From: an uncultured Bacillota bacterium
GTDB lineage: Bacteria > Bacillota > Clostridia > Oscillospirales > Oscillospiraceae
Assembly: GCA_947172355.1 (NCBI GenBank)
Contig: CAMWBA010000009.1
Coordinates: 1 to 38,288 of the forward strand
Length of the DNA stretch: 38,288 nucleotides
Reading direction: 5' to 3'
Shown piece after piece: positions 1-38,288 of this stretch. Below the pieces are notes generated by a model. That model worked only from the letters and a program-made list of their open reading frames with translations. It was not told the DNA's origin and did not search any database. Positions within the stretch are counted from its first letter, which is position 1, and each line of letters opens with the position of its first letter. A program made the position numbers and the translations under genes.

Positions 1-2
1 CG

Positions 3-920
3 ATAGGTTTTCTGGCTCTCTATACGGCCTATGTGAACTTGGGCTATATCCGCTTTATGCAGATGCCGCCCTACAATGTGTACCTGTACGATCCGGCGGG
101 AACCCAGACAGAAAAATCCTCTCTGGTGCAGGTTGTTACGTCCATGGAGACTATGGATGCCGCTCTGCTCTCCGACGCCAACGGCGTGGGTTTGGACGCC
201 AGCGGCGGGGAGGTGCGGGTGGTACTCTACAAGGGGGCGGAACATGTTGACCGCCACCGGGCCGACTATGCACTGTCCCTGCTCCGGCCTTCGGACAGCC
301 ACGCTCCGGCGGTACTGGGTAAAAACACGCTGGAACAAAAGGCGAGGAAAGAGATCACCTGTGAACTGCTGTTCTTTGAGCTGGCCGCTGTGGGATTTTT
401 GGGCATCGCCGCCGTACTGTTCAAGGAAAAGGGCATGGGGGTCATTCGTGTCCACGCCATTCTCCCGGTGCGAAAAGACTTGTTCCTCCTGTCCAAGCTG
501 GCGGTGTTTCTGCTCTCCGATCTGGCCTTTGCGGTGCTGCTCACCCTGCTGAACGTAGGGCTGAACGATGGAGCGGCGGTGCTGCCTGCGGTCCTGCTCC
601 AGACAGCCATCCTATCGCTGATGATGGCTCTGGTGGGGCTGCTCTGCGCCCTGCTGCTGAAAGACTTCCGGCAATTTACGCTGGCCTATCTGGTGATTGC
701 CATTTTCGCCGCGACCCCCGTATTTTTATCCGCCAATACATCGGTAAAATTTGACTGGATTGGCTATCATCCGTTCTATCACGTCTATATGGGTCTGAAA
801 AACGCCTATTTCGGAACGGACATTTCCCCTGCCTATTATGCCGGCGCTGCCGGTATGATCGTGCTGCTGTTCCTAATGGTGCGGCTTGCCTTTCACCGGG
901 AGATCGGAAAGGAGGGGTGA
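3..920 (+). CDS. ABC-2 type transporter permease, 5'-truncated by window edge
   Basis: Membrane subunit of an ABC exporter. The frame is open to the left edge (first complete codon at 3), so the true start lies outside; a GTG at 33 is only an internal Val. The visible protein starts inside the first membrane helix, continues with an extracytoplasmic segment of about 90 residues, then shows about five hydrophobic helices in the second half, ending in the short basic tail HREIGKEG. That layout (helix 1, large outer loop, five-helix core) is typical of ABC-2 permeases. The next permease gene starts 3 bp after the stop, so the two probably form a heterodimer whose ATPase is encoded upstream, outside the window. 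Cargo is unknown; fluoroquinolone-type or bacitracin-type exporters have similar architecture, but no specific assignment is possible. Confidence 0.75.
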   Translation: MGFLALYTAYVNLGYIRFMQMPPYNVYLYDPAGTQTEKSSLVQVVTSMETMDAALLSDANGVGLDASGGEVRVVLYKGAEHVDRHRADYALSLLRPSDSHAPAVLGKNTLEQKARKEITCELLFFELAAVGFLGIAAVLFKEKGMGVIRVHAILPVRKDLFLLSKLAVFLLSDLAFAVLLTLLNVGLNDGAAVLPAVLLQTAILSLMMALVGLLCALLLKDFRQFTLAYLVIAIFAATPVFLSANTSVKFDWIGYHPFYHVYMGLKNAYFGTDISPAYYAGAAGMIVLLFLMVRLAFHREIGKEG

Positions 921-923
921 GGG

Positions 924-1934
924 GTGAAAGGTTTAAGCTATCAACTGAAAAGCGTGATGAAAGACAAATTCTGCCTGATGACCTTCCTGCTGCCCATCCT
1001 GGTCGCCGTGGCATTGAATTTTATGGGTTCCATCGACCTGTCCAGCCTGGGAGAACTGCACTTCGGCGTACTGGAAAACGACCTGCCCCCGCAGACAATC
1101 ACTTGGCTGGAGCGGTACGGGCCGGTGACAGCTTATGGGACACAGGAAGAACTGACCGCCGCCATCAACGAACCGTCTACCAATGTGATTGGCGTAAAAG
1201 CAGACGGAGACAGCCTCAAAACCGCAATCAGCGGGGACGAGCTGGAGATTTTCCGGCAGGCGGCGGCTACCCTGCCCACCCTCTATGAGCGGCAAGAAAA
1301 CGCTGAACAAACAGAAGTCCAGGTGTTGGATCGGCCTGATATTTTGGAAAGTTTTCAAGACATTTTCATCCCCGCCGTGCTGATCGTGGCTATGTTTATG
1401 GGCTGTACGTTCAACGCCATGAACATCATTTCCGAAAAAGAGGACGGCGTGGCGTTTGTCAACGAGATACTGCCCATGACGCCCTGCCAGTACTTTTTAC
1501 AGAAAGTTGTAGTGGGATTTCTCTTTGGAAGTCTTTCGTCTATCATAACGGCGTGTATTTGCTTTCAACTGTCCTGGAACCATTGGGGACTAATGCTGGC
1601 CCTGATTCTTCTGTCGTCCTTTGTGGCGGCGCTGATCGGGCTGTTTACCGGCAAGCTCTCCGAGGGTCTGATGATCGGTGTGGTCTATATCAAGATCATC
1701 ATGCTGGTGTTTATCGCGGTGCCCATTGTATGTGCTCTAATTGGGGCCAGCGGGCTGTCGGCGGTCCTCTGCAATCTCGTCCCATCCCAGCCCGCCTTCG
1801 ACGGCATTATGGCCCTGTCCGCTGGGAACACAGGCGCGGCAATCAAAGATGCCGGCATACTGTCTATTCATTGTGCGGCATGGCCTGCACTGTATCTTTT
1901 GCTTTCTCCCCAGCGCAAAGGGCAGGCTATCTGA
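924..1934 (+). CDS. ABC-2 type transporter permease, second subunit
   Basis: Membrane protein of 336 residues that pairs with the preceding permease. It starts with GTG at 924, preceded by a GGAGGGG ribosome site lying in the last codons of the upstream gene. Helix 1 is near residues 18-36. A soluble outer domain follows (about 37-145), then a run of hydrophobic helices from about 150 to 325 containing the phrase NIISEKEDGVAFVNEILP, which is like the cytoplasmic coupling loop of ABC-2 permeases (ERE/EKE-type motif). The tight spacing indicates translational coupling and equal stoichiometry with the first permease. A strong hairpin follows at 1951-1980. The family assignment rests on topology and the coupling-loop motif; the substrate cannot be read from the sequence. 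Confidence 0.75.
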   Translation: MKGLSYQLKSVMKDKFCLMTFLLPILVAVALNFMGSIDLSSLGELHFGVLENDLPPQTITWLERYGPVTAYGTQEELTAAINEPSTNVIGVKADGDSLKTAISGDELEIFRQAAATLPTLYERQENAEQTEVQVLDRPDILESFQDIFIPAVLIVAMFMGCTFNAMNIISEKEDGVAFVNEILPMTPCQYFLQKVVVGFLFGSLSSIITACICFQLSWNHWGLMLALILLSSFVAALIGLFTGKLSEGLMIGVVYIKIIMLVFIAVPIVCALIGASGLSAVLCNLVPSQPAFDGIMALSAGNTGAAIKDAGILSIHCAAWPALYLLLSPQRKGQAI

Positions 1935-1950
1935 TGTTTTGAAGCCTGGA

Positions 1951-1980
1951 AAGGCCGGCGTTTTGACAAACGCCGGCCTT
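1951..1980. terminator. Strong 13-bp hairpin between convergent units
   Basis: AAGGCCGGCGTTT (1951-1963) pairs perfectly with 1968-1980 around a TGAC loop. It lies between the permease stop and the stop of the minus-strand dehydrogenase remnant, so it can serve both directions. The T-tract is poor on both sides (only the CCTT at the stem end), so termination efficiency is uncertain. Confidence 0.55.
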
Positions 1981-1996
1981 CGGGGGAGGAACGAAA

Positions 1997-2345
1997 TTAA
2001 ATCAAATCCCGCAGCTCAGGAACGATAAATTTAGGGGTGCGCCCGGAAAAGTAATCGTCAATGGCCTCGGCGCAGGCGATTGAGGAGCGAGTGGACGCTT
2101 CCTTGGTTGCGCCGCCGATGTGAGGATCCACCAAAACGTTTTCCATGTCCAGCAGAGGATTGTTCCGGTCAAAGGGCTCCTGCTCCACCGTATCCAGGCC
2201 AGCGCCAGCAATTTTTTTGCCTCCAGGGCCCGGATAAGGGCGGGTTCATCCACAATCGCGCCCCGGGCGGTATTGATGAGGAACGCGCTCTCTTTCATTA
2301 GGTCAAACTCCCGGTCGCTGACCGAGCGGGTCGTCTCTTTGGTAT
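1997..2345 (-). pseudogene. D-2-hydroxyacid dehydrogenase remnant, N-terminus deleted and frameshifted
   Basis: Only the C-terminal third of an NAD-dependent 2-hydroxyacid dehydrogenase (SerA/LdhA family) remains. Recognisable family landmarks are LMKESAFLINTARGAIVDE, PHIGGAT (with the catalytic His region) and EAIDDYFSGRTPKFIVPE near the end; the stop is TAA at 1997-1999. The N-terminal catalytic part and the dinucleotide-binding GxGxxG segment are absent: upstream of about 2345 the sequence belongs to the symporter gene. Within the remnant the reading frame changes at a run of seven A (minus strand; plus T run 2212-2218). Adding one A restores KKIAGAGLDTVEQEP, a classic family motif. It is therefore doubly broken, unless the homopolymer difference is a sequencing error. 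It was probably the third gene of the RraA-symporter operon. Confidence 0.8.
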
Positions 2346-3584
2346 GGTCATGCCCAGGCCGGTCATCATCCACACCGGAACCAGGCCGGCAAACGCCTCC
2401 TTCCAGCACATGACAGCACTGTATACACCATGGTTATCCGGGGCGCTGGAGGCGGCATCCGGATCGACGGTACGCACCAGCGCCAGACCGGTGGCCGTAT
2501 TTCCCATGCCAGCTCCGTAAGCCATCAGCGCTTTCTCGAACCACTCGTCCCGGCAGAACAGGCGGCAGCCCACAAAGCAGATGAGGGCCGTGAGCAGGGT
2601 GAGGACCAGGGTGAAAATCAAAATAGGGACAATGAAGGTGGAGATCAACTCCAGGTCCAAGGTGACCATCGCGGTGAGGACCACGACCTCCAGGAGAAAT
2701 CCGCTGATTTGACGGATAAACTTTACATCTATAAAGCGGTCCAGCTTGACCAGACGGGCCACATTCCAGACAATCGCTCCGCCCAGAATACCCTGAATAA
2801 CCGAGGGCAGAACTGAGACCCCGCTCCAAAACAGGCCGACGGCCGAAATCAGGCTCTTGCCGCAGAAGACAGCGGTGAGCAGCCACGCCCCTTGAAGCGC
2901 CAGATGGTTGATGCTGATGGAGGTGGTCACGGTCTTGCCCACTGGGGTCCGGCGTTCTTCCGGAAGGGCACCGCCGTAGAAGTCGTCCGGCTGGCTTTTA
3001 GGGTCCTTGACATATTTGCTCCAGCCCTTTCGCACGCCGATGTTGACGAGGATCATTCCCACCAGCATAGCCACGATCAACCCAAAGGTGGCCAGCACCA
3101 TGCCGATGGACAGATTTTCCGGCACACCCAGGTCCGTATAAGTAGCTCCTGCGGCGCTGGCGTTCCCGTGGCCGCCTTGGAAAGAGAACTGAGCCATAGA
3201 ACCCCAGCCAATAGGCAGTCCGGGCCAGGCCAGGGCCAGCAGAGCCCCAAAGCCGGCGCCCAGACACATCTGCATCCCGTAAACCGCCTGCTCCACACAG
3301 ATGTAGTCCAGGAAGCCCATAATTTTCTTCCGGTTGATGGTAACGCCGAAGAGCAGCGCCGCCAAAATGGGGGCGATCAGGACATTGGAAAACTTGGAAA
3401 AGGACTCGGGGACCTCCACAACGCCCAGCATTTGCTGTCCCAAAGCCAAGGCGATCAGACCGCCGATGAGGGAGGAGGGGAGAAAAAGTTCTTGTACCGG
3501 CTTTACGATCTCTCGGACAAAGAATCCCAAGAGCATGAACAATGCAATGATGACCATATCATTGAACAGAGACGCGACTGTCAT
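2298..3584 (-). pseudogene. GltS-type Na+/glutamate symporter family protein, 3' end replaced by deletion
   Basis: Encodes a polytopic carrier of the GltS (sodium:glutamate symporter) family with around ten hydrophobic segments and the family-like loop QFSFQGGHGNASAAGATYTD. The start is ATG at 3584 with an upstream AAGGAGG-type site. Homology-like sequence runs to WMMTGLGMT; the final residues IPKRRPARSATGSLT are read from the wrong frame of the dehydrogenase remnant, so the gene has lost its native end, probably the last helix. It sits 31 bp downstream of the RraA-type gene, in the same operon. In related catabolic clusters such a carrier would import a dicarboxylate or hydroxyacid; this is inference. 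It could retain partial function because nearly all helices remain, so pseudogene status is likely rather than certain. Confidence 0.65.
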
Positions 3585-3615
3585 GGCAGAAACCTCCTTC
3601 TAACTCTGTGGGGAA

Positions 3616-4317
3616 TCAGGGGCGGTATACATCGTCGATGATCTCATAGCCCTTCTCTTCCAGAGCCTTCTCCACCCAGGCCCGGTTGGCGGTGCCGTTT
3701 TTGGCGGCGGCCAGCTTCTTTTCGTCTGCGGCCTGGAACTTCTTGGCGTCCTCCAGGATGACGGCGGCGTCCTGCCGGGGGATGACAATGATGCCGTCCG
3801 GGTCGGCTAGGATGATGTCGCCGGGGTTGACGCTGATCCCGCCGCAGGAGATGGGGACGTTAATTTCACCCGGGCCCTCCTTGTAGGGGCCGCCGGGAGT
3901 GGTGCCGGTACAGTAGACAGGGAAATCCCATCCGCCGATCTCGTCGATGTCCCGGATGGGACCGTCCAGGATAATGCCGGCAATCTTTTTGGTGTACCGC
4001 AGGTAGGCCATCATCACCTCCCCCATCAGCGCCCGGGTGGTATCCTCCTCGTTGGAGACCACCAGCACGTCCCCCTCTTGGCACAGGTTCAGGGCCGCGT
4101 GGAGGGTCAGGTTGTCTCCGGCTCGGCCCTTTACGGTGAACGCCGGGCCCACCATCATCTGGTCCTTGGGCTGGCTCACCAGGTGGATGCGGGGATTCAT
4201 GGCACAGCTGCGGTTCATCACGTCGGCGGTGTTGGAGGCGGGGATGGTTTTGAACTGAGCCACAATCTCCGGATCGGGCATTTCGCGCTTGAGATAAATT
4301 CTCTTTCCTACAGACAT
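3616..4317 (-). CDS. RraA/HMG-aldolase family protein (4-hydroxy-4-methyl-2-oxoglutarate aldolase-like)
   Basis: A 233-residue member of the RraA-like fold. In catabolic clusters these enzymes act as divalent-metal-dependent pyruvate aldolases or oxaloacetate decarboxylases; others (true RraA) inhibit RNase E. Seen here: SNTADVMNR near the N-terminus, the GDVLVVSNEEDTTRALMGE segment, IAGIILDGPIRDIDEI with the conserved Arg-Asp pair of the active site, and PGDIILADPDGIIVIP near residue 180. The frame is open 27 codons further upstream, but ATG 4317 has a GAGGAGG site 8 bp before it and gives the usual N-terminus. It leads an operon with the symporter and dehydrogenase and is divergent from a LysR gene, a context that favours enzyme over RNase regulator. 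The substrate is unknown. It is the only intact gene of its operon. Confidence 0.8.
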   Translation of the reverse strand: MSVGKRIYLKREMPDPEIVAQFKTIPASNTADVMNRSCAMNPRIHLVSQPKDQMMVGPAFTVKGRAGDNLTLHAALNLCQEGDVLVVSNEEDTTRALMGEVMMAYLRYTKKIAGIILDGPIRDIDEIGGWDFPVYCTGTTPGGPYKEGPGEINVPISCGGISVNPGDIILADPDGIIVIPRQDAAVILEDAKKFQAADEKKLAAAKNGTANRAWVEKALEEKGYEIIDDVYRP

Positions 4318-4378
4318 CTGGGATTCCTCCTCAATTTTTTTGTTTGACTTTGCTGAAGCCACTTGTGTTCTTGTTGTG

Positions 4379-4394
4379 TTTATAGTAGTATAAA
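4379..4394. promoter_or_regulatory. Candidate LysR operator between divergent genes
   Basis: TTTATAGTAGTATAAA is a 6-bp inverted repeat (TTTATA/TATAAA) around four bases and contains T-N11-A spacing, the usual LysR-type box form. It lies 62 bp upstream of the RraA start and 65 bp upstream of the lysR start, in the shared promoter region. AT-richness makes a chance match possible. Confidence 0.4.
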
Positions 4395-4458
4395 TCAACC
4401 CAAAAGTAAAACAGCGAATATTTGAGTTTTCAACAAAAAAATTTTGTGGAGGTGTGCT

Positions 4459-5442
4459 ATGGACCTCATAAGCCTGTATTACTTTTCCGAGTTAGCCAAG
4501 GACCTGCATATGACCCGCACCGCCAACCGGCTGTTCCTCTCCCAGCAGACCCTGAGCAACCACATCCAGCGGTTGGAGGATTACTACGGCACCAAGCTGC
4601 TCCACCGCAAGCCCACTCTGTCTTTGACCACCGCCGGGGAATTTGTGCTGGGCTTCGCCGATGTGGTCAGCAAGGAGGAGGTAAATCTGAAGGATATCCT
4701 GTCCGACATCGCCCAACAGGAGCGGGGAGTCCTCCGCTTCGGCGCCAGCAATCTGCGTTTGAACATGTGCCTGCCCGCTATCCTCCCTCCGTTTTCCGCT
4801 CGCTATCCAAATGTAGAGATCCGGATCACCGACGCCGTTACTAAGCAGCTGGAACCCTTGGTGTTGGATGGCTCCCTGGATTTCGCCGTCACGCTGAACG
4901 GGGAGGAACATCCCAGGCTTGTCAGCCACCACCTGATGGACGACCAGGTTTACCTCTGCGTCGCCGATTCCCTGCTGCAACGCTGCTGCGGAGAAGGGAC
5001 ACAGGCCCTGAAAGAACGGTCGGTCCATGGGGCGGAGGTAAAGGATTTTGCCAAACTGCCCTTCTGTATTTTCGACAACCGTATGGGCCGGCAGATCAAC
5101 CAGTGCTTCGAGGCCGCCAACATCGTCCCCCACGCTTACATCACCAGCACCTATACGCAAATCGGCGCGACCGTCTGCTTTCAGCGGCTGGCTGCCTGCT
5201 TTATCTCTCAAACAAGCCTGGTCAGCCAAAAAAATGACATCCCCCCGGATATCAACATCTTTCCGCTGCACGACAGGGGACAGCCCCTATCCCAGAGGCT
5301 GTCCCTGATTCGCATGAAAGACCGCTACCTGTCTCACTATTCAAAATTTTTTCTGGACCAGCTGTTTCAGTTTTTTAATCGTGTGGAACGGATCCGAATG
5401 GAACGAACCGTGCCGCAAGAACCGCCAAAACATCCCTTGTAA
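4459..5442 (+). CDS. LysR-family transcriptional regulator
   Basis: A 327-residue regulator with an N-terminal winged helix-turn-helix (MDLISLYYFSELAKDLHMT...RLFLSQQTLSNHIQRLEDYYG, residues 1-42) followed by KLLHRKPTLSLTTAGE, and a C-terminal periplasmic-binding-like effector domain starting with GVLRFGASN near residue 92. ATG 4459 is chosen over an in-frame TTG at 4444 because GGAGGT lies 5 bp upstream and the N-terminus then fits the family. It is divergent from the RraA/symporter/dehydrogenase operon, the standard arrangement for a LysR activator that senses the substrate or an intermediate of the adjacent pathway. The regulator looks intact although two of its three likely target genes are damaged. 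The effector is unknown. Confidence 0.9.
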   Translation: MDLISLYYFSELAKDLHMTRTANRLFLSQQTLSNHIQRLEDYYGTKLLHRKPTLSLTTAGEFVLGFADVVSKEEVNLKDILSDIAQQERGVLRFGASNLRLNMCLPAILPPFSARYPNVEIRITDAVTKQLEPLVLDGSLDFAVTLNGEEHPRLVSHHLMDDQVYLCVADSLLQRCCGEGTQALKERSVHGAEVKDFAKLPFCIFDNRMGRQINQCFEAANIVPHAYITSTYTQIGATVCFQRLAACFISQTSLVSQKNDIPPDINIFPLHDRGQPLSQRLSLIRMKDRYLSHYSKFFLDQLFQFFNRVERIRMERTVPQEPPKHPL

Positions 5443-5577
5443 CGGTTTGTGCGCTATGTCCGCGCCTCTTCCGGAAGGCAAAAACGGCTGTCATCTGTAT
5501 CGAGGGACGAGCAATCCTTTTTGCGGCAACGTATCCCGCTCCCCGGGGGGAAGAGGAAATGGTCAAGTGTGCCCAAC

Positions 5578-5960
5578 TTATTTTTCCGTCCTTTTCTTCC
5601 CGCAGCCACGAATGGAAAAGATTCCCTGTACTGCCAGGGCGCCAATGATAATGCCGTTCACAAGGTAGGCGGTCATCTGCCATCCGGGGATGGAACCGGG
5701 GGTGTAGTTGCCGTAAGCGGTGCTGTTGACGGTGGTGCAAAAGATATTCTTGGCGGACTATGCCATATGGCTCGCAGGGAGATTGCGCCGGTCCGGTCGG
5801 GCATAATACCCTCATTACCGGCGGTATTCAGTATGGTATCCGCGCTGCCGGCCCAGGTAGTTCCAATATAGTTGTAAGGCACTCATAACGGCCAGCCTGC
5901 CGTTAGGATATGCCTTGATGCGCTCCTCAAAGGGTTTTAGGTAAATCTCACGCACAGTTA
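5578..5960 (-). pseudogene. Glycoside hydrolase family 3 (beta-glucosidase) remnant
   Basis: Scattered pieces of one GH3 enzyme are readable on the minus strand in successive frames. First VREIYLKPFEERIKAYPNGRLAVMSA (split here as VREIYLKPFE and RLAVMSA), matching the GH3 phrase around the substrate-binding KPFE. After a frame change comes YNYIGTTWAG, the next GH3 motif, running directly into DTILNTAGNEG and MPDRTGAISLRA, which belong hundreds of residues later. After another frame change come AKNIFCTTVNSTAYGNY and a C-terminal hydrophobic helix ending GCGKKRTEK and a stop at 5578. So at least two frameshifts and one large internal deletion are present, and the nucleophile Asp region is gone. 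The whole 5443-6085 interval holds only this remnant and the terminator beside it; 5443-5577 shows nothing recognisable. Confidence 0.65.
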
Positions 5961-5970
5961 TTCTTCAGCA

Positions 5971-6008
5971 TAAGAAAGAGATGGCGCAGCTGTTGCTGCG
6001 CCATCTCT
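5971..6008 (-). terminator. Terminator of the sugar operon
   Basis: AGAGATGGCGCAG (5977-5989) pairs perfectly with 5996-6008 around a 6-base loop. Read on the minus strand the 13-bp stem is followed by TTCTTA. It lies 78 bp after the stop of the binding-protein gene, the last gene of the eight-gene operon. Confidence 0.75.
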
Positions 6009-6085
6009 ATTAGATCATTTTTATCTGCGGAACGCACTTCTTCACAGAGAACTCCCACAGACGGACCCTTGTATGCAGAGGGCAA

Positions 6086-7099
6086 TCAGTCCTCGAACTG
6101 GTCCACATTGTCCTTGGTGACCACGGAAACGCCGGTGTCCACCTGGGTCTCGGACAGGGTCTTGCCCTGCATCAGCTCCACGGCGGCCTCGATGGCCTTC
6201 TCACCCATGACGTTGGGGTTCTGCGCCATAAAGGCCAGCATCTCGCCGTCACGGACGTGAGCGCGGTTGGAGGAGGAGTTGTCGAAGCCCACACACAGGA
6301 TGTTGGCGCCGTTGGAGTTGGCCTCCTTGACTGCGTTGGCAGCACCGTTGGTGGCACCGTCGTTGGCGCCGTACACGCCGATGATGCCGTCCTGAACCAG
6401 AGCGTTGGTCAGCTCCTGAGCTTTCACGGCGTCGCCGTCGGAGTACTGGACCTCGCCCATAGTGAAGCTGGTTCCCTCAAAGGCGGAGATGAAGCCGTCC
6501 ACACGGTCGATGCAGGACTGCACGCCGGCCTGGGCGGAGACAATGCCGATCACGCCTTCCGTCAGACCAGCGTCGGCCAGGTAGCCCTTCATGGCCTCAC
6601 CAGCCTGAGCGCCGGCGGCATAGTTGTCGGTGGCGAAGGTAGCGGAAGGCTCCAGAGAAGCGGTGGCATCCACATAAATCAGCTTGATGCCCTTGTCCAG
6701 AGCGGCCTGGAGGGCGTCGTTGCAGGCGGTGGAGTCGTTGACGGAGATGATGATGACGTCAGAGCCGTCGTTGGTGGCGGTCTCGATCATCTGGATCTGC
6801 TGGGCGTTGTCCTTCTTCTCGGGGGCCAGCCAGTTGTACTCGATGTTCACGCCGGAAGCCTGGAGCTCTTCAACCTTGGCGCGGGCGGCCTTCTCCAGCT
6901 TCACCCAGTGTACGTCCATCTGGTCCATGGTAATCAAGGTAATCTTCATGCTCTCGCCGCCGGCATTGCTGCCGGACGGGTTGCTGGCCGCAGGGGGGTT
7001 GCTTCCGCCAGCGGGGGTGCTGGACTTGTCACCGTTGCCGCAGGCAGCAAGAGACAGGGACATAGCCAGAGCCAGAGTCAGTGCAAGTAGTTTCTTCAT
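6086..7099 (-). CDS. Sugar ABC transporter substrate-binding lipoprotein (ribose/allose type)
   Basis: Extracellular sugar-capturing lipoprotein of 337 residues. The N-terminus MKKLLALTLALAMSLSLAAC is a lipoprotein signal with lipobox LAAC, giving lipid-modified Cys20, followed by a Ser/Gly/Asn/Pro-rich linker to about residue 50. The remainder is a RbsB-like periplasmic-binding fold: ITLITMDQMDVHW at the first strand, IIISVNDSTACNDALQAALDKGIKLIYVDA in the middle, and GVYGANDGATNGAANAVKEA near the hinge. ATG 7099 has GGAGGATT upstream. It is the last gene of the operon, after the permease, and is followed by a terminator. A 70-bp gap precedes it, which might allow extra expression of the binding protein, as is common. 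The ligand cannot be read; the isomerase and kinase upstream suggest a rare pentose or hexose. Confidence 0.88.
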   Translation of the reverse strand: MKKLLALTLALAMSLSLAACGNGDKSSTPAGGSNPPAASNPSGSNAGGESMKITLITMDQMDVHWVKLEKAARAKVEELQASGVNIEYNWLAPEKKDNAQQIQMIETATNDGSDVIIISVNDSTACNDALQAALDKGIKLIYVDATASLEPSATFATDNYAAGAQAGEAMKGYLADAGLTEGVIGIVSAQAGVQSCIDRVDGFISAFEGTSFTMGEVQYSDGDAVKAQELTNALVQDGIIGVYGANDGATNGAANAVKEANSNGANILCVGFDNSSSNRAHVRDGEMLAFMAQNPNVMGEKAIEAAVELMQGKTLSETQVDTGVSVVTKDNVDQFED

Positions 7100-7169
7100 G
7101 GTTGTAATCCTCCGTTTTTTAGATATTTATTGCAAGGGTATTGACCCGTACAACCGATTGCGAGGCCGG

Positions 7170-8162
7170 TTACGATTTGCTCTTGGAACGCTTGGTACCA
7201 TTGCGGCGGATAACGTCGAACAGCACACAGGCCACCACCAGGATACCGATGACGATGTTCCGGTAGGCCACGGGCACTTTGGCAAAGGTCAGGCCGGACT
7301 GGAGAATGGCCCACACCGCTGCGCCGGCGATGACACCCACCAGCAGGCCGCTGCCGCCCAGGGTGGACACGCCGCCGATCACGGCCGCGGCCACGGCGTA
7401 CATCTCATAGCTCATGCCGGCACTCATGTCGCCCATGCCGGACTGAGCCAGGGTCACCAGGCCGGTGAGGAAAGCACAGAAGGAAGAGACCATATAGGCC
7501 TTAGTGGTAGCAGTGAAAACATTGACACCGGACAGCCGGGCGGCGTCCACATTGGAGCCGATGGCGTAGATGTGCCGGCCGGAGCGGGTGAAGGACAGGA
7601 TGTAGAAGAAGATCGCCCACACAAGCAAGGCAATCCACACACCGTTGAACACACCCAGCGTCTTGCCATAGTACAGGGTATCCTTGAACATCTGAGCGGC
7701 TCCGGCAGAGCCGATGTTGTCGGTGTTATAGTTGTTGTTGGCCAGCTGGGCAATGCCCCGGGCGATGGTCATGGTGCCCAGAGTGGCAATGAAGGGGGGC
7801 AGTTTGAATTTGCCCACCAGCACGCCGTTAATCAGGCCCACCGCCATGCAGCACACAAACGCGACCAGAATCGCCACGATGGGGTTGAAGCCCTTGCACA
7901 TCATGGTGGCGGAGATCATGGCGCTCATACCCAGCACCGAACCGATGGACAGGTCGATGTTGCCGGTGATACACACATAGGCCTGGCCGATGCCCACCAG
8001 CAGGTAGGGGACGATGGAGCGCAGCAGGGTCATGATGCTGTCCGGCTTGATAAAGTTGGGGTTCATAAAGGAGAACACGATCATCAGGATGACCACGCCC
8101 ACGAAAGCGGTGATGACAGAGGCGGCGCTCTGGCTTATGGTGATTTTTTTCTTATTTTCCAT
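7170..8162 (-). CDS. Sugar ABC transporter permease (RbsC type)
   Basis: A 330-residue membrane permease of the ribose/xylose/galactoside (CUT2) class. It has about ten hydrophobic helices and the family signatures GIGQAYVCITGNIDLSIGSVLGMSAM (here in pieces: GNIDLSIGSV) near residue 70, FIATLGTMTIARGIAQL near 130, and YAIGSNVDAARLSGVNV near 210, with the EAA-like loop that contacts the ATPase. ATG 8162 has AAGGAG at good distance. It lies 35 bp after the ATPase gene and 70 bp before the binding protein, so all three are co-transcribed. CUT2 permeases work as homodimers with one double-domain ATPase, matching the neighbours. Confidence 0.9.
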   Translation of the reverse strand: MENKKKITISQSAASVITAFVGVVILMIVFSFMNPNFIKPDSIMTLLRSIVPYLLVGIGQAYVCITGNIDLSIGSVLGMSAMISATMMCKGFNPIVAILVAFVCCMAVGLINGVLVGKFKLPPFIATLGTMTIARGIAQLANNNYNTDNIGSAGAAQMFKDTLYYGKTLGVFNGVWIALLVWAIFFYILSFTRSGRHIYAIGSNVDAARLSGVNVFTATTKAYMVSSFCAFLTGLVTLAQSGMGDMSAGMSYEMYAVAAAVIGGVSTLGGSGLLVGVIAGAAVWAILQSGLTFAKVPVAYRNIVIGILVVACVLFDVIRRNGTKRSKSKS

Positions 8163-8197
8163 TGCTCTGACACTCCTTCAATTCAGTCCTCACCCGC

Positions 8198-9706
8198 TCA
8201 GCCCTCGTTGGAGCCAAACTGGGTGGCGTAGGTCATGATCTCCTGTTCACTGGTGCTCCGGGGGTCCACCTCGCCGGTGATGCGTCCATTGCACATGACC
8301 AGGATGCGGTCAGAGATGCCCATGACCTCGGGCAGCTCGCTGGACACGATGATGACCACCACGCCGTCCTTCTTCAGCTGGTTGATGATCTGATAGATCT
8401 CCACCTTGGCGGCCACGTCGATGCCCCTGGTGGGCTCGTCGAAAATGACCACCCGGGAGTTCCGGGCCAGCCACTTGGCCACCACGATTTTCTGCTGGTT
8501 GCCGCCGGACAGGCTGCCGGCCATCACCTCAGCGTTGGCCATTTTGATGGTCAGGGAGGACTTGCCCTTCTCGATCATCTCATTTTCCCGGCCGCGAATC
8601 ACGTTGCCGATGGCGCCGCAGATCAGGTCCAGGTTGGGCAGGGCGATATTGTCCCGGATGGTCAGCTTGGTGCACAGGCCGTCCTTTTTCCGGTCCTCAG
8701 GGGCCAGCACGATGCCCTGTTTGATGGCGTCGGCGGGGGAGTGGATGGTCAGCGCCTTGCCGTCCAGGATCACCTCGCCGCTGTCCTTGGGGTCGGCGCC
8801 GAAGATGGCCCGCATGGCCTCAGTGCGGCCCGCGCCCACCAGGCCGGAGAAGCCCAGCACCTCGCCCTCGTAGGCTTCAAAGCTGATGCCCTTCACCGCC
8901 CGGCCGGCGTGAAGGTTCTTCACCTCCAGCACCTTTTTGCCCCGCTTTACCGTGTCCCGCGGGAACTGGTCGGTGATCTCCCGGCCCACCATGTTGGCAA
9001 TGATTTCCTCCATGGTAAAGTCGGTGAACTTGCCCTCGGTAATGTAATGGCCGTCCCGCATGATGGTCACACTGTCCACAATGTGGTGCAGCTCCTGGAG
9101 GCGGTGGCTGATGTACACGATGGCGCAGCCCTGGCTGCGCAGCTCCTTGACGATGCGGAACATCTCTTCAATCTCCGCGTTGGACAGCGCAGAGGAGGGC
9201 TCATCCATGACCAGCACCTTGGCGTTGATGAGCAGGGCTTTGGCGATCTCCACCATCTGCTGCCGGCCTACCGGCAGTTCACCCACGATGGTGTTGGGGT
9301 CCAGGTCGTGGATCCCCAGCTTGGCCAGCTGCTCCACCGCCTGTCGGTTCATCTCGGCGGTGTCCAGCCGGCCGCCTTTGACGATCTCCCGGCCGAGGAA
9401 CATGTTGTTGGCCACGGTCAGATGCTGGCACATGTTCAGCTCCTGGTGGATGATGGCAACGCCCAGCTCCTGCGCCTGCTTGGTGTTCAGGTCGCCCTCC
9501 ACTTTATGGCCGAAGATAGTGATATCCCCGAAATCCCGGGTGTATACGCCGGAGAGGATCTTCATCAGGGTGGACTTGCCGGCGCCGTTCTCTCCCAACA
9601 GCGCCATAACTTCACCAGTCCGCAGGTGGAGCTGTACGTCATCCAGGGCCTTGACGCCGGGGAAGGTCTTGGTGACGTGCTCCATGGAAACAGCGTACTC
9701 GCTCAT
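8198..9706 (-). CDS. Sugar ABC transporter ATP-binding protein (RbsA type, two ATPase domains)
   Basis: A 502-residue tandem ATPase that energises the CUT2 importer. Domain 1 has Walker A GENGAGKST (near residue 38), a Q-loop region IIHQELNMC, signature-like LPVGRQQM and Walker B VLVMDEPSSAL. Domain 2 has the degenerate Walker A GLVGAGRTE usual for this class, a full signature LSGGNQQK and Walker B VVIFDEPTRGIDV. Such asymmetry (one consensus, one degenerate site) is normal for RbsA-type proteins. ATG 9706 follows GAGGAG. The gene is separated from the isomerase upstream by 95 bp carrying two inverted repeats, the longest gap in the operon, so an internal promoter or RNA-processing site for the transport genes is possible. 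Confidence 0.92.
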   Translation of the reverse strand: MSEYAVSMEHVTKTFPGVKALDDVQLHLRTGEVMALLGENGAGKSTLMKILSGVYTRDFGDITIFGHKVEGDLNTKQAQELGVAIIHQELNMCQHLTVANNMFLGREIVKGGRLDTAEMNRQAVEQLAKLGIHDLDPNTIVGELPVGRQQMVEIAKALLINAKVLVMDEPSSALSNAEIEEMFRIVKELRSQGCAIVYISHRLQELHHIVDSVTIMRDGHYITEGKFTDFTMEEIIANMVGREITDQFPRDTVKRGKKVLEVKNLHAGRAVKGISFEAYEGEVLGFSGLVGAGRTEAMRAIFGADPKDSGEVILDGKALTIHSPADAIKQGIVLAPEDRKKDGLCTKLTIRDNIALPNLDLICGAIGNVIRGRENEMIEKGKSSLTIKMANAEVMAGSLSGGNQQKIVVAKWLARNSRVVIFDEPTRGIDVAAKVEIYQIINQLKKDGVVVIIVSSELPEVMGISDRILVMCNGRITGEVDPRSTSEQEIMTYATQFGSNEG

Positions 9707-9743
9707 TGCTCGGCTCCTCTCTTACTAGAATGGTTCTCATTCT

Positions 9744-9786
9744 CGCTCCGCGTCTTTGCGGAGCGGTAACATGCCCCGGGGCATGT
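9744..9786. other. Hairpin plus 18-bp perfect palindrome in intercistronic gap
   Basis: CGCTCCGC (9744-9751) pairs with 9758-9765. Immediately after, ACATGCCCCGGGGCATGT (9769-9786) is a perfect 18-bp palindrome. Both lie between the isomerase and ATPase genes. Possible roles are differential mRNA stability, a processing site or a protein-binding site. Confidence 0.45.
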
Positions 9787-9801
9787 CGGCTCACAGGTCT
9801 C

Positions 9802-10479
9802 TCAGTCCTTTGCGGGAGGATATTCGTTGCACAGCAGGCGGTAGGGCGGTTCATCCTCCTCGATGGTGGGGAAACGGGAGGGCATATCCAAGAAGCGGTT
9901 ATCGGTGTTGTCGTCGTTGCACATGGACACCTCACCAATGAGGGTAGGTGCACCGATGACGCTGAACTCGTGGTAGTAGTAGGGATACAGGGAGAGGGAC
10001 TCGCCGGGGTTGAGAATGATCTCGCTGCCAGCAGGGACGGTATAGCGCCGGCCGTCCTGACAGATTTCCACATCGGTGTCAGCCAGGCCCTCGTCCTTGG
10101 TGGCGTTCCACAGGCGGAACTTCAGCTGGCCGCCGCCCCGGTTGATGATATCCTCCATCTTGTTCCAGTGGAAGTGGTTGGGGGAGACCTGTCCAGGCCG
10201 GAGATACATGATCTTCTCGGCATAGGTCTTGGTGTACTTGGAGTTGTGGACGTTGCCATTGCGGATGGTGATGAGGGCCAGGCCGATTTTTCCATAGTCA
10301 CCCAGGCCGTAGTCAGTGATGTCCCAGCCCAGTGCGTTGTCCCGGATTTCGTCGTACTCGTGGCCCTTCTCGGCCCACTCCTCTGGGGTGAAGCCCAGGA
10401 AGGGAGGCAGGGCAAATTTATACTCCTTCAGCATGGCTTCAAATTCCTTGATGATGGCGTTGATCTCAGAGCGCTTCAT
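9802..10479 (-). CDS. D-lyxose isomerase family protein (cupin-type sugar isomerase)
   Basis: A 225-residue cupin enzyme of the D-lyxose ketol-isomerase family, which converts D-lyxose to D-xylulose and often D-mannose to D-fructose using a divalent metal. Seen: the metal-binding cluster NHFHWNKMEDI with H102, H104 and E109, a later H170 in YPYYYHEF as the probable fourth ligand, and the family-like phrases RDNALGWDITDYG and YAEKIMYLRPGQ. Length agrees with the long form of the family rather than the short sigma-B form known from Bacillus. ATG 10479 follows AAAGGACG. It sits mid-operon between a DUF4432 gene and the importer, which places it as the aldose-to-ketose step before phosphorylation by the PfkB kinase. 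The true substrate may be another sugar with lyxose/mannose configuration. Confidence 0.88.
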   Translation of the reverse strand: MKRSEINAIIKEFEAMLKEYKFALPPFLGFTPEEWAEKGHEYDEIRDNALGWDITDYGLGDYGKIGLALITIRNGNVHNSKYTKTYAEKIMYLRPGQVSPNHFHWNKMEDIINRGGGQLKFRLWNATKDEGLADTDVEICQDGRRYTVPAGSEIILNPGESLSLYPYYYHEFSVIGAPTLIGEVSMCNDDNTDNRFLDMPSRFPTIEEDEPPYRLLCNEYPPAKD

Positions 10480-10523
10480 AAATCATCGTCCTTTCTATTC
10501 TCTCTCCCGCGTCGGGAGTAAGG

Positions 10524-11576
10524 TTAACAGGTTTGAATGGCTGCGATTTCCTCCCGGGCGGCCGCCAGCTCCGCCGCCCCCTCCAACACGGTAAACGTGA
10601 GGACATTTTTCTCCTTGGCGAAGGGAGCGATGGTGTGGAGGGTGCCCTCCTTCTCATGGAAGAGCCGTCCATAGACGCTGGAGTTGGCAGGCTCCAGTCC
10701 CAGCACATAGTCCCCGGAGGCGATGGACTTCCACTCCATAAAATAGGGCAGGTTTTCCCGGGTAAACCCGATCTTCAGTCCAAGCCCCAACTTCTCGTTG
10801 ATCACGCACACCACGCCTCTTCCGTCTTTCGTGTAAGCCAGGTCGTGGATAAAAACGTATTCCGGTTCGTTGTCCTTGGGAAACTCCATCACGTTCCACT
10901 TGTCCTCGTGGCCGGCGGCCTCCGGGTCCCTAGGTTTGACCGACCGGGTGGGGGCCAGCAGCTCGGTCCCCTCGTCCAGCAGGGGGTAGCCGATGTTGAT
11001 ATGGTACAGCAGCATCAGTGGCTCATCCCGGAAGCCCTGATTCTCAATCTCGTCGATGATGGCGACGGTTTTGAAGCTGTACACCGTCTCAATGCTCCGG
11101 CGCAGGACCAGGTTTTCTCCGAACAGCTCCCCCTCCCGCATCTCGCCGGAGGTGCGCAGAACATAATTCCCCGCCTCCCAGACTCCGTCGCCGCGGAGAT
11201 GCTCCGCCGGTGTGGTGCGGATCCGGCCATGCATGGGGTAGTCCGTCCCATCCACGGTGCAAGGCGCACAGATATTCTCCAGGCCGGCGGTGAAGAACAG
11301 TCCGCCCATGATGCTGCGCAGGGCCTCCTGTCCGTGGGTATCGTAGTGGTTCCGCCCTTGGAGGCCGGGCTTGGACAGGAAGCTGAAGTTGACCCCCTTG
11401 TAAGAGAACTCCCCCACATCCAAGCACTTATCGGCCAATACTTTATATTGCAGCGGACCGTTTTTCACCTCGTACGCCTTTAATCCGGAGGTGCGGCCCT
11501 CCCCGTAGGTTATCGGGCGGACATAGGCCAGCTGCTGCATACTGCCTACCCGCCGCAGTAAATTCTGTCTGTCCAT
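10524..11576 (-). CDS. DUF4432 family protein (aldose 1-epimerase-like beta-sandwich)
   Basis: A 350-residue protein of the DUF4432 group, related in fold to galactose mutarotases. Recognisable stretches are LQYKVLADKCLDVGEFSYKG near the N-terminus, GLFFTAGLENICAPC near residue 100, YPMHGRI with a conserved His, and FMEWKSIASGDYVLGLEPAN near the C-terminus, where mutarotase-like proteins bind sugar. ATG 11576 is preferred over an upstream in-frame start because GGAGTG lies just before it and it begins 5 bp after the SIS gene stop. Its place among sugar genes suggests anomer interconversion or handling of the imported sugar before the isomerase; this is inference, since members of this family are mostly uncharacterised. 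It is 44 bp upstream of the isomerase gene. Confidence 0.78.
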   Translation of the reverse strand: MDRQNLLRRVGSMQQLAYVRPITYGEGRTSGLKAYEVKNGPLQYKVLADKCLDVGEFSYKGVNFSFLSKPGLQGRNHYDTHGQEALRSIMGGLFFTAGLENICAPCTVDGTDYPMHGRIRTTPAEHLRGDGVWEAGNYVLRTSGEMREGELFGENLVLRRSIETVYSFKTVAIIDEIENQGFRDEPLMLLYHINIGYPLLDEGTELLAPTRSVKPRDPEAAGHEDKWNVMEFPKDNEPEYVFIHDLAYTKDGRGVVCVINEKLGLGLKIGFTRENLPYFMEWKSIASGDYVLGLEPANSSVYGRLFHEKEGTLHTIAPFAKEKNVLTFTVLEGAAELAAAREEIAAIQTC

Positions 11577-11581
11577 TGCGC

Positions 11582-12157
11582 TCACTCCAGGTTGGCGTGA
11601 TACTGCCACAGGGCTTTCATATCCAGCTGCCGCTGTTCCACAATGATTTTGGCCAAAATGTCCCCCAGCAGCAGCACCGACTGCTCAAACAGAGAGGTCA
11701 TAATCTGGCAGGAGTCAATCTCGTCCTCCAGATAGAACTTGGTGCGCACCGGGATGCGGACCATGAAGTCCGCGATATCCTTCATCTCGCTGTTGGGGTT
11801 GGAACCGATGTGGACAATTTTGCAGTCTACGGCGGCCCGGGCCTTTTTGGCGATGCCCAGAGGGAACAGGGAGGCCCCGGAGCCCGATCCCACAATCAGC
11901 AGGTCGTTCCTGGTGATGGCCGGCTCAGTAATCTCCCCCACATAGTGGGCCCGGATGCCCAGATGGGCCAGCCGCTTACACACGCTCTGGAGGCTGAGAA
12001 GCACCCGGCCCACCCCCACAAAGAAGACCTGGTCGGCTTCCAGGATGGCCTGGGCCAGCCGCTCCACGCTGTCCGAGTCGATGCTGTCCAAGGTGCGCTT
12101 CAGCTCATCCAGCACACCGGCACAGGCATCCTGGTACTGCTTAGAAAAGCCATTCAT
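11582..12157 (-). CDS. SIS-domain sugar phosphate isomerase (6-phospho-3-hexuloisomerase-like)
   Basis: A 191-residue single SIS-domain protein. The sugar-phosphate-binding strand-loop appears as VFFVGVGRVLLSLQSVCKRL (residues about 44-63) and the second half as LLIVGSGSGASLFPLGIAKKA, with the Gly/Ser loop that holds the phosphate. Length and motif order match HxlB/6-phospho-3-hexuloisomerase proteins, which move the ketone between C3 and C2 of a hexulose 6-phosphate to give fructose 6-phosphate. Its start overlaps the epimerase stop (ATGA at 12154-12157) and its stop lies 5 bp before the DUF4432 start, so it is translationally coupled on both sides. No 3-hexulose-6-phosphate synthase is present in the operon, so a formaldehyde-fixing role is unlikely and a sugar-catabolic role is favoured. 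Confidence 0.78.
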   Translation of the reverse strand: MNGFSKQYQDACAGVLDELKRTLDSIDSDSVERLAQAILEADQVFFVGVGRVLLSLQSVCKRLAHLGIRAHYVGEITEPAITRNDLLIVGSGSGASLFPLGIAKKARAAVDCKIVHIGSNPNSEMKDIADFMVRIPVRTKFYLEDEIDSCQIMTSLFEQSVLLLGDILAKIIVEQRQLDMKALWQYHANLE

Positions 12158-12867
12158 GTTCCGTCCCCTCCCAATATCTCCCGGCGCAGGGCGTTGAGCG
12201 TTTCAAGGTCCGCCGCCAGGGTCTCCTTCTTCACACAGGTGCTGCCCACCACATACAGGTCCACCTCTTTGCCGAAGGTGCGGATATTTTCCTTGGAGGT
12301 TCGCCCGTCAATCTCAATCTTGGTGGGCAGGCCCCGGCGGTCAATCATCTCCCGCAGCTGGCGCACCTTCCGCTCCCCGTAGGGCACTTGGCTCTCCCCC
12401 TTGGCGGAGGCGTAGCCGGGGTTAATCAGCATCAGAAGCACGGTGTCGCACTTTTCCAGCACATACTCCAGCGTGGACAGAGGGGTAGCCGGCTTGAGGG
12501 CCACTCCGGCCTTGACCCCGGCGGCGTGGATGCGGTTGAGCATTCCGTCTATATGGGGCTGCGTCTCTGCATGGAACACAATCTGGTCCACCCCTATATC
12601 CAACAGTTCATCCACAAAATAGTCCTGTTCCGTCACCATCAGATGGCAGTCAAAAAACAGCTCGGTGCGTCCACGCAGCTGACGAACGGTGTCCAAACCC
12701 AGTGGCATACTGGGACTAAAATGGCCGTCCAGAATATCCACATGGAGCATCTCGACGCCGCACCCCTCCAGCACCCGGACCGACTGCTCCACATTGCACA
12801 GGTCACAACAGGAGATCAGGGAGGGTGCATAGACCAGAGGCTGCTTCCAAATGGTCTCTTTGCTCAT
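12154..12867 (-). CDS. Ribulose-phosphate 3-epimerase family protein, divergent
   Basis: A 237-residue TIM-barrel epimerase of the Rpe/AlsE family, which inverts C3 of a ketose phosphate. Seen: APSLISCC at strand 1, HVDILDGHFSPSMPLG (metal-binding His and catalytic Asp), FFDCHLMV (second metal His), IVFHAE, LLMLINPGYA at the mobile phosphate loop and EIDGRTSKENI with the second catalytic Asp, then VVGSTC. The usual NPGFGGQ and DGGI are altered to NPGYASA and DGRTS, so the phosphate- and substrate-contacting loops differ from housekeeping Rpe. A hexulose-6-phosphate substrate (allulose-6-phosphate-like) is plausible. ATG 12867 follows GAGGAGG. It lies 12 bp after the kinase and overlaps the SIS gene by 4 bp. 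Confidence 0.85.
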   Translation of the reverse strand: MSKETIWKQPLVYAPSLISCCDLCNVEQSVRVLEGCGVEMLHVDILDGHFSPSMPLGLDTVRQLRGRTELFFDCHLMVTEQDYFVDELLDIGVDQIVFHAETQPHIDGMLNRIHAAGVKAGVALKPATPLSTLEYVLEKCDTVLLMLINPGYASAKGESQVPYGERKVRQLREMIDRRGLPTKIEIDGRTSKENIRTFGKEVDLYVVGSTCVKKETLAADLETLNALRREILGGDGT

Positions 12868-12879
12868 ACTTCCTCCTCC

Positions 12880-13818
12880 TCACTTCGCCAGAAAGGCTTC
12901 GATCTCCGCCCGGGTAGGCAGAGCGGGGATGGCACCCTTCTTCTGGACGGTCAGAGCGCCGGCGGCGTTGCCGTACTCCATCGCCCGGCGGACAATCTCC
13001 GCAGTAAGCTGCTCCGCCTTATCCACCCCTTGGATACGCAGGCTGGACAGGAACGCGCCCCAGAAGGCGTCTCCCGCGCCGTTGGTGTCTACACAGGCCA
13101 CTTTGTGGCTGGCTACGTCCCAGCTCTCTCCGGCGAAGAAGCACCGGGCGCCGGCCCCGCCCAAGGTCTCCACAATTACTGTGATGCCAAACGCCTCCAT
13201 CAGACCGGGCAGGGCGCTCTCGCCGCCTACCATGTCCACTTCTTCGTCTGACACTTTCAGCAGGTCCACATCGGGCAGAATCTCCCGCACCTTAGCGGCG
13301 CAGGCGTCCTGGTCATCCTTCCACATCACATTGCGGTAGTTCACATCAAAGCTGACCAGCCTGCCCAATTCATGGCCTAGGCGCAGGGCCTTGGCGGTGG
13401 CCTCCGCCGCCGGGGAGGCGGACAGGGAACAGGACCCAGCGTGGATGATGGCGCTGGCCCGGATGTCCTCCTCTTTCACCGCCGACTCCTCCAGGAACAT
13501 ATCCGCCCCCGGCTTCCGGGCGAAGGTGAAGCTGCGGTTGCCGTCTGGGGCCAGGGTGACAAAGGCAAGGGTGGTGATGGCCTTCTCACACAGCTTTGGA
13601 TTGAGCACCTTCACGCCGTTCTCCTCTAAGGTCTGAATCAAAAAACGCCCAAAGTCGTCGTCCCCCACGCTGCTGCACACCCCAACCTCCAGACCGCTGC
13701 GGGCCGCGGTGATGGCGGCGTTGGCAGGGGCACCGCCGGGATTTCGGATGTAGCTGGCCGGTTCGCTGCCAGGAGTGAAGTCGATGACAAGCTCTCCCAA
13801 ACTGTAAAGGTCCATCAT
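12880..13818 (-). CDS. PfkB-family carbohydrate kinase (fructokinase-like)
   Basis: A 312-residue ribokinase/PfkB-fold sugar kinase, first gene of the sugar operon. Features in order: GELVIDFTP at strand 1, the substrate-binding NPGGAPANAAI (residues 27-37), VSFDVNYRNVMW in the middle, and the C-terminal anion-hole signature DTNGAGDAFWGAF, whose Asp is the catalytic base. It is closest in general style to fructokinases and related ketose kinases. It would phosphorylate the ketose produced by the lyxose-type isomerase. GGAGG sits 9 bp upstream of ATG 13818. The 360 bp upstream carry a likely promoter and direct repeats, so transcription of all eight genes probably starts here. Confidence 0.9.
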   Translation of the reverse strand: MMDLYSLGELVIDFTPGSEPASYIRNPGGAPANAAITAARSGLEVGVCSSVGDDDFGRFLIQTLEENGVKVLNPKLCEKAITTLAFVTLAPDGNRSFTFARKPGADMFLEESAVKEEDIRASAIIHAGSCSLSASPAAEATAKALRLGHELGRLVSFDVNYRNVMWKDDQDACAAKVREILPDVDLLKVSDEEVDMVGGESALPGLMEAFGITVIVETLGGAGARCFFAGESWDVASHKVACVDTNGAGDAFWGAFLSSLRIQGVDKAEQLTAEIVRRAMEYGNAAGALTVQKKGAIPALPTRAEIEAFLAK

Positions 13819-13861
13819 GTTCTCCGTCCTCCAAATTTGTAAAGTCGGCTTACCTGATACC

Positions 13862-13880
13862 GTAACATTTCTGTAACATT
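13862..13880. repeat. Direct repeat GTAACATT x2, candidate operator
   Basis: GTAACATT occurs at 13862-13869 and 13873-13880, spaced by 11 bp or one helical turn. The repeats lie at or just downstream of the predicted transcription start of the sugar operon, a position where a bound repressor (for example the neighbouring ROK protein) would block transcription. Assignment to a regulator is inference. Confidence 0.4.
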
Positions 13881-13909
13881 ATGCTATCACGGACCGAATT
13901 CCTTGTCAA
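13881..13909 (-). promoter_or_regulatory. Predicted sigma-A promoter of the sugar operon
   Basis: On the minus strand TTGACA (13904-13909) is a perfect -35 element, followed after 17 bp by TAGCAT (13881-13886) as -10. The alternative CATAAT overlaps it with a 20-bp spacer. The leader to the kinase start is about 55 bases. The weak -10 suggests activator dependence. Confidence 0.55.
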
Positions 13910-13931
13910 CGAAATATTTTGTATATTTTTT

Positions 13932-13967
13932 GCGGTTTCAATGAATTTATGTGAATTTTTGGCGGTT
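13932..13967. repeat. Direct repeats of GCGGTT upstream of the sugar promoter
   Basis: TTTTTGCGGTTT and TTTTTGGCGGTTAA repeat the core GCGGTT at 13932-13937 and 13962-13967, 30 bp or about three turns apart, within an AT-rich stretch. They lie about 58 and 88 bp upstream of the predicted start, where AraC-type activators bind as direct repeats. One copy also resembles half of a catabolite-response element. The rest of 13968-14117 is AT-rich with nothing else recognised. Confidence 0.35.
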
Positions 13968-14117
13968 AAAATTATTTATTTTTTCGTTTTCCCTCTCCAA
14001 AAACATCAGTTTGCTCCCCAAAAAAGTTCAAATTTAGAATTCGGCTTTGACTCACTGTGCATTTTCCCGTTTTTTACTTTGGCTTTACAAAATACCACCC
14101 CAACGCCAGAACTCCAG

Positions 14118-14154
14118 AAAAAAACCGGCCGGTCCCAAGAGGAACCGCCGGTTT
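14118..14154 (-). terminator. Rho-independent terminator of the AraC-ROK unit
   Basis: On the minus strand AAACCGGC pairs with GCCGGTTT, with an inner extension containing one mismatch, and the stem is followed by seven T (A run at 14118-14124). It lies 25 bp after the ROK stop and separates the regulator unit from the sugar operon promoter. Confidence 0.8.
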
Positions 14155-14178
14155 GCATGGAGTTTCACTGTGGCGCAT

Positions 14179-15345
14179 TTACGTATCAAATAACAGTTTT
14201 CCCGCAAAAACGGGGGAAATCGCGTTGCAGGCCGCCCCCATCAGGGCGGCATCCCGGAGAAAGTACGATCGCTTTACCAATATCCGCTCATCCCAGTCCA
14301 CAAACCGGCGGCGGTTTACCTCGTCCTCCAGCATAGACAGGTACCGGTCCGGCCAAAAGGTACTGTCGTTGCCCAGCAAAATCAGTTCGCTGTTCAAAAT
14401 ATTGACAATACTGATAATAGCGTTGGCCAGCCGCATCACCGCGTCGGTGAGAATATCATCAATCCGTTTGTCTGTCTGGGCCAGGGAACAAAATCCTTCG
14501 TAAGTGTAGTATTTCCCGGTATAATACCGCATTTTTTTCAGCAGCTCCGGGGTTCTTAGATAGGCCTCCACACAGCCCCGGTTCCCACAGCCGCAGGAGC
14601 GGCCCTTGATGTCGATGCTCACATGGCCCAGCTCTGGCGGCAGCCCGCGGCGGTTGCAGTAGAGCTGTCCATCGCTGAGGATGCCGCAACCCACCCCTTG
14701 ACTGACGCCTACATAGAGCACATCGTTGTACCCCCGGCCGCTTCCATACAGGCTTTCCGCCAGAATGGCGCTCTGGTTGTCGTGATCAAAGAACACCGGC
14801 AGGTGGTAGCGCTCCTCCACAATACGCACAATCTCCACATCGTGGATACCGTAAAAATAGAAGGGCTTCAAAATTTTTCCCGCCCGGGCACTGATGGGCC
14901 CGATGGAGGCCACCCCAATTGCCACCACATCCACCCGCTCAAACAAAATAGTGTCCAGCAGCTGATAGATCAGATTGATAAACTGGACCCTGGTCATATT
15001 TTCCATGGTGACCGTCTCCCGCCGCAGGACCTGCAAATCCAAACTGCACAGCACCGCCTCACACCGGTCCCGGTCGATGAGCAGCCCCACCACCTTGGGC
15101 GCCTTGGGCGACAGCCCCAACCGCACCGGTGTGCGGCCCAGCTCCTCCACCCGGGCGGACTCGGTTTCCACCAATAGGTCCTGATGAATCAGCTCGGTGA
15201 CGATGTTGGAAATCGCCATCTTGCTCAGACCGGTGCTCCTGGCCAGGTCCGCCCGGGTACTGCACCGGCCGGTGGAAATCATCTTCATCACCAGCCCGCG
15301 ATTGACCTTTTTGTAGTCGCTTCGGTTCTTCCCCGCCTTCTCCAT
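14179..15345 (-). CDS. ROK-family transcriptional regulator (NagC/XylR type)
   Basis: A 388-residue repressor-type ROK protein. The N-terminus has a MarR-like helix-turn-helix (STRADLARSTGLSKMAISNIVTELI, here given as STRADLARSTGLS and SNIVTELI, residues about 28-52). The sugar-binding ROK domain follows, with VFFDHDNQSAILAE, the GLPPELGHVSI box and the zinc motif CGCGNRGCVEAY. The kinase phosphate-1 motif DxGGT is absent (IDRDRCEA instead), so it is a regulator and not a kinase. ATG 15345 follows GGGAGA; an in-frame start 13 codons upstream lacks such a site. It lies just upstream of the sugar operon on the same strand, so it is the prime candidate for its sugar-responsive repressor. It is probably co-transcribed with the AraC gene 51 bp before it. 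Confidence 0.9.
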   Translation of the reverse strand: MEKAGKNRSDYKKVNRGLVMKMISTGRCSTRADLARSTGLSKMAISNIVTELIHQDLLVETESARVEELGRTPVRLGLSPKAPKVVGLLIDRDRCEAVLCSLDLQVLRRETVTMENMTRVQFINLIYQLLDTILFERVDVVAIGVASIGPISARAGKILKPFYFYGIHDVEIVRIVEERYHLPVFFDHDNQSAILAESLYGSGRGYNDVLYVGVSQGVGCGILSDGQLYCNRRGLPPELGHVSIDIKGRSCGCGNRGCVEAYLRTPELLKKMRYYTGKYYTYEGFCSLAQTDKRIDDILTDAVMRLANAIISIVNILNSELILLGNDSTFWPDRYLSMLEDEVNRRRFVDWDERILVKRSYFLRDAALMGAACNAISPVFAGKLLFDT

Positions 15346-15396
15346 GGGTTTCTCCCTTTCTCTCCAACGTTGCCTGCCGGCCACCGCTTCCTTGTT

Positions 15397-16308
15397 TCAA
15401 TCTCCGCCCTTTTTGCCGCTGCGGTACTCTCTGGGTGTATATCCAAACCGAGTGCGAAAGGTTCGGCTGAAATAGCTGCTGGTGCCAAAGCCGCAGGTTA
15501 CCGCAATCTCCGTGGCGGACAGTCCGGTGTTGGCCAGCAGCTGGCAGGCCCGGCGCAGCCGGAAATCCGTCAGAAACTGAAAGGGACTCATCCCCAAGGT
15601 CTCTTGAAAACACCGCCCGCACTCCCGCGAGCTGACACAGCCCGCCTGAGCAATCCGTTCCAGCGTCAGCTTTTCTCCATAGTGTCCGCCAATAAATTCC
15701 ATCATGGTTTTTACCCGCAGGCTGTTGGCCCGCCGGTCCGGCCGCTCCACCCAGCAGCTGTCCTGCGGCAGCTCCAGCAATCCTCTCCAGATTCGGGCCG
15801 CCTGCTCCTTGGCCTCCAGCTCATAGTTGGGCCTTCGCCGCTGATAAGTGCGATAAGCCTGTCGGATCGTATCCAGCAGCGCCCGGTGTTCCGGCCGGTC
15901 CGGGCTGAGCCGCAGCAGCGCCAGCGCCGGGTCCTCCACCAAAGGGCGGATATACTTTTGGGTAATGCGGCTGTCCTCCTCCCCGCCCAAAAACCGGGGG
16001 TGAAACAGGACCTCCTCCTGTAAGCAGGGACTTGGCCCTGTCCGGCGGGTCATGTGGAGTATGCCGGCATTGACAAACCCGCCCTCTCCGGTCCGAAACA
16101 CATGGCAGCCGCTGGGCAGGTGATACTCCAGAGAACCAGCCTGAATATAAAACAGCTCCACCTCCCCGTGCCAGTGCCAGGGGCAGGTGCTGTCCAAAAA
16201 GGTGTCAATGTCGCACAGATTGGCCATATAGGGAAATTCCGGGGTCACCCTGGCCACACTCTCCTCTAACGTCAGATGGTCGATGACCAGACGATTATAC
16301 CCCTCCAT
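15397..16308 (-). CDS. AraC-family transcriptional regulator with cupin-like sensor domain
   Basis: A 303-residue regulator. The N-terminal half is a cupin-like sensing domain (CPWHWHGEVELFYIQAGSL, residues about 42-60, with HWH typical of AraC N-domains). The C-terminal 100 residues are two helix-turn-helix units: LTLERIAQAGCVSSRECGRCFQ and LSATEIAVTCGFGTSSYFSRTF (each quoted in part), ending in FGYTPREYR, the AraC signature. ATG 16308 with GGGAGGATT upstream is chosen over an in-frame start 28 codons earlier. A promoter with TATAAT lies 41 bp upstream. Together with the following ROK gene it probably controls the sugar operon, the AraC protein as activator through the repeats at 13.93-13.97 kb; this is inferred from position. 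Confidence 0.88.
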   Translation of the reverse strand: MEGYNRLVIDHLTLEESVARVTPEFPYMANLCDIDTFLDSTCPWHWHGEVELFYIQAGSLEYHLPSGCHVFRTGEGGFVNAGILHMTRRTGPSPCLQEEVLFHPRFLGGEEDSRITQKYIRPLVEDPALALLRLSPDRPEHRALLDTIRQAYRTYQRRRPNYELEAKEQAARIWRGLLELPQDSCWVERPDRRANSLRVKTMMEFIGGHYGEKLTLERIAQAGCVSSRECGRCFQETLGMSPFQFLTDFRLRRACQLLANTGLSATEIAVTCGFGTSSYFSRTFRTRFGYTPREYRSGKKGGD

Positions 16309-16348
16309 CCCAATCCTCCCGGCCAGAACGCTGGTTTCTATCAAAGCA

Positions 16349-16376
16349 ATTATACTGCTTTTGCAGGGAAATGCAA
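16349..16376 (-). promoter_or_regulatory. Predicted promoter of the AraC-ROK unit
   Basis: Minus strand: -35 TTGCAT (16371-16376), 16-bp spacer, -10 TATAAT (16349-16354). The predicted start lies about 34 bases before the araC start codon. The element is back to back with the aldo/keto reductase promoter. Confidence 0.65.
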
Positions 16377-16432
16377 GAGGCATATATACCATTGTGTTAC
16401 CTCCCTTTTGTCCGCCAGGCCCTCAGCCGCAA

Positions 16433-16461
16433 TTGCATTTTTCTTCCAACTGTGGTATTCT
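16433..16461 (+). promoter_or_regulatory. Predicted promoter of the aldo/keto reductase gene
   Basis: -35 TTGCAT (16433-16438), 17-bp spacer, -10 TATTCT (16456-16461). The start would be about 15 bases before the start codon, so the leader is very short but still includes the GGAGGG site at 16469-16474. Confidence 0.6.
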
Positions 16462-16482
16462 GGAACAAAGGAGGGAACTGCC

Positions 16483-17322
16483 ATGATCTGCTGCACCTTG
16501 TCTAACGGCAGCCAAATACCGGGCATCGGCTTTGGCTGCTATAAACTGCCGGAGGAGACCGGAGAGGAAATTCTGCTGTCTGCCATCCGGGCGGGTTACC
16601 GTCACTTCGACACCGCCTCCATCTACCGCACCGAAGGCGTGCTTGGGCGGGCCGTCCGAAACAGCGGTCTGCCCCGAGAGGATTTTTTCCTTACCTCCAA
16701 ACTGTGGAAGGACCAGATGGACGACCCTATGTCCGCCTTTCAAGCCTCGCTGGAGGCTCTGGGAACCGACTATCTGGATCTGTACCTGATCCACTGGCCC
16801 CGGCCTGACCTGGAGCGGAAGGATTGGAACGAGCTGGACATAAAGGTCTGGCGCTGCCTGGAGCAGCTGTATCAAAAGGGGGCGGTACGGGCCATTGGAG
16901 TAAGCAACTTCCTGCCTCACCACCTGATGAACCTGCTGGGCCGCTGCGCCGTCCGGCCTATGGTCAACCAGCTGGAGTATCACCCCGGCTATATCCAAGA
17001 GGCAGCGGTGCGCTGGTGCCAGAGCCAGAACATCCAAGTGGAGGGCTGGAGTCCCATAGGCCGGATGCGGCTGAAGGACGAACCGCTTCTGGTCCAGCTG
17101 GCAGAGAAGTACCATGTCACCGTCCCCCAGCTATGCCTGCGCTTCGCGGTTCAAAACCAGATCATCCCCCTGCCCAAATCCTCCTCCCCGGAGCGAATGG
17201 CCCAAAATCTGGACCTGTTTGGCTTCCAGCTCTCCGAGGAAGATTTGTTCCGCATCCGCACGCTCCCCCAGCTGGGCTGGGGCGGGGAACACCCTGACCG
17301 GGAACGGGTAAAGGACGTATAA
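16483..17322 (+). CDS. Aldo/keto reductase (2,5-diketo-D-gluconate reductase-like)
   Basis: A 279-residue NADPH-dependent carbonyl reductase with the (beta/alpha)8 AKR fold. The catalytic tetrad is complete: D43 and Y48 in FDTASIYRTE, K73 in LTSKLWK and H104 in YLIHWP. Other family motifs are GAVRAIGVSNF, VNQLEYHPGY and the cofactor-binding IIPLPKSSSPERMAQN near residue 225. ATG 16483 is fixed by AAAGGAGGG 8 bp upstream; the open frame extending further left has no ribosome site. It is monocistronic, with its own promoter and terminator, and is divergent from the AraC-ROK unit. It may reduce an aldose or a reactive aldehyde; a link to the sugar operon is possible from proximity but not shown. 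Confidence 0.92.
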   Translation: MICCTLSNGSQIPGIGFGCYKLPEETGEEILLSAIRAGYRHFDTASIYRTEGVLGRAVRNSGLPREDFFLTSKLWKDQMDDPMSAFQASLEALGTDYLDLYLIHWPRPDLERKDWNELDIKVWRCLEQLYQKGAVRAIGVSNFLPHHLMNLLGRCAVRPMVNQLEYHPGYIQEAAVRWCQSQNIQVEGWSPIGRMRLKDEPLLVQLAEKYHVTVPQLCLRFAVQNQIIPLPKSSSPERMAQNLDLFGFQLSEEDLFRIRTLPQLGWGGEHPDRERVKDV

Positions 17323-17326
17323 AACG

Positions 17327-17356
17327 CGGCCTGGGCATTGCCCAGGCCGTTTTTTT
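17327..17356. terminator. Bidirectional rho-independent terminator
   Basis: CGGCCTGGGC (17327-17336) pairs with 17340-17349 around ATT and is followed by seven T on the plus strand. On the minus strand the same stem is followed by GCGTTTTAT, so it can also end the SLH-gene transcript. Confidence 0.85.
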
Positions 17357-17359
17357 CGC

Positions 17360-19201
17360 CTATTTGACTATAATCACACGAATCCGTCCGCCGGACGACT
17401 CCGCCTTGTCATACCAGGCGGTGAGGGTTCTGCCCTCCTCCTCCGCCCGGGCCAGGCTGGACAGATAATACGTCCCGTTCTGAAGCTCATAGACAGCTAC
17501 ATCGTCCGACAGGGTATATTTCTGATTTCCGGCAATAAACTGGCCGCCCGACAGCTGTCCGCTTTTTGCCGCAGTAAGGGCATACAGCCGGTCCGGACTG
17601 GCAGGGTCGCCCACCACCTTGATGGGCCCGCTGGTTACCGGGTAGCGGGTGGTGGTGCCGGGGATGGCGTAGGTCTGGCCTCCCACGTCGAACTCATAGC
17701 TATAGGACTGATAGCTTTCCTCTCCCTGCGTTTCAAAGCGGGTGAGGATGCCGTATTGATAGACGTCTCCTGTGACATCGTTGAGAATCAGCGTTTCAAT
17801 CTCACCCTGGGCATTGAGGGAATACCAGCGCACCTTCCCGCTGTCCAGATTCAGCCCGGCCAGCCGCTTGGGGTAGACAACCACCCCCCGCTTATCGCCC
17901 ACATCCAAAATTTCAGCATTCTGGGCAAATGTGTATTTGTCCAGTTTGGTGCCGTCGGCGCTCACCTTCCCGGAGAGGGAGGCGCTGGACAGTCCCCGCA
18001 GGGTAATCTCGCCGCCTTGCGCCACCGTGGCCCGAACAACACCGCCGGCCCGCTGGCCCCCTTTGGTCTGATACTGATAGGTCTGGCCGTCGGTGGCCAA
18101 AAGGGTAACCGTCTGGGCGGTATAGGTCTCGCCGTTCCCGTCGGGATAGCTGGAGTTGGCCACCTCCAGCACCACGCCCACTCGTTCTCCGGCGCTGGCA
18201 GACACATCGGCTACTGCGGCCACACCGCCGCTCCGGCCCAGCAGGAGGGTGACGGTATTCCCCAGACGATACTGTCCCAGGTCGGACAGGGCGTAGGCGG
18301 CAGCAGAGCTCTCAATGGGGTAGCTCCGGCCCGCCACCGTCACCGAGGTGGGCGCCGCCCCGGAGGGCTCAATGGCCTGGATGGGACCGGTGGCCTTTTT
18401 GGCATAGGCCCACAGGGTGCTCATGGAGGCATTCCAATAGAGCACATCGTAGTTCTGAACCGCCGACGCAGAGACCAGGCTCCCATTGCGGTACACCCTG
18501 CTGGGGGTAAAGGGCAGAGTGGTCCGCCAACCGCCCTGGGCCACCACAGGGCCCTCCATCTCCCCGTTGACCAGGGAGACCAGGTCCGGCTTGCCCGAGG
18601 CGTCCAGGCTGTGTCCCAGAGCCTGAATGTAAGGGGCGCCCTCCTTGGTCCGGGCGGACAGCAGATTGTAGAAGAGGTACACCGCGTCCTGCCGGCTGAG
18701 GGGGTCGGCAGCGTTGACGGCAGCCACCCCCCGGTCCAGCTTCAGGCTGCGGAACATAGCCAGCTGTCCGGTGGGATAGGCGCCGGAAAAGTCGCTGGAG
18801 CGGTAGCCCAGCAGAGCCAGCGCGATGTCCGCCCCCTCCGCCAGCTTAATCTCCCGGTCAGGACGGAAGGTGCCGTCACTGAAGGCGGTGACCAGCCCCC
18901 GGCTCACCGCTGCCTCCACATAGCCGCTGGCCCAGTGGCTGCGGGGAACATCGGGATAGGGGGAGGTGGCGGCCTGGCCTACTCCGTCCCCACCTGGGGT
19001 AGCCCGGATGGCCATGGCAATAAACTCCGCTCGGGTCACTGTCCCGGACAGATTCTCCGCTCCGGGCAGAATGCCCAGGGCGGACACCGCCTGAGAGGCG
19101 TCCTCCAGCGAGACGGTATTGCCCGCCGCCCAGGCGGGCAGCAGCAGAGTGAGCGAGAGACAAACCGCAAGCAAGGCGGCAAAATAACGTTTCGATTTCA
19201 T
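17360..19201 (-). CDS. S-layer homology (SLH) domain protein
   Basis: Exported cell-wall protein of 613 residues. It has a signal peptide (MKSKRYFAALLAVCLSLTLL, then LPAWAAG, cleavage near residue 26). SLH-type repeats fill about residues 30-190: LSGTVTRAEFIAMAIRAT, then YPDVPRSHWASGYVEAAVSRG with FSDGTFRPDREI, then a third unit around LSRQDAVYLFYNLLS. SLH domains bind secondary cell-wall polymers. The remaining 420 residues are beta-rich with small repeats of the type GRSYPIE and TDGQTYQYQ and have no domain I recognise. It is the last gene of the adaptor-ATPase-permease operon, 16 bp after the permease, which suggests a wall-anchored partner of that transporter. ATG 19201 follows GGAAGGAG. 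Confidence 0.85.
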   Translation of the reverse strand: MKSKRYFAALLAVCLSLTLLLPAWAAGNTVSLEDASQAVSALGILPGAENLSGTVTRAEFIAMAIRATPGGDGVGQAATSPYPDVPRSHWASGYVEAAVSRGLVTAFSDGTFRPDREIKLAEGADIALALLGYRSSDFSGAYPTGQLAMFRSLKLDRGVAAVNAADPLSRQDAVYLFYNLLSARTKEGAPYIQALGHSLDASGKPDLVSLVNGEMEGPVVAQGGWRTTLPFTPSRVYRNGSLVSASAVQNYDVLYWNASMSTLWAYAKKATGPIQAIEPSGAAPTSVTVAGRSYPIESSAAAYALSDLGQYRLGNTVTLLLGRSGGVAAVADVSASAGERVGVVLEVANSSYPDGNGETYTAQTVTLLATDGQTYQYQTKGGQRAGGVVRATVAQGGEITLRGLSSASLSGKVSADGTKLDKYTFAQNAEILDVGDKRGVVVYPKRLAGLNLDSGKVRWYSLNAQGEIETLILNDVTGDVYQYGILTRFETQGEESYQSYSYEFDVGGQTYAIPGTTTRYPVTSGPIKVVGDPASPDRLYALTAAKSGQLSGGQFIAGNQKYTLSDDVAVYELQNGTYYLSSLARAEEEGRTLTAWYDKAESSGGRIRVIIVK

Positions 19202-19217
19202 AGCACATTCTCCTTCC

Positions 19218-20462
19218 TTAATCGTATCGTAAAGCGTCGATGGGGTTCAATTTCGCCGCCTTATTGGCGGGGAGGTAGCCGAACAGAATCCCGATGCCCA
19301 CCGACACGCCGAAGCTGAGGAGGATCGCCCCCATGGTGGGGGTAGCGTCGAAGACGCCGCCCCCCATATTTTCCGAAAGCATTCCCCCCAGCACCGCGCC
19401 GATGCCCTTGGCCAGCATCCAGCCGAAGCCGATGCCCAGGATGCCGCCGATGGCGGAGGTGGTGCCCGCCTCGATGACAAACTGGCTGCGGATGTCCCGG
19501 CGCTTGGCTCCCAGGGACTTGCGCACGCCAATCTCCCGGGTGCGCTCGGTGACGGACACCAGCATGATGTTCATAATGCCGATGCCGCCCACCAGCAGGG
19601 AGATGGCGGCGATGGCCACCAGCACCCCCATGGCCACTCCCATCATGGCGTTGATCTGGTTGGCCTGCTCCGCCATGGTGGTGATGTAGAAGTAATCCCA
19701 CATGCCGTCGTCGGTACGGAAAAAGTCGTTGAGATAGGCCTCGATAATCCTTTTGCCGGCGTCTGCGGTCTCGCCGGAGGTGCTGGTGAAGATGTACAAA
19801 TTGACCCACCGGCTGCCCATGATCTCCAGGGCGGTGGTGTAGGGGATGTAGATCTGGTCGTCCTGGCTGCCGGGGAGCATCTCCAGCTCGGCGTTGCGCT
19901 TGAGCACCCCCACCACCGTGAGGGGCCGGCCGTTGATGGAAAGCTGTTTCCCCAGGGCGTCTCCGTCGAAGGCTTCTTCCTCCAGATAGGCCCCGATGAT
20001 GCAGATGTTTTCCCGCCGCTCCACGTCCATGTAGCTGATGAAGCGGCCCTTGGCCAGCTGCTCGCCGTCGATAGTGTAGCCGGTGGCGGCGTTGTACATA
20101 ATCTCGCTGACGCCGTAGAGGCTGGTCCGGTCGAATTTGTCGCTGCCGTGGCGGACCACGGCATTGACCCCCAGATAGGGGGATACGCCGGTGAGAATGT
20201 CCGCGTTTGCCTCCACCATGTCATACATATCCTCCGGGTCGGGCAGCCTATCCGCTGTGCCGCCGAAGAACTGGGCCTGGATCATGTTGATGCCCAGCTT
20301 ATCCACCTGCTGCTGGACCATGCCGGTCAGGCCGTTGCCCAGGGACAGGATGACGATGACCGCCCCCACGCCGATGATGATGCCCAGCATGGTGAGCAGG
20401 GCCCGCATTTTGCTGGTGGTGAGGGACTTGATGGCCAGACGGAAGGATTGGGTGAAGTTCAT
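19218..20462 (-). CDS. MacB/FtsX-type ABC transporter permease
   Basis: A 414-residue permease of the MacB/LolC type. Helix 1 is close to the N-terminus (MRALLTMLGIIIGVGAVIVI, residues 19-38), a large extracytoplasmic MacB-PCD-like domain of about 240 residues follows, then three C-terminal FtsX-domain helices beginning with IAAISLLVGGIGIMNIMLVS, the coupling phrase TERTREIGVRKSLGA, and an end in NPIDALRYD, a typical C-terminus of this family. Such permeases transmit force to the outside without moving cargo through the membrane. The start overlaps the ATPase stop (ATGA), so the two are coupled. With the adaptor upstream this makes a MacAB-like pair in a presumably monoderm cell. Confidence 0.9.
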   Translation of the reverse strand: MNFTQSFRLAIKSLTTSKMRALLTMLGIIIGVGAVIVILSLGNGLTGMVQQQVDKLGINMIQAQFFGGTADRLPDPEDMYDMVEANADILTGVSPYLGVNAVVRHGSDKFDRTSLYGVSEIMYNAATGYTIDGEQLAKGRFISYMDVERRENICIIGAYLEEEAFDGDALGKQLSINGRPLTVVGVLKRNAELEMLPGSQDDQIYIPYTTALEIMGSRWVNLYIFTSTSGETADAGKRIIEAYLNDFFRTDDGMWDYFYITTMAEQANQINAMMGVAMGVLVAIAAISLLVGGIGIMNIMLVSVTERTREIGVRKSLGAKRRDIRSQFVIEAGTTSAIGGILGIGFGWMLAKGIGAVLGGMLSENMGGGVFDATPTMGAILLSFGVSVGIGILFGYLPANKAAKLNPIDALRYD

Positions 20463-21199
20463 GCGCCCACCTCCCCGTCTTCCTCGTCATGGGGCTGGAC
20501 CACCGCCCGGGGGTCACGGGAGTCCCCGTCGTAGATGATTTTCCCGTCCTGGAGGCGGACAATCCGCTCGGCCTTCACGGCGATGGAGTTGTCGTGGGTG
20601 ATGAGGACCACCGTATTTCCCTCCTGGTGCAGCTGCTTGAGAAATTTCAGCACCTCCCGGCCGGTGCGGGAGTCCAGGGCGCCGGTGGGCTCGTCGGCCA
20701 GAATCAGGCTGGGGTCCCCCGCCAGCGCCCGGGCGATGGACACCCGCTGCTGCTGGCCGCCGGACAGCTGGGAGGGCAGGTTCTTCCCCTTGTCCCGCAG
20801 GCCCACCCGCTCCAGGGAGTTCAGGGCCCGCTCCCGGCGCTCCGAACTGTCCACCCCGGCATAGAGCAGGGGCAGCTCCACGTTCTCCAGCACGGACAGC
20901 TTGGGAATCAGGTTGTATTGTTGAAAGATAAACCCCAGCATTTTGTTGCGGATCTCCGCCTGGTCGTCGTCGTCCATGGTGGACACGTCCACGCCCCCCA
21001 GGTGGTAGGTGCCGGAGGTGGGCACGTCCAGACAGCCGATGATGTTCATGGCGGTGGATTTGCCGGAGCCGGAGGAGCCCACAATGGCCACAAACTCCCC
21101 CCGGTCGATGGTCAGGTCCACCCCGTCCAGGGCGTGGACCGTCTCGGAGCCCATCTGATATATCTTATAGATGTTTTTCAGTTCAATGAGGTGTTCCAC
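20459..21199 (-). CDS. MacB/LolD-type ABC transporter ATP-binding protein
   Basis: A 246-residue ATPase. Walker A is GSSGSGKST (near residue 41), the Q-loop is IFQQYNLIPKL, the signature LSGGQQQRVSIARAL, Walker B LILADEPTGALD and the H-loop VLITHD. The FIFQQYNLIP and GALDSRTG phrases place it in the LolD/MacB/FtsE subgroup, which pairs with FtsX-type permeases such as the next gene. The start is GTG at 21199, fixed by GGGAGG inside the end of the adaptor gene; the nearby ATG is out of frame. A charged C-terminal tail (HDEEDGEVGA) extends beyond the core. It sits 6 bp after the adaptor and overlaps the permease by 4 bp. Confidence 0.92.
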   Translation of the reverse strand: MEHLIELKNIYKIYQMGSETVHALDGVDLTIDRGEFVAIVGSSGSGKSTAMNIIGCLDVPTSGTYHLGGVDVSTMDDDDQAEIRNKMLGFIFQQYNLIPKLSVLENVELPLLYAGVDSSERRERALNSLERVGLRDKGKNLPSQLSGGQQQRVSIARALAGDPSLILADEPTGALDSRTGREVLKFLKQLHQEGNTVVLITHDNSIAVKAERIVRLQDGKIIYDGDSRDPRAVVQPHDEEDGEVGA

Positions 21200-21205
21200 C
21201 GTTCA

Positions 21206-22849
21206 TCAACCTCCCGCAGGCGCAGCAGCCATTACTCCGCCGCCCATGCCGTCCTGGGCCTGGGCGGGCACCAGAACCATGTCCCCCTCGTTTAGTCCGG
21301 AGGTGATCTCTACATAGGTCCCGTCTCCGCCGCCCAAGGTGACGGCGCGCTCCTCCGCCTTGGAGGGGTCGGCGATGGTCACACCGTCCTCTGCCAGACA
21401 GCCCTCCAGGGGCACCAGCACCGTATCCCCCCGCTGGACCGCCTCTGCCGGTATGGACAGCACCCCCGTTGACCGCTCCACCACGATGTCGGCGGAGACG
21501 TTCATGCCCGGGTTCAGCCCGCCGTAGTCCTCCAGGAGAATGGTGGCGGGGTAAGTGGTAAAGCCGTTGGTGGTGGTGCCGTTGATGCTCACCCGGTCCA
21601 CCCGGCCCTCAAAGACCTCCCCGGGGATGGCATCGGCGGTGATGTCCACCGGCTGGCCCGGCTGAATTTTGCTCAGGTCCAGCTCGCTGATGTTCATCTC
21701 CAGCTTCAAGTAGCTCAGGTCGTAGATGACAGCCAGGGAGCCGGATTCGATGTTGTTCACGTTGTCCCCGGCCTTCACATTCTTCTCAATGACGGTGCCG
21801 GAGATGGGAGCGGTGATGGTGTAGTTTTCCAGAGCGTCCCGGGCCCGCTGGAGGGAAAGCCGGGCATTTTCCAGGGCAATGGACAGGTCCTCCAGGGAGC
21901 TCTGGGCGGCGCTCCCGCCCAAGGTGGCCAGAGTGGAACCCGCAGACACGCTGCTGCCTGCGGTAACCGGAACGCTGGTCACCTCGCCGCTGGTCTGGGC
22001 CACCACCGTCTGGCGCAGGGCCTCTTCAAAACTGCCGCTGCCGGCGCAGGCGATGTCCCCCACCGCGGCGGTGGCGGAGTTGGCGGCGGTGAGGGCGCCT
22101 GGATTGTCCACCCGAATCTTCACCTGCCGGACCAATGCTCCGCCATTGCCCACCAGATCGGCGGAGGAGACCGACTCCACCGTGCCCGGAAGGGTCTCCA
22201 TGGTGCCGGCGATGGTTACCTGGGCACTCTGGCCGGCGGAGAGCCGCTGGGCATCGGCGGAATGGAAGGGGAGCACTACCATCAGGGTGGAGGTATCGGC
22301 CACCTCAGCGATGGGGGTGCCGGGGGAGACCAGGTCCCCCCGCTGGACCAGAACCTGCTGGACCACCCCGGAGGCGGAAGCCCGGACGGTGAGGTTGGAT
22401 GCCAGGTCGTCATAGCTCTTCTGGGCCTGACGCACCGACAGCTCCGCCTGCTGGATGCTCATTTCCGCGTCCTTGGCGTCCAAACGGTAGAGCAGCTGCC
22501 CTTTCTCCACCCGGTCGCCCACCTCGAACGGGGCCTCCAGCACTTCGCCGGTGACCAGGGGTTTGAGATAGTAGGACTCAATCGGGGTAACGGTGCCCGT
22601 TCCGGATACGGCCGACGTCAGGTCCCGCTTCTGCACTGTGTCCGGAACATACTGCCCGGCCAGCCCCGCCAGCCCTGGGTTTCCAGAAGACCTAAACACA
22701 AACCAGTACACCCCCGCCGCAATTACGGCCAGGATTACAGCCCTGCGCACCCATTTCTTTCCCTTTTTGGGCAGACGGATGGCGGGGAGCTTTCTTTTTT
22801 CCTTGGGCGCCTGCGGCGCCTTTGGCGTCATTACCTGTGTTGCTTCCAT
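21206..22849 (-). CDS. Membrane-fusion/HlyD-type periplasmic adaptor protein (MacA-like)
   Basis: A 547-residue adaptor, first gene of the export operon. It has a cytoplasmic basic/proline N-terminus, one membrane helix (AVILAVIAAGVYWFVF, about residues 38-53), then extracellular lipoyl-like and beta-barrel modules. Three lipoyl-like half motifs are visible: VTGEVLEAPFEVGDRVEKGQ, SGVVQQVLVQRGDLVSPGT and ISGTVIEKNVKAGDNV. A second set (TSGEVTSVPVTAGSSVSAGS) suggests an internal duplication compared with the usual 350-400 residue adaptors. The coiled-coil hairpin is short (QQAELSVRQAQKSYDDL and ALENARLSLQRARDALENY). It ends Gly/Met/Ala-rich. ATG 22849 follows AGGAGG. It likely links the MacB-like permease to a wall component, possibly the SLH protein. 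It is divergent from an XRE regulator. Confidence 0.88.
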   Translation of the reverse strand: MEATQVMTPKAPQAPKEKRKLPAIRLPKKGKKWVRRAVILAVIAAGVYWFVFRSSGNPGLAGLAGQYVPDTVQKRDLTSAVSGTGTVTPIESYYLKPLVTGEVLEAPFEVGDRVEKGQLLYRLDAKDAEMSIQQAELSVRQAQKSYDDLASNLTVRASASGVVQQVLVQRGDLVSPGTPIAEVADTSTLMVVLPFHSADAQRLSAGQSAQVTIAGTMETLPGTVESVSSADLVGNGGALVRQVKIRVDNPGALTAANSATAAVGDIACAGSGSFEEALRQTVVAQTSGEVTSVPVTAGSSVSAGSTLATLGGSAAQSSLEDLSIALENARLSLQRARDALENYTITAPISGTVIEKNVKAGDNVNNIESGSLAVIYDLSYLKLEMNISELDLSKIQPGQPVDITADAIPGEVFEGRVDRVSINGTTTNGFTTYPATILLEDYGGLNPGMNVSADIVVERSTGVLSIPAEAVQRGDTVLVPLEGCLAEDGVTIADPSKAEERAVTLGGGDGTYVEITSGLNEGDMVLVPAQAQDGMGGGVMAAAPAGG

Positions 22850-22997
22850 AACGGACCTCCTCTATTTGCACCGCTTCTGCGGCGATGTTCGCACGGGATA
22901 TTGTACTGGGGAAACCTTACATTTTTCCAAAGAAAAGATAAAAGTTTCATTAAATTTTTTCCCGGTCCTTATCCTACCCCAAAAGGAGAAAGTTTGC

Positions 22998-23028
22998 GGT
23001 AAAGAAAAGGGTAAAGATTTGGGAAAGA
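22998..23028. repeat. Three direct repeats GG(T/G)AAAGA in the adaptor/XRE gap
   Basis: GGTAAAGA at 22998 and 23010 and GGGAAAGA at 23021 are spaced 12 and 11 bp, one helical turn apart. They lie about 150 bp upstream of the adaptor start in a 359-bp AT-rich divergent region (22850-23208). A response regulator or the XRE protein could bind them. A possible adaptor promoter -10 (TACAAT, minus strand, about 22898-22903) lacks a good -35. Confidence 0.35.
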
Positions 23029-23142
23029 TTTCCCCCTTACTGTGTCACTATACACCTTCCGGTTGCTGGAAAGTCAAGTGTTTTTTGAGTAGCCACGCCA
23101 TTATAAATCTTAATTCCAAAGAAATCAATGAATAAATCATTA

Positions 23143-23191
23143 ATTTTAAGAAAAATATAGGAACCCCCCCGCCATGTCTTAAAATATAAGA
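23143..23191. promoter_or_regulatory. Candidate XRE operator sites
   Basis: TCTTAAAATATAAGA (23177-23191) is an imperfect palindrome (TCTTA-N5-TAAGA) just upstream of the ribosome site of the XRE gene. ATTTTAAGA (23143-23151) is the inverse of TCTTAAAAT in it. Such sites next to the start suggest autoregulation. A run of seven C lies between them. Confidence 0.4.
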
Positions 23192-23208
23192 AAAGGAGGG
23201 CAGGCGGC

Positions 23209-23553
23209 ATGACAGAAATCGGACAGGCCCTGCGTACCGCACGGGAGCGGCGGGAGTTGACCCAAACCCAGGTTATGGCCCTTACTGGCATCAACAATAA
23301 AACCCTGTCCGGGTATGAGAACGGTGTGGCAGAGCCCGACCTGCAAACTCTGTCCATTTTACTGCGGCTGTATCAGGTGTCGGCGGACCAGCTTCTTCGT
23401 CTGGACAGTCCCATCCAGCCCGCAGACGAGATACGGCTTTTGGAGCTGTACCGGGATCTCAGCCCGGAGCGGCAGGAGGAGCTGCTCCTCCTGCTGGAAA
23501 CTCTGCTGCGGCACCGCAGTACGCGAAAAAGAAAGAGACAGGAGATGGGCTGA
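23209..23553 (+). CDS. XRE-family helix-turn-helix regulator
   Basis: A 114-residue DNA-binding protein. Residues 5-60 form a Cro/C1-type helix-turn-helix (IGQALRTARERRELTQTQVM, GINNKTLSGYENG, PDLQTLSILLRLY), followed by an acidic helix rich in Leu/Glu (LSPERQEELLLLLETLL) that may dimerise, and a very basic tail (HRSTRKRKRQ). ATG 23209 follows AAGGAGGG. It is divergent from the adaptor-MacB-SLH operon and has its own inverted repeats upstream. It probably controls itself and perhaps the export operon. The stop codon lies in the loop of the terminator that follows. Confidence 0.88.
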   Translation: MTEIGQALRTARERRELTQTQVMALTGINNKTLSGYENGVAEPDLQTLSILLRLYQVSADQLLRLDSPIQPADEIRLLELYRDLSPERQEELLLLLETLLRHRSTRKRKRQEMG

Positions 23554-23568
23554 TCTCCTGTCTCTTTC
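23531..23568. terminator. Bidirectional terminator with 16-bp stem overlapping the XRE stop
   Basis: GAAAGAGACAGGAGAT (23531-23546) pairs perfectly with 23553-23568 around GGGCTG. The stem begins inside the last codons of the XRE gene. On the minus strand it is followed by TTTTTCGCG, so it is the stronger terminator for the ROK-like gene at 23609. Confidence 0.82.
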
Positions 23569-23608
23569 TCTTCTCGGCGTATTCAAATGTCACGCACTTT
23601 GTCGGGGC

Positions 23609-25375
23609 TTAATCCAGACAGCTGTAATAGATGGCCCCCACCGCCTGGGCAAACTGGGCCACCGTACAATCCGGCCGGGCGGCCAGCTGCTTCATCAGGG
23701 GGGTATTGGCCAGGCTCTCGTCCGCCGCCGCCAGCCGCAGCCCCGGCTCCCGCCGGGCCGCCCCCTGGCAGATGAGATCAAAACAGGCCGGGTGCTTCAC
23801 CAGCCGTCCGAAGAGCGTGCGCTCCTCCGCCTCCGGGCGCAGGATGAAGTTGATCTCCCGCCAGGTGACGGCCAGATAGGTCCCAATCTCCCGGAAGATC
23901 TCCTGACAGGCCGTCTCCCCCGGCTGAGCGGCCCGCTCCATGAAGAACTCCAGCGCCTGCTTCCGCTGGTCCGTCGGATGGCTGGGAACGACGAGGCGCT
24001 CTCCCTCCCATCGGAACAGCCCCCGGTCCAGAACCTCTTGAAAGAGCCGGGGGGCTTCTCGGGGCAGGCGGCAGGCAGCCAGACGAAAAACGGCGGACTG
24101 TCCTCCGTATTTTTGCAGGGCCCCGGGCAGACTGGTGTTCAAGCTGTTTACGCTGCGCACATCCTCCGAGGGGAAGGAGCGCCCCTCCCAGCTGCCCAGG
24201 TCGATGATCATGTTATAGACCTCCAGGGGAATATCCGGGATGGAGCCGTCAGGCCGGACCCAGCCGGTGCCCAGGTCGGTACCCAGGGAGTGGACAAAAA
24301 AGCCTCGGGACAGATCCGCTCCCGCCGCTCCCTGTTCCACGGCGGCGGTGAAGGCAGCAATTGGGCCATCGTTGGCCGCCATTACCGGCCCGCCTGGCAC
24401 GGTATAGGCGGAAAGGGCCCCATTCAGTCCGGTAATTTGGGCAAACTGTCTCTCATAATCCAGCTCGGGGTTCTTCCGCAGTCCCTGGGTCTTAGGGGTC
24501 TCGCCCCCCACGATGCGGTTTCGGATCACCACATCCGGAAAGGACAAGCCGATGGCATCGAAACCGCGCAGCTCTGCCCCCGCCGCCCGTTCCATCCGTT
24601 CCGCCGCCTGCTCCATCTCCGTTCGAGAGGCGCCGCGGTCCAGAGCGGACTGCTCCACCTCCGCCGCCCGGCCCGCCATACACAGGCTGCCCGCCGCCCG
24701 GAGCAGCCGCGTCAGCAAGAGCAGCGGTTCGGTGAGCTCCTCTGCTCGGGTGCAGGCGGAGGGGAGCCAGTCGAACTCTTTGCACAACATCAGCTGGCCG
24801 GCCACGCTGACGGCCAGCTTCACGTCGGTGCCCCCCACGTCCATCCCTAGCAGCAGTTTCCCCCGGACCCGCCGGAGAAGCTGGTCAAAGACAGGCCGGC
24901 GGGCAGGACTGCGATGAGGTTCGGTGCGGTCCGGTTCGTTCTTCCTGTCAAACATCCGGAACGCAAACCTCTCTGCCCCGCCAAACAGAGCGGCCAGCAC
25001 CCGCTCATTGACATTGAGGCAGCGTCCATAGCCGGTCCGATCCGACTTTTCTGCCCGGGTCTGAAACACCAGGTCCAGACCTTCGGCCAGGGCCACAAGC
25101 CCGGTGTCTGAGGCATCCAAATACAAATCCATCCTCTTTGCCCCCAGGGCGGACAGGATATTGTAGATGTGTGCATAGAGGTATTCGGCAAAAAAGTCCT
25201 CCTCTTGGGCGCCCTCTGCCCGGGGCAGGGTCAGGGGGAACACCCGGACGGAACCGTCATAGAGGGTGGCATGGATATGGAAGGGGCGGGTTCCTTGGGC
25301 TTGAAATACCTCCCGAACCTGAGAGAGATAAACAGGCTGGCCGGCCGCCGCCTGTTCGAGAAAGGTCTCTGTCAT
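23609..25375 (-). CDS. Large ROK-like sugar kinase-fold protein
   Basis: A 588-residue protein with an unrecognised N-terminal part (residues 1-170) and a ROK/actin-like kinase domain after it. The kinase part opens with LLLGMDVGGTDVKLAV (D179, GGT 181-183: phosphate-1 motif), has IGLSFPDVV, a possible catalytic-base segment ANDGPIAAF, and HSLGTDLGTGWV as the phosphate-2 motif. The CxCGxxGC zinc motif of classical ROK proteins is not seen. ATP binding therefore looks intact, but the substrate is unknown. About 300 residues is normal for ROK kinases, so this is nearly double. ATG 25375 follows GAGGAG; an in-frame GTG six codons upstream overlaps that site. It is monocistronic, with an extended -10 promoter and the terminator at 23531-23568. 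It may be a sugar kinase or a sensor. Confidence 0.7.
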   Translation of the reverse strand: MTETFLEQAAAGQPVYLSQVREVFQAQGTRPFHIHATLYDGSVRVFPLTLPRAEGAQEEDFFAEYLYAHIYNILSALGAKRMDLYLDASDTGLVALAEGLDLVFQTRAEKSDRTGYGRCLNVNERVLAALFGGAERFAFRMFDRKNEPDRTEPHRSPARRPVFDQLLRRVRGKLLLGMDVGGTDVKLAVSVAGQLMLCKEFDWLPSACTRAEELTEPLLLLTRLLRAAGSLCMAGRAAEVEQSALDRGASRTEMEQAAERMERAAGAELRGFDAIGLSFPDVVIRNRIVGGETPKTQGLRKNPELDYERQFAQITGLNGALSAYTVPGGPVMAANDGPIAAFTAAVEQGAAGADLSRGFFVHSLGTDLGTGWVRPDGSIPDIPLEVYNMIIDLGSWEGRSFPSEDVRSVNSLNTSLPGALQKYGGQSAVFRLAACRLPREAPRLFQEVLDRGLFRWEGERLVVPSHPTDQRKQALEFFMERAAQPGETACQEIFREIGTYLAVTWREINFILRPEAEERTLFGRLVKHPACFDLICQGAARREPGLRLAAADESLANTPLMKQLAARPDCTVAQFAQAVGAIYYSCLD

Positions 25376-25408
25376 AAAACGATCACTCCTCACCCGGTTG
25401 ATTTCCCT

Positions 25409-25417
25409 ATTATATCA
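25409..25417 (-). promoter_or_regulatory. Extended -10 promoter of the ROK-like gene
   Basis: Minus strand reads TGATATAAT: a perfect TATAAT (25409-25414) preceded by TG-N. There is no good -35, which extended -10 promoters tolerate. It lies 34 bp upstream of the start codon. Confidence 0.6.
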
Positions 25418-25559
25418 CAGGCCAGCCGAGGAACGAAGGTCTGCCGGTAAATTTTTTTGGCGTGATAGTGCAAAATATTGTCCGGTTATTGATAGAATTT
25501 TTTTGTGTCATGCCATATTATGATATCGCTCTGAAACTACAGCCTGTGAGGTGTCTGCA

Positions 25560-26723
25560 ATGTCTCTGCTTTTGTCTGTGATTTATCTGGCCTTTATCAG
25601 TTTGGGCCTGCCCGACTCCCTCCTCGGGTCGGCCTGGCCCTCCATGTATGGTCCGCTGGGAGTGCCCATGTCCTATGCCGGCGGCATTTCTATGATTATC
25701 GCCTTGGGAACCACCGTATCCAGCCTGCTCAGCGACCGGCTGACCAAGCGCTTCGGAGCGGGACGGGTGACCGCCTTTAGTGTGGGGACCACCGCTTTGG
25801 CTCTGCTGGGCTTTTCTGTCAGCGGCACTTACTGGCAGCTGTGCCTGTGGGCCATCCCCTATGGGTTGGGCGCGGGCAGTGTGGATGCGGCACTGAATAA
25901 CTATGTCGCGCTGCACTACGCCAGCCGGCACATGAGCTGGCTGCACTGTATGTGGGGACTGGGCGCCACCGTAGGGCCCTACATCATGGGCTTCGCCCTC
26001 ACTGCCGGACAGAGCTGGCATATGGGCTACCGAACCATCGGACTGCTCCAAATCGCTCTGACCGCCTTGCTGGTCATCAGCCTCCCTCTGTGGAACACCC
26101 GAGCAGCTGGGGGAGCTGTGCCGGCGGACAGCAGCCAGGCTCTTTCCCTGCGTCAGATTCTCTCCATCCCTGGGGCAAAGGCGGTGATGGGCGCGTTTTT
26201 TTGCTACTGCGCCTTGGAGCAGACCACCGCCCTGTGGGCCAGCAGCTATCTGGTACTGCAAAAAGGGGTTCCGGCTGAGACAGCTGCCCGCTTTGCCGGA
26301 CTGTTCTTCATCGGAATTACTGCGGGCAGGGGACTGTGCGGCTTTTTGACCCTAGCGCTCAGCGATATTCAGATGGTGCGTCTGGGCCAGGCCGTCATTG
26401 CCGCAGGTACTGCCGCCCTGCTGCTCCCCTTCGGAGAGGCCGCCTCTCTGGCGGGTCTGATTCTGGTAGGGCTGGGCTGTGCCCCCATCTACCCCTCCCT
26501 GATCCACTCCACTCCGGACCACTTCGGCGCCGGCCGCTCCCAGGCCATCATCGGCGTTCAGATGGCCAGCGCCTATGTGGGCATCCTCCTGATGCCGCCC
26601 CTTTTCGGCCTGATCGCCGCCCGCCTCTCCACTGCGCTGTTCCCCCTCTATCTTTTGGCCAATCTGATTGTACTGTCCGCCGCACACGAACTGCTGCTGC
26701 GCAGCACCAAGAAAGGAGCTTAA
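25560..26723 (+). CDS. MFS transporter (sugar/FucP-like)
   Basis: A 387-residue major facilitator with about twelve helices. Seen: GLPDSLLGSAWPSM in helix 1, the loop 2-3 motif LSDRLTKRFGAGRV (MFS motif A style D-R-K/R-G), YGLGAGSVDAALNNYVALHY in helix 4 and, in the second half, GLGCAPIYPSLIHSTPDHFG, a phrase common in FucP/fucose-glucose-type permeases. ATG 25560 is preferred over GTG 25551 because GTGAGG is at proper distance only for the ATG. It heads a three-gene operon with a 79-residue protein and a PHP phosphatase. It likely takes up a sugar or related small solute by proton symport; the substrate is inferred only at family level. Confidence 0.85.
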   Translation: MSLLLSVIYLAFISLGLPDSLLGSAWPSMYGPLGVPMSYAGGISMIIALGTTVSSLLSDRLTKRFGAGRVTAFSVGTTALALLGFSVSGTYWQLCLWAIPYGLGAGSVDAALNNYVALHYASRHMSWLHCMWGLGATVGPYIMGFALTAGQSWHMGYRTIGLLQIALTALLVISLPLWNTRAAGGAVPADSSQALSLRQILSIPGAKAVMGAFFCYCALEQTTALWASSYLVLQKGVPAETAARFAGLFFIGITAGRGLCGFLTLALSDIQMVRLGQAVIAAGTAALLLPFGEAASLAGLILVGLGCAPIYPSLIHSTPDHFGAGRSQAIIGVQMASAYVGILLMPPLFGLIAARLSTALFPLYLLANLIVLSAAHELLLRSTKKGA

Positions 26724-26725
26724 TC

Positions 26726-26965
26726 ATGTTTAAAATCATGTCCATTCCCAATACCGACCGCTTTTTCCAGGTGGTAGAGGCGAGCTGCGGCAATGTCTTT
26801 CTCCAGCTGCCCGATAACACCCGCTGCGACTTAAAGCGGGACCACACCGCCCGGCAGCTGCTCCGGGCCATGCACCCCGGGCAGGAGGGGCTGTGCATCC
26901 GCCTTACCAATCCCAGCGACCTCTCCGGCTTTGTGCGGTATATGATGGAGGCGTCCTATGACTAA
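26726..26965 (+). CDS. Small protein of unknown function (79 aa)
   Basis: A short soluble protein starting MFKIMSIPNTDRFFQVVEAS and ending in FVRYMMEASYD. No signal, membrane helix, Cys pair or known motif is seen; predicted composition suggests a small alpha/beta domain (two short strands around VFLQLP, helix around TARQLLRAM, C-terminal helix). I do not recognise the family. Evidence that it is real: AAAGGAG 7 bp upstream of ATG, placement 2 bp after the MFS stop, and an 8-bp overlap of its end with the PHP gene start, all typical of a coupled operon. It may be a carrier/accessory for the transporter or the phosphatase; this is speculation. Confidence 0.7.
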   Translation: MFKIMSIPNTDRFFQVVEASCGNVFLQLPDNTRCDLKRDHTARQLLRAMHPGQEGLCIRLTNPSDLSGFVRYMMEASYD

Positions 26966-27758
26966 ATCCTATTACTCGGCAGACTACCACCTCCATACCG
27001 CTTTCAGCGATGACTCGCAAGCGCCGATGGAGGAAATGGTACGCCGGGCGCTGGCGCTGGGACTTTCTGAAATCTGTTTTACAGAACATGTGGACTACGG
27101 CATCAAAACCGTTTTAAACTGCGACTACCCCAGCTACTTTGCCGCCCTGGAAGAGATGCGGGAGTCCTACCACGGTCAAATTACCATTCGGGCCGGTATT
27201 GAATTCGGCGTCCAGCGGGAGACCATCCCGCAATATCAGGCGGATATCCTGCAATATCCCTTTGACTTTGTAATTCTAAGCAATCATCAGGTGGGCAACC
27301 AGGAGTTTTGGAACGGCAAGTTTCAAGAGGGGAAGACCCAGGCGGAGTTTCACGCCGCCTATTACCAGGCCATCCTGGATGTGGCGGAGCACTATCAGGG
27401 GTACTGTGTCCTGGGGCACCTGGACATGATTAAGCGGTATGATCCCTATGCGCCATACCCGGACGAGGCCGTCCTGCCGGTGATCGAAAAGATCCTTCGC
27501 CGGGCCATTCAAGACGGAAAGGGGATCGAGGTCAACACCTCTTCCTTTCAGTATGGGCTTCAGGACCTGACCCCGTCGGAGACAATTTTGGAACTGTACC
27601 ACGAATTGGGCGGCAGGGTCCTCACCATCGGCTCCGACGCCCACAGTCCCCATCGCCTGGCCGACCACATCCCGGAGGTTCGGGAAATTCTGAGGGAGAT
27701 CGGTTTCCGGGAATTTTGTACCTTTGAACGGATGCAGCCACGGTTTCACCCCTTATAA
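26958..27758 (+). CDS. PHP-domain phosphatase (histidinol-phosphatase HisJ-like)
   Basis: A 266-residue metal-dependent phosphoesterase of the PHP superfamily. Metal ligands appear in order: DYHLHTAFSDDS (H11, H13), CFTEHVDYG, RAGIEFGV (Glu), SNHQVGNQEF (His), LGHLDMIKRY and GSDAHSPH (Asp-His) near residue 228, which is the full PHP set. Length and motif spacing agree with HisJ-type histidinol-phosphate phosphatases. No other his genes are nearby and the gene shares an operon with a transporter, so the physiological substrate may be a different phosphomonoester. The start overlaps the small gene by 8 bp. A strong terminator follows. Confidence 0.85.
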   Translation: MTKSYYSADYHLHTAFSDDSQAPMEEMVRRALALGLSEICFTEHVDYGIKTVLNCDYPSYFAALEEMRESYHGQITIRAGIEFGVQRETIPQYQADILQYPFDFVILSNHQVGNQEFWNGKFQEGKTQAEFHAAYYQAILDVAEHYQGYCVLGHLDMIKRYDPYAPYPDEAVLPVIEKILRRAIQDGKGIEVNTSSFQYGLQDLTPSETILELYHELGGRVLTIGSDAHSPHRLADHIPEVREILREIGFREFCTFERMQPRFHPL

Positions 27759-27764
27759 GCAGCA

Positions 27765-27805
27765 CTCCGTCCAGCCTGCCTTGGCTGGGCGGAGCGCCGC
27801 TTTTT
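27765..27805 (+). terminator. Rho-independent terminator after the PHP gene
   Basis: CTCCGTCCAGCC (27765-27776) pairs with 27783-27794 with one G-U pair, with a short GC extension, followed by five T at 27801-27805. It ends the MFS-small protein-PHP operon. Confidence 0.82.
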
Positions 27806-27827
27806 CCACACGCTTTCAATTTAGGAG

Positions 27828-27856
27828 TTCAAATCCGCGCAAAAGTGTGATATACT
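27828..27856 (+). promoter_or_regulatory. Predicted promoter of the first TetR gene
   Basis: TTCAAA (27828-27833), 17-bp spacer, TATACT (27851-27856) with a TG-N extension (TGATATACT). The start would be about 25 bases before the start codon. Confidence 0.6.
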
Positions 27857-27887
27857 TTTTTTATTTCTGGCAAAGGAGTTATCGCCC

Positions 27888-28448
27888 ATGCAAAATTCCA
27901 CTCGACAGGCTATCAAGGACACTTTTTTGACCCTTCTGGACCAGCGGCCTCTCAGCCGGATCACCGTCAAAGACATTGTGGACTCCTGCGGCGTCAACCG
28001 CAACTCCTTTTACTACCACTTCGAGGGCATCCCTGCTCTTATCAATGAAATTGTGGCGGAACAGGTGGGAGAACTCGTCCGCCGCCACCCCACAGTGGAC
28101 AGTCTGGAACAGGGCTTTGATGCAGCGGTCAGCTTTCTCCGGCAGTACAAACGGATGGTTCTGCACATCTATAACTCGGTCAGCCGGGACATCTTTGAAG
28201 CCCATCTCATGGAGGTGTGCCGCTATGTGGTGACCTCCTACGTTGAAGCGGATTTTTCCGGTCAGTCCCTCTCCCCCCAGGACCAAGAACTGCTGATCCG
28301 CTATCACCGGTGTGAGTGCTTTGGACATATCATCGACTGGCTGAACAGCGGCATGGAGGAGGATATCTCCGCCTACTTCCACCGGGTCTATGCGTTAAAG
28401 CGGGGCTGGGAAGATATGCTGCGAACTACGCCCCCCTCCGGTTCCTAA
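27888..28448 (+). CDS. TetR-family transcriptional regulator
   Basis: A 186-residue regulator. The N-terminal helix-turn-helix is ITVKDIVDSCGVNRNSFYYHF (in part: VKDIVDSCGVNRNSFYYHF, residues 25-43), the classic TetR recognition-helix signature. The C-terminal ligand domain resembles the DhaS/TetR_C group (short, with AVSFLRQYKRMVLHIYNSV). ATG 27888 follows AAAGGAG. It is convergent with the MMPL transporter gene, with a shared terminator between them. TetR proteins often control adjacent transporters, but here the adjoining promoters are not shared, so the target is unclear. Confidence 0.88.
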   Translation: MQNSTRQAIKDTFLTLLDQRPLSRITVKDIVDSCGVNRNSFYYHFEGIPALINEIVAEQVGELVRRHPTVDSLEQGFDAAVSFLRQYKRMVLHIYNSVSRDIFEAHLMEVCRYVVTSYVEADFSGQSLSPQDQELLIRYHRCECFGHIIDWLNSGMEEDISAYFHRVYALKRGWEDMLRTTPPSGS

Positions 28449-28455
28449 CAACCGA

Positions 28456-28492
28456 AGCGGTCCGCGCCCTCTCCCGGCGCGGACCGCTTTTT
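28456..28492. terminator. Terminator between convergent TetR and MMPL genes
   Basis: AGCGGTCCGCGCC (28456-28468) pairs perfectly with 28476-28488 and is followed by TTTTT on the plus strand. It lies 7 bp after the TetR stop and 3 bp before the stop of the MMPL gene. The minus side lacks a T-tract. Confidence 0.85.
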
Positions 28493-28495
28493 GGG

Positions 28496-30613
28496 TTATG
28501 GCACACTTGCGGCCGCCGGTTGTTCCTTATTCTCCCGCTTTGCCGGCGGATTCTTCCGCCAGTAAAGGCTGGTCTTGCGGAACACCGGTTCACAGACACA
28601 CAGCACCGCCGGCATAAAGAAGATGCTCACCAAGGCGGAGATCAGCGCGCCCCGGGCCAGCATGGTGCAGATGGCGCCGATCAGGTCAATGGAGGAGACG
28701 AAGGACACGCCCAGCGTGGCGGAGAAGAGCACCAGAGCGCTGGTGATGATGGACGCGTCCGAGGAGTCCGCCGCAATCTGGATGGCCTCAAGCCGGTCCT
28801 TGCCGGCACGCAGTTCGTCCTGGAAGCGGGAGGTCATCAAAATAGCGTAGTCCACCGTAGCCCCCAGCTGGATACAGCTGATAATGCACGGGGCAATGAA
28901 GCACACCTGTGCCCCGGTGAAGTAGCTCATTCCTTGGTTAATCATAATGGCCAGTTCAATGGTGGCCACCAACACAGCCGGAATGGAGATGGATTTGAAG
29001 ACCAGCGCAATAATGACAAAGATGGCGGCAACGGAGATCACATTGGTCACCATGATGTCCACATTCATGGTCTCGATCAGATCCCGGTACATGGCGCCCT
29101 CGCCGGTAATCATGGCGTTGGGGTCATGGTCGTCCAAAATGGCCTGCATCTGTTCCAGCTGCTCCGCCACCGCATCGGTAGCCGGCTCCCGATTGGAATT
29201 GACCATCATCATTTGATAGCCGCCTTGTTTCAGAATATCCCGGACCTCCTCGGGGACAAAGAAGTCCGGTATTCCAGTGCCCAGCATCTTGTGATAGCTC
29301 AATACGCTGGTCACCCCCGGCACCTCCTCCATCCGATTCTCAATGTCGCTCATCTGGGCCGGCGTCAGGTCGTCCCGCAGAAGGATGAAATGGGACACCG
29401 CCATGTCAAAGTCGTTCTTCAACTTCTCGTTGCTGATGATGGAGGGCAGGTCCCGGGGCAGAGATTCGTCCAGCTTATAATACATTTCAGTGTGTTTCTG
29501 GGAGTACCAGGCGGGAGGGACACACAGCAGCATCAGCACCGCAAAAACTCTCCGGTGGCGGATGACAAAGGCGTTAATTTTGTGCATACTGGGCAGATAG
29601 GGCCGGTGGGCAAAGCGGACAATCTGCTTGTCGAACACCAGCACCAGGGCGGGCAGGACAAAGATCACGGTGGCAATACCCAGCACCACCCCTTTGGCCA
29701 TGACCAGCCCGATATTTTTGCCCAGCGTCATCTGCATAAAGCACAGCGCCAAAAACCCCGCGATGGTGGTGGCGCTGGACCCGGACAGCGACCGGAAAGC
29801 CGCCACAATGGCCTGAGCCATGGCGTCCCGTACATCCTCATAGTGTTTGCGCTCCTCCATATAGCGGTGGTAGAGGAAGATGGAGTAGTCCATGGTAACG
29901 CCCAGCTGAAGAACGGCGGCGATGGCTTTGGTGATGTAGGAGATTTCCCCCAGAATGATATTGGTGCCGAAGTTATAGACGATGGCCATGCCGATCCCGG
30001 ACAGAAACACCAGGGGCAAGGCAAAGGACTCCAACGTCAGCAGCATCACCGCCAGGGCCAGAACCACCGCCAGGCTGACAAAGATGGGCAGCTCTTTGTC
30101 CATGATGGCACAGGTATCCCGAACCACCACCGAAAAGCCGGCCAGGAAGCATGTTTCGTTGCACAGGGCCCGAACCTGATCAATCGCGTCCATGGTCTCG
30201 TCCGAAGCGCCGGGATAGTCATACTGGACAATCATCATGGTGGCGCTGCCCGAGAAAAAGATATCTCGAAAGGAGACCGGAATCATCTCGGTGGGAATCT
30301 GGATGCCCACCAGGTTGGACAGCCACAGGGCGTTGGACACCCCAGGTACCTTCTTGATCTCGTTGAGCAGCTGGTTGCTGTAGCCAGCAGGCATACCGTC
30401 CACCACCAGCATACTGGTGGCCGCCATGTGGAAGGGGTCTTCCAGCAGTTTCTCCCCCTGGGAGGAGGGCAGATCCTCCGGAAGATAGGAGAGGATATCA
30501 TAGTTGACGCGGGTCGCGACATAGCCCAGCGCCGAGGGAATCAGCAGCAGCACAGCAACCAGAGCCACCAGTTTTGGCTTTCTGGTCAGCCAATGGGCAA
30601 TCTTTTCCACCAT
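28496..30613 (-). CDS. MMPL/RND-family transporter
   Basis: A 705-residue membrane protein with two repeated halves, each with a helix, a large extracytoplasmic domain and a cluster of five or so helices: the RND/MMPL plan. Half one starts at KPKLVALVAVLLLIPSALGY, with MDYSIFLYHRYMEER in the core, and half two at HRRVFAVLMLLCVPP, with the equivalent VDYAILMTSRFQDE. These paired D-Y-x-I-x-x-x-x-R segments are hallmarks of MMPL proteins and include the proton-relay Asp. The length is typical for the Firmicute YdfJ-like group. Export of lipids or amphipathic compounds is the usual family role. ATG 30613 has AAAGGAGGGG upstream. It is 16 bp after the gene for a large exported coiled-coil protein and is presumably co-transcribed with it. 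Confidence 0.9.
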   Translation of the reverse strand: MVEKIAHWLTRKPKLVALVAVLLLIPSALGYVATRVNYDILSYLPEDLPSSQGEKLLEDPFHMAATSMLVVDGMPAGYSNQLLNEIKKVPGVSNALWLSNLVGIQIPTEMIPVSFRDIFFSGSATMMIVQYDYPGASDETMDAIDQVRALCNETCFLAGFSVVVRDTCAIMDKELPIFVSLAVVLALAVMLLTLESFALPLVFLSGIGMAIVYNFGTNIILGEISYITKAIAAVLQLGVTMDYSIFLYHRYMEERKHYEDVRDAMAQAIVAAFRSLSGSSATTIAGFLALCFMQMTLGKNIGLVMAKGVVLGIATVIFVLPALVLVFDKQIVRFAHRPYLPSMHKINAFVIRHRRVFAVLMLLCVPPAWYSQKHTEMYYKLDESLPRDLPSIISNEKLKNDFDMAVSHFILLRDDLTPAQMSDIENRMEEVPGVTSVLSYHKMLGTGIPDFFVPEEVRDILKQGGYQMMMVNSNREPATDAVAEQLEQMQAILDDHDPNAMITGEGAMYRDLIETMNVDIMVTNVISVAAIFVIIALVFKSISIPAVLVATIELAIMINQGMSYFTGAQVCFIAPCIISCIQLGATVDYAILMTSRFQDELRAGKDRLEAIQIAADSSDASIITSALVLFSATLGVSFVSSIDLIGAICTMLARGALISALVSIFFMPAVLCVCEPVFRKTSLYWRKNPPAKRENKEQPAAASVP

Positions 30614-30629
30614 GGGATATCCCCTCCTT

Positions 30630-33263
30630 TCAATGGAAAATTCCGGTAATCGCGTTCCAGAAATCCCGGAACATCTGGGCTACACGGTCCCAGAAGGTGG
30701 TCTTTTCCTTTGCGGCCATCGTCTCTGCCTCCTGCGCGCCCTCCTCCGCTTTGATCTCCTGGGTGCGGATCAGCACCTGGACGCTGGAGGGGGAGGGATT
30801 GCGGCTGTCGGTGAGGGAGACCGGCTCCGCTCCGGCATCCATCAACAGCAGATTGTTGATATCGCCGGTGTACTCGTTCCAGGTGTCCTCAACGATATCG
30901 GTAATGGTGGCTTTGGCGTCCCGGACGTCGCTGGTGGCAGCCATGGCCTTAGCGGTCTGGCGCAGGGCGTCGGACAGCCCTCGAAGGGTTTGTCTGGTCC
31001 CGGTATCCAGCTGACTGCCGGAGGACTTCATAAGGGTCTCGGTATCGGACAGCAGCCGCTCCAGGTCCCGGATCGCGACCGCCGCCGCGGTACTCATAGC
31101 GCCTACATTGGCCACAGACTCCTGGAGGATGGGCTCGTAGTCGTTGAGCAGCGTCCGCAGTTGGTCGGTACTGCTCAATATGGCCCGGATCTCCTGGGAG
31201 GACCGGCGCAGGGCGGCAGACAGGTCCGCCGCGTCATCCACCAGATCTACCAGATCGTCAATCTGCTGGCACAGACCGGCCAGTTCCCCTACCACTTGGG
31301 CGGTGGGCCGGGTGATATCGTCCAGCGTATCGCTCAGCTCCCGCTGGATTTGGCTGATTTTATCGTTTGCGCTGTCCAAACCGCCGGCGATCAGATCCAC
31401 CGCTGCACCGCCGATGCTGTCATTTTCGCCGTCCGCCTGAGGGGCTCTGAGCTCCGCCCCGGCAGAAGGCGACTCACTTTCCTGGCTCTCCTGGCTTTCT
31501 TGGCTCTCCTGGCTCTCCGGGGGCTGTCCCAGCACCGGAACCTCCTGGTTTGGAACCGGGAGGGCCTCCGCCGCCGCGCCAATCAGCATACTGCCGGCCA
31601 ACGCTCCGGACATAACCCCCGTACCTCCAGCAATCCGGTTTAGGCCATCCTGGGATGGCTCCTCTAAGGAGGCGCCCTCCGCGCCCTGGCCGCTGCTGTA
31701 AATCAGCCACAGGTCGTTCATCTGCTTGGCCTGGGTCTTGGAGATACCGGGCAGCTTTTCACAGAAACTCTGGAAGCTCATGCCCCCTTGGACTCCCGCC
31801 TGGAGCTGCTTCAGCTCTTGGGCGTTTTTCCAGTCCGCCTCGGTGGCGGCACCCACCGCCCCCGCCGCCTGCGCCGCTTTAAAGGTGTCCAGATCCGGGA
31901 TTCCTTGCAGGGCAATCACACCGGGCACACTGGCTGCGGCTTCACTCTGGCTTTTGCCGCTGAGCACCAGCATCCCAGTAAGAAAGACGGCTGTGTCGCC
32001 AGCGCTCTCATAGACGCCATGTACCTTCTTCACCTGATCCACGGTGGCGGTCATGGAGGAGGAGCTGCTGCCCCCTGAAATTCCGGTCCTGTCCAGCGCC
32101 CGCTCCAGCCGCTCTAAGCTGTCCTCCAAATCCGCCGCGCTCTTTAGCAGCCGCTCCACATCGCCGGTGCCGTTTTCCAGCTCTTGAAGGGCGTGTTCCA
32201 GATCGGTCAGCTGGATTTGGAGGGTCAATGTGGTGTCCGCCATTCCATTCAGAATGGTCTTGGAGTCGTTGATGGTCTGGCTCAGCGCCTGAGTCCGCTG
32301 CTCCACCGGCTCCAACAGGCCGGCGATGTTGGACAGGTCGCCCCGCAGCACCCCCGCCTCGTCATAAATCTGGCCCTTACCGCCCGAGATGGTGCTTCGG
32401 GCAATGTCCAGCTGGTCCAATCCGTTGGCGGAGGCGTACAGTCCACTTTGAATGTCGTTCAGCGCGTCCAATAGGGTGTCCAGACTGCCGGACAGGGCCC
32501 GGTAGTCCTCTTCCAAGTCGTCCTTGCGCTGGCTCAGCTTGGCAATCTCCTCCAGCTGTGCCAGGGTGGCAGGCACCATGAGGATGGTCATTCCTCCAAA
32601 GGAGAAGTCGTTGCTGCCCACCCGGATGGTAAAATGCTGTTCCTCCCCTGGCAGGACCATAAACAGCACGGTGCGCAGATTGCCCACCAGCTGCACCTGG
32701 GCTCCAGGGGCCTCCAGTGAGAGGATGTCATCTTGGTTGAACAGGGCCATTGCCTCCAAGGTATAGTTATAGCGGGCATAGGCGCTGGCCTTTTTGTTGG
32801 GTACAATATCCAGCTGAATCTCCACTACGCCCTGTTCCCCCGCCAAATCCTCCGCTTTCACGGGCACACCATTGAGGGTATACCGCAGAGCAACGGTCCA
32901 AGGAAGGTCCTGGAAGGGCTGTGCCGTCTTGCCCTCAAAGTAGAAGTGCTCTGGTGCCTGATCAAACTGAAAGGCGGTAGTCCCTCCGCTGGTAACTGCC
33001 GGAGTGCTGTCGGTCAGATTGATTACCTGGTCATAGACGCCGTAGTCCGAAAAGGAGGAGGCGCCGTTCAAGGTATAGCTCTTTACCACGCTGCCCTCCA
33101 TCAGATTTCCATAGTAATCCAGCGTAGCGTAGTACGCCTCATCGCAGCTGGGGGTAACGCCGCTGTCGATGGGAGCGGCACAGACGGGCACCACGGCCCC
33201 CGCCGTCATCAGAGCGGCCAGAGCAAGCGCTGTCAGGCGCATGGATTTGCTGTGTTGGGTCAT
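30630..33263 (-). CDS. Large exported coiled-coil protein, partner of MMPL transporter
   Basis: An 877-residue secreted protein. It has a signal peptide (MTQHSKSMRLTALALAALMT then AGAVVPVCAA, cleavage near residue 30), then a beta-rich domain to about residue 250, followed by long helical heptad-like stretches rich in Leu, Asp, Glu and Gln (about 250-420 and 640-820), and a central Ser/Gln/Glu-Pro linker with four tandem QES units. The C-terminus is an amphipathic, aromatic-rich helix (FWDRVAQMFRDFWNAITGIF) that may lie on the membrane. ATG 33263 with GGGAGG 8 bp upstream is chosen over a start 11 codons earlier. The general layout (membrane-proximal helical rods with an MMPL transporter) resembles YhgE/Pip-like and MMPL-accessory proteins, but I do not recognise a defined family. 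It is first in a two-gene operon and divergent from a TetR gene. Confidence 0.72.
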   Translation of the reverse strand: MTQHSKSMRLTALALAALMTAGAVVPVCAAPIDSGVTPSCDEAYYATLDYYGNLMEGSVVKSYTLNGASSFSDYGVYDQVINLTDSTPAVTSGGTTAFQFDQAPEHFYFEGKTAQPFQDLPWTVALRYTLNGVPVKAEDLAGEQGVVEIQLDIVPNKKASAYARYNYTLEAMALFNQDDILSLEAPGAQVQLVGNLRTVLFMVLPGEEQHFTIRVGSNDFSFGGMTILMVPATLAQLEEIAKLSQRKDDLEEDYRALSGSLDTLLDALNDIQSGLYASANGLDQLDIARSTISGGKGQIYDEAGVLRGDLSNIAGLLEPVEQRTQALSQTINDSKTILNGMADTTLTLQIQLTDLEHALQELENGTGDVERLLKSAADLEDSLERLERALDRTGISGGSSSSSMTATVDQVKKVHGVYESAGDTAVFLTGMLVLSGKSQSEAAASVPGVIALQGIPDLDTFKAAQAAGAVGAATEADWKNAQELKQLQAGVQGGMSFQSFCEKLPGISKTQAKQMNDLWLIYSSGQGAEGASLEEPSQDGLNRIAGGTGVMSGALAGSMLIGAAAEALPVPNQEVPVLGQPPESQESQESQESQESESPSAGAELRAPQADGENDSIGGAAVDLIAGGLDSANDKISQIQRELSDTLDDITRPTAQVVGELAGLCQQIDDLVDLVDDAADLSAALRRSSQEIRAILSSTDQLRTLLNDYEPILQESVANVGAMSTAAAVAIRDLERLLSDTETLMKSSGSQLDTGTRQTLRGLSDALRQTAKAMAATSDVRDAKATITDIVEDTWNEYTGDINNLLLMDAGAEPVSLTDSRNPSPSSVQVLIRTQEIKAEEGAQEAETMAAKEKTTFWDRVAQMFRDFWNAITGIFH
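31480..31515. repeat. Four tandem 9-bp repeats encoding QES units
   Basis: TCCTGGCTC-type 9-mers repeat four times at 31480-31515, encoding QES repeats in the linker of the exported protein. Copies two and three differ by one base each. The length could vary by slippage between strains. Confidence 0.8.
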
Positions 33264-33313
33264 AGCTGATTCCTCCCAAAAATAATCAACATGCAATCTT
33301 TAAAATAAACGTG

Positions 33314-33342
33314 TTGACTTATCAACTGATGTTGATTATAAT
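33314..33342 (+). promoter_or_regulatory. Promoter of the second TetR gene
   Basis: TTGACT (33314-33319), 17-bp spacer, TATAAT (33337-33342): near-consensus. The spacer contains a palindrome likely bound by the TetR protein. The -10 overlaps the -10 of the oppositely directed promoter. Confidence 0.8.
33319..33338. promoter_or_regulatory. Candidate TetR operator palindrome
   Basis: TTATCAAC-TGAT-GTTGATTA is an imperfect 20-bp palindrome (7 of 8 arm positions) lying between the -35 and -10 of the rightward promoter and over the start region of the leftward one. Further half sites (TCAAC/GTTGA) occur at 33286, 33312 and 33350. TetR binding here would block both genes. Confidence 0.6.
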
Positions 33343-33363
33343 AATGGCAGTTGATTTGGTCAA
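33335..33363 (-). promoter_or_regulatory. Promoter of the exported-protein/MMPL operon
   Basis: Minus strand: TTGACC (33358-33363), 17-bp spacer, TATAAT (33335-33340): near-consensus. It overlaps the rightward promoter by four bases of the -10, so both cannot be occupied together. Confidence 0.8.
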
Positions 33364-33411
33364 TAGACAAATACGCGAAAATGTCTAACTCGTCCACAAG
33401 GAGGGGTCACT

Positions 33412-33999
33412 ATGTTAAAAAACCCGGAGGACCGGCGCGCCCGCCGGTCACGCAAGCTGCTCAAGCAAAGCCTGCTGGAGCTGATGAAGGAGAAATCCTT
33501 TTCCGAGATCTCCGTCCGCGACATCGCCGAGGGGGCCGATATGAACCGGGGAACCTTCTACCTCCACTACTCCGGCACCGTTGAGCTGCTCCAAAGCGTA
33601 GAAGCGGAGCTGTTGGAGGAACTGGAATCCCTCATCGGCGCCCACATCCAGGAGACGGTGGCTGACGGCACGGTACGTCCGGTACTGGAGCCCCTGCTGG
33701 ACTTTGCCGTGGCCCACAGGGACACCTGCGCCATCCTCTTTGCCAGCAGCGAGGCCAGCGGTTTTATTCAAGCCCTTCAACAGCTTATCAGCCGCTGCGG
33801 CGCCGCCTTGGTGGAGGACTGGTTTCACCCCCAGGACCGGCGGCAGACCGACTATTACCTCAGCTTTCTCACCTGGGGGGCCATCGGACTTTTAAAGGAG
33901 TGGTTCGCCCAGGATATGGCTCTGCCCCGGGAGGAACTGCTGGCCGCCGCCCAGCGCATGGCTGATGGTTCAGCCAGCCGGCTGTTCTCGAAGGGTTGA
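33412..33999 (+). CDS. TetR-family regulator controlling the exported-protein/MMPL operon
   Basis: A 195-residue TetR protein. The helix-turn-helix is ISVRDIAEGADMNRGTFYLHY (in part: VRDIAEGADMNRGTFYLHY, residues 33-51). The C-domain has short helices rich in Leu and ends FSKG. ATG 33412 has AAGGAGGGG upstream. It is divergent from the 877-residue protein and MMPL genes and shares overlapping promoters with them, the classical layout for a TetR repressor controlling a transporter and itself. It is similar in size and style to the TetR at the other end of the cluster (DhaS-like group). The inducer is unknown. A hairpin follows at 34022-34051. Confidence 0.9.
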   Translation: MLKNPEDRRARRSRKLLKQSLLELMKEKSFSEISVRDIAEGADMNRGTFYLHYSGTVELLQSVEAELLEELESLIGAHIQETVADGTVRPVLEPLLDFAVAHRDTCAILFASSEASGFIQALQQLISRCGAALVEDWFHPQDRRQTDYYLSFLTWGAIGLLKEWFAQDMALPREELLAAAQRMADGSASRLFSKG

Positions 34000-34021
34000 T
34001 TCTCCCGGTCCCAACACGCCA

Positions 34022-34051
34022 ATGCCGCCTGCGGATATCCGCAGGCGGCAT
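34022..34051. terminator. Palindromic hairpin between convergent TetR and mnmE
   Basis: ATGCCGCCTGCGG (34022-34034) pairs perfectly with 34039-34051 around ATAT; the whole 30 bp is palindromic. It lacks an immediate T-tract on either strand (plus strand has TCTATTCTGTCATTTT later), so termination is plausible but imperfect. Confidence 0.55.
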
Positions 34052-34059
34052 CTATTCTG

Positions 34060-35433
34060 TCATTTTCCCACACAGAATTTGGAAAAGATCCGGTCGGTAA
34101 CATCCTCCCGAACCGTCCGTCCGGTGAGTTCCCCTAGGGCGGACAGGGCCTCCTCCACATCGGTAAGGAGGGCGTCGGGGGTGACACCGGCCCGCAGGGC
34201 CTCGCGGGCCCGGCGGACCGCCTCTCTGGCCCGGGAGGCGGCCTCCTCCTGGCGGGCGTTGGTGAGAATCTGTCCATAATCCCAGTACAGGTCCTGGGGG
34301 AAGGCGCAGGATATTTCATTGCACAGCTCATCCAGGTATTTGGTCCTGGCGCTCACCGTCACACAGGGGGGCAGCTCCATATAGACAGCAGGGATGGGGG
34401 CAGTGGGCAGGTCCCCCTTGGTCCACACCCGGATGGTGGGGGCCAGCTTCTTCGCCTCTTGCAGTAGGGCGAAATCGGCCTCCTCCGCAGGCCGGGAGGA
34501 GTCGATGAGCACCAGAATCAGTCCCGCCTCCTCCATCGCCTTCCGGGATCGCTCCACGCCCAGCTTCTCCACCGGGTCCGCCGTGTCCCGCAGGCCGGCG
34601 GTGTCGATGAGCCGCAGAGGGACGCCGCCCAGCTCACACCGCTCCTCCACCGTATCCCGGGTGGTGCCGGGGATGTCGGTGACAATGGCCCGTTCCCAGC
34701 CCACCATGGCGTTGAGCAAGGAGGACTTGCCCGCGTTGGGCCGGCCTACAATGGCGCAGGCCACCCCCTCCCGCAGCAGCTTGGCCCGCCCGCAGGAGGC
34801 CAGCAGGACATTCAGTTCTCCCTCCTGGTCGGACAGCTCCTCGTCCAGCTGTTCCAGGCGGAAGGGGTCAACGTCCTCGTCCGGGTAGTCCAGCACGGCA
34901 TGAAAATGAGCCATCACGTCCACCAGAGCGGAGTAAATATCCTCAATCCGTTTGGACAGCGCCCCGGCCAGCTGACCTGCCGCGTGCCGGGCCCCCTCCC
35001 GGCTCTGCGCGCCGAGGAGGTCCCCCACCGCCTCCGCCTGGGCCAAGTCCAGACGGCCGTTGAGAAACGCCCGCCGGGTAAAGTCCCCGGCCATGGCCTG
35101 ACGGGCCCCCTGAGCAAACAGCGCTTCCAGCCCCAAGGTAAGCACCATAGGAGAACCGTGGCATTGAAACTCCGCCGTATCCTCCCCGGTATAGCTGGAG
35201 GGGCCAAGACTGTAGGTACACAGCACCCGGTCGATGGCCTGCCCGCCGCTGTCCAGCAGGTCGCCATAGACCAGCGTCCGGGGCGGATGCTCCCGCAATC
35301 CCTTGCCGCCCAGTGGTTTAAAGCATGTTTCCGCAATGGATGCCGCCTCCGGTCCGGACAGACGGAGAATCCCGATGGCTCCCGGTCCCGGAGGGGTGGA
35401 GAGGGCTGCGATAGTGTCGGTTTGAATGGCCAT
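34060..35433 (-). CDS. mnmE: tRNA uridine-5-carboxymethylaminomethyl(34) synthesis GTPase MnmE
   Basis: A 457-residue tRNA-modification GTPase that works with MnmG to install the (carboxymethyl)aminomethyl group at wobble uridine 34. The N-terminal tetrahydrofolate-binding domain starts MAIQTDTIAALSTPPGPGAI and has DFTRRAFLNGRLDLAQAEAV. The G domain carries G1 GRPNAGKSS (about residue 224), G2 IPGTTRDTVEE, G3 DTAGLRDT and G4 as TKGD (usual NKxD). The C-terminus FCVGK provides the invariant cysteine motif (C-[IVL]-G-K). ATG 35433 follows AAAGGAG; the frame is open 43 codons further but those residues are not family-like. mnmG, usually adjacent, is not in this window. The upstream region holds a DnaA-box-like cluster. 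Confidence 0.97.
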   Translation of the reverse strand: MAIQTDTIAALSTPPGPGAIGILRLSGPEAASIAETCFKPLGGKGLREHPPRTLVYGDLLDSGGQAIDRVLCTYSLGPSSYTGEDTAEFQCHGSPMVLTLGLEALFAQGARQAMAGDFTRRAFLNGRLDLAQAEAVGDLLGAQSREGARHAAGQLAGALSKRIEDIYSALVDVMAHFHAVLDYPDEDVDPFRLEQLDEELSDQEGELNVLLASCGRAKLLREGVACAIVGRPNAGKSSLLNAMVGWERAIVTDIPGTTRDTVEERCELGGVPLRLIDTAGLRDTADPVEKLGVERSRKAMEEAGLILVLIDSSRPAEEADFALLQEAKKLAPTIRVWTKGDLPTAPIPAVYMELPPCVTVSARTKYLDELCNEISCAFPQDLYWDYGQILTNARQEEAASRAREAVRRAREALRAGVTPDALLTDVEEALSALGELTGRTVREDVTDRIFSKFCVGK

Positions 35434-35554
35434 AAAGGGACTCCTTTCCTGTTTCGGCGGGAGGCACATATTTACTTGCAAAAATACCAATCCATAAAAG
35501 TTTGTGAATATTTCTGCCTTGACAAATGTTATGGAAACCAAAGGATGCATATTT

Positions 35555-35664
35555 GCTTCCACACAACGTCCACAAGCGATGTGGAAAACTCGGTGGAAAA
35601 TGTGGAAAACCCTTTGGGCACAGGGAACTTTCCCTGTGGAAAACTCAGTGGAAAAAGTGGATAA
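35555..35664. other. DnaA-box-like cluster: 30-bp repeat with three boxes, twice
   Basis: Six boxes read TGTGGAAAA or close variants on the plus strand (reverse of the consensus TTWTNCACA) at 35580, 35592, 35601, 35635, 35647 and 35656. Three fit perfectly and three have one mismatch. They form two copies of a 30-bp unit (35580-35609 and 35635-35664, 27 of 30 identical), each with boxes 12 and 9 bp apart, and copies 55 bp apart. CACAGGGAA-CT-TTCCCTGTG (35620-35639) is an inverted repeat between them. Weaker, opposite boxes (GCTTCCACA 35555; ACGTCCACA 35566) lie to the left. To the right, 35661-35701 is strongly AT-rich. The 322-bp gap 35434-35755 holds no gene. Confidence 0.6.
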
Positions 35665-35755
35665 AAAATTGCATAGAGGATGTCAAAATAATTTTTAATT
35701 GGATCGGAGGACGAACCGGTGTGGACGGCTCACTCTTTATTTTGCAGGAAAACCG

Positions 35756-36517
35756 TTACAGCCAGATGCCCCAGCCGTCATATTGGAACACTCCTGCGCC
35801 GTGGTGCAGCTTTCCCTCCCGCTTCAGCTGGCGGAGAGCGTCCCGCATCCGGGCCGGGAGTTCCGGCGGGACTTCCAGGGAATGATGGGCTGGGAAAACC
35901 CGCCGGGCGGGCAGGGCCGCCACCCGCTCCAGGGAGGCCAGATAGGCCTCCGGGTCGGTGGAGGGGTAGTAGGCAAAGAGAGTGTCCAGATAGATCAGGT
36001 CACCGGTATACAGCTCCCCCCGGTCCGCCTCCCAGAAGCACAGATGCCCCGGGGAGTGGCCCGGCGTGTGGAGGGCTTCCACCCTCCGCCCGCCCAGGTC
36101 CAGCACCTCGCCGCCGCGGAGGACCCGGGTGGGCACTCCCTGGAACATTTTGTATTGGCTCACATCAAAGCCCTCCGGCGGATCGCACCGGTCCAGCACC
36201 ATCTCCCGCACCGTCTCTATGGACAGGGGAAACCTGCCCTGGAGCCAGGGCAGCTCCGCCTCATGGGCGTAGAAGTCCGGAAAGTACTTGTGCCCGCCGA
36301 TGTGGTCCCAGTGGATGTGGGTGGCGATGGCGGTGACCGGCTTGTCCGTCAGCCGGCGGACCTCCTCGTAAATATTGCAGATACCCAGCCCGGTGTCGAT
36401 GAGCAGAGCGCGGTCTTCGCCGGCGAGGAGGTAACAATGGGTCTCCTCCCAGTGGCGGTATTCGCTGATGACCCAGGTGTCAGGGGCCAGCGATTCGTTG
36501 GTAAACCAGGGGCGCAT
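35756..36517 (-). CDS. MBL-fold metallo-hydrolase
   Basis: A 253-residue metallo-beta-lactamase-fold enzyme. Ligands are visible: THIHWDHIGGH (HxHxDH, residues about 67-77), TPGHSPGH (His), YTGDLIY (bridging Asp) and FPAHHS (last His). Arrangement and length are like glyoxalase II-like/quorum-lactonase-like hydrolases; no specific substrate can be named. ATG 36517 is chosen because AAAGGAG lies 5 bp upstream; a start five codons earlier overlaps that site. It lies between the DnaA-box cluster and a palindromic repeat, with the membrane-protein gene upstream on the same strand separated by 89 bp. Confidence 0.87.
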   Translation of the reverse strand: MRPWFTNESLAPDTWVISEYRHWEETHCYLLAGEDRALLIDTGLGICNIYEEVRRLTDKPVTAIATHIHWDHIGGHKYFPDFYAHEAELPWLQGRFPLSIETVREMVLDRCDPPEGFDVSQYKMFQGVPTRVLRGGEVLDLGGRRVEALHTPGHSPGHLCFWEADRGELYTGDLIYLDTLFAYYPSTDPEAYLASLERVAALPARRVFPAHHSLEVPPELPARMRDALRQLKREGKLHHGAGVFQYDGWGIWL

Positions 36518-36537
36518 AAAAACTCCTTTCATGGGCA

Positions 36538-36607
36538 GGGGCGGCCTGCGGCCGCCCGCCGTAATCCGATGGTTTCCGTTAGAACACGGGCGGCCACAGG
36601 CCGCTCC
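36538..36607. repeat. Inverted GC-rich palindromic element (REP-like)
   Basis: GGGGCGGCCTGCGGCCGCCC (plus G, 36538-36558) and its inverse at 36587-36607 (19 of 21 identical) flank 28 bp. Each arm is itself a hairpin (GGGCGGCC...GGCCGCCC). The right arm overlaps the stop of the membrane-protein gene. The form resembles interspersed repeats common in Oscillospiraceae genomes; copy number elsewhere cannot be seen here. Confidence 0.75.
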
Positions 36608-37524
36608 TACGGGGATTTTGCGTGTTTTCTACGCGCCAGCAGCCAGATCACGCCCTCTGCCGCTGGGATGGCCAGGCAGATGCCGCCGAGGATCAAATAT
36701 TTCCGCCGCGTCTGCTCCACATACTGCCGCGCAGTAAGCTCAGGGGATACTGTGATGTAGCTGTTTTCTCCTGCGATAGAAAGGACCCGCCGATCCACCT
36801 GATCCCGGTTTTGGACGGCCTCTTCTCCCTCAGCCGTGACGAGAAACTCCCGTTCCCAACGCCAGCCGCCGGGAGCTTTGTAGATCACCACATAGACATA
36901 TCGGGTGGACCATCTGTGGTGTTTTTTCTGCCAATGCCCCCGCCGGGCGGCGGAGTAGCCGCTGGAGGCGGTGAAGGTGTGAACGCCCTCGTCCACATAG
37001 TCCTCCGCCGGAGCCACCTCCAGATACATCTGTATGGCGGCGGCGGCAAAGAAAAGCATCCCTATGGCCAAAAAAGGCGCCGCGCCCCGGCACGCGGCAA
37101 TCAAAAAACGTTTTACTCTCATTTTTGCCCGGTCCCAGACCTCTGAGCTGCGGGTCAGTCCGGCAATCCAAAGGCCCAGCCAGACCACCAGCCATACCGG
37201 GGTCTGGAGGAGCAGCAGCTGAAAAAGGGAGATCAGAATATCGCCGCTTTGAAGCAGCTCAGGCTGCCAGAGCAGCAAGAGCGCACAGCACAGCAGATAC
37301 CCCGGCAGAAGCATCCACAGCCACAGCGTGATACGGCGCAGGCCCAGTTTTTTCCGAAAGATTCCGCCAGCAATGAGGAAGTAGAGGGCAGCCAGCAGAG
37401 GATAGCCCACAACCAAAATCAGGGACTGGACCGAGGCATCCGGGGCGGCCAGCCAAAGCAGGAGAAAGGCGGCAGGGCAGAAGAGAACAGACACCAGCAT
37501 CGCCGCCGTGCACTTGAGTTTCAT
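36607..37524 (-). CDS. Predicted multi-pass membrane protein, unknown function
   Basis: A 305-residue protein with about five helices in residues 7-165 (e.g. MLVSVLFCPAAFLLLWLAA, LWMLLPGYLLCCALLLLW, LAIGMLFFAAAAIQMYL), then a soluble domain of about 110 residues (about 165-275, with a basic His/Arg-rich stretch RRGHWQKKHHRWSTR) and a final helix LILGGICLAIPAAEGVIWLL before a basic tail. I recognise no family. The start overlaps the stop of the upstream FAD-enzyme gene (ATGA at 37521-37524), which supports the start and indicates coupling. The stop is TAG at 36607, within the REP-like arm, so the last codons abut the repeat. Confidence 0.72.
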   Translation of the reverse strand: MKLKCTAAMLVSVLFCPAAFLLLWLAAPDASVQSLILVVGYPLLAALYFLIAGGIFRKKLGLRRITLWLWMLLPGYLLCCALLLLWQPELLQSGDILISLFQLLLLQTPVWLVVWLGLWIAGLTRSSEVWDRAKMRVKRFLIAACRGAAPFLAIGMLFFAAAAIQMYLEVAPAEDYVDEGVHTFTASSGYSAARRGHWQKKHHRWSTRYVYVVIYKAPGGWRWEREFLVTAEGEEAVQNRDQVDRRVLSIAGENSYITVSPELTARQYVEQTRRKYLILGGICLAIPAAEGVIWLLARRKHAKSP

Positions 37525-38288
37525 CTTTCCAGTCTCTTACAGACGGCCCGGGCCGCCTGAACGCCGGAGGCCCCCGCCTGAGCCAGCCCTCGGGTGACGC
37601 CTGCGCCGTCACCGGCGGCGAAGAAGTTGGGCAGGGCGGTCTCCAGCTCCTCGGTGAGCTGGAGGCGGGCGGAGTAGAACTTCACCTCCGCGCCGTAGAG
37701 CAGGGTGTCGTAGTTGGCAGTACCGGGGGCGATTTTGTCCAGCTGATAGATCATCTCAATCAGGTCATCCAGCTGCCGCTTGGGCAGGGTGAGGGAGAGA
37801 TCCCCCGGGACGGCGGCGGTAAGGGTGGGCCGGACGGTGGACTTGCCCATGCGGTGCTCGTTGGTGCGCCGTCCGCCCACCAGGTCGCCGAAGCGCTGGA
37901 CCAGCACGCCCCCGGCCAGCATGTTGGACAGGGAGGCCACATGCTTGCCGTAGCGATAGGGCTCGTTGAAGGGCTTGGTGAACCGGTTGGACACCAGCAG
38001 GGCGAAGTTGGTGTTTTCACTGCGCAGGGCGGGGTCGGCATAGGAGTGGCCGTTGACGGTGTTGATGCCCTCCACATTCTCCGCCACCACGTGGCCATAG
38101 GGGTTCATGCAAAAGGTGCGCACGCTGTCGCCGTATTGCTTGGTGCGGTAGACCAGCTTGGACTCGTAGACCACATCGGTGATATGCTCGAAGATGACGG
38201 CGGGCAGCTCCACCCGGACCCCGATGTCCACCTGGTTGTTGAGCAGCTCCAGCCCCAGGTCCTTGCACTGGTTGGAGAACCACTCCGC
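37521..38288 (-). CDS. NAD(P)/FAD-dependent dehydrogenase (COG2509-like), 5'-truncated by window edge
   Basis: C-terminal 255 residues of a flavoprotein; the frame stays open to the right edge, so the N-terminal FAD-binding GxGxxG is outside. Visible are TFCMNPYGHVVAEN, a conserved middle (NTNFALLVSNRFTKPFNEPY), DLVGGRRTNEHRMGKSTVRP and the FAD-binding end FFAAGDGAGVTRGLAQAGASG, which matches the uncharacterised FAD-dependent dehydrogenases of COG2509. A GTG at 38231 is only an internal Val. The stop overlaps the start of the membrane-protein gene by 4 bp. The enzyme's substrate is unknown for the family. Confidence 0.85.
   Translation of the reverse strand, partial: AEWFSNQCKDLGLELLNNQVDIGVRVELPAVIFEHITDVVYESKLVYRTKQYGDSVRTFCMNPYGHVVAENVEGINTVNGHSYADPALRSENTNFALLVSNRFTKPFNEPYRYGKHVASLSNMLAGGVLVQRFGDLVGGRRTNEHRMGKSTVRPTLTAAVPGDLSLTLPKRQLDDLIEMIYQLDKIAPGTANYDTLLYGAEVKFYSARLQLTEELETALPNFFAAGDGAGVTRGLAQAGASGVQAARAVCKRLER

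Follow-up and report, generated by a model that had tools for sequence, protein, structure and literature searches.

The closest described systems come from Bacillus subtilis and Escherichia coli; we take the B. subtilis gene names gcp and trmE to denote tsaD and mnmE, respectively. Excerpts of an earlier study describe binding of DnaA in B. subtilis downstream of gcp and upstream of trmE, and DnaA appears to repress trmE-noc (PMC4447404). Removal of six clusters of DnaA boxes outside oriC leads to early initiation in this species, and the six may or may not include those at gcp and trmE, as far as the excerpted sources go (PMC5295017, PMC13220808). For E. coli, the excerpts describe datA as acting together with IHF (PMC5295017) and DARS2 as acting with IHF and Fis (PMC13036160). 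The sections available of a 2026 review describe B. subtilis as having no datA, DARS1, DARS2 or IHF, and treat as open whether it regulates the balance of DnaA-ADP and DnaA-ATP (PMC13220808).

The window analysed here, 38,288 nucleotides of Oscillospiraceae DNA, is the complete contig C9 of an assembly of 3.13 Mb in 275 contigs that is 77% complete. Clusters of DnaA-box-like sites occupy a 322-bp gap 5' of mnmE, before a gene for an MBL-fold hydrolase (Table 1). Records from Lawsonibacter, Pseudoflavonifractor, Flintibacter and Flavonifractor were among the relatives of this MnmE in a protein search. On its far side, mnmE faces a convergent gene for a TetR-type regulator, so that mnmG does not follow and the window holds no trmE-noc operon. 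The regulator gene (33412-33999) stands beside genes for a large protein with weak coiled-coil-type matches (30630-33296) and an MMPL-type transporter (28496-30613); the matches of all three are below curated cut-offs. A distant inverted repeat, TCCTGCAAAA / TTTTGCAGGA at 35740-35749 and 35475-35484, brackets the whole intergenic region and is found in many relatives, with one side degenerate in the window.

Table 1. Positions of the module and of neighbouring features in the window.
Feature	Position	Strand	Basis or remark
mnmE (trmE/thdF)	34060..35433	-	NCBIfam TIGR00450 above cut-off; next to the module across the window's clade
Whole module, about 100 bp (inner triplet and partner motif at a fixed distance)	35514..35613	-	Alignment of 45 copies
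M-box (partner motif) GTTTCCATAACATTTGTCAAG	35518..35538	-	Alignments; starts 72 bp after the triplet start
Spacer	35540..35579	-	ATATGCA element present (alignments)
Two weak opposite DnaA-box-like sites	35555-35563, 35566-35574	+	Sequence-only reading; sequence
Inner triplet TTTTCCACA-TTTTCCACC-GAG-TTTTCCACA, spacing 9/12	35580..35609	-	Sequence and comparison of regions 5' of mnmE
Perfect 9-bp inverted repeat with 2-bp loop, CACAGGGAA/TTCCCTGTG	35619-35627 and 35630-35638		Sequence
Outer triplet (second copy; differs from the triplet pattern at 3 positions)	35635..35664	-	Kept in near relatives only
AT-rich block ATTATTTTGACATCCTCTATGCA	about 35665..35700	-	Kept in near relatives (alignment)
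MBL-fold hydrolase gene (upstream gene)	35756..36532	-	Upstream neighbour differs among relatives

As a sequence-only reading of this DNA had described, six boxes lie here in two 30-bp copies. Each copy holds three TGTGGAAAA-type sites with start spacings of 12 and 9 bp, and the inner and outer copies are 90% identical and 55 bp apart from start to start, an arrangement far beyond chance. The window contains four strict matches to TTWTNCACA against 0.99 expected, a number reached in 2 of 100 shuffles, and three of the four fall inside the cluster. With up to eight mismatches allowed, the triplet pattern matched twice in the window and not once in 15 Markov-1 simulations. The assembly has 93 TTTTCCACA sites; three within 100 bp were found at only two places, namely this cluster and the gap between dnaA and dnaN on contig C14. 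The inverted repeat between the copies that the sequence-only reading had pointed out is real, with a perfect 9-bp match, but showed no conservation in the alignment of near relatives. Its two opposite boxes on the left exist as weak sites (7/9 and 6/9 consensus positions matched, by eye) but were likewise not conserved in that alignment. The AT-rich segment on the right is present and kept in near relatives; conservation of this block and of the outer triplet stops there and does not extend to the wider set.

We compared the regions 5' of mnmE from 80 relatives and the window. The arrangement of three boxes was found in 47 sequences, with the exact 9/12 spacing as the best arrangement in 43 of these, and three of the other four also hold a 9/12 triplet. 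Within the clade, 9/12 triplets begin 138-280 bp ahead of the mnmE match. Conservation of the 30-bp repeat upstream of mnmE, which the sequence-only reading had proposed to look for, is strong within the clade. None of the 33 more distant loci (L059-L091, MnmE identity of 57% or less) had a triplet 5' of mnmE, and neither did any of 30 phylum-level loci at mnmE. Wider samples of the family gave 1 of 20 and 3 of 10 at the mnmE site (4/30 together), the three being L125, L126 and L129, the last with a weak middle box; the 20-locus sample comprised 19 listed rows and G071, which replaced the already examined G158. The mnmE site of the module is clade-specific. L037, with only 173 bp upstream of mnmE before the contig end, was dropped, and 15 sequences with deviant spacing, without a regex match or nearly duplicating another were left out of alignment A1 (L024, L027, L033, L034, L038, L043, L047, L050, L053, L277, L282, L283, L284, L287 and L294).

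The most conserved neighbour of the triplets, which the sequence-only reading had missed, is the M-box. Alignments place this strongly conserved motif, with the consensus GTTNNCATAAnnnnTGTCAAG, between the triplet and mnmE. A regex for the M-box matched 50 of 60 copies and left 10 unmatched. Its start lies 72-73 bp from the triplet start in 45 of the 60 copies, 71 or 74 bp in three, and 62-63 bp in two (L050 and L277), the last being shorter by 10 bp, or one helical turn. The sequence between triplet and M-box is variable; in many relatives the spacer holds TTATGTNAAC, an inverted M-box that is degenerate in the window. This phasing suggests that two proteins may meet on one face of the DNA.

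The association of the two motifs extends to loci away from mnmE. Among 49 loci picked by their triplets (including L237-L255, hand-picked triplet matches away from mnmE), 42 were not beside mnmE. In these 42, exact GTTNACATAA on either strand occurred 17 times in 5,874 bp near the triplet, counted as a window of 170 bp around it, versus 8 times in 115,937 bp elsewhere. This is a 39-fold enrichment with a Fisher p of 3e-17, which is optimistic because loci of the same genus are not independent. The occurrences near the triplet fall only at -38/-39, at +33/+34 (inverted) and at +69 to +72; they were present in 15 of the 42 loci and absent from 27. A longer M-box pattern matched 19 of 200 family genomes versus 12 for the reversed control, which makes it weak as a regulon motif search on its own; in 5 of the 19 (G000, G039, G087, G158 and G116) the match lies at a triplet, by eye.

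The module is not always adjacent to mnmE. In the closed genome G160, a complete module lies 3.3 kb upstream of mnmE. In G158, a triplet and M-box without TTATGTNAAC stand beside spoIID (Pfam); the contig that carries mnmE is a different one and lacks both. In G032, a triplet with TTATGTAAAC and GTTGACATAA lies 9.5 kb from mnmE and the TGTCAAG half is missing. Allowing up to three mismatches, a search with the triplet pattern alone hit 115 of the 200 family genomes; the reversed pattern, used as a control, hit none. At E 0.01, R1, a profile of the nucleotide sequence that was built on mnmE-type copies, matched 187 of the 200 genomes, and 101 of the 106 genera were represented, an upper limit that overstates full modules because many R1 matches cover the triplet only. 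Several copies of the module or triplet per genome were seen as R1 matches. The match in the window itself, which is among the sequences R1 was built from, spans 35516-35612 and scores 76.3 bits (E 3.8e-21). At class level, 112 of 246 genomes matched R1 at E 0.001, two of them being family members; the best score outside the family was 34.7 bits versus 76.3 for the window, and many class matches are confined to the triplet. The full module therefore seems to belong to the family, and the 9/12 triplet to reach further. A strict M-box was nearby in 3 of 20 class loci inspected.

A second recurrent position lies just 3' of tsaD, where R1 matched in all seven closed or near-closed genomes. In six of these (G128, G078, G098, G125, G160 and G074) the match is on the opposite strand, 111 to 270 bp past the 3' edge of the match to the TsaD profile, and scores 17.1 to 35.4 bits, with G128 at 17.1 bits. 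In AP018533.1, Pfam identifies the gene next to the R1 match at 2872.9 kb as TsaD. For a broader sample we took the first 40 rows minus G167, G142 and G103, which have little 3' flank. In the resulting 37 loci, R1 at E 0.01 matched on the 3' side of tsaD in 18 and not in 19. Of three added tsaD loci of the window's own genus, two had a match and the third, from the window's assembly, has a flank of 287 bp. This gives 20 of 40 on the 3' side versus 0 of 40 on the 5' side (Fisher p 8e-8). A plain count of boxes agrees, with at least two in 21 of 40 3' flanks and in 1 of 40 5' flanks. In G128, AP018533.1, G125 and G160, 10 of 15 R1 places are no further from dnaA than 12% of a replichore (binomial p 1e-6), or 8 of 13 if the two places at oriC are set aside, at a cut that was picked after looking, with some R1 places weak or inside genes and with G078, G098 and G074 outside the count. 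Copies at tsaD lie much further out, at distances from dnaA that reach about 1 Mb, so closeness to the origin is no general trait.

Other places recur as well. The triplet or module is found between genes for an IstB/DnaI-like ATPase and a polysaccharide flippase in several genera; Pfam identified both genes at L177, L254 and L329, whereas at L252 and L190 one gene each was scanned, the flippase and the ATPase respectively. Triplets lie 5' of a gene for an EF-G-like GTPase at L238 (G189) and L333 (AP018533.1), 11-15 kb from dnaA. In two genomes, the mutL coding sequence holds DnaA-box-like arrays between its conserved domains (L340:1497-1580 in G128, 45 kb from dnaA, and L339:1480-1563 in AP018533.1, 64 kb from dnaA). 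The boxes of these arrays are mostly 9, 12 or 21 bp apart and encode repeats of the V-D/E-N type.

Given the boxes in their fixed geometry, the phased partner motif, the repeated occurrence in relatives and an oriC elsewhere, we favour the reading that this is a DnaA-binding module outside oriC that restrains initiation together with a putative partner protein, and we give it a probability of about 0.6. The triplet would be bound cooperatively by DnaA, with boxes 1 and 3, 21 bp or two helical turns apart, presented on one face. A putative second protein would occupy the M-box, about seven turns from the triplet, and together with DnaA would form a defined nucleoprotein complex. Because it would bind DnaA away from oriC and would be copied with its region of the chromosome, the module would most likely leave less DnaA free to initiate another round, as is thought for the B. 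subtilis clusters. Near mnmE it may also modulate transcription of that gene. Of the three options that the sequence-only reading had offered for the locus, namely an origin, a DnaA titration site or a DnaA-controlled mnmE promoter, titration by predicted binding of DnaA fits best.

The promoter option holds that bound DnaA represses or activates mnmE and thereby ties tRNA modification to the state of replication. Its appeal lies in the position of the clade triplet before mnmE while the upstream gene changes, and in the apparent repression of trmE-noc by DnaA described above for B. subtilis. A promoter scan gave one match versus 0.4 expected from shuffles. The displacement of the module by 3.3 kb in G160, by 9.5 kb in G032 and to another contig in G158 weakens promoter control as the sole role; many family copies lie at other genes, several of them just past the 3' end of tsaD, and G160 and G087 have, by eye, a promoter-like TACAAT near the mnmE start, apart from the module. 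Control of mnmE is a possible side function, for which B. subtilis offers a precedent, but it cannot account for everything, because the module is off mnmE in these three relatives and the mnmE site is occupied in 4 of 30 family loci versus R1 matches in 187 of 200 genomes. As the primary explanation we consider it unlikely.

A further alternative is that the triplet and its partner alter the nucleotide state of DnaA, as a DARS- or datA-like element would, instead of merely holding the protein. Such an element would call for several boxes in a fixed geometry and for a second motif in phase with them, and the partnerships of datA with IHF and of DARS2 with IHF and Fis offer a parallel. The reported lack of datA, DARS1, DARS2 and IHF in B. 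subtilis argues the other way, and we judge such an activity quite improbable.

The high conservation of the 5' intergenic region could also suit a riboswitch or another structured RNA in the leader of mnmE. This reading is highly improbable: the window had no Rfam match at the gathering score, RNAalifold found zero pairs in 45 aligned copies, and copies of the module lie at unrelated genes.

That the site is the chromosome origin itself, or a second one, was suggested by DnaA boxes next to an AT-rich stretch and by the closeness of mnmE to oriC in many Firmicutes. Contig C14 carries dnaA and dnaN, both identified by Pfam, with three TTTTCCACA sites between them in the standard order; an rpmH-like start follows past dnaA, by eye, as a 51-aa open reading frame without a Pfam match. 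The window's own assembly is fragmented, and GC skew was examined in two closed relatives, G128 and AP018533.1. In the congener G128 (2917.8 kb), dnaA sits at position 7, and mnmE, at 2744.7 kb, is 173 kb away from it. The skew is negative throughout the nine 20-kb windows that span 2740 to 2918 kb, is -0.015 in the first window after dnaA and positive in the next, and stays positive in most sampled windows to 1.48 Mb. Left of mnmE, from 2680 to 2740 kb, it is weakly positive, so that the step at mnmE runs opposite to that of an origin. AP018533.1 (strain CCNA10) has dnaA at 122 bp and mnmE at about 117 kb. Sampled windows left of its dnaA are negative except for one at 3450 kb, and those that cover 0 to 100 kb all have positive skew, one of them just +0.002. 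At mnmE the skew shifts locally, being -0.004 over the 17 kb on the left of the gene and +0.057 over the 20 kb on the right. This step speaks for an origin there, but the main change is at dnaA: four of the five windows between dnaA and the mnmE-side window are clearly positive, and skew turns negative between 138 and 220 kb before it returns to positive values in the three windows beyond. In both genomes the mnmE site thus lies inside one replichore and the sign changes near dnaA, contrary to the skew minimum at mnmE that the sequence-only reading had proposed as a check. The intact dnaA-dnaN locus and the skew of the two relatives rule out an origin at mnmE, the module also occurs in several copies per genome, and this is the least probable of the explanations considered.

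To our knowledge, little is known about the timing of replication in Firmicutes outside Bacillus, and in the open-licence PMC literature we recognised no report of such a module in Oscillospiraceae. The DnaA-binding module that we favour recurs at set places in many related genomes and is likely to be part of this timing. As a conserved, countable element with a phased partner motif, it would offer a direct handle on when initiation occurs: the M-box could serve as bait for the putative partner, and the module could be deleted at one or more sites. The overlap with the gcp and trmE regions of B. subtilis makes an ancient, shared layer of initiation control testable. A bolder proposal, which we hold only tentatively and think rather unlikely, is a family-wide DARS/datA-like class in Clostridia, built from a rigid platform of three boxes and a phased site for a putative protein, at tsaD and mnmE positions shared with B. 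subtilis; if true, it would represent an ancient set of initiation-control sites outside the origin in Firmicutes.

Several known systems share parts of this design. The bipartite oriC of Clostridia and Bacillus (rpmH-dnaA-dnaN) uses the same kind of DnaA box, but the module is not at dnaA, the skew changes elsewhere and there are several copies per genome. The E. coli elements datA, DARS1 and DARS2, likened here by description, are also DnaA elements of several boxes outside oriC, and datA and DARS2 work with partner DNA-binding proteins; in the module, the M-box at its fixed distance would be the candidate site for such a partner. The DnaA-repressed trmE-noc promoter of B. subtilis has its DnaA sites 5' of the same gene, whereas the window has no such operon and the module is separable from mnmE. 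Closest are the DnaA-box clusters of B. subtilis (Okumura et al. 2012), which, in the excerpts available, are likewise clusters of consensus boxes outside oriC with several per genome. Two of their traits were found in the module, a box cluster outside oriC and recurrence at the 3' end of tsaD or the 5' end of mnmE. By comparison with those clusters, the module has a rigid 9/12 triplet and a phased M-box, a contrast in which B. subtilis is represented by its neighbouring genes alone, and in two closed relatives a distance of 117-173 kb separates mnmE from dnaA. The neighbours common to the module and the DnaA-binding regions of B. subtilis, as far as the excerpts describe them, are the 3' side of gcp (tsaD) and the 5' side of trmE (mnmE), and by analogy this shared pair suggests either common ancestry or repeated recruitment of the same positions.
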